Shown here in pieces: positions 1 to 64,000 of a DNA stretch of 64,000 nt. Source of the stretch: Nymphaea colorata (Eukaryota > Streptophyta > Magnoliopsida > Nymphaeales > Nymphaeaceae). The notes under the pieces were generated by a model. It was not told the DNA's origin. It worked only from the letters and a program-made list of their open reading frames with translations, and made no database searches. The stretch lies in the NCBI RefSeq assembly GCF_008831285.2, contig NC_045149.1, positions 14,968,578-15,032,577 of the forward strand, written 5' to 3'. Both the position numbers and the translations under genes were made by a program. How positions within the stretch are numbered: position 1 is the stretch's first letter; each line of letters starts with the position of its first letter.

Positions 1-99
1 AATGTTAAAGCATTAAAGATAAATAAATGCATACCGGCCTCTTCTTTTTACATACTTAATTTAGAGTAATTAAAGAATAATCGTGGCACCCTCAACGGA

Positions 100-305
100 G
101 ACACCTCCACAACTCGGTTCTTAAAACCGAGACGAGACGTTCCCAACAACCCGGTTCTTGAAACCACTACCTCCTCCACCCATGACAACCTGGTTCTTGA
201 AACCGTACGCCTCTCACAACTCGGTTCTTGAAGCGAAGATGCCCCATAACCCGGTTCATCTTTGCATAGTGAGAAGACAGGTTCATCTTTGCATAGTGAG
301 AAGAC
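100..305. repeat. Short imperfect minisatellite
   Basis: A motif close to CAACTCGGTTCTTGAAACC recurs about four times at irregular 30-60 base spacing between positions 110 and 235. It is followed by two nearly exact direct copies of a 27-base unit beginning GGTTCATCTTTGCATAG. No open frame spans it. It looks like a local minisatellite; no function can be assigned. Confidence 0.6.
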
Positions 306-665
306 AATGACAAAAAAGAAAATAGGAAACTAAAAGTGTCTCCAAATTTCTCTAGATGTCAACCTCCCAGTTAAAATGCCTTAAGCTTGACCCTCATAAT
401 GTGTATTCTTTAAGCTTGTTCTGGTTGAAAATTCTCATGTGCCCTTTTTCATCATTTTATAAATGAAACGAGAATTAAACTTCAAGAAAATTATTTAAAC
501 CTTTCCTTTGCATGATTTTCATATGATGATAACTTGAAACTATTTTAACCAATAATTATTACTTTTAAGATTTTTTGCAGCTTTGCACATTGATCAAGGC
601 ACAAACACAAACACACATGTAAACACCCATATCAAATATATATGTGTTTTTGATAGAATATTTAC

Positions 666-772
666 CTAAAAGGTGCAATCCCAAAGGGAATCGGCTGACT
701 TCAGTATGGCTGGTCAATGGTAAACTAACAAATCATAAGACCTCCTCAAGATGATCAATAAAGCTCAACTCC
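666..772 (-). pseudogene. Decayed exon copy (pair of 3582-3691)
   Basis: On the minus strand this segment has an acceptor (TTTTTGCAG, near 773) and a donor (AG|GTAAAT, near 666), as in the intact copy at 3582-3691. It begins with residues ELSFIDHLEEVL but then meets an in-frame TGA, and it is three bases shorter than its pair. The parent gene is not recognised. Confidence 0.5.
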
Positions 773-1451
773 CTGCAAAAAGCAATTTTTTTAGGATCAT
801 TAAGAAGCAAAAAGCATGCAAAAAACCTGGTATCCTGGAAACCTCTCTTCTCATTTGAAGTCTTGGAAAGAAGCATTGGAGAAGGTAATTAGAGCAATGT
901 GCATGACTGCACGTGTGGTTGTGTGTGAACTGGAATTTCATAAGCAGATCAATTATTTAACTTAATTTGTTGTTCGCTTTTGGCCTGTTTTTAGGTGTAT
1001 CACTTAGCAAAACCCAGCAACATTTATACCCAAGGCGGTTGTCACAGTGGAAACGGGAGTGGGCCTTGGCTATCCAGCAGAACACCACATTTGAAACTCC
1101 ATGGATGTCGTTTCTTGCACAAGCAGATTTTATAGGTGTGCACTGTAAAGGGTTTTGTCACTGCTCCTAGAAAGATCCAGGCTTCGATTTTCGTTCAAAC
1201 TTGTGTGAAAGACGATCCCTTTTAACAACAAATGTGAGAATATCTTTAAATGTGACCAAAATATAACCAATAAATCAAATGGCATCTGGTATTCAAAAAA
1301 TAGGACCAATACATATGTCCTTAACTAAAAACAATCCATAGCTCTAGGTATTGTAATTGACGTCTGGACCACCATGCCGTTTTAAAATTTGCCACTTTAA
1401 AAGGACATGATAAACTTGTTAATATCGTAAATACTTCAGACCTGCATCAGA

Positions 1452-1545
1452 AAGACACATGAATTATGTCTAGCTATCAACTGCTGCCATCTTCACCATA
1501 AAGACACATGAATTATGCCTAGCTATCAACTGCTGCCATCTTCTT
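1452..1545. repeat. Tandem 48-bp duplication
   Basis: Two adjacent copies begin AAGACACATGAATTATG and continue through a stretch ending in GCTGCCATCTTC, with one substitution between them. They lie inside copy A of the segmental duplication and are absent from copy B, so they probably arose later. Confidence 0.8.
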
Positions 1546-1795
1546 TCTTCTTAAGAGATGCAAAGTTTTGGACCTCCTTCCTATTATTTATGAAAGCAGA
1601 AAAAGATTTATATAATAAGCATGAACACTATGCAATAAACAATAATCTCGGCATGTACTCATCCATACAAGCTGGAACAGCTAACAGATTCACATATGCA
1701 GTTATGCACATCAGCACATATGCCATGTGGAATAATAAAGGGTGCCTTCATATACTAAGGAACTAAGTTACATGCAGCAAGCACAATGAACCTAC

Positions 1796-1875
1796 TTGCT
1801 GCGCAGCTGCAACTTTTTCTTCAATAAGTTTCCTGATGTGCTCCCGAAGCAAATCAGCAGCAACCCGCCACAGGA
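1796..1875 (-). other. Exon-like segment, unidentified gene
   Basis: The minus strand reads LLWRVAADLLREHIRKLIEE followed by KVAAAQQ, then a good donor (CAA|GTAGGT). The composition (charged, helical, Leu-rich) looks coding, unlike the flanks. No clear AG acceptor precedes it, perhaps because of the 97-bp duplication next to it. It is probably an exon of an unidentified minus-strand gene, or a relic of one. Confidence 0.35.
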
Positions 1876-2064
1876 GGGGGAAAGAAAATGAATGAAGAAT
1901 TTAAAGTAGACCAGAAAGAAACATGTCACTTTAATAAGAAAAAAAATCAACGAGATTAAGAATGACACAGGTGGGGGAAAGAAAATGAATGAAGAATTTA
2001 AAATAGAACAGAAAGAAACAGGTTACTTTAATAAGAAAAAAAATCAACGAGACTAAGAATGGCA
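1871..2064. repeat. Tandem 97-bp duplication
   Basis: A 97-base unit starting near GGGGGAAAGAAAATGAATG is repeated head to tail with a few changes. On the minus strand it lies just upstream of an exon-like segment (about 1796-1875), where the expected AG acceptor is not visible, so the duplication may have disturbed splicing there. Confidence 0.75.
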
Positions 2065-3559
2065 AGAAACATAATTATTTATATCTGCAAAGAAACTGGA
2101 GAAGAAATTAACCTTATCAAGAAGTTAACACTGGATCTCTGTTGTTCGCAATTCAATAAGCTGGTTCTCATTGGCATCAGTTGATCAGATGAGTTAAAAA
2201 ATTACATCGACAGATTCAAAGTACATCACCCTGAGATAGAATATGAGGGGCATTTAGATAATTAGGACAGTAGCGAAAATCTAGACAGACATGCTAGATT
2301 AGAAATATTGGCATATTTTCCTTTTCCTTTAATTATTGAAAGCAAGAAAACTTCACCGGAGTTTGATGAGCTAAATTCAAGCATGCCTTCGGCAGAGCAA
2401 GCATATAAGTCACATGGCCAAGCCTAACACTATGTATTCAGAGCATGCTACCTATGAACACAAAATTTCAAAATAAAGCCAAAAGAATGAGAGATTCACC
2501 TGATCAATTTTAGATTCTCTGAGTATAATTTAACAGCATCCCAAATAAGAAATTCAACCTAGCAAAAGGAAACTTATGAGAGGAATGTCATTACAAAATC
2601 AGTTTCTGAGTTGATACTTATAGTTGATACATCACCGAAACCAGATACAAAGAGCATTACTAATATATTTGAATTTTAAATTTCGGAGAACACAGGAAGA
2701 TAAGACAATATTAATAGGCGATACACATGCAGATATGAAAGCATTGGACACAAGATTTCCATGTTGCAAATGTGCCTTAAATTTAAAACCACAAGCAACA
2801 AATTAAAATTATTAACACCAGCAGTGAGGACCATTTGGTGCATTAAGAAAGCACAAGTATCACCATAGAAACATTACTAATTGGTTTTTACGTGAGGGGG
2901 AGTATATTTCCTCCTCCTCTTCTTTTTCTTCTTCCCCTTTATTCGCTTATTTTGGAGAGAGAAGAAACAAGAAGAGGAAGACTGTGCAACAACTGTTGGA
3001 ATCACATCTCAAAGATCATGGGGTTTTGTCATCCACACCTCCTATTCTATGCCGTGACAACAATATTGGATTGTAGCGAATCCACTTGCAACCTGCGTTA
3101 TACTTCTCTCATCCAGCCTATGTTGTCCCTCCTCCTCTTTTTGCTTTGTTGTTTTAATCTTTTTTTTTTCTTTGCTTTTCATTTTTTGTTGCTGACTCTC
3201 CCAGCAATTTTGCATCGGGGGCTTATTTGATTCAGTTGTTGCTTTTTGTTTTCTGTCTTGAAGTGTTGAAGGTTTTTGCTTTTATTTGGCATCAAATACC
3301 TAATAATTAGTTTACTACATATGATGTGTTTACGTATAGACTCTTATGTAGCATCAAATAATTGATTTATAGCATTACCATGCTTTTCATTCAAATTAAA
3401 TGAAGAAGAACGAGTGGGAAGTACAGTAAGATGAGCATTATTAGTCCCAAGCAGCAAAAAGACAATAGTTACACGACAAGCACATACATGTCCATTAAGT
3501 CCTATAATAACTGAACTCAGAAGTGGAAACCACACAAGTGAGTATTATCCAATATGTAT

Positions 3560-4890
3560 CTGTTTTGGATAGAATATTTACCTGAAAAAGGTGCAATTCC
3601 AGGAGGGGATCGGCTGACTTCAGGATGGCTGGTCAATGATAAACTAATAAATGATAAGACCTCCTCAAGATGATCAATAACGCTCAACTCCCTGCAAAAA
3701 GCAATTTTTTTAAGTTCATGAAGAAGTAGAAAGCATGCAAAAAACCTCGCATCCTGAAACCTCTCCTCATTTGAAGTCTTGGAAAGAAGCATTGGAGAAG
3801 ATAATTAGAGCAACGTGCATGACTGCACGTGTGGTTGTGTGTGAACTGGAAATATACTGATTCAAATATTTAATTTTTATTATCCACAAGATATTCACAA
3901 GAAAAGTAACTAGAGTTCTAACTTCAATGACACTCACATGGAGGGGCTATCGATGAATATAGGAATTAGTTGGCGATGAAGGATAGCAAATGCAATGTTT
4001 CTTATCATGCCCATCCACCGCCACATATAGGCTGACTTTTTTTTCCCTTTCTACACAAGAAAACAACTTCAACAGCAGTAACCTCAGGCTCTTACTTTTT
4101 TGCCCTCAAAGCTTTAGACAATGAAGTATGTAATTTTAATTTCATAAGCAGATCAATTATTTAACTTAATTTGTTGTTTGCTTTTGGCCTGTTTTTAGGT
4201 GTGCACTGTAAAGGGTTTCATCACTGCTCCTAGGAAGATCCAGGCTTCGATTTTCGTTCAAACTTGTTCCACAAAGAAAGACGAGCCCTTTTAACAACAA
4301 ATGTGAGCATATCCAAAATATAACCAATAAATCAAAGGGCATTTGGCATTCAAAAAATGTGAACAAAACATATGCCCCTAACTAAAAACAATCCATAGCT
4401 CTAGGTATTGTAATTGACGTCTGGATCACCATGCTTCTTCATCTGGACTTCACCACAGCCACGGCATTTAGATAATTAGGAGACCAGCCAAAATCTAGAT
4501 GAGACATGCAAGACTTCGTATTAGCAATATTGGCATTTTTCCTTTTCCTTTAATTATTGAAAGCAATAAAACTTCACCGGAGTTTGAAGAGCTAAACTCA
4601 AGCATGCCTTCGGCAGAGCAAGCATACAAGTCACCTGGCCAAGCCTGACATGCTACCAACAAACACAAAATTTGAAAATAAAGCCAAAAGAATGAGAGAT
4701 TCACCTAGGCTGATCAATTTTAGTTTCTCTGAGTATAATTTAACAGCATCCTGAATAGGAAATTCAACCTAGCAAAAAGGAGACTTATGAGAGAATGGTT
4801 GATTACAAAATCAGTTTATGAGTTTGATACATCAAGAAAACCAGATACAACGAGCGTTACTAATACATTTGAATTTTAAATTAGGGAGAA
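3560..4890. repeat. Segmental duplication, copy B
   Basis: This is the second, shorter copy of the block at 650-2610. It keeps the order of the shared pieces but lacks the middle 0.86 kb present in copy A, including the exon-like segment near 1796-1875. An exon-like segment at 3582-3691 remains open here, while its counterpart in copy A has a stop. Confidence 0.8.
3582..3691 (-). other. Exon-like segment, unidentified gene (intact copy)
   Basis: This minus-strand segment is bounded by a strong acceptor (TTTTTGCAG) and donor (TTCAG|GTAAAT). It holds 36 open codons, reading ELSVIDHLEEVLSFISLSLT and continuing SHPEVSRSPPGIAPFS, with one spare base at each end. Such clean borders and the duplicated counterpart at 666-772 support a real or formerly real exon. 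I do not recognise the protein. Confidence 0.45.
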
Positions 4891-6990
4891 CACTGAAGAT
4901 AAAAACAATATTAATAGGCGAGCCACTGTTTACCTAAAGAATGATACACAAATCTAGAAACAATTATCAACATGCTACCTTAACCCACCACCGAAGTTCA
5001 AAAATTTCCAAAATTTTGAGAATTTCATATGCGCACAGTAATGGCCTCGTTTTTCAACATTCAAGTGAACAACCAAAAAAGTACATTGAGAGGACCTAGC
5101 ATAGCAAGGAGAAAAGGCATTCTATTGATCCTATTGTGAAACTAAATCAGCAAAAGGGGAACTAAATGCAATGTTTAAAATGGATGTGCACTTCCTTGAG
5201 ATCCGCTTGTTCACACTAGTAGCAGTCCTAGTTTCATAGACTTTTAGAGTGTAAAGTGCAAACTGCAGCTATGGGCAGAATTTGGATCAGCATCATAGGC
5301 TTATCTCAGACAATTTGAAGTTTGTACAGATATTTTCTTTACCTGGATAGAGAAGAGATGTAACAAGAAAGAAAGAGAGAATTTGGCTAAAAATGCAGTC
5401 CTCACGGAGTTATTTTCAGAGTAACTTTCTTACTCCTGCCATAAAAGGTGGAAGTGGTACTCTCCTCTTTCCAGGTACAGTAGGCGACAACGGGACCAAC
5501 ATGATAGCTCAAGGTACAAGAAAGCACATTAGGACCAGCATGGGAGCTCAAAGTACAAGAAATGACACTACGGATATCAAATAAATGCAATGGATTTGTA
5601 AAAGAAAGTGGAAACAACAAAATGAGAATTTTACGTTAGCAGCAATAACTTGGTTAACCAACAATTAGTGTGCAGAAGACATGAGAAAGGCAAGATCCAT
5701 GAGATATCTTAAGCACTTACATCTTATACACTTCTGCTTTCTGAATGGTGCTACCACACTCCACAAGACTTGAAATTTCTATGTCAGGTGTGCTAGTAGA
5801 AATAGATGGTGTTGACAGTAGATCGTGCATGACATCCTTGGACATTGACACTTTCCAACAATAAGTTGTGCAGCAAAAATTTATAATACAGAATCTACAG
5901 AAAATATTGCCAAAGAAACCAGCATTTTGTTTAGTTAGCACCCACAGTTTTACAGCAGCATAAGGACCTGTGTTTGTTCAATTATCCAGGATCCATTCAA
6001 AAATTTGAACACGTTTGTGCCTCTTTAGTTAAAAACTAGATTGTGAAAAGGAACGTGCTTTCAATTTGTGGAGATTCAATCAGAATGTTTCAGAGGTCTT
6101 TTGGTTAGCTCCCTCATACTAGGTCCCTAAAAGATACATGATAACCTAAATTGAAAATACTAATCACAATCACCTATAGGCCCAAATTCATAGCTTTCAA
6201 CAGCAATGGAATATGGCAGGTACATGAGGCCCTCCCACGACCTTCAGCCCTCAAGACAAGAATGCCACCTATTTCAAATGTCAAGTTCAAGCCACTAAAA
6301 AATCGAATTGCCTGCAACTAAAGATTCATTAGAATGATAACTCCGTTTTGAGCTTCTCGTATTGAAGAAGAACTTGTTATTCCACTTAAAGCAGGCACCT
6401 CACAAGGCCATGCAATGAGAGTGGAAAATTTAAGACAATAAAATAGAGTAGTGCCGTTCGATCTTAAGGAAAAATAGAGACAAATTAAAAACGAAACAGA
6501 AGAACGATGATGACTTATGATACCCTGTGGCATTTGCAAAAAAGATCTCACCACTTTTAGATGTTAAAAGTAAAAAATGAGGAAACACGTGACTCATAAC
6601 TGCTATTATGAACAATCAACGGATGAAATACAACAACCATGTTTAGAAAAGTTCCAACCAACTCAAGGACTTCATGCTACATTTTCCGCTATCTTGAAGA
6701 ATAAATAATTGATATTCCAAGATTTGATGAAACTTCATGGCAGGAAAAACAATCCTGAAAACAAAATGAAAGAAGTAACCGATGCGAGTTGAAAAGCAAC
6801 TAAATGTGCATAACAGCTTTAGTTGTACATGATACTTGGGCCTTGTTGCTTCATAAGACTGAGAAGTATATTTTTGCAAAGTACATGCACAAAAAAGACA
6901 GCGAGTGCTCTGCTGTTTCACTAAATGCTCAAGTAGCACTTCAACAAATTCATCAATCTCCACAAATTCATCAAACAACACCATATGAAG
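4500..6990 (-). other. Scattered exon-like segments, unidentified minus-strand gene or relic
   Basis: Several minus-strand stretches look coding but do not join into one frame that I can defend. Examples are about 6174-6311 (AIRFFSGLNLTFEIGGILVL and onward, preceded by TTGCAG, but reaching TAG at the donor-like end); about 5721-5856 (ending LVECGSTIQKAEVYKM before GTAAGTG); about 4570-4640 (AWPGDLYACSAEGMLEF); and about 6680-6735 (DCFSCHEVSSNLGISIIYSS after TTTTCAG). The 5721 segment faintly recalls the start of RDM1-type proteins, but the conserved RDM1 core was not found downstream. Either a divergent multi-exon gene or its decayed remains. Confidence 0.3.
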
Positions 6991-9900
6991 TTATTAACCT
7001 TATATAACAAAATAGATCACAAGACCTGGCAAGTACCACAAACCCACCTTAGTGTTTTAAGAATATGTAAAATATACTTTAAAAACCTTTACATTATTGG
7101 ATCCATGCATGCGTGGAGCCTAGATGGCCAGATCTACATGACGCATGAAATTTGAAAACAAAGGCCGAAGGCTAGATTTTAAATAAGATTAAAACATGAG
7201 TTAACCTAGTTTAGAAAACAACTAGTAAAATTAGGGTTTAAAGATGGGCGACACTAAAAACAGGACCTAAGGGGACAACTCCATGGCTGGGATTCCAACA
7301 TACAGCAGGAGGGAAGAAGTTGAAGCTTAGCTGAAAATAGAGTTGGAGATCAAATTTAGAGGGAAAACGCAAGAGGTAAATCTAGGGAACAGCGGGGGAA
7401 GACATCACACTTAGCATGAGTAGACTAATTTTGAGATGTTTCATCCATTCTGTGAATGGACTAGCATAGAAGGAAATGAAAGGGCTGCATCCATCAAGTC
7501 CTAAGGGAACTAGATTTCTCCAATAACCAGGAGCCACAAATGTAGCAAAAGATGTCAAGTTTTCCTTTGCAAAGATTTGTCTTTAAAATAGCTCAAAAAA
7601 TTTTCAATTCTTTGCCCTATAGGCTTTGAGTGCTCGTAGTGTGCAGGAGATATGGCCTTCATTTACCAGAAGTATTCATTAAGTGTCCGGATTCATCTCG
7701 CACCAATGTTGTCCAGTCTCTTCAAGGGATTTCTTTCCATTTCCAAAACATGAGCATAGAGGAATCGTCCTCAATTTCATAGAAAGTCATAGAAGAGGAA
7801 CAAATATTAGCCTAGAATCATCCATCTGAAAAAGATTTTTTCATTCAATACTTCAGAGTTCGGCCTTCATGTCTTTCATCTCTTGGCAGGCACTTTTTTT
7901 TCTTTTTCTTTCCGCTTTTGATTTTGGATTTTTCTTTTGATTTTGCTCTTTTTCTTTTTCTTTTTCTTTTTCTAACTGAGCCACCCTTCACCTTTGAGGG
8001 AAATACCTCACCACCCCAAAAGCTACTACGAAGCTCCACCATTTTGGTGGTTGTGTAGTTTTGTCTTGTGCAATATCGTGCCTATTGGGCTTTCTACTGA
8101 ACCCGTGTAGCGAGCTTTGGGCCGGCAGCTCCCAGACCAGTTGGCCTTAGGGTACCAGGTGTAGAACACCCCTCGGACTTACTTGCTCGAGTTCAGAAGG
8201 CTTCAGGCCACGACTAGACAAAAGTTCATAGGTCACATGATTTCGCAAGAGAGACGCAAATCAGCTATGCGCCTTCTCAGTACTCTCACGTATTGACCCA
8301 GAGGAACGACTACACTTGCCCCGAGCTCACCCTCAACTCTCATTTTGCTACCTGCCAAGATTTTACAGGACGCTAGGGCTTCATTCTCATAGCATTCTCC
8401 TGCTAAACCCTTGCAGATGTTTGATTGCTAAGGCTAATAGCTTTTTCTAATCTTTGACTTCCTCGGTGTCATCAGATTCTCCCGCACTGCTCATATCGAG
8501 GATCTTTCCAGTTTTACCTCTCGTTGACTGACAACAAAAGTTTCAAACTTCAACCTTCTCCTTAAAAAAATACTTAAGAAAAAAAGAAGGTATACCATTG
8601 TGCACGAAAGTCCTTTTGAACAAATATAGGGCTAAAAACTTTTGGAAAACTGCCGACATCAAATGATACATTGTCCAGATAAGGAGTCTCTCTTTTCCCC
8701 ATAGATAGGGTGTTTGTGAAACTGGAGTGACCCGTGTAATGGGTTTTGGAGGGATGTAAAAGAGTAGGCTCCATCACACTCTCCTATAAGGTCCTCTACA
8801 AAAAAGGAAAAGCCTAGAGGCTACAAGTCCTTGGTACATATGGGCTTCTTAGTGAACAAGGGTTCCACAGATAGTTGGAACGAAAAGGTTTTTTTTCCCC
8901 AAAAGTAAGCTTTGGAGTAGTTGGCCTAATCAGTTGACAAAAAAAGATAACAGCAAGGTAGGAACATATACTTCAAAAGCAACTGTAAGTTTGGAAAGAA
9001 AAGAGCCCTTAGAAGTGAGGGTGTGACAATGCTAAAGAATAGACCACCAAAATAAAAGTGAGCACCAACCACAAGCACGAGTTGCAAGATTGCTCAAAAT
9101 ATTTTCACCCCTAAAAAAATTCCTCATACCATGACCAAATTTTGCATAGAGAAGACAACCACAAAAACACAAGAAGAAAATAGTGACTGTAATAATAAAA
9201 AAGCAAACGCATGTTTGACAATAGGTTCTGAAAATGGAAAATCATTTTTCAGCCAGTCATTTGGGTGGGAGTGTCGATAAGTATTCTTCAACAATCAGGT
9301 ATAAGAGAAAGAAAATTACTGAGACATGCTGAAGTTTGGCATGACTGCTGAAAAGAAGTTGTCCTCACTGGTTTCATAGAGGCTCCTCCTTCCTGCAATT
9401 TCAATGTTGCTCAAAAGTGAGAATGCTAGATGACAACCAGCAAGCACAAATTTTTTAATCTAAGAACCGCATTGCACCAACTTAGACACCTTTATTGCAT
9501 TTCATCTACTGCAATCAGTCAAACGAATGTACGAATATCAGCTCGTTCCTTAGTTGATTATACGCCTACACTCTCTAGCCTCACGTATTTCTGATTATAT
9601 GCTCTAAATGACCAGAGATCTTAAATCCCCTCTTGGAAGGCAATATCACCTAAATCCCCTCACTAGTGTTTGCTGAGCCAGCTTATTATACCACAATAGA
9701 GCAAGATAAACGTAAGGAGAAAGTAGGAAGAGAACATATTCATCTCTGATGTTCAAGATTAAGCTGTTTTTTAATTAGAGGATATCACCGAGCATTCATC
9801 TTGTCCAAAGTTTTAAGGATAGTTCTGAAAATTCAATCAAACAACAATGACAATTTTCTAAGATTTTCTATTCAATCTATTCCTGAAACTGAAGGTCGAA

Positions 9901-10590
9901 ATTCGGGCTGACTTCTGGCTTCCTCGCAACACCCCTAAATTCAGGACAAGCCCTGATGCAATTTAGTAGTTTTACTTTTTAGTACTTACCCGCAAACTAA
10001 AAGGTGAAGTAAAGAAGCCTTCAGATTACAGACACCATACAAATCTCATGATCAATTAACCGTTGCTGAAGGTCCAAAGTCATAGGATGATGAGAAAAAC
10101 TATCGATTTTTCATGTGGTTAAGCTATACAAATCCATCTACGGGTCCTGCCTCTAGACAGCTATATCAATGACATAAAAATAAGAAAATGATCGAAAACA
10201 GCCTGTTCCTCACAGCAACTTTTTCTTGTTCTTTTTCAATTAAAACAGCAATCATAAATCAAAATTCTATACAATAATTAGAAACTACAAAGATTCAAGC
10301 TACATATGCCTGTGAAACCGCAAAATTTATCTAAAAATAATGCAACCACCCATTGTGCACAATTACAGTAGATAATAAAATTAGTAAACTCATGAACAGC
10401 TGATTTTTCCCATGACTCTGCAATGATCATCGACTAATGACATCAGATTATGAATAACCATAATAATCTCTGATCATCGCCCATTGGAAACTAAACTGAA
10501 CGTGGACAAATAAAACGATGAAATTGAACATTAAAATTCAAATACGAACCAGGAGTCAGACAACAGAAAATCATGGTTCCGCTGATGCGA
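6990..10590. other. Intergenic or intronic tract without a supported gene
   Basis: This is AT-rich, with only short shadow frames. A Lys/Arg-rich frame near 7845-8042 comes from a CT-rich run on the plus strand. A minus-strand segment at about 9324-9399, preceded by a good acceptor (TTGAAATTGCAG), could be a small exon but matches nothing I know and does not share phase with the segment at 10599. The block 8050-8540 is less AT-rich and may be an old insertion. Confidence 0.4.
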
Positions 10591-10598
10591 ACACTCAC

Positions 10599-10773
10599 AT
10601 TAAAGCGTGGCCCCAGTCCGGTGCCATAGACGGCGAGAGGCCGAAGCCGGCAGGCTGCAAGGATGAATCCATGAGCACACCATCTGAATCCGGATTATTT
10701 GCCTCCTGAAAGACCACGGAGCCGCCGCTGGAGACCGAGTTCCAATGGTTGCCGACCGACTCCACACCGGACT
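10599..10773 (-). other. Coding-like exon, possibly from a bHLH112/123-type gene
   Basis: The minus strand has a polypyrimidine tract and CAG near 10774, then an open frame ending at a good donor (AAT|GTGAGT at 10598). The frame includes VFQEANNPDSDG, MDSSLQPAGFGLSP and MAPDWGHAL. This resembles the N-terminal region of bHLH68/112/123-type proteins, which often carry an LMDSSLQ...GFGLS...DWNQAL stretch; that comparison is from memory. No bHLH domain was found further along the minus strand. Alternatively translation starts at the internal ATG at 10672 and the CT-rich DNA up to 10990 is a leader. Confidence 0.35.
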
Positions 10774-12142
10774 GGCAGGAGAGAGAGAAAAAACAGAAAG
10801 GGCCGAAGGTGCATCCGAGGATCTGAACGACGCCGACCGATCCACCCGCGGTAGAAAGAGGAAGAGGGAAAAGGGGAGAAGCAGAAAAAGGGTGAAAGCG
10901 GAAGAGGGAAAAGGGGAGAAGCAGAAAACGGGAGAAAAAGGAAGAGGGAAAAGGGGAGAAGCACGAAAAAAGGAAAGAGAGTGAAACGGTATTACCAATT
11001 GTTTTTATTAACGACAGACCACCCGATCGAGAATGTTTCGCAGGCTTTCCGTTTTTGAATTACATTTGCTTCAATGCTTTCTATGTGTATGAATAAGGTA
11101 GACAACTGGACTGATGTTATCCTTCAAAGAGACTTGGGGACGAGGTATGCTAAAAATGTGTAATGCTCAAATACGTTCAACCTTCAAAGAGAGTTGCCAA
11201 TGAAAAGTTTAGATAAAAAAATTAATAGTAAATTTTGGGTTATTTAAAATATATAACTAATGAAGAGCTAAAATAGAAGAATATGTTGCTGCTTTATATA
11301 CTTTTTAATCCTAAGCATGAAGCATGTTTGGGTTTGAACCATGCAGGAAGTACCCAAGTATGAATATGGGTGCAGTAGGTGTCTGCCAGTTTGATAGAGG
11401 AGCCTCTTGTTTCATAGGTTAAGATGATTGTCTGCTGTTGGCCGTTGTCTACTTCATTATGATTCTATTGGAACTAATGAAGATTTATTTTTTCTTCTTA
11501 TATATGCTTTTAGAAATTCAATAAGAAATCAAATTTCTCTGTATTCTATACTGCGAAGCAGCAAGATTGCAGGTAGCCAGAAGGCTCGGCACTTCCTGCT
11601 TCGTTTGAACTTCAATTTTTCCTTTATAACGTAATTAGCGTTCCATTATAAAGGTGTGATCAAGGATGAGAGATTGGTCGCTGAAACCAGTGTCAGTGTG
11701 GGACTAATAAATATGCTCTTTACAACAGGCAACTGCCAATAGTGATCTCGCCCTCCTTTGCGTCAGTAATCCCATATGTATTAGAGTATCCTTTACTGCG
11801 TTTATTCCTGCATGTTTTTTGCCATAACAGAGGATCCGATTTCATGTATGTATTTTTCATGCGATAAAAGCCTAAAAGCGCAACCAAGTAGTTAACACTG
11901 TGATTGTACATGGCGTGCGATTAATGCAATTCATTCATCGGTAGAAACACAAGAATCAGTTACCACTTTGAGGCATTTTCAAGCCAAAAACACAAGGAGA
12001 AAAGGACTCAAATATCGGGATATTGGTCATGCCGACTCCCAAGTTCCAGAGGTTGTGATTCTGTTGCCGATGACGACCAAAATGTGCTTCGACAAACAGG
12101 AGTATTCGGATAAAGATCAGCTGCCTGGTGGAGGTATGATAG
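10774..12142. other. Intergenic; GA-rich stretch 10780-10985
   Basis: The GA-rich plus strand at 10780-10985 (CT-rich on the minus strand) gives long but low-complexity frames on both strands, which I read as a leader or simple-sequence tract. The remainder, to 12142, is AT-rich with no supported gene. Confidence 0.5.
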
Positions 12143-12560
12143 TCAAATCGCCTGTCCGCCATTGCTGGAGCTCCTGGGTGGGACGCCGAGCTTTGATCGT
12201 ATGCTTTGACCAAGCCGCTTCAAATCGTCCACCTGAGTCCAAACGGTGAAACGTTTGAGTCGATGGTCGAGATATCTGCAGAGCCCGGTCGGATCAGGAT
12301 AACGGGCATTATCGACATTTTGAGGTCCGGGCGAATGGCGAGCGGGAAAGAGAACTGACCTGGCGGATGCCGGAGGCGTGGACGACGCCGGCGACGGCGC
12401 AGGAAGCGGATCCCACGAAGAGCGAAGCGACGCCGAAGGCCTTGAAGGGCATCATCGTGGACGAGCCGCCGCTCCCACGCCTATACGCAGCCAGTCCGGC
12501 CACCAGCTGAGCCGATCCGGCGACCGCCCACCACCACGTCCCCCCGTCGATCTCCGCCAT
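12143..12560 (-). CDS. Small plant membrane protein, 96 residues, two exons
   Basis: Exons are 12560-12360 and 12232-12143 on the minus strand, joined in phase 0 across a 127-base intron (CAG|GTCAGT donor, GACTCAG acceptor). The protein starts MAEIDGGTWWWAVAG. It has a first hydrophobic stretch at about residues 8-25, a basic turn (YRRG), the segment MPFKAFGVASLFVG, a second hydrophobic stretch at about 41-60, and a soluble tail (VDDLKRLGQSIRSKLGVPPR). This matches a small, conserved, uncharacterised plant transmembrane family with the same WWW start and a VEDLK...IR..LG tail. The start is the only ATG that gives this start. The gene is divergent from the asparaginase gene, whose exons begin about 1.1 kb away. 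No function is known to me. Confidence 0.8.
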
Positions 12561-13179
12561 GACCCGTGCCCCACCGAACAGCCGATTCTCTCTTTCTCGC
12601 CCTCCCTCTGGAAATCACTAATAAAGCAACACTGACGGGGGAGCCCTAAAACGACGAGTTTTCCATTTCTTTTTTGGCATTTTATTCGTTTGTGACCCAC
12701 GGTGTCCCGGACAATCGGCACACTTGGGCTCGGACTACTCGTCTCGTCGACCAATTTGATCCGCTCTGAAAGTGTGCCGGACTGCTATTGGAGACATACC
12801 CAAATGAACGGCGATTGATCTTCTTTTTACAAAGAACAAAATATCAGATAAGGCTAGCAAAATATGCAGGCAGTCCTGAAATATGAGAAACAATAGGACT
12901 CGTGGGAGCAGTTACAAGATCATTGTGATCCCCTAGTTGAGAACAAAGCTAGAACCGATAAAATTAGATGATAAAAGATTTCTTATATTACATCAAAATG
13001 TTATTTCATGGTAATAAACTAGAATTCGGGATCATATTCTTACAAATTAACACTCCAATGACCTAGTTTTCAACCAGAAATTGACGCAGCACTCCAATTA
13101 CCTAGTCTCATGCTTGTTTACAATGTGCTTGCTAGAAAGGATGATGGAACTGTTCGTAGCTAAGTTTTCTTAATGTAGG

Positions 13180-13371
13180 TGGAAAAGTCGGGCAGCCGAA
13201 ACGAGCCGGGCTAATCTGGGGGTGGTTGGAACAGTTCGACGAATCGGTGGTGATGACGGAATACTGACGCACATGGTGGCCGACGCCCTACGTCTTGGAA
13301 CTTCAGCAATGAGAGAAGCAGTGGAGAGAAAAAATGGGAATTTGCTCACCGGCAGAAACATAAAGCCATAA
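13180..13371 (+). other. Unassigned open exon-like segment
   Basis: After an acceptor-like TTAATGTAG the plus strand is open for about 63 codons to TAA, including GGDDGILTHMVADALRLG and SAMREAVERKNGNLLTG. It is more GC-rich than its flanks. I do not recognise it. It could be a non-coding first exon of the downstream asparaginase gene, or a fragment of an unrelated gene or element. Confidence 0.25.
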
Positions 13372-13625
13372 TCCACTTGTACCTTGGGCTGGTGTCTCGA
13401 TGGCGCGTGTTGTGAACGAAATCATGCTCTGCTCGGTTCTTTTTGTTATCTATGTAAGAGCCAACTTTCTCCTCAATCTGATCGTTTTCTAAGAACACCC
13501 ATTTCCTCAGTTTGATCCTTTTGTCTTTGTTTTTGTCCCTTCTTTGTTTGGCGCCTCCATCATCGTCACCATGTTCTAATTGAGCATAATCTGTTCTCAA
13601 GAAGGCGCTTGTTGCGTCTTGTCAG

Positions 13626-16314
13626 GTTGGAGGAGGAGAAGGGAACGATCTCGAGCAGGTGGGTGTTCTTTCTTTGGACAAGAATGGGGGTATCATTGGA
13701 GAAGATGATGGAGTTATGAAGCGAGAACGTGAGGTTTCTGTGGGATATCCTTTGGTAGTAAGCACATGGCCCTTCATCAAGGCCGTCAGGGCAGCATGGG
13801 AAGCGGTGCGCAATGGGTATTCGGCCATTGATGCAGTAGTCGAGGGGTGCTCCGCATGTGAGGAATTGAGATGTGATGGCACTGGTAAGAAGTATGGAAA
13901 ATCATACAGCTATTATTACTAGATTGGACAATTTTCTCTTTCTTTCGTCTCTTTAGGTACTATCTTCTTGTGGAATTTGAACGTGGATTGAGCAACAAGG
14001 GGTGGAAATTTTGATGCTGTTGATGGGAGCTGCTGCAACATTTCTGCTGCAAAAATCTTTCATTTGTTGATTTTTCAACTTGAAAAGAGTAGATCTCGTG
14101 TGGTTTTCGGTTGTGTAGTTTCCGATCTCGGGTAGTTTCTATCCTGCAGGATCGGAATAGAACATAGTATAGCAGTCCTGCTTTTTTAATTCCACAAGAT
14201 TTGGTATCGTTTGGTAGTTCGCCTCAAAGCGCTGACCTTTTCTCCTTGAGCAGTGCTTGTTGCCTATGCTGTTAGGTTAGGTGTTTCTGAAGTCTGAAGC
14301 TAATATGGAAGTTCTAATCGAATTTGGTACTCTGATTAGTGTCTAAATTAGTGATTTTACCTTTTTCAGAGTTGGTGCTTGTGTTGTAATTGGCTTCTAT
14401 CTGTTTGTGTTTCGGCTAACTCTACATCTGTCGTAAGGTGATGATGTAGTCTACAAGAACGGCTGTACCATATACATCTATGCCCACGGTCTTGGGTGCA
14501 ATATTACGAAATATTAAGCTTGTCAACTCCCGAATGCGCATGCGCGCACACACAAGCACATTATTTGTACATGGCAACTTGTAAAATTTTTCCATGTGAG
14601 AACGTCATTGTTTATGGATATGTAGTTGGAATGGAAGATCATCTTCTTGCTTTTTATCTGCATTACTGACTTGATATATAAGCGAAAGAGAAAGTTCCAT
14701 TTGGTCATATTAGCTTGTTTAATGGAATTTGGGCATCATGTATCTCTGAAATACTAACACGAATGGAAGCATACAGTTGGGCCTGGAGGAAGTCCAGATG
14801 AAAATGGAGAGACCACAATTGACGCTCTGCTTATGGATGGGGTAATTATTTTTGCAGGGTACCCTTAGTCCATTTTGACAATTAGCTATTATGCATTTAG
14901 AAAATTCTTTTACATATCATTAAGGAGTCTTGTCTAATTTTCTTGTCCAAGGATATTACTAGGCAACCATGGAAGTTGGGGCTGTTGCTGCTATGAGATA
15001 CGTAAAAGATGGAATCGCAGCTGCAAGATTAGTCATGAGACACACCAGGCATACTCTGCTTGTTGGGGAGATGGCTTCGAGATTTGCAATTTCCATGGGT
15101 CTTCCAGGACCAGCTGATCTAAGCTCCCCAGATTCCATGGATAAATGGACTAAATGGAAGGAGAATTCATGCCAACCTAATTTCTGGAAGAATGTGTCTC
15201 CTTCTCATGGATGTGGGCCTTATCTTCCTGTTGATGAAACATCAACTGCAACCAATGGATGCAATTCAACGATTGGGTTACCTGAATCTTGCCGTATCAA
15301 CCGACACAGCCATGACACAATCTCCATGGCAGTCATTGACGAGGTATGAACTAAGTAGTGATCCTTGGGAAGTGCTTTCATCTTATTTTTCATGTCCTTG
15401 ATTTCTGTCCTGTGTCGTTTAGAGGAGGCATATTGCTGTCGGTACATCGACAAATGGTGCTACCTTCAAAATCCCTGGAAGGTAAGCAGTTTGTGAACAA
15501 TTTTTTCTGTCACTGCGAATGTTCTGTATTCATTCTTCATTGGCTGCTAAGGCCACATGCGATGTGCCACTCGAATTGTAATAGTTTTGCCATAATTCTA
15601 GTTCAAGCTCCTGTCAATAATTTGCTTCTCTTCAGGGTTGGTGATGGGCCTATTGCTGGTTCTTCGTCCTATGCTGATGATGAAGTCGGTGCTTGTGGAG
15701 CAACAGGTGATGGTGACATCATGATGCGCTTCCTCCCCTGGTAATCCTTTTTTTGGTTTTATGTGGGTGTCAGAATCAGCACAAACTTGGCAATATTGTT
15801 TCTTTTAATACTGCATAATATACCAATAGTTCGACCAACTTAAAAATTGAAGCTGACTATACATAAATTGTAAATGAAGGGGTCATCAGAGTCAAATCTC
15901 ATCTGATTGACAGGATTAAGCAGGCACCATGTTGTTAGTGTATGGCTGTGGCTGTAATTTCTTCAAAATCTGTCTTAAACTTCCTGCAAATTAGTAGTAT
16001 CTGAGACCTGAATTTTAAATAGAAGAACATTTTTTTATTAGCTTGAACTGCTTTCTTTGTTTTGTTCTTTTCTGATTTGCAGTTACCAAGTTGTTGAAAG
16101 CATGAGGCTGGGCATGGAGCCCAAAAGAGCTGCTGAAGATGCCGTTCTGCGGATTGGACGCAAATACCCAGATTTTGTTGGTGCTGTTTTCGCCGTGAAC
16201 AGGGATGGTGTGCATGGTGGTGCTTGCTATGGATGGACTTTCCAATACTCAGTGAGGAGTCCAAACATGCAAGATGTGGAAGTGTTCACCGTTCTGCCTC
16301 TAAGTGTAAGATGA
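13626..16314 (+). CDS. N4-(beta-N-acetylglucosaminyl)-L-asparaginase (aspartylglucosaminidase family)
   Basis: An Ntn hydrolase of the asparaginase-2 family that would cleave the GlcNAc-Asn bond of glycoproteins. Exons: 13626 (or ATG 13716)-13884, 14777-14841, 14963-15343, 15423-15481, 15636-15740 and 16083-16314, with consistent phases. Landmarks are [76 protein letters not shown] and the self-cleavage/nucleophile region [10 protein letters not shown] (Thr about residue 197 from ATG 13716). The substrate loop [12 protein letters not shown], the segment [10 protein letters not shown] and the C-terminal [11 protein letters not shown] follow. From ATG 13716 the protein has 336 residues, somewhat short for the family. 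The usual N-terminal signal peptide is not visible: the frame opens after an acceptor at 13625, so an upstream exon with the true start is likely. Family assignment is firm; the start is not. Confidence 0.88.
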
Positions 16315-16557
16315 TATCCAGCAGTCTGTCTGTTGATTCCAGATACTGTGATATTATGATTCATCGCCACAGTAATCGCTATTTACTTGTATTATATGCA
16401 AAAACGGGGTGTATCCACTTACCTCGACGCTTTACTTTCAGTGCGTCAATCCAAATATTTTCTTAATATAGCTTTTTTATTAGTGAAACGAATAGTTGTT
16501 ACCTGTTCTTATATTTACTCTAAGTCTCTAACATCCAGAAAACCGTAGCCTCTTTCT

Positions 16558-16751
16558 CTCTTTCTTTCTCTCTCGTAATACATCACTATTTAATATTTTG
16601 AAAGCCTGACTTTTGCTCTACAAAGAACATCTGTAATGCCCTTTTCATTTGCCTCTCTCTCTTTCTCTCTCGTAATACATCACTATTTAATATTTTAAAA
16701 GCCTGACTTTTGCTCTACAAAGAACATCTGTAATGCCCTTATTCATTTGCC
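16558..16751. repeat. Tandem 97-bp duplication downstream of the asparaginase gene
   Basis: Two head-to-tail copies run from CT-rich DNA through CGTAATACATCACTATT to ATCTGTAATGCCCTT, with only a few differences, so the event is recent. It lies 240 bases past the asparaginase stop and may fall in its 3' region. Confidence 0.85.
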
Positions 16752-16880
16752 TCTTTGGATTTTTGATCAAGGTGGGACTCATCTCCTGCAATTCTTTTTC
16801 AAATCCATGTGTAAGTGCTTATTTTTTCGTGTGGTGTTAGTGCATCGACGTCTTTATTCTGAAGAACAAGCTAGAGCCTA

Positions 16881-16916
<36 letters not shown>

Positions 16917-17457
16917 CTGTCTCCAGTTTTTGCGGGAAAGTGGGGAAGAGGGAGAGCCGCTGGTTTAAGAAACTTTTAGAAAAAAAAAAACCCAGCAACA
17001 GCCAACGTTGAGTTAGGCCCTACTTGTGAGGAGGATCAGATTAAGGATTTCGAATTAAATGATATTGAGGGGTCCATAAGTGGGGTTTGAATTTGGCAAT
17101 AATCTGGTAAAGTCCGTCTGTCACTAGATACATGTATATTAGTTCAGGAAGCCTACTTAATTAATAGGCTTTCAGTGAGTATGTCGCTATGGACCTATAT
17201 ACAAGGTTGGAACGAACTCTCATCTTGTGTCTGACTTTCCATGAGATACCAATGTAGTTGCACGCTCGTATCCCGACCCATCTTAGGTACATAAGCAGGT
17301 CCGAATTTTGAGAATTTTTTAAGCCAATTTGGTTCGGACCCGAAAACTTAGATCAGGTTGTGTCTCCGTATGTTATATTAAGTTTCAAATTTTAAAAATA
17401 ACGAGAGATGTGGATACGTGACTGGGGTAGTTAGTAACCGTCTTACTATGGGAGGTC

Positions 17458-17505
<48 letters not shown>

Positions 17506-17653
17506 AGAGGGTCTTGTAAGTGGGGCCTATTTTTTTGGGTATGACTTATTTAAAACTTGGTCAGCAAGTACGTTTTGGAAGTTGATATCTTTCTCTACAC
17601 TGAACTCTTGCACTGCGCCATTGCCGACCTTCGTCAGTGACTCACTCGAGAGG
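16752..17653. repeat. Asparaginase-DUO1 intergenic region with AG microsatellites
   Basis: It holds AG runs at about 16885-16914 and 17459-17500, the second followed by a short G run. The DUO1 promoter and leader should lie here, but no core element stands out. No gene seen. Confidence 0.6.
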
Positions 17654-20233
17654 ATGAGAGAAACTGGCAGCAGCAGCAGCAGGAGCAGCCACATGAGCCC
17701 GAAAACCACAGACTCACTTCCAGCCATGAGAAAGGGTCCATGGCTGCCTGAGGAAGATGAGATCCTCCTAGAGTACGTCAGGCAATTTGGTGCCAGAGAT
17801 TGGAGCTCCATTCGATCCAAAGGTTTGCTACCAAGAACAGGAAAATCATGCCGCCTGCGCTGGGTTAACAAGCTTAAGCCTGACTTAAAGAGGTACCATC
17901 GGTTACCAGTTTCTTGTTAAAAACTCCTTTAAGTATCAAATCTCATTTAACTTATGCCTCTGTTAGTTTACATAGAAAATGGTAGTAGTAGTAGTAGTAG
18001 GACTTATTATGGCAGTTATATGATTAAGAGAGTGTGTCATGGGTTTTTATTGATCTTATTGTATATAGAACGGCTTACTGTTAACTAAGTTTTAGGTCTG
18101 GGTCTTGCTTGTGGAGATTATTTTTTCTCGATTGGCACTTTTAGTTAATTATGTTAAAGAATCTAATCTGAATACCAGTTGGGGAGTACCTCTGTATATT
18201 GTTTGCCTGTTAGCCGAGCTAGATGATGCATTATGAACAAGTTGATGATGTTACATAACAGCAGGTGCAAGTTCTCACCCGAAGAGGAGAGGATAGTGAT
18301 AGAACTGCAAGCCAAATTCGGTAATAAATGGGCTAGAATTGCTACTTATCTACCAGGAAGGACCGACAATGATGTGAAGAATTTCTGGAGTACAAGACAG
18401 AAGAGGTTGGCAAGGATGCTTCAAGCTCCAGCACCGGGACAAGCATCGTCGTCGTCATCATCTGCGGCTCCGACTTCGATTATGGCTCCTCCGACTTCGG
18501 CTATGGCTCCGACTCCGACTCCGACTCCGACTCAGGCTCCGGCATTGCAGTACCCACCACCTAAGCTTGTTACAATGGATGCCAGGGGCATAGATCCAGT
18601 TGCAAGGATCAGAATTTTCCAAGAATTTTCGGTGTTTGAGGTGAGAAAATTGGCAATATTTTTTTTCAAATTATATCAATGTGGGAATTGTATTTTAAGG
18701 GAAAATTACAAGAAGATCCTGAAATTTTTTAGGCAATTCAAATGCGCACCGAAGTTATTTTATGGTTAGCCAAGAACAAACACTTGTATCGCTGCCGAAT
18801 ACAAATGGCTAGGTATAGACATAAGAATGGTGACCTGAACGGTGAACGCCATTTGGTTTGACCCGAACCTGATTCCGATATGATTTTGCTTGGATATCTG
18901 GCACAGTATACTACATGTATTTTAAAGTTTCTATTATATAGAAAGCATGAAATATAAAAGTTTTCTTTCGATTTATGCGTTGAAGGGGCCAATTGCAATT
19001 ATTTTCCCTAACAAATTAGTTTAAAAGAACTGTCTTGTCATGTATGTTCTCCCACGTGATGGACCCCACGCGTCCTTATTTTCTCTCCCGTTTTCTCATT
19101 TTTCACTTTTCTTTTATTTTGTTAAATTTTAAGCACAGACCAGACCACCTATACCGATCTTCTCTCTCTCTCTTAAATTTACTCATTTTTGCTTTACTTT
19201 TTTTGGCTTTGTTTTTAAGACCAACTGTCCACAATCCCCACGTTCTCACACTTGGCCCTCCCTGCCATCTCTACTCATTACTTCTTCTTCTTTTCTCTCT
19301 CTCTCTCCTATATATATATATAGGGAGAAAAAGAATCATGTCGTTGGAGTTTGATGGAGTCCTGCAACTTCTTTTTATGTACTAAGAATGCATGTTAGGT
19401 TGTGGAAATCGATACGCAATTGAGTTACAAATACAAATATGAAACAAAGAACACAAATGAGGGCAGTTTCATAGAAAAATTCGACCCATAACAAGATTCT
19501 CGAATTTGATGAAATCTAAAAGATACTGGCCACTAAAATACCATAATTTCATCCGCCATATTAGCCTGCCAATATTTTTTTCTCTTTTCATGGTTTTCAT
19601 TTCTAATATTATGGCTTATGGTGAAATTTCTATATCCAAATATTTGTGGTATATGGTCTTGATGAAATACCAAATCAAACCATGGATGCTTCTGCCTGAC
19701 TTGGTCATTTTCAATTGTGTCCTTAGGCACCCCTTCTCAATCCCTTGCCGTTCTCCGGCGAACCACAATGCGATCAAACCTCGAACTGTTCCACCGTTCT
19801 TGGCAACGCTGATGTGATCACCATGGTTCGCTTGCCGGATATGATCAACGAAAATATCCTCAACCTGGACGCGAACAGCCGTCCGCCCCAACAACTCAGG
19901 TGCAGCAACACAAAGGTTGAAGAAGAAGATCATCTAACAATTGGCAGCCACATCCCACAACCTCCATTGGATGTCCAGTTTGTGCCAATGATGGATGACT
20001 TTGCTCCTGGATTCTACGACGATGATTTTCCGGCGGACAGCATTGGCCAGGAAGACCCGTTGAAGCTCCCACTCAGTTTGCCAACATTGGATTATGATGA
20101 AGAAAAAGTAGGAACCAAGCAAGAGGATACCGACGACCCGGCTACTCCTGACAGCTTCTTTGATGATTTTCCAACAGACATGTTTGACTGCTCGGAGCCA
20201 GTGCCTACGCCAACAACACTGCCGGACTGGTGA
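17654..20233 (+). CDS. DUO1: DUO POLLEN1-type R2R3-MYB transcription factor
   Basis: Activator of the male germline programme, needed in Arabidopsis for generative-cell mitosis and sperm differentiation. Exons: 17654-17892, 18262 (or 18265)-18640, 19727-20233; the protein has 374 (or 373) residues. R2 starts at about residue 26 ([17 protein letters not shown]) and includes [20 protein letters not shown], typical of DUO1. R3 follows with [29 protein letters not shown] and [16 protein letters not shown] Ser/Pro/Thr-rich linker follows, then an acidic C-terminus with [10 protein letters not shown] and [18 protein letters not shown], like the DUO1 activation tail. The start is the first in-frame ATG; ATGs at residues 14 and 25 are alternatives. 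The R2/R3 junction spacing depends on a CAGCAG acceptor: the upstream choice gives the extra residue that marks DUO1 proteins. An apparent miR159 site lies in exon 1. The gene converges on APC8. Confidence 0.93.
17801..17821 (+). promoter_or_regulatory. Apparent miR159 target site in DUO1 exon 1
   Basis: The 21 bases here run TGGAGCTCCATTCGATCCAA plus A and code for WSSIRSK of R2. Against a perfect complement of canonical miR159 (recalled as UUUGGAUUGAAGGGAGCUCU plus A) they differ at three places: two are G:U wobbles (miRNA positions 8 and 20) and one is a mismatch at miRNA position 12, leaving the cleavage pair 10/11 intact. Arabidopsis DUO1 (MYB125) is a known miR159 target. Pairing was judged by eye. 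Confidence 0.8.
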
Positions 20234-21154
20234 TCTCTATCACGTAGCGGCAAACTGGTGATGCTAGAACAAGATGTTCAATGTACACTTTGCTAGTGTT
20301 TCCCTAAAGCTTGGTTATGTTTGAATTATGTACCATGTAACATAAGACGGGTTGCACACTTTATGCAGAAATAGTGTTTCCCTGTTCCTTCTCTTTTGCT
20401 GATCTTATCAAACAGTGGTTTTCTTTGTTACTGAGTTATTAAATTGCATAAATTATTACACCTGGTTGGTGCAACTTGTGATTAAAAAGCCAGACCATTT
20501 CACTTTTCAGTGGTACTGGACTAGAAGAAACAGACCAAATTGTCACTATGCTACCATACAATAGAGGAAAAATGAAGGCCGCTCCAAGTTCAGTTGGAGC
20601 ATAATTAAGGGTCACATGTCTCTCCTAGAAAAGGCCAGAGCTGGTTGGGAGCGTCGTTCTAATCCACGTAAATATCAGATCCTAAGCAATCGTCTTCAAA
20701 ATCACCAACCAAAGAGCAAAACTTAAATCCAGAGAAACAACTGAAAGGGAGAGCAGCCAACCTAATTTACAGATACACCACATTACAGAGACTTCACAGA
20801 AAATTTAGCTATTTGGCATTTTTGCAGTTCGTTTAAGACATATTACACAGACATTACTGCAACAGCTGAACTGAGCTTGCACGTAGACATTTTTTTTTTT
20901 TAATCCATGGTGATTGACGTTAAAACCAGGTGGGCCTGACCTAAAGAATCCCTATAAGATGGACTAATTTGGAGGCCAAGCACCTATGTAGGCATCACTT
21001 TAATTAATCCTCTCATAACTTATGAGTCCAATCGACGGCCTGAGAAAGAATGCCTTTACCGGACCTCTAGCCAATAACGAAATGGCAGAATCATGCATTG
21101 CTCCTCGAAGTAAACCGCACATTATAATGTTCATTCAAGCTGAAGCAGAGACAC
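20234..21154. other. Convergent 3' intergenic region, DUO1 / APC8
   Basis: It is 921 bases between the two stop codons. Both 3' untranslated regions and terminators should lie here. No open gene and no obvious repeat is seen. Confidence 0.7.
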
Positions 21155-24100
21155 TCAAGGCATGAATTGATCGACTTCCATTGAAGGAAAACCAGACTGT
21201 GAAGTTTTCATTCCCATAATGTTCCTTGCGGTCTCCTTTTCCTACGATGACACCAAGCAATATCAGCAGAATAATCACTTAATATGTCAGAACCACTAAA
21301 CGAGAAAAATGCCATGCCCAACTTACATGGAATAGGCATGACAAAGTTATGAACATGCTTACAGAAAATTGAAGTTTCTGCGTGCAAAAACCTGATTACC
21401 AAGCAAAAGCCAGGAAAGTTTTTAAACTATCCAGCTCACATCCATCAAAGAGAACTGCCAAAGTCATTCACTAGTTACCAAAATTTGTGTCTCGAGTTAG
21501 AAAATTTTCAAATACTGATGAGCCTTCCAGTTCACAAATACAATTTCAAAGGCAAGATTAATTGAATGATTGACCACAATTGCAGCTTGGTCTACCAAAA
21601 CATCACAATTTTCCACAAACCAGTAACAAGTTAAGGAACTAATTAGAATGTATAGTGTGAAAATGGATGGATTCAGTACCCAAGGTTAAATCATCTGTTT
21701 CCAAGAAGGAATTACAAACAGAAAAAACAAGCGAAAGCAAAATCTCTTTGGTCATCAGAAGACTGAAATTTGGTTTGATAACTCACATGCCAATCATCTC
21801 ATGGCTATTGAGAATGAATCAAATAGATAGATATTTTTCTCAATCTTCCAGACTTGTTCCTATGGAACCAAGGTCGAAAGGTTGAGAAGGTTGGTTATCA
21901 TGTTATCTACCAAACAGAGGGTAGATAGAATTGGTCTTTCAGCAATATAATGTCATGTTCAGTTTTTAGCATTCCGCAGAAATGTAAAACAGAAACACGG
22001 TATTCACTTTCACTTACGAGTTTTAAAATACATATGCTACCACATCCTACTGGATCAATCAATTCCATATCAAGCTATTCAGAAAGTATCAGAGTCATTA
22101 AGAAAAGACACATTTTTAGGCTTTTAAGAAACTTCATTTAGAATTCCAACAGAAGAAAAATAACTAACCGTTGCCGTGTAGTCTAGAAGCCTGGTACAGT
22201 ATATTTGAGCCTCCTCGTGCTTGTTTTGAGATTGGCAATGTTCTGCAAGAAAACTCAGAGCTCTGATGACATTTGGACCCTCTCTTTGTTCTTCATCCAT
22301 CCGCTCTAAATCAAGTTTGTAATACATTGCAGCTTGATCCCGGCGACCAAGTTTGTCATGGAGTTCTGCCAGCTTGGACAAAGCAATACCTTCTCTCTCA
22401 TTGTAGTTTGCTGCCCGTTTATAGCACTTGATTGCTTCATCAAGCATATTAAGTTGTCCACTTTCATAGCACTGTGCCAATGCAACCCACATACGAGCAT
22501 CTGTGGGCTGAAGATATGCAGATTTCCTATAGTAGTAGAGAGCATAGAAGGGCATTGCCATCAATTCATAGGTTTGACCTAAACCATACCAAGCACGATA
22601 ATCTCGAACATTTATGTCAACAGCCCTCCGGTAAGCATCAACAGCTGCAGCTGGATTCTTCATCTCTACATATTCATGTCCCATAAGCGTCCAAGCTGAC
22701 AGGTACTTTCTGTTCAGCCTCAGCGCTCTGCGAAAATATATAACAGCCTTCTCATGCAATCCTTTTAGACTATAGTAATTGCCAATTATGCAGCATGATT
22801 CCGGACGATATTTATCAGTTGAGATTACCCTGTGAGCAAGACAACTGAGAGCAGAACAAGACTCCTTCGCATAAAGCACATTCGAGTATACATCCATTGT
22901 ATCTACACGATAAGGATCATTTTTTAGCAGATCATCAAAGATTGCATGCGCTTCATCAAACTCACTCAAACTATACTGAGCTGTTGCAATCTGAGCTTGA
23001 ACATAATCGCTGAGGGAGAAATTTCCTTGCAGAAGTTCATATTTCTTTAGAGCTTCACCATATATCTTGAGCTCAAGGTATGCACTTGCAAAAAAGAAAT
23101 CCTTCATCCAGTGGTTCTTTATGTTCACATTCACATTATTCAGAATATCAATGCTGGTGCAAAGTGACTGAAGTTCTGACCAAGCATTCCAATTCCAAGG
23201 GTAACCATTTACAGACTCAACTAGGACAGCCCGAGCAAGATCATCACAGCCTCTATCACGAAGAACAACGCCATATAAATACAGCCCAAAAGGATCAATA
23301 GACCCTTTTTTGCGGTGCATACACAGCTCCTGCTCAAGGCCACCTAGTTCACAATTAATAGTTGTACCTTTGCCAAAAGGGCCTTCAAGTTCAATCATCT
23401 CTTCCTCTTTACGCTTCTCCCCAGCCTAAAGTAGCAATTAGAAAAATGATGAATCAAATTGCAGAGAAGGATGCCTCAAACATTTCATATTAACATAAAC
23501 CATGTATCTAGGCAGATACTGCTTTGGATCCACAGATTTCTCCTTCTTAATAGATAGTAGAAACTAGAGAACATGTAAGCAATTAATACAAAGAATAGGT
23601 ACTATAGATTATGTTAAGAAAAAGATGTACACAAAACAAGCACAGAGGAAAAAAAAATATCTTCCTATAAATAATAAAGGATAATAAATAAAGTTTCTTA
23701 CACTTGTATCTCAGGAAGGCTGCTGTTTCATGGCAACTTTAATACCACGAAGCTTACTATATTGTGTTCCAATGATGCACAAGCAGGCATAAAATTCTGT
23801 AAGTCTATAGCACGCCTAACGTTAAAAGGATGAAGCTAAATAGATAATAGATGCACATAGAAAGCAAAAAATGGAAAACACAGTTAAGGGATAGCAGACA
23901 AAATCCAGTATATTGACACTCTAAACTGTCTCAACTTTCAATTTGAATTTTGGACAAACTATTGTAACGTATCCAATTGTGGTGCATTTTTTCTTCCATT
24001 TAGCTGTTGCAGTTAGCTTTCAAAATACACAATGAACGAAGCCCTAACACAAAGCTTTGCAAGTAATTTGTAGTTTTGTACCTTCAAACTACATTTTATT

Positions 24101-25219
24101 GGTTGTGACAGACCAAAGCACGGCAAGCTAGTTCAAGCTAGGCTCCATTTCGCCAGTTGAAGAGAAGAGTGTTGGGCCCAGAGGCCAGTCTTCAGGACCA
24201 GGTTCTCCCTTCTGCAGAAATGAGCCCATTTCTGGCGTGGCAGGAGATGAAGGCTAAGGGAGAAGATTGTCAGGTGAATTTGAACCAAGAACCTACTAGG
24301 GCCCACAGAACCTGGTCAAGTGATCTACCAGAATGTGATATTCCAAATCTACCAACGCAACATAAAAGTTGAAGAAGCTACCACATAAAATTGCACAGGC
24401 ATCAAGAAAACAGGATGGCAAATATTTTCTTTCACACACAAACACTAGTTATACTACTGTACAACAAGCTCACCAGATAAAGAGCATAACCACGCAGAAA
24501 CATTGCTTTCTTCCCTGTCTGATCTCTAAGCACATGTGCAGCTCGTCTGTACTCTCTTGAGTCAAAATAAGCTTTTGCCAGTAAGTAATAATCATTTTCA
24601 ATCTCCTCTTCCACAAGAACTGGTGTACCTACATAGGACATGGAAGTGGATGGAGTTGAGAAAACATCACTGCCTCTGAAGCGACGCCTCATGCTCGAAC
24701 TCCCACGATGAGAACGGTGCTGCAGAGGAGTTGATTTCCCATTATCTGGTTCCAGTCCTATCAATTGCTCCGCTGCCCTATCAAAGCCAAATACCATGTT
24801 TCATTTTAAAAACAGAACGTGCTCGGTAAAGGATATCTACAATCTTTTCACGGCCCAGTTTAATGAATTAAAATTAAATGAAACTATTCCAAGTCCGCCA
24901 ACAAATGAAATTACTCAGCCCCCTCTTTCTTTGAGATTCTCACTTTAAGGGGACGAAGCAATTGGGCATCACCACTTTACAAGCGAGGACAAGAAAATAA
25001 ACAGAACGCATGAGAAACAAACAAATATTGCAAAGGAAAAAGGAAAAACTAATAAATACCATAAAAAACAAACCGGCAACAACAGCAACAGAGATATCAG
25101 AAAGCTTTTTGACGGTACCATTTCGCAGCAGAGTAAAGACAACGGTCTCTCAGTTGACGAACTGCTATCCGGAGCTCGTTCCTGTAGGTGTCCCTAGAAC
25201 TTGTAGACATTTTTGTCAT
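21155..25219 (-). CDS. APC8: Anaphase-promoting complex subunit 8 (CDC23)
   Basis: A TPR scaffold subunit of the APC/C ubiquitin ligase, acting in the nucleus to degrade cyclin B and securin. Exons on the minus strand: 25219-25119, 24777-24474, 23425-22169, 21241-21155, with matching phases (W codon split across intron 1). They give 582 residues, or 579 from the second ATG at 25210; Arabidopsis APC8 is about 579. The N-terminal exon reads RNELRIAVRQLRDRCLYSAA, then GSSSMRRRFRGSD, EYRRAAHVLRDQ and the Apc8-family segment IDPFGLYLYGVVLRDRG. TPR repeats dominate the large exon, including KYRPESCCIIGNYYSLKG, KYLSAWTLMGHEYVEMKN, DYRAWYGLGQTYELM and ARMWVALAQCYE. The last exon ends QSGFPSMEVDQFMP. 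Nothing is missing. Leader sequence upstream carries E2F-like and telo-box motifs. Confidence 0.95.
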
Positions 25220-26778
25220 GAAACTCCTCGGCGTTAGTCGAACGAGAGAGAGAGAGAGCAGCCCTTATAGTCGAACAATTTCGACCGCGTCCCTTGGTAA
25301 CCGCTTGTCAATCCTACACCTAAAAAAATAAGGAAATTTATTAACATGCACACGAAATTAGGTGAAGTTTTCTAATAAGCTACTGAGAAAAGTAAAGAAT
25401 CAACAAATGGGAGTATAATACTTCAAAAGGAGGAAGAAATACAAAACGAAAGCTAGAAAAGGGCAACAGCCCCAGAAAAACATGATCTCAAAAACCAAAT
25501 GAAAACGAAAATTCGCTTAATCAAGCTTGACTGTGCACGCAAACAACGGAACCGAGTAAGAGATCTACTAGACTCACTGACTCCAAAGCCTAAACAGATT
25601 AAAACAACGATCAAGGAAAACCAAAACGGAGAAAAAACCACATCCTGGAGCTTCCCCTAACACGACAATCTTGATCGAAAACACGGAAATTGTTAGACGG
25701 GAACCACTTCAATGAGAATCTGCAACTGGGTACCTCACGGGAAATGATCAACCAACAATCATGGATCAGATTTCATCAAATTTTCATGGAAATGTGAACG
25801 AAAAACAAGCAGAAAAATGGAAGAACAAGTGAATAACAGTTTATCTCACGCGCATAAGAATGGCGCCAATGAGAAAGAGAGATTCGTAGCTTAGGGTTTG
25901 CAGGGGGATGAATTGTCGAGATGGAAGAGGGAAGAGAAGGAGGGAAATGGATGGGTTCTCGTTTTAAATGGCGGGACTATGGGGCGAGGCGGGTCTGGAT
26001 CAAACTACAATCAAACCTGACAGGAACCCCAAATTTGGATCCCATGCTGGGCCTGGGGCACCCCAGCCTCGATCAAGCCCCATTATCTTGTGCAATAATG
26101 ACTAACTGTGCAGATTTTCTTGGGTCGAGCAAGTGAGAAGTATTCAAGGTTTCTAGATTTTGGCTGTCTTAGTGTTTGAGCCGTCCTGGATTTGGTTTAC
26201 AGTTCAAGCCATCTCCCATCTGTCTATTGGAATGGTTAAAATACTTCAAAAATCTAGGATAAAAACAATTCGTCCTTATATAAAAAACCACATTTTGTGA
26301 TGTTCTGGGTTGAAAAATCTTTGTCGTATTTCAAAGATTTTTCGTAACTTTTGTATAGTTTTGAGTCATTAAGCAGTGGTGGTAGCCTGTCGACAAGGTG
26401 ACTCGCATAGTTTTGGACCATTGGAAGTAAAGGATCTCTGCTGCTAGATTGTCACACTTTCAGTTCAGAGACAGCAGCCAGCGGCATCAAGTGGCCTTTC
26501 AATCTCAAATTTCTGTTGTAGTCGTTACCAGAAGCAAACCTTAACGATGCTAAAATACTTGTAAACTAAAGATGATTATCATAATCATAACATGGTTGGC
26601 ATAGTTATTGAACAATTGTTACAGGAAATAAAGAAGAACCCAACACCTTTAATTGCCATCAACACCATTATTATAAATTAATGATAATATACAAGGTTTA
26701 CAGTAAAAGGGTGGACTCAGGACTGACACCAAAGCTACATGAGTACATGAACAGTTGTTGGCTAGAGAATTAGCTTCC
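25220..26778. other. APC8 upstream region and mTERF 3' flank
   Basis: Positions 25220-25950 probably hold the APC8 leader, perhaps with a leader intron, and its promoter. A short AG run follows the ATG region at about 25240. Positions 25950-26778 show no gene and should include the mTERF 3' untranslated region. Confidence 0.5.
25862..25899 (-). promoter_or_regulatory. E2F-like site and telo-box upstream of APC8
   Basis: On the minus strand TTGGCGCC (25869-25862) fits the plant E2F consensus TTSSCGSS, and AAACCCTAA (25899-25891) is a telo-box. Both motifs are common near the start of plant cell-cycle genes. They lie 0.64-0.68 kb before the APC8 ATG, probably at a promoter or 5' leader that is followed by a leader intron. 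The role is inferred from position and motif only. Confidence 0.5.
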
Positions 26779-28491
26779 TCAATTGAAACCATTATAATCT
26801 CTGAAAGAAAATGATTCCAGCCACTGCTTCGGAGCGGCAGGATGGATCCTTTTGAGGCAAGAGATGAATCTCCTCTCCGAAGTAGCGAGTATAGTAGCAG
26901 GTGCGTAGTTTATAACCAGCAAGTCTCTCTCCCTAAGCCAAGCCATAATTCTATGCCGAGGCTTCACTCTCTTTTCCAGATCGAAGAGCAGGCAGCCAGG
27001 GAACTTCTGCAGATCCTGCAATGACAATTTCAATCCATTTTGAAAGAAATCGATCTTTTCTTCGATCATGGCAACGCTTTGGTTAAGGATTTTAGGCGAC
27101 AAAAGCATCATTTTCACTAATTCAGAGTGCTCGATTCCCATACCAATAAGACAACTGAAGCGCTGATCCAACTGTTCTTTGGTGGCATGGAGTTTAAGAA
27201 CGATTTCCCTTGCAATGTCGTTTTCGCCGAAACCGACTCCCAGTAAAAATTCCATCTTCGGAATCAGCAGCTTATCCTCTGCTGTTCGATCAGATCTCGG
27301 ATTGCTTTTTGATTCTTCCTTATCGGATTTAGCATTGAAGCCAGTCAATAATCGATGACCACCATTCAGAATTTTACTGCTGAACCAACCATGGAGGCCT
27401 ATAGCTTTCATAATCTCCGGCAAATTCCCGATTGTGTTTCTGCCCAAAACGTGGCGATATCCAAGAACGATCTCTCTCTTCGACTTCCGATCCAAGCCTA
27501 TATAACTCAAAAACTCCGGCATTGTTATCACAAGATCTTTCAAATTAAAATTCAAAATTTCCGGGCGTCGAACGATCAGCCGGCCAACATCTTCGTTCTT
27601 CATTCCCAACCTAGAAAAGAAACTGACCTTTTCTTTCACATTCTCCTCAGAAGATTCAAGCAAAATATTCAAGCCATCGCCCAAGGCTTCCCCAATCGTC
27701 CCCTTCTCGCACCCAAGATCGTAAAAGATCCCAACCTTCCTGCAATTAACGTAGCACAAATCCAAGCAACGCGAATCCGCGAGATGACTCTTGAGCAAGA
27801 CCCACTTGAGATCATCAAACAATCCGTCGTCTTCGCCCGTTGATTCTTCCTCCCGGCGGCCCAAAACGAAGGGAAACGCCAGACAGATGCCGACCAACTG
27901 CGTCCTGCTGAACCCCAACTCGATAATGGCGTCCAGTCGCCGGCGGAGGAGCGATCCGTCGCTATCGAAGATCGAAGCGTCGTGACTGTACAGCAAGCCG
28001 AGCTTGGTCCAGGGGAAGCCGTAGTTGGAGAGCGCAGAGATGGAGTTCAGCAACTGGGGGTTATCGCAGAGGAATAGGCGATCGGCGGGTAGGAAGCGAG
28101 AGACGTCGGAGGCGGCGATGCCGATGCTCTCAAGGAAGGGAAGATACTCGTTGATGGGGTTGTAGCGGAGGAATTGCTGGACGTCGGGGAAGGCGCGGCT
28201 GCGAGAAAGTTTGAGGTTGGAGAGGAGGGACTGGAGGAAGGAGGGTGAGTGCTTGCTGATGTTCTCGGCGTGAGGGTAGAAGAGGGCGCGCGTGGAGTAG
28301 AGATACTCGGTTAGAGCCTGCTTGGCAGGGTTCAGGACGAAAGGGTCGGCGATGGTCCTTCTCTTTCGCTGCTGCCGGAAAGGAACGGCGGTGGTGGTGT
28401 CGCCGGCGGCAATGGCGGTGGACTGAGAGAGGAAGCGTCTGGAGAGGAAAGAGTGGAAGCGGTGGAAGAAGGCAGAGGGCGGAGTATGCAT
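26779..28491 (-). CDS. MTERF18: mTERF-family organelle gene-expression factor, mTERF18-like
   Basis: A single uninterrupted frame of 570 residues on the minus strand. mTERF proteins bind nucleic acid in mitochondria or plastids and affect transcription, splicing or translation. The first 30 residues (MHTPPSAFFHRFHSFLSRRF) are rich in Arg, Ser and Phe with no acidic residue, as in a mitochondrial transit peptide. The body carries repeated mTERF helices, for example YLPFLESIGIAASDVSRFLP, ALSNYGFPWTKLGLLYSHD, FFSRLGMKNEDVGRLIVRRP and FLLGVGFGENDIAREIV. Length and lack of introns fit the long plant mTERF18/SHOT1 type rather than the roughly 300-400-residue forms. The subgroup is from memory and from the nearby DUO1, so the symbol is tentative. 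The start is the first ATG, preceded by a CT-rich leader with a telo-box. Confidence 0.9.
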   Translation of the reverse strand: MHTPPSAFFHRFHSFLSRRFLSQSTAIAAGDTTTAVPFRQQRKRRTIADPFVLNPAKQALTEYLYSTRALFYPHAENISKHSPSFLQSLLSNLKLSRSRAFPDVQQFLRYNPINEYLPFLESIGIAASDVSRFLPADRLFLCDNPQLLNSISALSNYGFPWTKLGLLYSHDASIFDSDGSLLRRRLDAIIELGFSRTQLVGICLAFPFVLGRREEESTGEDDGLFDDLKWVLLKSHLADSRCLDLCYVNCRKVGIFYDLGCEKGTIGEALGDGLNILLESSEENVKEKVSFFSRLGMKNEDVGRLIVRRPEILNFNLKDLVITMPEFLSYIGLDRKSKREIVLGYRHVLGRNTIGNLPEIMKAIGLHGWFSSKILNGGHRLLTGFNAKSDKEESKSNPRSDRTAEDKLLIPKMEFLLGVGFGENDIAREIVLKLHATKEQLDQRFSCLIGMGIEHSELVKMMLLSPKILNQSVAMIEEKIDFFQNGLKLSLQDLQKFPGCLLFDLEKRVKPRHRIMAWLRERDLLVINYAPATILATSERRFISCLKRIHPAAPKQWLESFSFRDYNGFN

Positions 28492-28555
28492 TACGCTTCC
28501 CCCCTTTCTGTCTTCTCTATCTTTTGCTCTGGTGGGTTCGCAGCGGAAAGAGGGC

Positions 28556-28564
28556 TTAGGGTTT
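28556..28564 (-). promoter_or_regulatory. Telo-box upstream of the mTERF gene
   Basis: The minus strand reads AAACCCTAA 65 bases before the mTERF start codon. This motif is frequent just downstream of the transcription start of plant housekeeping and organelle-related genes. Functional role inferred. Confidence 0.45.
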
Positions 28565-28789
28565 TAGCAGAGCCTTCGGCATGAATGACCTGAGAGAGAG
28601 CACAGACGAGACGATCGCTGCCGAGCGCCGAGTGAGTTTAGGTTGGGCATGGAGCGGGATTAGGAACGGGTCCGGTATTTATTGCAAAACTCCCTTGACT
28701 ACAACCCGTGTTTGTTGGTCTATGCTTCAATGGCGCTTCTTCTTGTATTACGAGAAATTCACATTTCGAGAGATCGATAGAAAGATTTG

Positions 28790-30150
28790 AGTGTCGACTA
28801 GTCATCGTCTAACGCTACACAACTTTGCTCAAGCTCGACTCGAACCCGCTTCACAAAACTCCACTCACATGTACGTTTAAAATATTAAATGAGTTGAGTT
28901 CAAGTTCTAGCAGCTTGATTTGTCTAAACTCAATTGGTTGAACTACATAATTAATCTTGAATTATAATGAGATAACAATTAAACGAGGTGCAACAAAAAA
29001 TAAATTAAAATAAATAAAACATAAATGAGTTAAAGGAGTCTAGTTTGAATTCAACGATGCATCGTTGAGTCAAGGTTGAGTTTATTTTATTGAGGTGGAC
29101 TCACACGCACACACAACATACAGATATGGCCCATGTACATTGCCCTTTTCCTATGCCCAATCTGCCCATTCATTGTAGTTCTCTTCTTTATTTGCTCGTT
29201 TTAATGTCAAAATTTTGCTGGTCAAACCTCTTTTATTAGTCTGAATTACATATTCATAAACAACGCCTGAAAGTTTTACGACGAGTTTAAAAAAAACTTG
29301 AAAAATATGAAATTTTTTTTAAAAAATTAAAAAACTAAAAATAAAGTAAAAATAAAATAAATGAAAAAATAATAACACAAATGTCAAAAGATAAAGTAGA
29401 TTTCTAACAAATAAAAAAAGAATGAAAAAAAAACTATTTGGTATTAAAAAAACATAAAGATTTTTAACGTTTTTTTCAAAAAAAAAAAACTTTTTTGTTA
29501 AGTTTTTAAGTTTGAAAAAAAAAAGTGTTTTCTATAAGCATGGTATGGTATTGTGAAATTAGTGCTTTGACAAGGCAACCCAAATCAAATAAGTAAAGCA
29601 TTCTTCAATGTCGAACAAAGTTTAATGTGATCGACTTAATTTTTTTTAAAATTGGAGCTTTATTTTTTAAAAATGCTAAAACTAAATTTTAGATCAATTG
29701 AGAGTGATATTTTTTTCCGACGAGGATATTTGAAATGTTAGAAAACCCCATTAATTTGCCGGAAGTTGATGCTTACGTAATTCACAGCCATTTATAACTT
29801 GTTGAAACTAATTCGGTTGTGATAGTTTTGAAGAAGTGTAATGTAATTAGGCGGCAAAAATGTTATACTTAAAAGGTTTGAGGTTTAAATCCGGTAATTA
29901 GTTTAATGCATCTATTACTTTTTGCTCATACACTATACACTCGACATAAAAAGATGTATAAAAATGTGCTGTAGGTCCAATTAAGATATAATCACGACGG
30001 CTTCACGCAAAAAGCAGTTTATCTTAATAAACACTAAAATTTGTGATTGTAAAAAACGAACATTAAAAAGTTGTGATTTGCACTAATACGAAAGATGATT
30101 ATGTTATATAAGGAAAATATCAAGGGCATAAAAGTCATACTGTCGGCTAC
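28790..30150. other. AT-rich spacer between divergent mTERF and KH genes
   Basis: Very AT-rich with long A and T runs, notably 29280-29530. No gene seen. It resembles matrix-attachment-type or degraded element DNA. The KH gene promoter should lie near 30000-30200. Confidence 0.5.
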
Positions 30151-30219
30151 AACAGGCTGGTGACTGTTTTCCCGGCTTTTCCGACCCCAAGGAGTGTTGG
30201 TCTCTCCCGCGTCTTCTTG

Positions 30220-31162
30220 ATGAGTGACTATGAGACGAGGGGGTCGTCTTCCGACGATCGCGAGGAAGAGGGCGCCCCGCGGCCGTCCTCCCCCTCGGAG
30301 GAAGGTGAGGAGGACGCCCAAGGAAGCAGGAAGCGGCCTCGCCCTTCCGGCGATGGCGAGGATGAAGATTGCCGGGACGGAGATTTTCCGGCGAAAGTAC
30401 CGGCGAGGTCCCGCGACATCATCTTCCGCATCGTCGTCCCGTCCGTGCAAATCGGCAGAGTCATCGGCGTCAAGGGAAGCCAGATCCGTCGGATCCGAGA
30501 AGAGACCAGAGCGACTATCAAAATCGCCGATGCCGTAACGGTAGGCCCCGCATTCTTTCTTTTATCTTTTTTTTTCCTTCTTTTTTTCCCCTTCCTTGTG
30601 GACGGTTTCTTATTGTCTACGTCGGTTGATCCACGGCCAAGATTTCGTTTGTTTGAGCGCGTGTATTGACTGAGTTTTGTTTGGAATCGCGACATTATCA
30701 TCTTATTTGTCTGGAATAGAGGACTTTGATCGGTGGGATATATTTTTGGGTGCAGTAGATGAAAAATGGTAAACATATGCTTTAGTTGCTAAAACTGGGA
30801 CAGTGTAATTGAAGGATAAGAAACATAATAACATATGCTCCTACTGCAGAGATAGCTTGGAATGGGATAAGACCCTAAAACGATTACGAAGACCCTTTTC
30901 TTCACATTTTGTAAGGCTCGACGGTGCTAACCACGAGAATTCAGGTTAAACGAGTCTATTCCGACTAACTGGATGTAATGGCTTAGTCTTTTAAGGCATT
31001 TATTCCGTTTGGGCAGCATGAGAAGTTGAGAATGAAATGCTACTTGAACAATTCCATACTGGGTTCCCTGTAAGCCTCCGGAATCGAAATGTGGTCATCA
31101 AAGGAAACATAACTAATGTCTCTGGGCTAGACTAATCTGCCAACATGACGAAATGAAGATTG

Positions 31163-31209
<47 letters not shown>

Positions 31210-31245
31210 TGTGCAAGTTCATTACTGCTTTATTTTTCTAAGTCT

Positions 31246-31341
<96 letters not shown>

Positions 31342-34300
31342 TTAGAAAAATAAAGCAGTAATGAACTTGCACATATTTTTTTGGTTCAAGATGTTTAGGC
31401 CATAGTACTGCATAGAAATAAAAAAGAGTTGCTTCCAAACTATTTATGCCCTCGTCCCCAGATCATCTTACATACCTTTGAGGCACACTTTCATGTGATT
31501 TTTCGTCCAAATATGTGAATGTGTTCGTTAATTGTCTATTAATTGATAACCATTCCTTGAATCAATGAATTTTACAATGACTGATTCTTTTTGAAATTCA
31601 ATTGTTGGCACGGTATAATCTTTTCTTTTCCTCTCCCTTCTTTTTCTCAAGAAATACATCTAAAAGTTGAAATAACCTGGATGAGACCTTTTTTTTTTAA
31701 CTAATACACTATATAAATAGCATCTATACCCTATAACCAAGTACAAAGCGCTGCAACTCCAGTTCTTGCCTCTTGGATATGTCTTGATTGGCCGGGTCTC
31801 AACTTTGTTGTTACGTGGTCTGTGTTGCAGTCACAGGTACTGTTCTTTGTTGCATCTCGACGATTTAAAATGTTAAAGTATCAAATATATAGTTTTCTGT
31901 GTCAATCTTACACGAATCAGAATTAGGTAGGCAAAGATAAAAGAATATATACGTTAGAGGGAGGCAATAGATTTAGGGTTTTGGTATTGTTGTTGGTTGA
32001 AAGATTTACTGGGAGAAATCTTTCAAGGCGCAATCCAGTGAAGAAAGGAAAACTTTTAATCCCTTTACTGGCGGATGGTATGTACGAAGCTGGTTATCAT
32101 CAGAAAAGACTAAACAGGCCTTGAAATTTAGTCCCAAGTAGGTCTTCTCCTTAAGCTTTTGAAAAGTTATATTTGTGCATTTGTCTACTTATGCATTTAA
32201 GGACAACTACAATATATGAGCTACAGAAAGGAGAAGAGGAGCACGAAAACTTCCAAACTTATTTTAAAATAAATGGATGTTGATGTGTATTTTATGTCTC
32301 TTTCGTTAGTAAATCGTTTGAAGTTGTATCTATGCAGGCATGCCTGCTTGAGGTGGCTTGCAATCTTATTTAAAAATAAAAAAGGTTGTCATTTGTGCAA
32401 TGTGAGATTTTTCCTAGAGGAGTCACATGCAGGTGGGACGCCTTTTATGGAGACGCCTATATGACCTTTAAATGTTACTGCCTGTATGTTGGCACACCCT
32501 TGCTGAATTGTTTCAGCTTTGTCACCAAGCAAGGGCTGATCCATCTTTTCAATATCAAATCTATGTTTTAGTTTTTCAGAAAAATTGGTGGCAGTGGGCT
32601 TGGCCTGCATCTCCTAGTAAAACATAGAGTCTGCTACTCTTCACACTCATGGTTTCTGTTGTGTTAAAACCTAATGAGTCATGACAACAAGAATATTTTA
32701 CGATTTCTTTTGTATTTAAATGGCAAAATAAGTATATGTATAATGTAGCTGTCGGACTCAAAGTTATGTCCCAGATAATAAGTTTGACTTCAACTTTGAC
32801 TTACCTTGAATTTAATTAGCTTAAGCCAAGCCTAATAGGATCAACATATCTATGTGTTCTGTAGCCATTTGAAGAGCGTGTCATCATTATAAGTTCTAGA
32901 GATGATGAATGTGAAGTCTCTGATGCAGAGCGTGCACTCCAGTATATAGCTAAAATTATTCTCCAGGTATGCACTCTCTTCTTGGTTTTATTTTCATGTC
33001 CTGGATTTTGCTCTTACTAGGCAAGTTTTGAGCTTCCGCCTTCATCTTCACGGCCATTTATTTTATCAGGAGTAAAGCAGTATCCGGTTTTATTGTGAAA
33101 CAGCTTCTGCAAGCTTGTTGTGTCTTGTGAACTTTAGTCATGAGGGAAATATTTATCTGGTGGAAGTGCTTGCACTGAAGGTTGTGGTTTGTTATTTGTT
33201 TGTATTGCTGAGCAGGATGACAACAATGGTATGATAGCACCAAGAGTGGGTACTGGGCATTCTGCTAAGAACATGATCAGGCTTCTAATTGCAGGGTCTC
33301 AGGCTGGTTGCCTGATTGGGGTTTCTGGTCATAGCATTGCAGAAATAAGAAATTCTTCGGGTGCAACTGTCCAGATCATGGCACCAAATCATTTGCCTTC
33401 CTGTGCATCTGCACATGAATCAGATCGCTTGGTGCAGGTAGACGTTTGTTGGATATGCCTTCACTCCTTCTCTCATCTCGTCCTTGGCTAGCATGCTGTC
33501 TGCAGATTGTTAACTTGTCTATTTTGGAGCGTAGGATTGCCATGCTTCAGAGTTTTAACAAGGGATTTTTCACATCCAATAAAATCTGTGCTCATTACAT
33601 ATATTAAAACATTTATTTATTTTGTTCTGTTGTGTCTATATGTGTCTGCGCATGTATATTACTGGGTTTTCTGATTGACACTACATGCTCCTGTGCTTAG
33701 GCACGTGGTTACACACAAGTAGAGCAGAACATTAATGGTGAATATAAGGTCATTGGACTTTGGAGAATCATAACTAACTGAATAATTTTTAGTTCTTCCG
33801 GTACTTCCATTTTCCTTGTTGGGTGAGCATAAGCTTTTTGTGGGAACGTCTGAATTTTCCTGTCTTAAACTAGGATGATGTTTACACTTTATAGTTTATA
33901 CTGTCCTTATTTTTCTTTCTCAATAGAAAATTTGTTTTTCGGCTGAACACTTGGCCTTCGATGTGCTTCATATGGTCTCCAGTTATCTCCTCCCTACTTC
34001 ATATATCAACTATCAGGTCTTATATTGAGGGAAAAAATAATAAAAACTAACTATGCAATGATACCATCTGAGGGGATTTCAGGAGAGTTGAGGTTCTTTA
34101 TGGTTCTCTTAGTTTGGAGAGTTCATATGACATTCTCCATATTTCCACATATTTCATTTTCCTATTACAGGTTTCTCTTTTTACATTTTCAGAACTTGTG
34201 CTGAGTATTCAGCTCTGTGTTTTTATTCCATGTTCAGGTTTCGGGTGACATTGCAGAAGTTCTGAAAGCTTTAGAGAGGATAGGCTATAAATTAAGGTTG

Positions 34301-35504
34301 GAACCATTCTGATTTATTTTCTGGACTATTATCAAATTTCTTTTCTTTTTCTTTTTTTTGGTTTTATTTTTACCCCTAAGTGAATGAAAACGTATGCAGG
34401 GAAAAACCCCCAAAAAGAGTAATTTCTATCAGGCCAACTTACAATTTCAGTGCAGGCCCTGCACCTTATTTAACAGTACCTTCAGGTTTATCCCTGTTAG
34501 TTTCTTCAGTGGCTTGCTAGCATGTTCTCTTTGTTGCTTCTGGTTACTGTTCACAACATCAAAATAGAAACAAGTTTCTTCTTTATACAGCAGACACTGT
34601 GACGTCTGAGATATTGATCTCGGAGTCAATGGTTGGTGGGTTGATTGGAAAACACGGCTCCAACATTTCGAACTTCAGGGCTTGGTCTGGTGCAACAATT
34701 AGGGTATATACCAATATATTTATCAGATTACTGTAGTTCACTTTCTTGGGTTTTCTATCCAGCCAAACGATAAATGAGGTGTTGGGATACTTAAGTTCAT
34801 ATAATCTAAAACTGCAAGCTCATGCAGCTGGGTGTTGTGTAGGCCAAAAGTTACTGCTCGCTCACTCACTCACTCACTCAACACATACTATCTGATATAG
34901 ACATGAACGTGTAAATTTTAGGAGGAATAAGGAGTTACTGTCATTTTCTGGAGTTGTAACTTTTATCCTGATTTTCTGCTCTCGTCATGTAGGTCATTGG
35001 TGAAAGAGGTGAAAGACCACAGAGACATATACGTATTGAAGGCAGTGCCGATCAGGTAAACTCTCCAGGTCCAGCTAGTCTCTGTCTGAATTAATGGTTA
35101 TTTCCAGCCATCCTGTCATAGTAGGCGCCAGGTTGGTTTGGACATATAAGTTGATTGCTGGGCCAGGTCGAGCATCTCATTGATGGGCTCTCCTAACTGG
35201 CTAAATAGACTTTGCTTATACTTGGCTGATGCCAGGTGGCCTCCTTCGAGGCAGAGCCTCTTGTGCTTGCCAAATTTTCTCCTGGGAGTTCAATGGGCCT
35301 TTTTTTTAGAGTTTTATGCTATCCGGGAGGAGATCAGTGCTGAATTATGGTTTCTTGGTAGAATTTCGAGTTTGATTGCCTTTTCTTAAAGTCTCAAGCT
35401 GTACCTGACCTGATTGTGGCTTTTATATATGTTGCGGGAAGCAGGTAGCTGCGGCCAAGATGTTGGTAGAAAACTACATTAGCTCACAAGTGAACGGGTC
35501 ATGA
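30220..35504 (+). CDS. Three-KH-domain RNA-binding protein (PCBP-like)
   Basis: A nuclear or cytoplasmic RNA-binding protein of 341 residues. Eight exons join in phase: 30220-30540, 32865-32966, 33216-33437, 34238-34296, 34400-34485, 34591-34703, 34993-35055, 35445-35504. The N-terminus (1-60) is acidic and Ser/Pro-rich with KRPRP as a possible nuclear signal. KH1 starts near residue 66 ([23 protein letters not shown] loop at 83-86), KH2 near 160 ([20 protein letters not shown] loop at 176-179) and KH3 near 270 ([17 protein letters not shown], loop 283-286). KH2 lacks a basic residue in its loop, which may weaken RNA contact. ATG 30220 is the first in-frame ATG. A polyadenylation signal follows. 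Plant relatives include FLK and PEPPER types, but I cannot name the subgroup. A tandem AG at 34590 allows a one-codon difference. Confidence 0.88.
31205..31378. repeat. Perfect 41-bp inverted repeat around an AT tract
   Basis: The left arm (31205-31245, ending TTTTTCTAAGTCT) is the exact reverse complement of the right arm (31338-31378, starting AGACTTAGAAAAA). The 92 bases between are almost pure TA repeat and also self-complementary, so the whole unit could fold into one long hairpin. A further TA run (31165-31204) precedes it. It lies in intron 1 of the KH gene. Confidence 0.9.
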
Positions 35505-35551
35505 CAATGCCGATCCTTTTACGCCTTTTGGGCGTTCACACCTCTTGTATC

Positions 35552-35557
35552 AATAAA
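35552..35557 (+). terminator. Polyadenylation signal of the KH gene
   Basis: AATAAA lies 48 bases past the KH stop codon and is followed by a CT-rich run. The position suits a plant near-upstream element. Confidence 0.55.
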
Positions 35558-37048
35558 CTCTCTCTCTCTTTTACACCCGCAATCAATCATGCATGCTGAT
35601 CGAAACATAGCACAGTATGCACAATAAGAGCGAGCACACACGTACACATAATCGGAAATGGTCTGGTAGAGCCCATCTGGTTTAAAACTTGTTCCTTTTC
35701 CACTGTTGCCAACGAGAACCTTACTTTTTTTTTTAAAAAAAAATCGAAACAAAAAAACCCTTCTATGATCATATTCAAGAAATTTTCGAACTTTCATGGT
35801 CAGCTGCTTTATCATTGAATTCTATAAGGGGGCGTTTGATAGCCAGGTGCACTGTCGAGGAGGGGGAATTGTACGGATTTCCTCTGTACCTAAAGGATGT
35901 GTTTGGGAACCATTCTGATGAAAATGACATGATTTTTATGTATTACTAAAATATAACTCCTCAACTTTGTGGAAAGACAAACTCCATAAACATCTTCTAA
36001 TTTGGTGTTCCAAAGGGGTTGATGATTTGCCGAACATGAATGGGAATTCAAGCCACGTCAAAAGATTCAAAACATTTGCTTTGTCTGGATTGATATCTCC
36101 ATGTGCAAGTCTGCAACTCGTTTTTAACTACAATGTCTGTCTTTTGCCTATAAGATTTCCATTTCAGAGCTTCATCAAATGTGGTCTCAGCACTGAAGCT
36201 CTATCCAATTCTAATCGTGAAATAGGTTTTAAGAGGGCCTAAGTTTTGTGCATTTTGTAACCCTACTACCGCACACTGTTTTTATCCATGGATATTTTTG
36301 AGGGAGACTCTGTTCTTTCTTCTCATTTCTGTTTTTTGCTTTTCCCTTCATCCGGGAAGGGTGGGGCAGCTGGGGTTAGGCAAATCTTTTCTGGATTATG
36401 TGAATGGAGATGCAACTTGCGTGTGGAAGGTCTTATTTATATGCAATATCCTAGGTAGAGGAAACTTGTTGGTCATTGGACTGCATTTTGTACAAAGAAT
36501 GTGCAAAATTAAGAGACGGGCAGTATACATGATATGTGCATTTTAAGTTTAAAATTTCTATGTAGCTAAATACAAAGTACATTGAATGCGGAAAGGCTTT
36601 AGATCCAGGCATAGACTCTGGGACACTTGAACATTGTGGTAGTGAAGTTTTTGGTGTGTTTTCATGTCGTGTAAGCAGTATTATCTGTATCATAGCCGCA
36701 TGTTGGGGTATTAGCCTTGTTTACATTCTTTTGCGCATCTTTTTGATGTTTTTCGTGTACAGCGAATGATTGATTAGTGAATATATCTGAAATATGTTAC
36801 TTTTTTACTGTTTTCACCAATTCACAGTCCTTGTATTCACATGTTTAAACTATATATATTAGCAGAGAGAGAGAGAGAGAGAGAATAGTTGGTAATTGAC
36901 CCATGTCAAATCTGTTTTGAAATCACTGAATGATGCATATCGAATACATTGATGGTGGGATTTCTTCGTCTTTGTCCTTTTTAATGATATTTCCTGGTTT
37001 ATTTCTTTTCCATAATTAGTAATGAATTTGGCTTCACTTCCACCAACC

Positions 37049-37150
<102 letters not shown>

Positions 37151-37596
37151 GCTGGATTGCTAATGGGCAACTGCTGGAATCCAGCACCTCTCGCACGCTC
37201 AGGTGCATGTGATAATAGCTGCCTGATGCACTGCAATGGAAATGGAAGAATCTAGGCCAATTACCTTTGTGTAACATTATAACCGCATTAAAATACAGGT
37301 TTTAGTGCTAAGACTAGGATTGGAATATGGTTTTCCTGTAACCTAAACGAAATTTTACTGGCTTAACACATAAACATTTGCCTAAGCTGTGGTAATGAGT
37401 GTGACGGTCTGCAGTAGGCTAGAAGGGTCCTTATTAGCTGCAGCGATATAAGGTGTTTAGGCTAGTATGAGAACAGATTATATTAATATCAAATGCTATT
37501 AACATTATTCTGCTTTTGTCATTGTACCATCAATGATACTTCAATAAGGCCTCGAAGGGCATATCTATGGTCCTAGATGGGACTGACATTCAATAC

Positions 37597-37706
37597 TAAG
37601 GAGCTGTTTGACAACAGTAATGTTGATTACTGTTCCATGAATGTGTTTTTTTTTTTTTTTTTTGGGTGGATTCGTGGGACTGAAACAGTTGCCAAACAGC
37701 ACCTTA
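37597..37706. mobile_element. MITE-like element with terminal inverted repeats
   Basis: The left end TAAGGAGCTGTTTGACAAC and the reverse complement of the right end, TAAGGTGCTGTTTGGCAAC, match at all but two positions. The 110-base unit has no coding capacity and an internal T run. A clean target-site duplication was not found, so the superfamily (hAT or PIF/Harbinger) is open. Confidence 0.6.
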
Positions 37707-39378
37707 ACCATCTGATCTTAATTGGTTGGTTCATTTTCAACTTGCTTTTTTAAAGAAGAATCTACAAATATTAAACATGAGTGACGGGTGTAGGTAATTA
37801 TTAATTTAACCTCTTTTGTCTCCCAACTCTTCAAACGCAGGTGATGGGGACGGTTAGCAAACAAAAAACGGGTGAAAAAGTATGAAACCTTTCGCCGCCG
37901 AGCATCCGACGGCCAATATTAAGAAATGCGATGCATGTCAACTCTCGTTGTGCGACGCATGTTGTTGTGTTCAGTTCAGTTTGGGAATAACCGTTTTCTA
38001 GACAGGAAGTTCCAACTCCTTACCATAAAAATGATATTTTGCCTCCAGGTGCATCGCCTTCTCAGAATATTCTCCATGAAGCTCAGGTTAGGAGGGCCGC
38101 TTTTCAACGTCACGTCTGCTGGGGAATGGAGTTTTGAAGGAAAAACATGTAAGTTGTGGTGCTCCGACCAGATGATTCCCTAGTACATGCCCATCTGATG
38201 CCGTTTGATGACCACTGTCTACCCATTATTTTTATGCGATCTTATTTGCTTGGGAAAACTTTAATAATAATAGTATGGAGAAAGTGGCACCTCGTCCGTA
38301 TTGGAGGCCTAGACGTGGCCCTCAATTTCGTGCTCCAACAAAGTCTCCATCTGGTGGGATTGCCATTTTCCAGGGCCTGGATCCATCTGCCGACCCGTTT
38401 TCTAGCCCACTGCACCGATACACTTTTTTGTTCTCGGCTCTTAGTCAAATTCATGATACGAATACGTATTAGTTGCAAGTCGACTTGTGCCTCCTAGTTG
38501 TCGACTTGCCGTTACATGTCCATCTTAGTAATTTTGGGAAGGAAATGACCTTTTATGAGTTTTCAAATAAATGCGACATATTTTGTGAAAAATGACAAAT
38601 AAAGGCACGAAATAACTTAAAAAACAGAAATGGTCGGTACATTTTTTTTTTTTTAAGTATTACGCTGTGTCACTAAATTAAATTCTTATCAATTTAGCCG
38701 ACGCTTTCTGTTTTTTTAAGTTAAGCTAAAATTTACTCAGGCCTTTCTTTCGCAGCTTTTATAAAGAAGCGTCAACAGGTGAGCTTTTGATCTAATATCC
38801 AACCAAGAATGGCAGATTTGCTGGGGGAACAGAATGCAAGTATCTTTTATGCATTGGGTTGAGGTCCAGGTCCAGATGGTCCCAAAGTTCACGCTGATCG
38901 AATTGTACTCGCAGTTTTCCCTAACCATGTCCAGGTAATAAGGTCAACGTCAGGTCGAGTTTTCAAAATAATCCGACAGAGTGGCAGCCGGAGCCTGAAG
39001 GAATGGGGTCCGTCCAATTTCAAAGAGTGGGTCAACCGAGTGATGTGGGGCCAAATTTGTGGATCTTCATTCTTCGCCATGTTTAGACATGTCTTTGGGG
39101 CCCTTCTGCGTCGACCCACCTGCAGCTTGGTGGCGCGAGTTGTCTGGACTCGGAGAGGCCAGTGGGCTCCGGCTTGACCAGGCTGGGTTTCACTAAGACC
39201 CATGGATCAAACAGCTGAGAAACAAGTCAACGACCGGTATGTTTTCTCATCCCTTTGATCCATACCCACGTTGCTATAGCATCAAAACTTGGTTCAGTCG
39301 GTGGTGCGTGTTTAGCAGTCAAACAAACCACCAGTTTTCGGTCGCTTGACAATGCAACTGGTCCGCTGGTCGTCCCTT

Positions 39379-39556
39379 TCAGATTGGTCGAGTGGTTTAG
39401 CATATAAGCACCATGTTATCAGTTCGATTCCTATAGGCACAATGGCATTGTATCCATCCAAGGCTCAAAGCAAACCCTAAACCTTGGAAGTAAAAAAGAG
39501 GATACTTCAGCATCTAAGGTATCTCCCAATATAACAAAATGAAAAAAAAAAAAAAA
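39379..39556 (+). mobile_element. tRNA-derived SINE
   Basis: It begins with a box A match (TGGTCGAGTGG, 39385-39395) and, 25 bases further, a box B match (AGTTCGATTCC, 39421-39431), the internal polymerase III promoter of tRNA-derived SINEs. An unrelated body follows, ending in 15 A residues at 39542-39556. No full tRNA cloverleaf is present. Target-site repeats are not clear. Confidence 0.65.
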
Positions 39557-41504
39557 TCTTTTATTGGCTTGGGGGGACTTTATATTTTTCTCCTTTTTTC
39601 TTCCTAGAGGCATTAACGTAATTTTGGGCACCAGAACATATTTGGATTGGAACATATATCTGGAATAAGATTCCGGGTCCGAACCAAGTGCATAAGATGG
39701 TTTAGATGCTCCAAGCGGTTCTAGTCGGATCTTCTTTTATAATTTTCTTATGAAAAATATATTTTGGCAAATCCAGATTCCAGCAACTCAGTGTTCTATT
39801 GCATGCAGGGTGCTACTGGGAATCGAACGGGTTCTGTAACTCTGGGGCCGGATCAGAGGAAGGCAGTCTTCATAATTCGGATCAGGTATCATGGTGGCGA
39901 CGATGAACATGAACTGTCCCATATCAGACCGGCTTGTGCCCCCCAGGTCCAGCATCAATCCCGGTGGATTCGGATGCTCCATGTCAAACGGTCTATCGTT
40001 TTTGTGGTTAGATAGAGAGAGAGGACGTGATTGCCTCTACTTGATCACCATGGGTATTAAAGAAGAGACAGGTGCGGTTCTCAGTACGTGTAGAGAGGTC
40101 TTCTGGGATGTCTTGTTCCAGTTGAACTCACAATGGTGGCCGTGAAAAGGTTGAAGGTTTTTCAGGGAGGAGGCACGAGCTTTTTCTGCAACTGCAATTG
40201 AGTTTCTTCTCCTCGTTGGAGGGTATATGGCTTTCTCCATACTTGTTTCATGCAGCTCGAGAAGTTCTTTTTCTTAATTGGTGTTATCTCAAATTTAAAA
40301 TTTTGCCGACATTTTTTTGTTTTTTCTTTTAATGAGTGGGAAGTTCTTATAAATAAGATTTTGGTTTCCTGTAATGGGAAATCTACGGTAGCTTTCTTGC
40401 GCGGACGTAACTTTGGTGCTGCACCTGCGCGTAGTTTGTTGGCTCTGCATGATTACTCATAGCTTTCTTAAGAGGAGTTGAGTTTGTCATTTTCAGCCGA
40501 ACTGTATATTTGTGTTAGATTCCATCGACATGTATTCTTGCTTTTGATTTTCTTTTTCCATGTTTATGAGTTGTTGAATTGGCAAATTCATGACCCGCAT
40601 TAGTCTGTAATTTTTTTCTTCTACAGTCGGAACTTGAGTCACTTGGCCCTCTAAGCTTGAGAAAGAGAAAGAGCTTGACATTTTATTGCCTTGTCTAAGT
40701 TCTCTAGCTCCGGTCTCATTGTCTTCTCAGAATAGTCGTGTTTGTTCTTATTAAAGAAGGAAAAAGGAAGGACCAGTTGCAAGTGTAATTGCACTATGCT
40801 GTTCAATTGCATCTAAAAATAAAAGGTTTATGCTTTATTATTGCTATTGTTTGTCAAAATTCTGACTGCAGGGATGTGACAAACATATTCCAAGATCCAG
40901 AACAGCATCTTTAGATCCGTGCTTTTGAACGCAGAAGAAGAACTTGTAACGCAGAAATTTTAGATCCTCTAGTTTTTTATACTTTAGAAGCCTTTCCACA
41001 CATCTGGACCCAGGAGCGAATTCACTTATTGTTACATTTCCGAAAAAGCCCTTACAGAAGTTGATATCTAAAGCGTAACTTCATAGACTTGCAATTAGAT
41101 TGCAACCGAAGGATTTGCTACCAATCAAGAATATTTGAATGGATTTACATTCTCTTGCTGATCCCTTTTTGGCCCTTGATTCGTTTATGCAGGCCGCAGC
41201 AAGTGTAAAATGTCCTTTCAAAGCTGACTTTGTACTAATCTACCGGAACCAATTTGAACTCTGGCGTCTGATCCGATTAGCAGCTCTGCTGAAGGACGCT
41301 GCTTTGTGCTGCCAGTCAATAGCAGTGCAATCTGCGGGAACCAACTTTGTTGGCCGTATTTCTTCTCAAGGGCGGGCGTCGGAAATTCTTTCCAGAGTAA
41401 AGTGTAATCTTGTCGTTACCTATTGACATTAATTTTCACAATTGTTGATCTTGCTTTAGAGACGAAGATCTAAATATTCCAGATAGAAAGTGGAAGGCTC
41501 TGAT

Positions 41505-42320
41505 ATGGAGAAAGAACAAATATCTCCAACCACGCCATCTATGGTAGTTGCAATCGCCGCCAGTGGAAAAAAGAACAGCAAACTGGCACTCAAATGGGCA
41601 TTGGACAACTTCTCTTCTAGTGAAAGCAAAGTTTTATTTAAGATCTTACACGTACGGCAAAAAATTACAGTAGTTCCCAGCCTAAGTACGTGAGTTTTTA
41701 GTTACCAGTCTTTCTTTATTCATTTTGGCTAATTTATTATTTTCGCGGATCTGATAAAATATGCTTGTCTGATAATATAATAATATATGCCTAGAGTCTT
41801 TTCTTTCATGTTTTATTTTAATTATAGTCCAAATTTAATTCTGTTACGAATTTTCCTGGTTAGAGATTCGTTGGTAGTCTGATCAGTGCACTGGCCGTTC
41901 ACCGGAATGATGCAGGGACGATACTTTTCTCTTGAAAAAGTCATTCAATTTTTCGCTTGTAAATAGGCCAGGATGGCGTGTATTGACCGATTTTTTGCTA
42001 AAACAATGATAATAATTTTATGTTTTGATCTAGAAAATCATATTTTAAGAATGTTGATACTGGCGACTCGATATGGCTGCTCTCTGTATCTTTTGTGAAA
42101 GTGCTTTGGATCCGATCCCGGTATTAGCCACACGGGCCAGAAAGAATTTAAAGAAGAAAAGGGTCAGAACTAAAACAACAGAAGGTTTGTATATTAGCAA
42201 GTAAACATAGTCCGAGCGCGGTAGGTTTCTAACTGAGGTTGGAGCCTAAGTTATTGAAAGAACCCATAAGTGTGACAAGCTGTACCAGCTACCCATTTTG
42301 ATGAGATGGATGCTTGATAG

Positions 42321-42366
<46 letters not shown>

Positions 42367-45300
42367 GATGTGGCAAGAATTTCTAACAGTATATGGCTTT
42401 GTTGGATTTTATTTGATCATTTGCATTATTTATGTTGGTTGTTCTTAATGTCTATAAGAAATTCATTGTATAAGATACAAGTGGACAAAAGATGATTGTT
42501 CTTCAAATATTTCCGGATGTCCAGTGAGATATGTTTAGAGGATCTTTGCTTTCCTTTTATCTTCAAGGCATGTTAGAAGGCCCTTGTGCTATGGATATGA
42601 AGTCTCTCGGAAAGTAAAAATTGAAAATTGAACAACGAAAAAATTATGTACACCTATCATGGACATAATCTTGTCTAATTTCTTTTATGCCTTAACTACT
42701 TTTTATGCATGCAGTGGGGCCGCTTCCAATTGCTTCTGTTCGGGAGGATATAGCCTCTGTTTATATTGATGAAATGGAAAGAAGGACAAATGAGATGCTG
42801 GCTCCTTATCGAAGGCTATGTGCACAGAAAAGGGTCTGAATTCTCTTGTTTCTGAATGATCATTATGTCATGAATGTACATAAAAGTGTCTGTACCGATT
42901 TTCTAAAGTGTTTGTTGCAAATGTAGGTAGAATCCGAGGTATTGGTGATTGAAGCAGAAGATATAGTGGCTGCAATCTCTGCAGAAGTTGCTAAATCTGA
43001 AATTAGCAAGCTTGTCTTAGGATCCTCACCTCGTAATGTTCTGTCAAGGTATTCACACCTTGTACACACCTATATGTACTTGATTCTTTCACATTTTTGT
43101 CTGTTTACTTTCTCAAATGCAGTAATTGTGAAAACGGTTGATTGAACACCTGTGTAAGAAGTGATCTCGCACTGTCTTGTCTTTGTTTCAGAGAACTATG
43201 TGACACCATTTGACATTTTAAACTTACAATGGGTTGGGGGTTCGAGACGGGCAACGTCCAGCTGAACCAGTATCTATTATTGTAGCTTCGGGTAAATGAG
43301 CATTTGCTCACCCACTGCCTGAAAAGCAGCAGTCCTTGGACCAGACTCTTAGACTGGGAAAGTCCACTCAGGACTCAGAAAACTCAGTCTCAAGCAGGCC
43401 TATCCTACTTCTTTTCCAGACAAGAGCTTAGACCAAAATGAACTACTTTATTATGAATAATATCAGACAATAGATGTCTCACGTGCACAAGTTGTAAGTG
43501 TGCAGGTAATGAGTCTGTCTTGTGTATGCAGTCACAAGCCTGAAGCAGGCTCTCTAAAAACCAATGAATTCCCCATCTAGATGGGCATGACCCCCTAAAG
43601 GATGTGTCATCTGCAGGTTAAATGTGCATGTAAAAAGGGCTATCTTTCATTCAAATAAATGGATTAAGGTGTGAATGTCTGTATGTGCCAATGACTTTAT
43701 TTGCGGGATATAGAGACTAAATGGTTATTAGTAGATTTTCCTTGTGTACTTCGTGGAACCATTGTACATATGTTACAGGTCAATTTTAGGTTAGGTATCT
43801 CTATGCACAGAGAGATATTAATGTGCAGCTTGTAGAATGCAATTGAATTCACAGCTGTATCTTGGTATAAACTTGCTTGTATAAATGAAATATGTAAAGG
43901 AAAAAAAAAAATATCTGAACTAAAGGAGAGGATGAAATATCTAAAGGAATATAAAGAAAGAAAAAGCTGAGCTCAAGAAGAGGACTTATATTTTTATCGG
44001 GGGAGTATTGCATCATGTTCGAGGATTTGATTGCCTTAGGCCCCTTTTATAGCACATAATAAGTGATTTATTATCATTCATTGCTATCAAATTGCAATAA
44101 AAGTCCTGCTTCTTTTTTTAATGTGAATGAAGACCAATGTGAAAATATTTAAAAGTTTAACAACTTATATTCATCATGCTACAAGGATATTTAAAAATTG
44201 AATGATGATGCAATCTTGCAATTGCGTCCACAATTTCCTTCAAATGTATTTCCATGTTTCTGTGATATCTTTGTCACATTTGTGATGTAGGTCATATACT
44301 AAATGAACTTTTTCTCATGTGAAGGAAATTTATTGAAACCAACACATCCACCAAAGTAGGTTGGGATCCACACTTCTGTGTGGTCTATTTTGTCTCAAAG
44401 GGAAAATTGTCATCTGTGCATACAGCAAGTCTGGAGACAGATAAAGTAGCTGATGTTACAAACCAAGCAAGTTTCTCCCGCAACAGCTTTTCCAGCTATG
44501 CTTCAGCCACACAAACAGGTAAAGACATCTTATTTACTTAGTCACAATTCATGAGTATATGTTCTAGCCTAAATAAAGTCAAGATGCTGATTATGCTCTC
44601 TTACGATTCTTTTTCTTCATTTTTCGATATCTTTTTTCACCCTCTGTCCTGTTTGCCGTGTTTTGGAGTATTTGCACGTAACTGTTTTTACATTGGCAAA
44701 CATTCGTAGATGGAGGGTCATCCCTTAAGGATCTATATGCACCCCATTTTCTACTTATCTGTCAAGCATGTTTATGTTGTTAAACATGTTCACAGAAAAA
44801 AGAAAACCTTGTCCTGGCATGCCTCCTTCTAATATTAATGACCAAAACAACAGTTCTTTAGTAAATGAGAAGAAATTCAGGTCCAGTACAGGAACATCAC
44901 AAGAACAGCAGGAGAACACTATCTAAGATAAAGCTACAATAAGCTTTTGCCAGTGCTAGGAAAGTGGCTAGAAGTACTCTGCAATGACAACTTGATGCTA
45001 GAGGATTTTCACATGGCTAAGCTGTGTTATTCTGATTCCAGGTTGGTCAGATGCAGGTTCTTCTAGTCAACAGCTTCAGTTGCCTAGTCCATCCTCCGCA
45101 AATTACGGAAATAAGGTTCCTCCAACAGGAAATCAGTTTAACAGTGGTGAGATAACAAGTCCTGTCAATGCGACTCATCCTAGGACTCCTCGAGGAGTCA
45201 ATGATGAGGAGGCTATTGTCTCTGTTAGTTCTGGTTATGCCGAAAAACATGGTGGGAGTACTGGTACATCTGATATTAGAAGCTTTGAAACAGATAATCA

Positions 45301-47847
45301 TTCAGGGGCTTCTGCTCGGACTGCTTCTTCAGGCAGCCCTGCAGATTCAACATTATCAAACATCCAGGTAATAGAGCTGCGGCTATTCTTTTCCAGCACA
45401 AGTTAATATATGCTGAAAGTTGCTCTTTCATAACTGATGATTTTTGCAACTATTTTGATCAGATAACTGATGAGCTAGAAAGGCTAAAAATTGAACTTCG
45501 TCACGTCCAGGAAATGTTTAGGATAGCTCAAGATGAGAAGGCTGATACTGCTCGCAAGGTAATCACGTCTTCCTCTAGAGGATATTTGTGCTGTTATCAA
45601 AGTTATTAATCGGAGAAAGTTTTTTTTGCTTGACCATTCCTAATTCCTGCATTTTGACAAAAAATTGAGGACCATAAGAATGCCCTCCGAAAAGATGAAA
45701 AGATATGCAATTGTCAAGAACCATAGAGAAAATAGTTGACAAACAGTGATGCACACAAATTATGTTGTAAATGCTTGCCTCTGTCTAGATTAGAAACCTT
45801 TCCATTAACTGTAAATGTTGGTTCTGTTCGTCAACAACAGCTACTAGTCATATTTACCAACCAATTTTGATGTTTTTTCTTCTTAAAATTTTAGGTAGCT
45901 GAGTTAAGCAGCCTCAAGATGAAAGAAGCAAACAGACTCAAATTAGTGAGTACAAAAGAAGAGAATGTGAGAGAAGTTGCAAATTTTGAAAAGGAAAAAC
46001 GTGAACTTGCTGAAAGCGAAGCTGAATTTGCAAAGGAATGCTTGGACAGAGAAATCATTCAGAGGAAAGCTGCCGAGGTCATAGCTGCACGTGAAAAGAA
46101 AGAGAAACAGAAGCTGGAAAACATGCTTGTTTATCTGGATCAACAGTTTGAGAAATTTGAATGGGATGAAATAGTTTCTGCTACTTCATCATTCTCAGAT
46201 TCTCTTTGCATTGGAGAAGGCGCATATGGAGCGGTTTATAAGTGCACTTTGCGACACACAACAGTAGCTGTGAAAGTCTTGAAATCAATTGAAGTAAAAA
46301 TGGACAAACAATTCCAGCGGGAGGTATGCTCTCGATTTTCCACTGATGCCAAGAAATGAACCGATCTTATCTCTCCTGTAAAGAACTAAAGAATTTGAAT
46401 TGCAGAAAGCTCAAGCAGTCAGGCACTGAGTCTCTGGTTTCATGCCCATGTAGTGGGGACTTGATCGGTGTCTCGGTTGAGTTTTGTTTGAGCTCTTTAT
46501 GGACTCGCAAGACACCACAACTGTTTTAGGTTCTGGTTCCCAGTTTCCTGAGGCTGTGATTATGTTTCAGGCCACTGAAAATTTCTGAGATTGCTGATCT
46601 CACTTACAGTGGCCAGGCTATTGATCGAGTCTCTTGAAGTTCTCATTAGGAGATTATTTTTGGTGGTTGTTATTTTATCATATTTGGATTATATTTTGTG
46701 TTCTGAATTGCAAGAGGATATTAAGTTTTTTTTTTTCTTTTTAATTTTACCTGGGTTTCAGCTTGAGATACTGAGCAGAATTCGCCATCCCCATTTACTA
46801 CTGCTTGTTGGTGCTTGTCCTGATCACGGCTGCTTGGTTTATGAATACATGGAAAATGGTAGTCTGGAGGACAGGCTGCGCAGAAAGCATGGTACCCCAC
46901 CAATTAGTTGGTTTGATCGTATTAGAATAGCTTGGGAGGTGGCTTCTGCACTGCTGTTCCTGCATAGTTCCAAGCCACGACCAGTTGTTCATCGTGATCT
47001 AAAACCTGCTAATATCTTGCTCGATCGCAACTTTGTAAGCAAGATTGGAGATGTGGGGCTCTGTACTCTCATCCCTGTGGATCATGAAACCATGGCCACA
47101 GTGTACAAGAATACAGCTCTTGTGGGACATACTGTTACGTGGATCCAGAGTACCAAAGGACTGGTTTAGTCTCACCAAAGTCAGATACATACGCTCTTGG
47201 CATTGTAATTTTGCAATTGTTGACTGGACAACCTCCGATGGGCCTAGCCCATTTTGTGGAAAAGGCAATGGAGGATGACCATCTGGAAGAAATTTTGGAC
47301 GACACTGCAGGGAATTGGCTAATCAGAGAAGCCAAGGAGCTGGCAGATCTGGGCTTGCGTTGTGCAGAACTCAAACATAAAGATAGACCAGATTTAAAGG
47401 ATGCAGTTCTTCCAGTTTTGTGGAGATTGAAAGAGGCTGCTGATAGCGCAAAACAGTCGACTTCCAATGTTAATGCACCTCCGAGTCATTTCCTCTGCCC
47501 AATACTTCAGGTTAAGCCTTTCCTTCTGTGATGCCAATCCTGTTCTACTTTTGAGGCTTCAGACATTCACCATTGCTCTAGAGTTTATTAATTTTATCTT
47601 TCCTGTTACAGTGCCAGCATCTAACCTACGTTTTAACTGAAAGAATCATCTCGTAATAATGCAGGACATAATCGAAGATCCATGGGTTGCACCAGATGGA
47701 TACACATATGAGAGGAAAGCCATAGAGAGATGGTTTAAGACACATGATACATCGCCTATGACGAATTTGCCTTTGCCAAATAAGAATCTCATTCCCAACC
47801 ATACTCTATCTGCTGCAATTTCAGAGTGGAAATCCAAGAACCAGTGA
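41505..47847 (+). CDS. U-box/kinase protein (PUB51/52-type), first tandem copy, with a frameshift
   Basis: A predicted cytoplasmic E3 ligase fused to a receptor-like kinase domain. Nine exons: 41505-41685, 42715-42833, 42927-43048, 44325-44518, 45042-45367, 45463-45558, 45895-46323, 46762-47510, 47665-47847. Order: USP-like domain (about 1-165, VVAIAASGKKNSKLALKWAL), Ser-rich linker, coiled coil (about 315-430), kinase (GEGAYGAVYK loop, VAVK Lys about 473, HRDLKPAN Asp about 568, DVG at 586) and C-terminal U-box (DIIEDPWVAPDGYTYER). Exon 8 is 749 bases where its paralogue has 750: one base is lost after position 47127, in the activation segment, giving a stop soon after. Frame downstream is otherwise intact, so the defect is recent or a sequencing error. 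If real, kinase lobe C and the U-box are lost. DVG instead of DFG is usual in this subfamily. Intron 2's donor neighbourhood (GTCTGA) is weak. Confidence 0.85.
42323..42365. repeat. AG microsatellite in intron 1 of the first U-box kinase gene
   Basis: About 21 uninterrupted GA dinucleotides. Frames through it are artefacts. Confidence 0.95.
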
Positions 47848-50800
47848 GACCATCATTTTCCCACGCCCTCCAAGAAGAGATCAGAAGTACTTTTTAAAGA
47901 CTGTGTACATAATTAGACGGTAAGGTGTTTCTCTCTTGAGCGGCAAAAGGAAACAGTACAGCAGGTGATCTACGTTCATGGTCGTTCTGTATCAATTTTT
48001 TATTTTCTCTTTTCTGTATTCTCTTTCCCGTTTCTGGCCGTCTATCTCATCTCTTTTCGACCATCAGCTGTTTGTAATCTCAGAGAGTTGTCGGTCGTGC
48101 AAACACGAAGTAGTCTTTGATTTCTTGTGCACGTTATTTTTACGTTCTTTGGCTTTCCTTTTCGTTCTTCTGGTTCGGTCTATCTGTTCAGGAACTGAAA
48201 AAAGAGTTGTTAAAAAAAAAATTCTTATTTACTTATAAAAACAAAAGAAGAAAAAGAAGATAATGCCAATTTGATGTCCTTAAACCAAGTTTCAACTGCC
48301 CAGCAAAATGTACATGAAGCAGATGGTAGTTGGACCAGAATGTGACGGAACTTCTTCAAAAAGTCGGATCTAAAAAAAAAAATCATACGATTAAGAAATC
48401 ATATCAGATTCAGATTTAAGAAATGACTTACAATCATATCGAGATTAAGATTCAGTTATAGATAAGCCTTCCATTTGATTTAAATTCAGACTCAATTTTA
48501 AATAAATATCTATCCATTTTTTAAATAAAATAATTGTCCTTATCTTCATCCTTGGCTTTGACAATACCAGCAAGAAGAAATACATTTTTGAAACTAAATA
48601 ATTTTCCCAAGTGCGTGCTATGAGCCACGATTTTGAAGTCACGAACGAATGTGTGAATCGCCATAAAACAACATTGATGGGCTTGGTATGTCGATTGTAA
48701 GTTTACGTGTTTGTTTGAAACACGGAAAAGTTTTCACCCGTCTCTTTTGGGAGCATTTGATCTCCTTTCAATCAAAACAGGGTAAAAGGTTTACTCTTAA
48801 ATGCTCTGCCATAATTCTCCTTAAAATGAGGAGAAGACTTTTCCTACCAAGAAAAAATTTAAAATGGAGACGATCTTCACTATCCAGATTCAAGTTATCC
48901 GGGAGAAAGTCACCCCATTTCCCCTGCAATCAACACCAGAATTTGGGAAAATAAAAGAATAAGAATACCCAAAAGAAGTTGATATTGTTAACGATAAATG
49001 CGCGGATATTAGATAGCTATCTATTGTTTATTTAGTTAACGGAAATTTGTCCACAAGTGAAGTGATTTTTTTTTTTTTAAGTTTAATACCAAAACCATAG
49101 TCTACATGAAATTTTGTTTTCAGATAAGTTTAATTTTTGTTTCCTTTGTCGCCTTTTTTTTCTCAACCTTGTCGCATAAAATATCAATTTTCATTTTTGC
49201 ATGGATCCGTCACTTGCATTGCTTTGTATCGAAAATAAATTATTGTTTTGCTAAATAACTACTATTAATTTATCCTTTAATAGCGCTCATATCCGCTTGT
49301 ACGGGCCTCGAATCGGTCGATATTTTGAGAGAGTCGCTTTGGTCCCCGTATCGGCACCTGCGTTCACAATTTTGTAATAACGATAATGCTACTAATAAGA
49401 ATAAAAATAAATGATGACCGAAGTGGGTCCCGCTAGCGGGAATTGCGGGCCTCACGAGGAGTTGAGCGGGACGGTCTCTTGCTCCTGGCGCCGACCTCGG
49501 CGAAGCATGAAAGAGCGACCGCGTCTCGTTCTCTCATTTTCTTGGTTGGTCAGAAGTGCGCCCCCCTCCAGATTATTCCTTTTTCTTTTGGGAAAACGAA
49601 ATCACGTTCCTCTTCACTCCCCCCTCCTTAAATTCAAACCATGATGGTTAAATCTGGATTCAGGGCGCCATTGCCAAAGCGAGAGAGACAGAGAGAGCAG
49701 CAGCAGAAAAGGGTTCTGGCGATTGTGATGATGACGGAGAAGCGGATATGGTCGACTACAAATGATGGTGGTGGAGGTGATGATCGAATTGGAAGTCGAT
49801 CCCTTCTCTTTTTCGACTTCGTTGTTTGCATGGCGTTGGTTCCAGTCGCTGGTCCGTCTTCCCCGCAGACCCCCACACCTTTGGCTCTGGATGAAGATAA
49901 TCGCGACTGTTTAGACGAATCCGCTCGTTTCTTTTACACAGTCCCCACTTTCCTTCATGTATTCCCTTTCGTCCTTGCCTTGCATTGTTAAAGAAAAGAA
50001 GATTCGTCCTTCGAACCGCCAATATTTCTGGAGAAGCGTAAGTTTCGCCTCCCCTGTTTTGGCTATGTTAATTTCTTGAGAGTTCAAGAACGATTGCAAA
50101 ACGGACGTCGGCCCACCTTACCTCTGTTTAATGTATTTATGTCTTTTTTGTTGCTTTGCATCGGAAATTCCGGCGGCGAATAACTTGATTGGCCAAATGA
50201 CAGGATATCCCCATTTCAAGATTGCTTCGTCGGTGGCGATCGGTGGCCACCCGGAATCTTTGTGGAATGCCGATGGCAGCAACACCAATGTTAGTCGCTG
50301 CTTGTTGCATTGGGACGAGGTGTGATCGAGCTGATCGGTGCGAATTTTAAAGCATGTTTCCCGAAACTCTGATTTGGCTGTTCGTCTGACGACTCTGACC
50401 TGCTGTCGTATCATGACCGAGAGTAGTGAAAGTACAGACCTGATTCTTGCAGATTTCCGCATCATTAATCGAATTCATGCTGCTGTCCTATTACTTCTCA
50501 AATGCAAAATTCTGGTTTACGGCGTATACATTAAGAGCGAGTCAACTCTGCGAGCAATCAATTGTTTCGAACCACCAGTTTCACTGGATTATTAAGGTTC
50601 CTACGAAGTTATCTGGATTTACTTTTCTGAAATCAAGTTGTCCAGATAGTGATGTTCACGTCAGTTGGAGGTATGTACTCTTCTGTCCTCTTTTGCTGCT
50701 TGCTGTTGGTACCCTAAATCAGCTTTCCTCATACAATTGAGGCCTCTGAATCTTGCCACCTACTCGACGTCAGTAGGAAGCACCGTTCGAAGGACAGACA

Positions 50801-52888
50801 TGACAAATTTTCACTATCCTATATGATCACATTGTGAATAAGCTGTTTTTCACAATGTGAAACCGTCGTAGCGGTCAATTTTAATTAGAACAATGGTAAT
50901 CCTTGATTTTCTTACCCTTCCGTATTTTCAGGAAAGAAAATTGGGTTTACTTCTCAAATAATTCTTGTTAACTTCAAGCTTCTCATTCCCTGTGTACTTC
51001 AAACCCCTGCTTTTCTGCTTCTCTCCTCCGCATGGCTTCTCAATATTGCGTCCTTCTGTGACAGCCATGCCTTGTAGGAAGATTAGAAAAATTGATGAAA
51101 TCTTGAGAATCTTGGAATGTTGTGATTTCATTGATACTGTCGATTTTTACATTTTTTGCTTTGCCTTGTATTTTTCTACGCATTTGAATCATCTGATTTT
51201 TTCTTCTAGAAGAAACATAAATAATGGCTCAAAACGCAATTACTATAGTGGCTCAAACGGTCTTCAGTTTGGCACGAATTAGGGCTTGTCTAATTTGTAT
51301 TCCATGCTACTTGATTTCAATGAAATGCTCATGGGATTTTATAATGATTATTATCACAGGGAGTGCACTTCAGCAAATAGCAATGACCCTTCACAGGACA
51401 GATTGGAACTTTGAAGTGGAGAAGCGGGGTGGGCTACCCCCAATCTACAGGAAGGAGTACTTGCCCCGAAAACAATACAGGTTACTGCCATATTGATAAT
51501 GAGGATCACTTTTGTATTGCTAGTTTGACAAAGAAAGCCATTGGAACTGTATGACTTTTTACGTGGTACAGCAACGGTGATAGTAATGTGTAATTTTTGT
51601 GTATAGATTATAGAGATAATATTTTGGTTATGACCACGTAGCAGTTCAAACCTAATCTGGTACAATGAGTGCAGGGAACTTGGACTCCAGATGACGGTAC
51701 TTATTGTCATTGTTTGGCCGTAGATCGTCTTTTTGTAGTGTCAAGTAAAACAAAATTTAAAACGTAAAGGTTTATTGAATGATTGGGCATTGGCTGTTCA
51801 ACCCACTGCTATTGAAATTCCATGCATCTATGTGGATTTGACATGACAAGTTTGCCTGATGTGGTAAAGATCAATGGTAAATTTCATAATTCATCAAACT
51901 AAAGATCCTAGGTATGTACATGTAAGATCCTTATCTTACTTATTTGCATTAAGAAAATGTCAGATTGAAGGCCTAGTGGGTAGGGGCGGATCATAAATCT
52001 ACAGTTCTCAAAACCTAAAGATCTCAAATTTGGGACTATCAACCTTCTCTTTTAAGTTATTACCATGCCCTTGCTTTAAATCTTCACCGATCCAAATATG
52101 AAGAGGGTGACCAAAATCTGGATCGTCGAACAACTTGAACGTTGGGACAGTGTAGCCAATGGCGTGACGTCTATGACAAAAGAAAAGTCAGATTTTCCAA
52201 ACAAAAATTACTTGCACGCAACCCCTTTCCAGTTTCTTAAATGTTCTTTGCTTTGCACTATTCTGAAGTTAGTAATCCCTTCAACTAAAATATTTTGCTT
52301 AGCAATTCGTAGATTTAAATATCTTGGGAATTGACTTCGCTCCAAGTATTGCCTAGAGATCTAGTTGAAGGTTAGCGTTGACTGACAAATACATATGACA
52401 AGCACAAGAAAAACCAGCAGACAAGTCTGAACACGAAAGCTGATCCAAAGGCCTAGGCTCGTGCGCTGGTGATATTTGACTTGAGTGCCTACCTCGGGCA
52501 TCGTCTAGTTAAAAAAGAACAGCAGTTGACTGTAAAATAATAGGAATATTCTCTTTGTTTTCACAATTTCTTACTTGAACACTTCAGATTCAAGCTTTAG
52601 TTGTCAGTTATTATTAATAAAGCATCAAGGCCTATTAACAATTCGGAAAACGTGAACAACCTTGTGACAGTTGGCTGAAAACGTTGGTTTCTGATTGAAT
52701 GTTTCCAAAAACTTTGCTCCCCTGCATTTCTTTGTAGCGATTAATGGCGGTCTGTACTGTCAGAGTGATGTTCTTAGTTGTTTCTCAGAGCGAGATGGGG
52801 AGGGGATGTGTGGCTGAAGCTGGTCCACGCTTTTAAGAGTTGGTTGAAATTTGGCACCTGTTTGTGGCAGTGTCCACATGAGACAGAG

Positions 52889-52965
<77 letters not shown>

Positions 52966-54600
52966 GGTTGGTGTCCGTTAATACTGCAGAAGCAGCAGTA
53001 AAGAAGACCAATTGTTGGTGAGTCAACTGCTCCTTGGCTTGTTTCGTACGTTTGAGGTGAAGCTAATGATGACTGCGACTCACCATAATTGACATTTCTG
53101 TTGTTTATCTGGCTAGGATGAGCGTCGACCGTCTTTGGGTTCTTGCCGTCTGTTTGGGGATGAAGATGGCAATGTGAACGAGCCGTTCATTGACACGGTG
53201 TCACCTTCTATTCACTTGCGAATCGTTCATCTTTCTTTACGGCGACTTTTCTGCGAGATTGTGGACTATACGGTTTTTGAAGCATGAATAAATTTTGCGG
53301 TAGCTTAATTTACTTCTTAGTTCGGGGTTTCGGTTCCGCGATTGAGTTGCGATGAACTGACGAAAGTGGTAGATGTCGTCTTCCCCTTGGCTTATTCTCC
53401 CTTTCTATTTTTTGCTTTTGCATTTGTTATGGTCTTCGTGCATGCTTAGTTTCTAGTAATTGGGATTCGTTCTCGATGTTGCCCATAATTAGCCTTTCCA
53501 GGTGATACGAGCTGTGCTCTTCTTCTTCTTCTCCTTCTACTACTCTCTGTTTGTTTTACTTTCCGTGGAGGTTTGCTTTTTCTAATTTCTTCGGCGTGAA
53601 TTAATCGGCTTTGTTAAAGATATAGTGGGTCTCTGTTTCCGGTTGACAACTTGGAGGCTTGCTTCTTTTATAAAGCATCAAATGATCATTCGTGGAACTG
53701 TGTACAGGTTCTGAAAAAACAGTTTTATGCTTTCTAGGGGTTATTCTGAAAGTTTGTAAAAGGAAAGTGGTAGAACTGTTCTTCTTGCTTATTATGTATG
53801 TGCGTGTTTTCCTGCTCTTGATAATGCTTTGAGTTTGTCTTATCTTCTGGATTTTTTTGGGCATGAGTTTCTTTCTTGTAGTTTTCATCTTTGGAACACC
53901 AGGTTTTTTCACAAATAATTCAAGTTCACTTTATGGTGTTGGACCCTGGCTTTATGATTTTCTGCCAGGAGCTCAAGAATCTTGGTGAAGCGGCACCCAT
54001 ATTATTCCTGATTTCCTGTTTTTCCTTTCAGTCTATGCATTTGCTTCCACAGTTAAATTTTAGGGGCTTTTCTCCTTGTTGAATTTGTTAATTTCCCATG
54101 TGGTGTTATATTCAAGTCATACTGTCTTTGTTCGTCAGAAGCAGATTTTCTAATGGCTGTTCTATGATTGAATTTGTTTGAACTTTGCCCTTTTATAAAG
54201 AAAGGTTTTTAATACCATGAACCTTTTCCTTTAAGAAAATACTGTTTTCTAGCTTTACACGAATTTATGAAGTTTCTCTTATTGGTTTAGTATGTTCTAC
54301 TAATTTCGTTTTTATTCTTTGTAAATATTCAATACTCGTTAAATTTGATTCTGAGAAGCATTTGGTGGAAGTTTTTATCCAAGCTGCTGCTAAATGTTCT
54401 ACCTTTATTTTCTTTAAAAATCAGGATCATAGTGATCCACATGCCACTAAACTCTTTTTGTGCTTCTAAATTTTCTAAGTATTTCGGTGTTGTTCTTAAT
54501 CATGTAGGGACATAAGGTGGCCTTGATTTTTATATGCCGTTTGTTTTGTAGTTCTGACTGTCACTCTGAGGTATTCTTCCTTTGGCGTTGAGGGTTGGGA
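47848..54600. other. Spacer between the tandem U-box kinase genes
   Basis: About 6.7 kb without a recognised gene. A more GC-rich island at 49400-50330 holds overlapping frames on both strands (for example a 116-residue frame from ATG 49641 and one ending SRCLLHWDEV near 50325), which could be a non-coding RNA or an orphan gene. A long AG microsatellite lies at 52893-52962. Positions 53000-54600 are T-rich, as expected for the leader and a leader intron of the second kinase gene. Confidence 0.45.
52893..52962. repeat. AG microsatellite
   Basis: About 35 GA dinucleotides with one AAAG interruption, the longest AG run in the window. Confidence 0.95.
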
Positions 54601-56565
54601 ATGGAAACCCACGAGAATAAAGATGAGGTTATACCTGCACCGTCTATTTCACCGTCAACTGTCACAGTTGCCATCAGCGGAAGCAAGAACAGCAAACATG
54701 CACTCACGTGGGCTTTGGAAAAGTTCATCCCCGAGGGAAGAATCTCTTTTAGACTATTGCATGTTCATCCAAAAATCACAATGATCCCAACGCCAAGTAA
54801 GTAGTTTATGTCCAAAACTATTTTCTCGTATTCCCTAAAATATTGTTTTCTCTTTCTACTATATCTTACTTTGTGGTTATTCTGATATCAGGTCACCTAA
54901 TGCTTCAATAATCAAGTTTTGAATTGTTTGCCATATGTATAGTCATTTAGGGGCATCGAATTTAATTGGACATGATAAAAATTTAAATTCATTGATCAAT
55001 GATGCTAATCCTCAGATCATAAATTTTTTTCTGGTAGACCATGGCATCTTGCTTAATTGGTGGATATGGCACCAGAGGATGTGATTTTTTTTTTTTTTGC
55101 ATCTATCATGTACTAAATGGTTTCTTTTCATACAGTGGGCAATTCACTTCCAATTTCCAAAGTCCGGGAAGATATAGTTGCTGCTTATAGGAAAGAAATA
55201 GAGTGGCAGACAAACACAAAACTTCTTCCTTTCAAGCAAATGTGTGCTAAAAGACAGGTACAATTTTCTTGTTTCTTATGCACTTTTTGATATGTTTACA
55301 ACCGTTACTTTCAATGGTTGATGCACGTAAGGCAAGCTGGTAGAGGATCCACCTGGGAGGTTTAGAATGCAGGAGAATAGACACATTAAACGACCAGTTC
55401 GAGGTTTCTCATCATCTAAAATAAATAAATAAGTGGAGGGTCTACTCTGCAGCAGCACTTGACATTTTTTGATGTAGTTCATGTTTCACCTTCAGATCTT
55501 TCTGCCTCTTTGACATGGGCCCCAGTTGTTTAAGGATCAATGGGAGCTTGTTCGTGAATTGACCAAGTCAGCTTCGACCATAGTGACAGACTTGGGTTCA
55601 CTTGGGCAACATGAGAATTGGATACTTGATCCAGATGGTTGCCTTACCAGCTTGCTCATCATTTGCATTTTTCTTCCTTTAGTACCATTAAGGCTCCCTT
55701 TTTTGTTTGTCAAGACTGATTGTGTTCTGTGAAAGATGATTTTGCTATTACGTTCTGTCCATAATTGTGATCTGTATCTCGAAACCCGCTTGAGGTTGGC
55801 CTATGTTTTCCTAACATAAAAGCCAAAAACAATGATTTTATGTACAGGTGGAAGTAGAGATTCTTCTGATTGAATCTGATGATATAGCGAATGCAATATC
55901 AGAGGATATTGCTAAAACTGAAGTCACTAAGCTTGTTATAGGTTCATCATCCAGGAGCATAATTTCAAGGTAATATTCTAATAAATATGTTTGTACATTT
56001 ACTGTCCATCAATAACCCCGCCACATAAGGAATTCTTGTTGGGTTACGTCTCAGTCCTGTGAAAATTATCATGTAATTTCTGTATTATACTCATTCTCAT
56101 TTTGATTGAAAAAATTATTTCATTTTAATCCTATGTTCAAATAATGGTTTTTCTATATAGTTGGTTTATGAAATTATGATGTTTGACAAGACATCCAGAA
56201 GGTGCACAGTAATTGCTACTCTAGTTGGTTTTTATTATGCTTAGCATGGGCTTTAGGATGATGGGCACCCATAGCCTTTTTGCTTTAGGTTAAGAGATAA
56301 AAGAACATCTTGTTGGAGTTGCACCACCTTTTATTTCTCTCAGTGTACGTCATAGTGTACGTCATTGATCGTTCTCTCCTATGGTTATCATTTTGGAAAC
56401 TTATGCTCTACAAAGAGTTGCACTAGAGTAGCGGAGTTGATGCTTATTTTTTAATCAATGCTGTCCTATATGATATAGCCATATAGCTACTTTGCTTACA
56501 TTTGATTGTGTTTTGCATTCCAAAGCTATACTAATTCCACATTTTGTTTTTGGTTTAGGGAGGCA

Positions 56566-56629
<64 letters not shown>

Positions 56630-59600
56630 TAATCAAACATCACTTTTGTTGTTTGCATACTAACTAGTAACTTTTACCTTGTTCCTTATCATTTTCACTG
56701 TGAAATTCTCGAAAATCCTGCTTTGTGGCAATAGAGATGACACTTGCACAACTACTTCTACTACCTGACCGCTTATTTTCTTACTATGGCAGAATGACAT
56801 TGTGCATCCATTTTCTCTTTGATTGTTTGTTGTCAATCAGTATTTGGATGTAGTTCTTTATATTTGTTTATTATGCATTTGACTAAAGAAAAGCTGTATT
56901 ATTTGGAGATTCAGACACCGTGGTCTATCCAGAAGAATCTCTAGCAGTGTTCCGAACATTTGCACTGTATATGTCATTTCAAAAGGAAAATTATCATCCA
57001 TCCAATCGGCCAGCTCAGTGGAGAATGGTGTAAGGAGCTCTGGTACGACCTCCTTTAACAGTGTCTCATCTTTAGGTTCCACCACACAAACAGGTAACAG
57101 AGTTTCCTTGCAACAGGTGGCAGCATTTTTTTGTTTGCTTGACTATTTAATGGGTTCAAGTTCCATGTTACCTTGAATTTTCCTGCTACTGACCCAATGG
57201 AATAACTACGGTATTTGCTAAGACAATATCAGTCAACCAAGTTCCCGCTTTGCTTTTATGGCCTTCAACTTGGTCCTAGTTGAGTTTACATCAGATCATG
57301 GTCACAAAATCTTAATGACTTGCTTACAAACACGCCCATTTGCATGGGCCTTTAGATCCCATGTGTTTCCAGTGTCTGACCTGTAGTGCCCTAACCAGAT
57401 CCCAGTCTGCTATTGGATTCAGATTCATGTATCATTGTATCCATAATATCCAAGATTGTCGGTTTATGGTTTCCAATTTTTTTTGAAAGTATCACATAGA
57501 TGGACTCAACCGCAGTTGGAACTTCAGTTTTTCTGGATAGTTGAAGGAAATGTCAAGCCATACTAAGTGCATGACTCTTGCCTTAGTAATAATACCATGT
57601 ACTTCACTACTTACACTGTTGTTTGTTATTGCTAACACTATAATGGCAGAATGGACTGGTATGAGCCCGTCAGATGAAGATAGTCAGATGCCTTCTCCGT
57701 CTATGTTAGATCAGCATTGTCAGGCTCTGTCAAATATGAATCGGGTTATTCTTAACAGTGCAGTTGATATCAACCATTCTAGGAATTCGTCTCTTCCTAA
57801 CATTGAGGATATTATCTCTCTCAGTTCTGGGTATATGGAAACACGTAATACTGCCATTTCAGCAAGTATTGGGAGCTTCCAAAGTGAGACCCTGTCCTGG
57901 ATCTCAGACCAGGCAACTACATCAGACATTCAGACAGAAAAATTCTCTGCCTCACAAGTAAGACATAATGTCGCCCATATCTATCATGGTATTGTCTCTT
58001 GTTACATAAATGATAATAAGTTTGACTAGCGATCAATTCCAAGACTGCACATTAATTATTTGGTTTTAACTTTGCCTTGGTGTACTCACATGTTCTTTTC
58101 TTTCACAAATATGCAGTTGGATCTTGATCTTGAATTAGAGAAGCTGCGAATTGAGCTTAGGCATGCCCAGAAGATGTGCAGTATGGCTGAAGAGGAGACG
58201 GCTGATGTTTCTCAGAAGGTAACTAAGTCATCGGTGGTGCTTGTTATGTGATTTAAGTCAGAAGTCTTATGAAAAGTTAATGTGGAATCCATGCCAAAGT
58301 GAAGTCATATGGATTCATCAAGTTGCTACGCCTGACTTGACACAATTTGGCTGTGGGTGTGGCTCCAATGAGACCCAACTATTTGTCTGTTTTCTGTTGA
58401 ATAGCTGATATATGTATATATATAACACATTTGCTGCACCCTCATCTATACCTGCATGGCTGCACCCACACCTCCCACTTATGACATAGATGGCAAGTAA
58501 TGTGCAGCATATACAAATGTTTTCCTGCTCTAATCATTTCTTGAAGTAATTTTTGTGATATTAGGTGACCCAACTTAGCGCTCTCAAGATGAATGAAGCA
58601 AGCAAACTTGAAGAAATAAGCTGCAAGGAAGAAATGGCGAGAGAATCTGCAAAATGTGAGAGGGAGAAGCGTGAAGCTGCTGAAAAAGAAGCTGAATTTG
58701 TAAAAGAATGTGCGGAACGTGAACTCATGCAGCGGAGAGGTGCTGAAAGTAGGGCTTCACGAGATGTGAAAGAGAAAACCTATATAGAAAATACACTGGA
58801 GCGACTGGATCAGCGATACAAGAAGATTTCATGGGAAGAAATAGTGTCTGCGACCTCGTGCTTTTCTGATTCACTCCGAATTGGAGGTGGAGCATATGGC
58901 ACTGTCTACAAATGCAGGTTGCATCATACCACGGTAGCTGTTAAGGTCCTTCAGTTAAATGAAGAATACAAGACCAAGCAATTCCATCAAGAGGTATGGA
59001 ACTTTAAAAGCCATGGTGCAATATTTCATGGATACGGTGGCCCCATAGCATTTCTTGGTTATCAACTCAACCTTAGGTTAATGGTTGCTCGAGCCTAAGT
59101 AACCAACTTTTGACAATGGGAGGTTGGCCATCGGATTGTTGATCTCGAAACAAGCACAGATGGGCCCACCTGGTCTTCATCTTAGGATAAGTTTAACTTG
59201 CTATTAGGTATTTTACAACAGAAGGCAGATACAGTCAGAGAGAGTGAGAGAAAGAGGAGAGAGAGAGAGAAGGATGCTGGTTTTTGTTTAAAGTCATTAC
59301 TGTTATCTGGGTTGGTAATACCACTTAGCAAGGGCAACGATATTTAATAACACATTTTCAGTCTAAGGCTAGACCAACTTAACTCTAATTTGCACAAAAG
59401 AAGAGAGAGAACCAGATAAAGCTTGCCAAGTGCCAACAGAGCCCAACATCTAAATTTCACCTCCGTTCGCCTGACAACAATCAGGATTGTGAAGTGATTT
59501 TATATTTCTAATTAATAGGAGTCCTCAGCTGTGGCTTTTGGTGAATCAGCACTGTTCTTAATTAATCAACATAGTTTAAGGTCCAATTGTGGTACATCTG

Positions 59601-61020
59601 GTAGGTTTTCCACTACTTGGTTGCGACATGGTCTTTTTCCTTTTCAGCATATATGCAGTCGGTTCATTTCTCTTCCTCTTTGAAACTCATGCTATAAAAT
59701 CTGTGAGCTTAACACATAACAAACTTGGCTGTTATCACATGCCAAAATTGAGCAACTTACATCTTTGGAATTTGCTTTACGTATTACATTGTTTTCACAA
59801 ATATGATGGGCAGTTTTGGCTTCTGGATTTCAGCTTGAAGTGTTGAGCAAAATTCGCCATCCCCATCTGCTGTTGCTTCTTGGTGCATGCCCCGATCATG
59901 GTTGTTTGGTTTATGAGTTCATGGAAAACGGCAGCTTGGATGATCGGTTGTTCCGTCAAGGCAATTCTTCCTCAATCCCTTGGATTGATCGCTTCCGAAT
60001 AGCTTGGGAAATAGGCTCAGCTCTACATTTTCTGCACAACTCAAAGCCAAAGCCGATTGTTCATCGTGATCTGAAACCAGCAAACATATTGCTTGACCAC
60101 AACCTTGTGAGTAAAATTGGTGATGTTGGTCTAGCTACACTACTTCCCACAAATCTTGCTACTGGTACAGCCTACAAGAACACAGCACTTGCTGGCACAT
60201 TTTGTTACATCGACCCAGAGTACCAGAGGACTGGTTTAGTGTCGTCCAAATCAGATCTATATGCACTTGGTGTGGTAATCCTGCAATTACTGACTGCTAA
60301 ACCTCCAATGGGTCTTGCCTACTTGGTAGAAACAGCTCTCTTGGAGAATAGGTTTGAAGACTTGTTGGATGTCACAGCTGGTGAATGGCCTCTTGAAGAA
60401 ACACAGGAACTGGCAGCTTTGGGTTTGAGCTGTGCAGAGTTAAGGCGCTCGGATAGGCCAGATTTGGGGAATGCGGTTCTTCCAATGCTCGAGAGATTGA
60501 AAGGGTTTGCAGAAACGGCACGGGTTTCAATGCCCAAAACACAAAATTTACCCCCAAGCCACTTCGTTTGCCCGATACTTCAGGTCATTGGCATTCATTT
60601 TCCCTCGTTTTTTTCCCCTCGTTTTTTTTTCCCTCCCTGCGTGTCTAGTGATCTTGGTCTTCGCGAGCTCTCAATTTCCTGGTTATCCACTGATAAACAG
60701 AGCTAGGTATTTCTTCAGGGATGAGCGAACGATCATTCCACGATTCATGAACATTTTATATTCCATGATGATCGATTTATTGTTTTAGATTCATTTGGAG
60801 TAGTTGATTGTTGCAGGATGTGATGCAGAACCCTTGCGTGGCGGCTGATGGTTACACATATGAACGAAGAGCAATAGAAAAGTGGCTAAGCATGAACGAC
60901 AAATCACCACTGACAAATTTACCGTTACCCAACAAGTTCCTTATCCCTAATTATTCTCTGCTTGGAGCCATTAGAGAGTGGAGATCCAAAACGTCCGGGA
61001 TGCTCAACAAAAGAAGTTAG
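54601..61020 (+). CDS. U-box/kinase protein (PUB51/52-type), second tandem copy
   Basis: Intact paralogue of the gene at 41505-47847, with the same nine-exon structure and identical phases: 54601-54796, 55136-55257, 55848-55969, 56915-57093, 57650-57957, 58117-58218, 58565-58993, 59834-60583, 60817-61020; 803 residues. A USP-like N-terminus (VTVAISGSKNSKHALTWALE) is followed by a variable Ser-rich region, a coiled coil (about 310-430, KCEREKREAAEKEAEFVKEC), a kinase (GGGAYGTVYK, VAVK Lys about 470, HRDLKPAN Asp about 565, DVG at 583, GTFCYIDPEYQRTGLVSSKS) and a U-box (DVMQNPCVAADGYTYERRAI, from about 737). The glycine loop starts GGG rather than the paralogue's GEG. Such proteins are thought to couple kinase signalling to ubiquitination; partners are unknown here. 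Exons 3 and 7 have exactly the same length in both copies. Confidence 0.93.
56564..56624. repeat. CATA / TA microsatellite in intron 3 of the second U-box kinase gene
   Basis: About eight CATA units followed by about 15 TA units. Confidence 0.9.
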
Positions 61021-64000
61021 AAGGCAAGCCATATTTTGCTGGTGACTGTAATTGCAGGATCTTGCGCTGCCATTATCACTGGATTGGGTTAAAAATTTCT
61101 GCAGACTTGCTTTCTGAGGATCGATGGCAGAATTGGTCATACGAGGTAAGTTCCCCTCTACTTTAAGCTTCTCATATATCAGCAAATGCAAATTACAAGA
61201 GGACATCGGATACAGGTCACCACTGTGACTTGGATTTCAGTGATAGGTTGGGAAATGCTGCATCAGATTAGAATCACAGTTGTTCCGTCTTCAGTTTTGG
61301 ATAGTTCCCTTTGATGTAGGGAATTAGCATTGTAAATGGTTTGTATCATAATTGTGAATGGGCAGAAAGAGAAGGAACGTCGTTGATCCTGGTTGGACAG
61401 AAAAATTTAAAGGAATAAAAGTATATTCTGAAATCAAAACTGGTCGCTGAAAAATCTGCCGATCCTCTCGCTCTCTCTCTTGTGTGTTCCGCTGCTTGTT
61501 TCTGATCGTTTTAACCTCATTAGGGTTTTTAGCGCTCCTCAATCTACCAGATGACAATGACTTCCACCGTTCCACGGCTTGTCGCCATCGGATGGAATGG
61601 TCCGTGCTACCTCATTGCAGGAATCTGCCGGCCACCTGGAATATCCATGGACGCTAGCCCCAGAATATGCGGAGAGTGGCAGGTATCAGGGCGCTCACTT
61701 CATCCGCACCAACCATGGTCGATAAGATGGCCCAACATTGAAAAGCGGCCAACCGATATACCTTGGCAGGAGTCTTGGTGGTTGTTACCCTCCAGAGACC
61801 GCCAGTAGTAGAGTCCCTCGTAAGTTTTCCGGCGGCGATCGCATGTTTCCAGGTTAACGCCCATTTCCTAATCCACGTTGAGGAAGCCAAAGAGGTTGAG
61901 CTACTAGACTTAGATCAGGTTTGCATGCATCTGGCATGGGCAACGCGAATGTTGGAACATGGGTTCTCAAAATCTTCCCTGCCAAGGTTACCTATACCGG
62001 ATTTCATCTCGTATTAGAATCCTTCCAAGAAAATCATAAGTATCTCTGACATAGACATCAGCCTATATTAGCTACAAAAAAAAAATAAAACTATTAATTT
62101 AGTAATACAAAAGGTAAATATACAGGAATGTCAAGCAGATCCAATTTGAATCAGATTCACTCTTAACTACATCTACTTCTCCGATGTTTACATATTAAGA
62201 TTCGAATTTGGATTCAAATATAGAAGAAGAAAAGTCTACATGTCATATCCCAATCTGAATCCAAATTTCTGAGTCTAACTGAAATGTGATTTTTAAATTA
62301 ACACCAGAATTTGAATCTGACTGAAGCCGAACCACAGTTACAGCTATTGTGCTACTCCCTCAAGGCAAGGAGAGAATCTCTAAAAGTGGTTTCTTGCTTT
62401 TGAAAAATTTTTACACTTTGCCTTTTAGATCCAAAAAAACAAGCAGCATGAAATGCAATAAACGTGAAGATTTCTGAGTGGGGAAGCTTGGCACGTCCAA
62501 AAGAATGACGAGGCTTCATTCGTCGAACATGGCTCTCTCTCTCTCTCTTTCTCTTTCTACAATTTGGCGACCTAATCTGCATATCATATTTTGTTTTGGT
62601 AGGGAGAGAGAGAGAGAGATAGAGAGAGGAGGGCATGGGTATCGAATCGGATCTGTATTCGGTCAACTGGGCCGAGTATGAGGACCAGTTAGGCACTGGA
62701 ATGATGGTACTGTTGTGAAGCAGAACAAAAGGTTCACGTGAAGCGTGGGGTCAGGACACTGCATAGTACCACCACATGGTACATCGCATTTTTAATTAAA
62801 AGTTGAAAGGAAAAAAAAATGTAGGCATTGAAAGAAAGAAAAGGAAATTCATGGAGCTTGGGGGTCCACGAAGAGCATTTATGATCGGGATTCTCCCTTT
62901 CTTTCTCTAGAGATGTTGCCAACAGGCCCAACACCAGCATCTCGAGCAAATCATTTTGCAAAATAATGCAATCTCCAATTGGGCATTCGAAATTCGGACC
63001 AATCCGACCCATGCCCATTTTTTCTTATATTGAAAAACTCATTCGAAGTATTTATAAAGTTATCTGTATTGATAAGGGGGGGGGGGGGCATTCTTCTCCT
63101 TCATGATTGAGATCTTCGTTACAAAAAGCTCCCCAATATCTACCCAACAATGAGGCAATCATCATCTCATGTTTCCTCTGTACTACATCAATAAATATAG
63201 CCAAATGCATGTTTGCGGGCCCAACCTCAACACGGGACCGGACAGCCTATCGACCGATACGTATCGTATCAATTGAGTAGATAAAGATTTCATAATTTTT
63301 ATTTCTAAATCAATTTAAAATGAATTTCAAACTATAAATCAACAGATATGAAAAGATAGGCCAAATATACATGATGGTACACCGAATCAATAATATGTAC
63401 AATGTTGGCTGGTCCAACCTAACCCCTAAGGCGATGGTGACGTCCAAATCGAGCAGGTTCCTTTCCAGACACCACAATGTGCTGCTCACGTGGGGCACCG
63501 ACCTCGCCCACACCCGAACCTACCTAGCCCAGACCCACCTAGCCGGATTCACACATTTCTTCTTGCTCTATGCACTGAATCCGTATGACTTTCGTTTTCA
63601 GGATGATGCATAAGAGGGAGACGCCTTTAACCAAAAAGAATGGAGCAACATGAGTCGTAAAGCTCAGGATAAGAAGATTTACATTACATCAGATAGCGTA
63701 CGACCCTGATATCTATACAAAAGTAAGCGCACTCTCCCCCACCACGTGGACGACGTAGACATTTGGTTGGTCGATGTCTGTATCTCCAAGGCCCTTTATA
63801 TTCTCCTTCTATATTTGAAAAAAAGATGAGAGAGAGAGAGAGAAACAATGGACGGCATATTTGCCTTTGGAAGGAGTGATGCTCATCCGAGATTTGCCGT
63901 TCATTTAGTGAGATATCCCCATGTACAACAACTGCCTAGGGAACGTTCATCTCTGTTCCTCTCTCTCTAAGATGGACGGCTGCGAACTCACTGTGTTGTT
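61021..64000. other. Downstream region without a recognised gene
   Basis: Positions 61540-62016 are open on both strands (plus 61551-61808 and 61763-62017; minus 61890-61654, which reads WKHAIAAGKLTRDSTTGGLW) and are more GC-rich than the flanks. I recognise no family; a gene fragment or processed pseudogene is possible. A run of 11 G lies at about 63077-63088, with CT/AG repeats near 62530-62560 and 62605-62630. The rest shows nothing definite. Confidence 0.4.

Follow-up and report, generated by a model that had tools for sequence, protein, structure and literature searches.

The DUO1-type gene and its surroundings

The window analysed here is a 64,000-nucleotide stretch of the Nymphaea colorata genome (408 Mb, 783 contigs) and comes from contig G000:C12, which is 23 Mb long. 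On its plus strand, positions 17654 to 20233 hold a complete three-exon R2R3-MYB gene of the DUO1 type, the frame of which is intact (Table 1). The start at 17654 is putative, more in-frame ATGs being found downstream. Two stretches of the predicted protein match the Pfam model PF00249 (106.6 bits) and correspond to the two MYB repeats; intron 1 separates the coding parts of R2 and R3.

Table 1. Features of the DUO1-type gene, in positions of the window
Feature	Position	Strand	Remarks
Exon 1, coding part, R2 repeat	17654..17892	+	ends in phase 2 after AG
miR159-like site in exon 1 (R2-coding)	17801..17821	+	3 mismatches to the miR159 complement
Intron 1, GT...AG	17893..18261 or 17893..18264	+	369 nt with the first AG, 372 nt with the second AG
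Branch-point candidate TTGAT	18242..18246	+	A at 18245; consensus match only
Tandem acceptor CAGCAG	18259..18264	+	followed by GTGC (G at 18265)
Exon 2, R3 repeat	18262..18640, or from 18265	+	first AG, or second AG
Lysine before the R3 phenylalanine	18269..18271	+	AAG codon; present with either acceptor
R3 helix-3 serine (FWSTRQKR)	18389..18391	+	AGT codon; in both predicted isoforms
Intron 2, GTGAGA...TTAG	18641..19726	+	1086 nt
Exon 3	19727..20233	+	includes the stop (20231-20233); acidic C terminus ...DDFPTDMFD...

DUO1 plays a key role in sperm-cell formation in plants (PMC4109846). From bryophytes to flowering plants, it is described as having one additional residue, a lysine, in the stretch that joins R2 to R3 (PMC6290024). 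A lysine that can be equated with this residue is found in both predicted forms of the window protein, as argued below. In region C, that is helix 3 of R3, a serine stands instead of asparagine, at a position that we matched by inference to the text of the same paper (PMC6290024). Among 61 loci examined in the genome, helix 3 was legible in 31; 25 of these have asparagine, 5 histidine and one, the window gene, serine. Taken together, the gene resembles AtMYB125 and MpDUO1 in its R2R3 architecture, in one extra linker residue, in the lysine before the R3 phenylalanine, in the helix-3 serine and in the miR159-like site; it differs from Arabidopsis DUO1 in its linker, K-S-R-C-K-F with the alternative K-R-C-K-F. 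Judged from these characters, the gene is of the DUO1 type. In a miR159 scan of the whole gene, the place next best to the site in exon 1 has 8 mismatches. In Arabidopsis, products of miR159-guided cleavage of DUO1 have been reported (PMC2988730).

No second DUO1 was found in a whole-genome protein search in which 110 of 305 candidates were scored, giving 117 matches. Beyond the window gene itself, matched in all three exons, the strongest of the matches listed reaches 109.7 bits at 45% identity over query positions 6-158, and no other match among those listed extends into the C-terminal exon. A tblastn search against 68 fetched loci, 8 of which were re-cut from places already within the other 60, likewise found only the window gene as DUO1. 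In two collections of viral or prokaryotic DNA, the MYB domain (109 aa) had no relative among the viral contigs and the R3 piece (52 aa) none among the genome contigs. MYB-like repeats also occur on small unplaced contigs of the Nymphaea assembly (L009 on G000:C711, L028 on G000:C637, and L049-L065), where many of the matched stretches hold an in-frame TAG; this may be explained by introns, by pseudogenes or by contigs of foreign origin.

The neighbours of the gene, both on the minus strand, are a frame containing TPR repeats and the latter part of the ANAPC8/CDC23 domain (22124-23425) and a long mTERF frame (26779-28563). Farther along, on the plus strand, similar charged N-terminal frames are followed, as seen by eye, by kinase frames at 45895-47531 and 58565-60706. 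The Pkinase match lies above the cut-off for 59807-60706 and below it for 45895-46359. The two regions are probably tandem duplicates.

A tandem acceptor at the end of intron 1

Intron 1 starts with the GT at 17893 and ends, as the preliminary description had noted with correct coordinates and arithmetic, in CAGCAG, the two AGs being at 18260-18261 and 18263-18264. Translation bears out the linker lengths that had been proposed for the two products. When exon 1 is joined at 18262, the predicted protein reads ...PDLKSRCKF..., a linker of nine residues in 374 aa; joined at 18265, it reads ...PDLKRCKF..., with eight residues in 373 aa. With either acceptor the frame stays open to the stop codon, and the locus thus holds a NAGNAG motif at the intron end with both frames open. 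The predicted forms differ by one serine (K-S-R-C-K-F versus K-R-C-K-F) and have the same recognition helix. PF00249 scores both alike (106.6 bits), and PF13921 gives the eight-residue form a slightly higher score (75.4 versus 72.2 bits).

A scan from 18201 to 18330 also returned the in-register AGs 18213, 18222 and 18291. Splicing at these would add 16 or 13 residues, or remove 10, and they were rejected as subtle rivals of the tandem pair. The letters of the motif come from one assembly, and CAGCAG might in principle result from misassembly or represent a rare allele; given the intact frames and the length of the contig, 23 Mb, this explanation is extremely improbable.

The linker among the MYB loci of the genome

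To place the two linkers, 40 other MYB regions were picked from 149 MYB matches in the same genome. In 27 regions the stretch between the R2 proline and the start of R3 was matched without a break; the remaining 13 lacked such a match. The linker has eight residues in 26 of the 27 readable loci, and eight is therefore the usual R2R3-MYB spacing, as had been supposed. The single nine-residue case (L040, PSKERFGRW) looks, in its sequence, unlike the usual R2R3 linkers. The lysine of PDLK is found at the same place in 16 of the 27 other linkers, and the K-R pair of the second-AG form also occurs in linkers such as PDLKRGNF.

Two loci of the same genome, L020 and L026, which we take to be MYB3R-type, also have an intron within an eight-residue R2-R3 linker. 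It is in phase 0 (PNIK|KDAW), and its acceptor, GCAG|AAG, is without a tandem AG of the CAGCAG form, these junctions having been read by eye. The linker intron of DUO1 is in phase 2 and lies two bases beyond this position. Three further loci (L025, L027 and L029), with a presumably GAMYB-like linker, PNLKKG(S/A)F, are intronless from the proline to the start of R3. It is conceivable that an ancestral linker intron moved between the L020/L026 position and that of DUO1.

The extra DUO1 residue thus sits on an intron boundary. Should the intron position be common to DUO1 genes, the clade might have been founded by a splice-site shift, and the plant would still toggle the length of its linker through the acceptor, tuning DUO1 activity in the germline with a single gene; we consider such a history very unlikely. 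PMC11522220 distinguishes nine patterns of introns and lists two DUO1-like genes for Aquilegia.

Which residue depends on the acceptor

The linker of the window gene holds two lysines, that of PDLK and that of CKF. Because 16 of the 27 other linkers also have the former, the CKF lysine is taken as the extra residue and would correspond to the supernumerary lysine of DUO1. Its codon is downstream of both AGs, which rules out that the lysine before the phenylalanine is lost through the choice of acceptor. The preliminary description held that the acceptor decides the DUO1-specific residue. This does not agree with the predicted products, in which a serine is toggled and the lysine is kept in both.

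The linker of Arabidopsis DUO1 is K-N-G-C-K-F. The second AG of Nymphaea may have been created by a single G-to-A change, turning a Gly codon into an Arg codon.

What the loss of the serine could do is suggested by work on Marchantia DUO1. The linker region co-determines the DNA motif of DUO1, and activity fell significantly when region B, the seat of the extra lysine, was exchanged; recognition of the DUO1 motif needs regions B and C, and in a model region B is placed where two DNA-interacting helices join (PMC6290024). A change of linker length at region B may well alter or reduce binding, the direction being a guess. No published binding test of a DUO1 minus one linker residue was found.

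One gene could, according to the preliminary description, make both a DUO1-type and a generic MYB-type binding domain. The part of this proposal that stands is linker length, which does turn from nine to the generic eight; the lysine and the helix-3 serine stay in both forms. Calling the shorter product generic is an overstatement, since it keeps a serine found in one of the 31 loci read. With both marks kept, the second-AG product would rather be a DUO1 with a shorter linker. The wider proposal, a regulated switch between two domain types with different targets, can point to the generic length that is reached, including the K-R pair as in PDLKRGNF, and to Pax3, where one linker residue between DNA-binding subdomains can alter binding (PMC5852603). 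Such a switch is nevertheless quite unlikely. Both marks remain in either form; region C is also needed for the DUO1 motif, so that generic specificity need not follow from the loss of a single residue in the linker; moreover, the choice between NAGNAG sites is described as a simple stochastic process in animals and as similar in plants (PMC3095350).

Possible use of the two acceptors

In Arabidopsis, 6,772 of 112,934 intron-exon boundaries (6%) carry a NAGNAG (PMC2375911). The motif itself is thus ordinary; unusual is its place, at the point of the linker where DUO1 exceeds other MYBs by one residue. CAGCAG is the commonest sequence among rice acceptors alternating by 3 bp (PMC1769492). At Arabidopsis CAGCAGA acceptors, the first site was used in 48% of 227 pooled ESTs from 55 acceptors, a figure that holds for CAGCAGA and not for the CAGCAGG of the window (PMC2375911). 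The base preferred at position +1 of the exon follows the order G>=A>T>C (PMC2375911). In the window gene it is C for the first AG and G for the second, and the second AG should therefore be favoured. The pyrimidine tract is weak (39% over 18221-18258). In the 80 nt before the first AG, TTGAT is the sole match to YTNAY; its distances to the two AGs are 16 and 19 nt. The CAGCAG preferences, the +1 bases, the weak tract and the distances from the candidate branch point favour mixed use, the second site being perhaps strong. On such local signals, dual use of both AGs is plausible.

Among Arabidopsis NAGNAGs covered by at least two ESTs, both forms were seen in only 242 of 4,644 (PMC2375911), and in moss in 295 of 5,031 (PMC3095350), so that, at such depth, the majority of NAGNAGs seem constitutive. 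It may be that only one of the two sites is used to any extent in Nymphaea. If it were the first, the second AG would be a silent by-product of the exon codons and the plant would make ordinary DUO1. Selection should keep the nine-residue form, given that region B matters for activity and that no second DUO1 was found, and 2,695 of the 5,031 moss NAGNAGs are spliced at the first site alone (PMC3095350). This alternative is possible but doubtful in view of the better +1 base at the second site (G versus C) and of the rank of CAGCAG as the commonest hexamer at alternating rice acceptors (PMC1769492). Conversely, the second AG might dominate, the extra residue being then lost from most DUO1 transcripts in this lineage. 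The +1 base speaks for the second site, as does the candidate branch point, which is 19 nt away and within the 19-23 nt given for competing AGs, the first AG being at 16 nt (PMC1769492). Dominance of the second site would, however, contradict an extra residue that marks DUO1 from bryophytes to flowering plants (PMC6290024), and we regard it as unlikely.

The reading that we favour, at a probability of about 0.55, is that both AGs are used and that an ordinary DUO1 and a DUO1 with a shorter linker are made, the binding of the latter being likely altered, and that there is no switch to a generic MYB. The spliceosome would take both sites in an unregulated ratio set by the local sequence. Splicing at the first AG would give the ordinary DUO1 (KSRCKF), and splicing at the second a DUO1 (KRCKF) with a linker of generic length, whose binding to DUO1 sites would be altered and most likely reduced. 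That it should be lower is a guess, since the shorter-linker form of Pax3 is reported to bind class I sites more strongly. The consequence would bear on the dose or affinity of DUO1 rather than on a change to a generic MYB programme.

Comparable systems and meaning

No report of a tandem acceptor in DUO1 was found among the open-licence papers listed. The main text of PMC6290024 contains neither 'intron' nor 'alternative splic', 'NAGNAG' is absent from the text of PMC10152659 that was searched, and of two text searches of papers for DUO1 linker sequences one gave no match and the other, judged by title, no MYB paper among the 20 of 41 matches listed.

The Q+ and Q- forms of Pax3 and Pax7 offer a close working parallel. 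There, splicing at an intron-exon junction adds or omits one residue, a glutamine, in the linker between the two DNA-binding subdomains of the paired domain (PMC5852603). In Pax3, Q+ prevails at about 2:1, the two forms bind differently, and stronger binding to class I sites is reported for the shorter one (PMC5852603). The intermediate lobe of the pituitary is reported not to express the shorter (Q-) form of Pax7 (PMC10415112). It should, however, be noted that the paired domain is an animal domain and that both isoforms of Pax3 are demonstrated, whereas those of the window DUO1 are predicted.

Plants provide two further cases (PMC2375911). The TAGCAG acceptor of Arabidopsis U11-35K is, like that of the window DUO1, a plant NAGNAG in a nucleic-acid-binding domain, and it alters affinity in vitro; U11-35K is, however, an RNA-binding protein. 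In tomato prosystemin, the acceptor is CAGCAG and both forms are made. A functional difference between these forms was undetectable, which is a caution for the window DUO1.

If one acceptor alone is used in Nymphaea, the motif would be a common NAGNAG, such as about 6% of introns carry in Arabidopsis. If both forms are made, this water lily would offer a natural isoform pair with which linker length could be tested against the lysine as a source of DUO1 specificity, without engineered chimeras.
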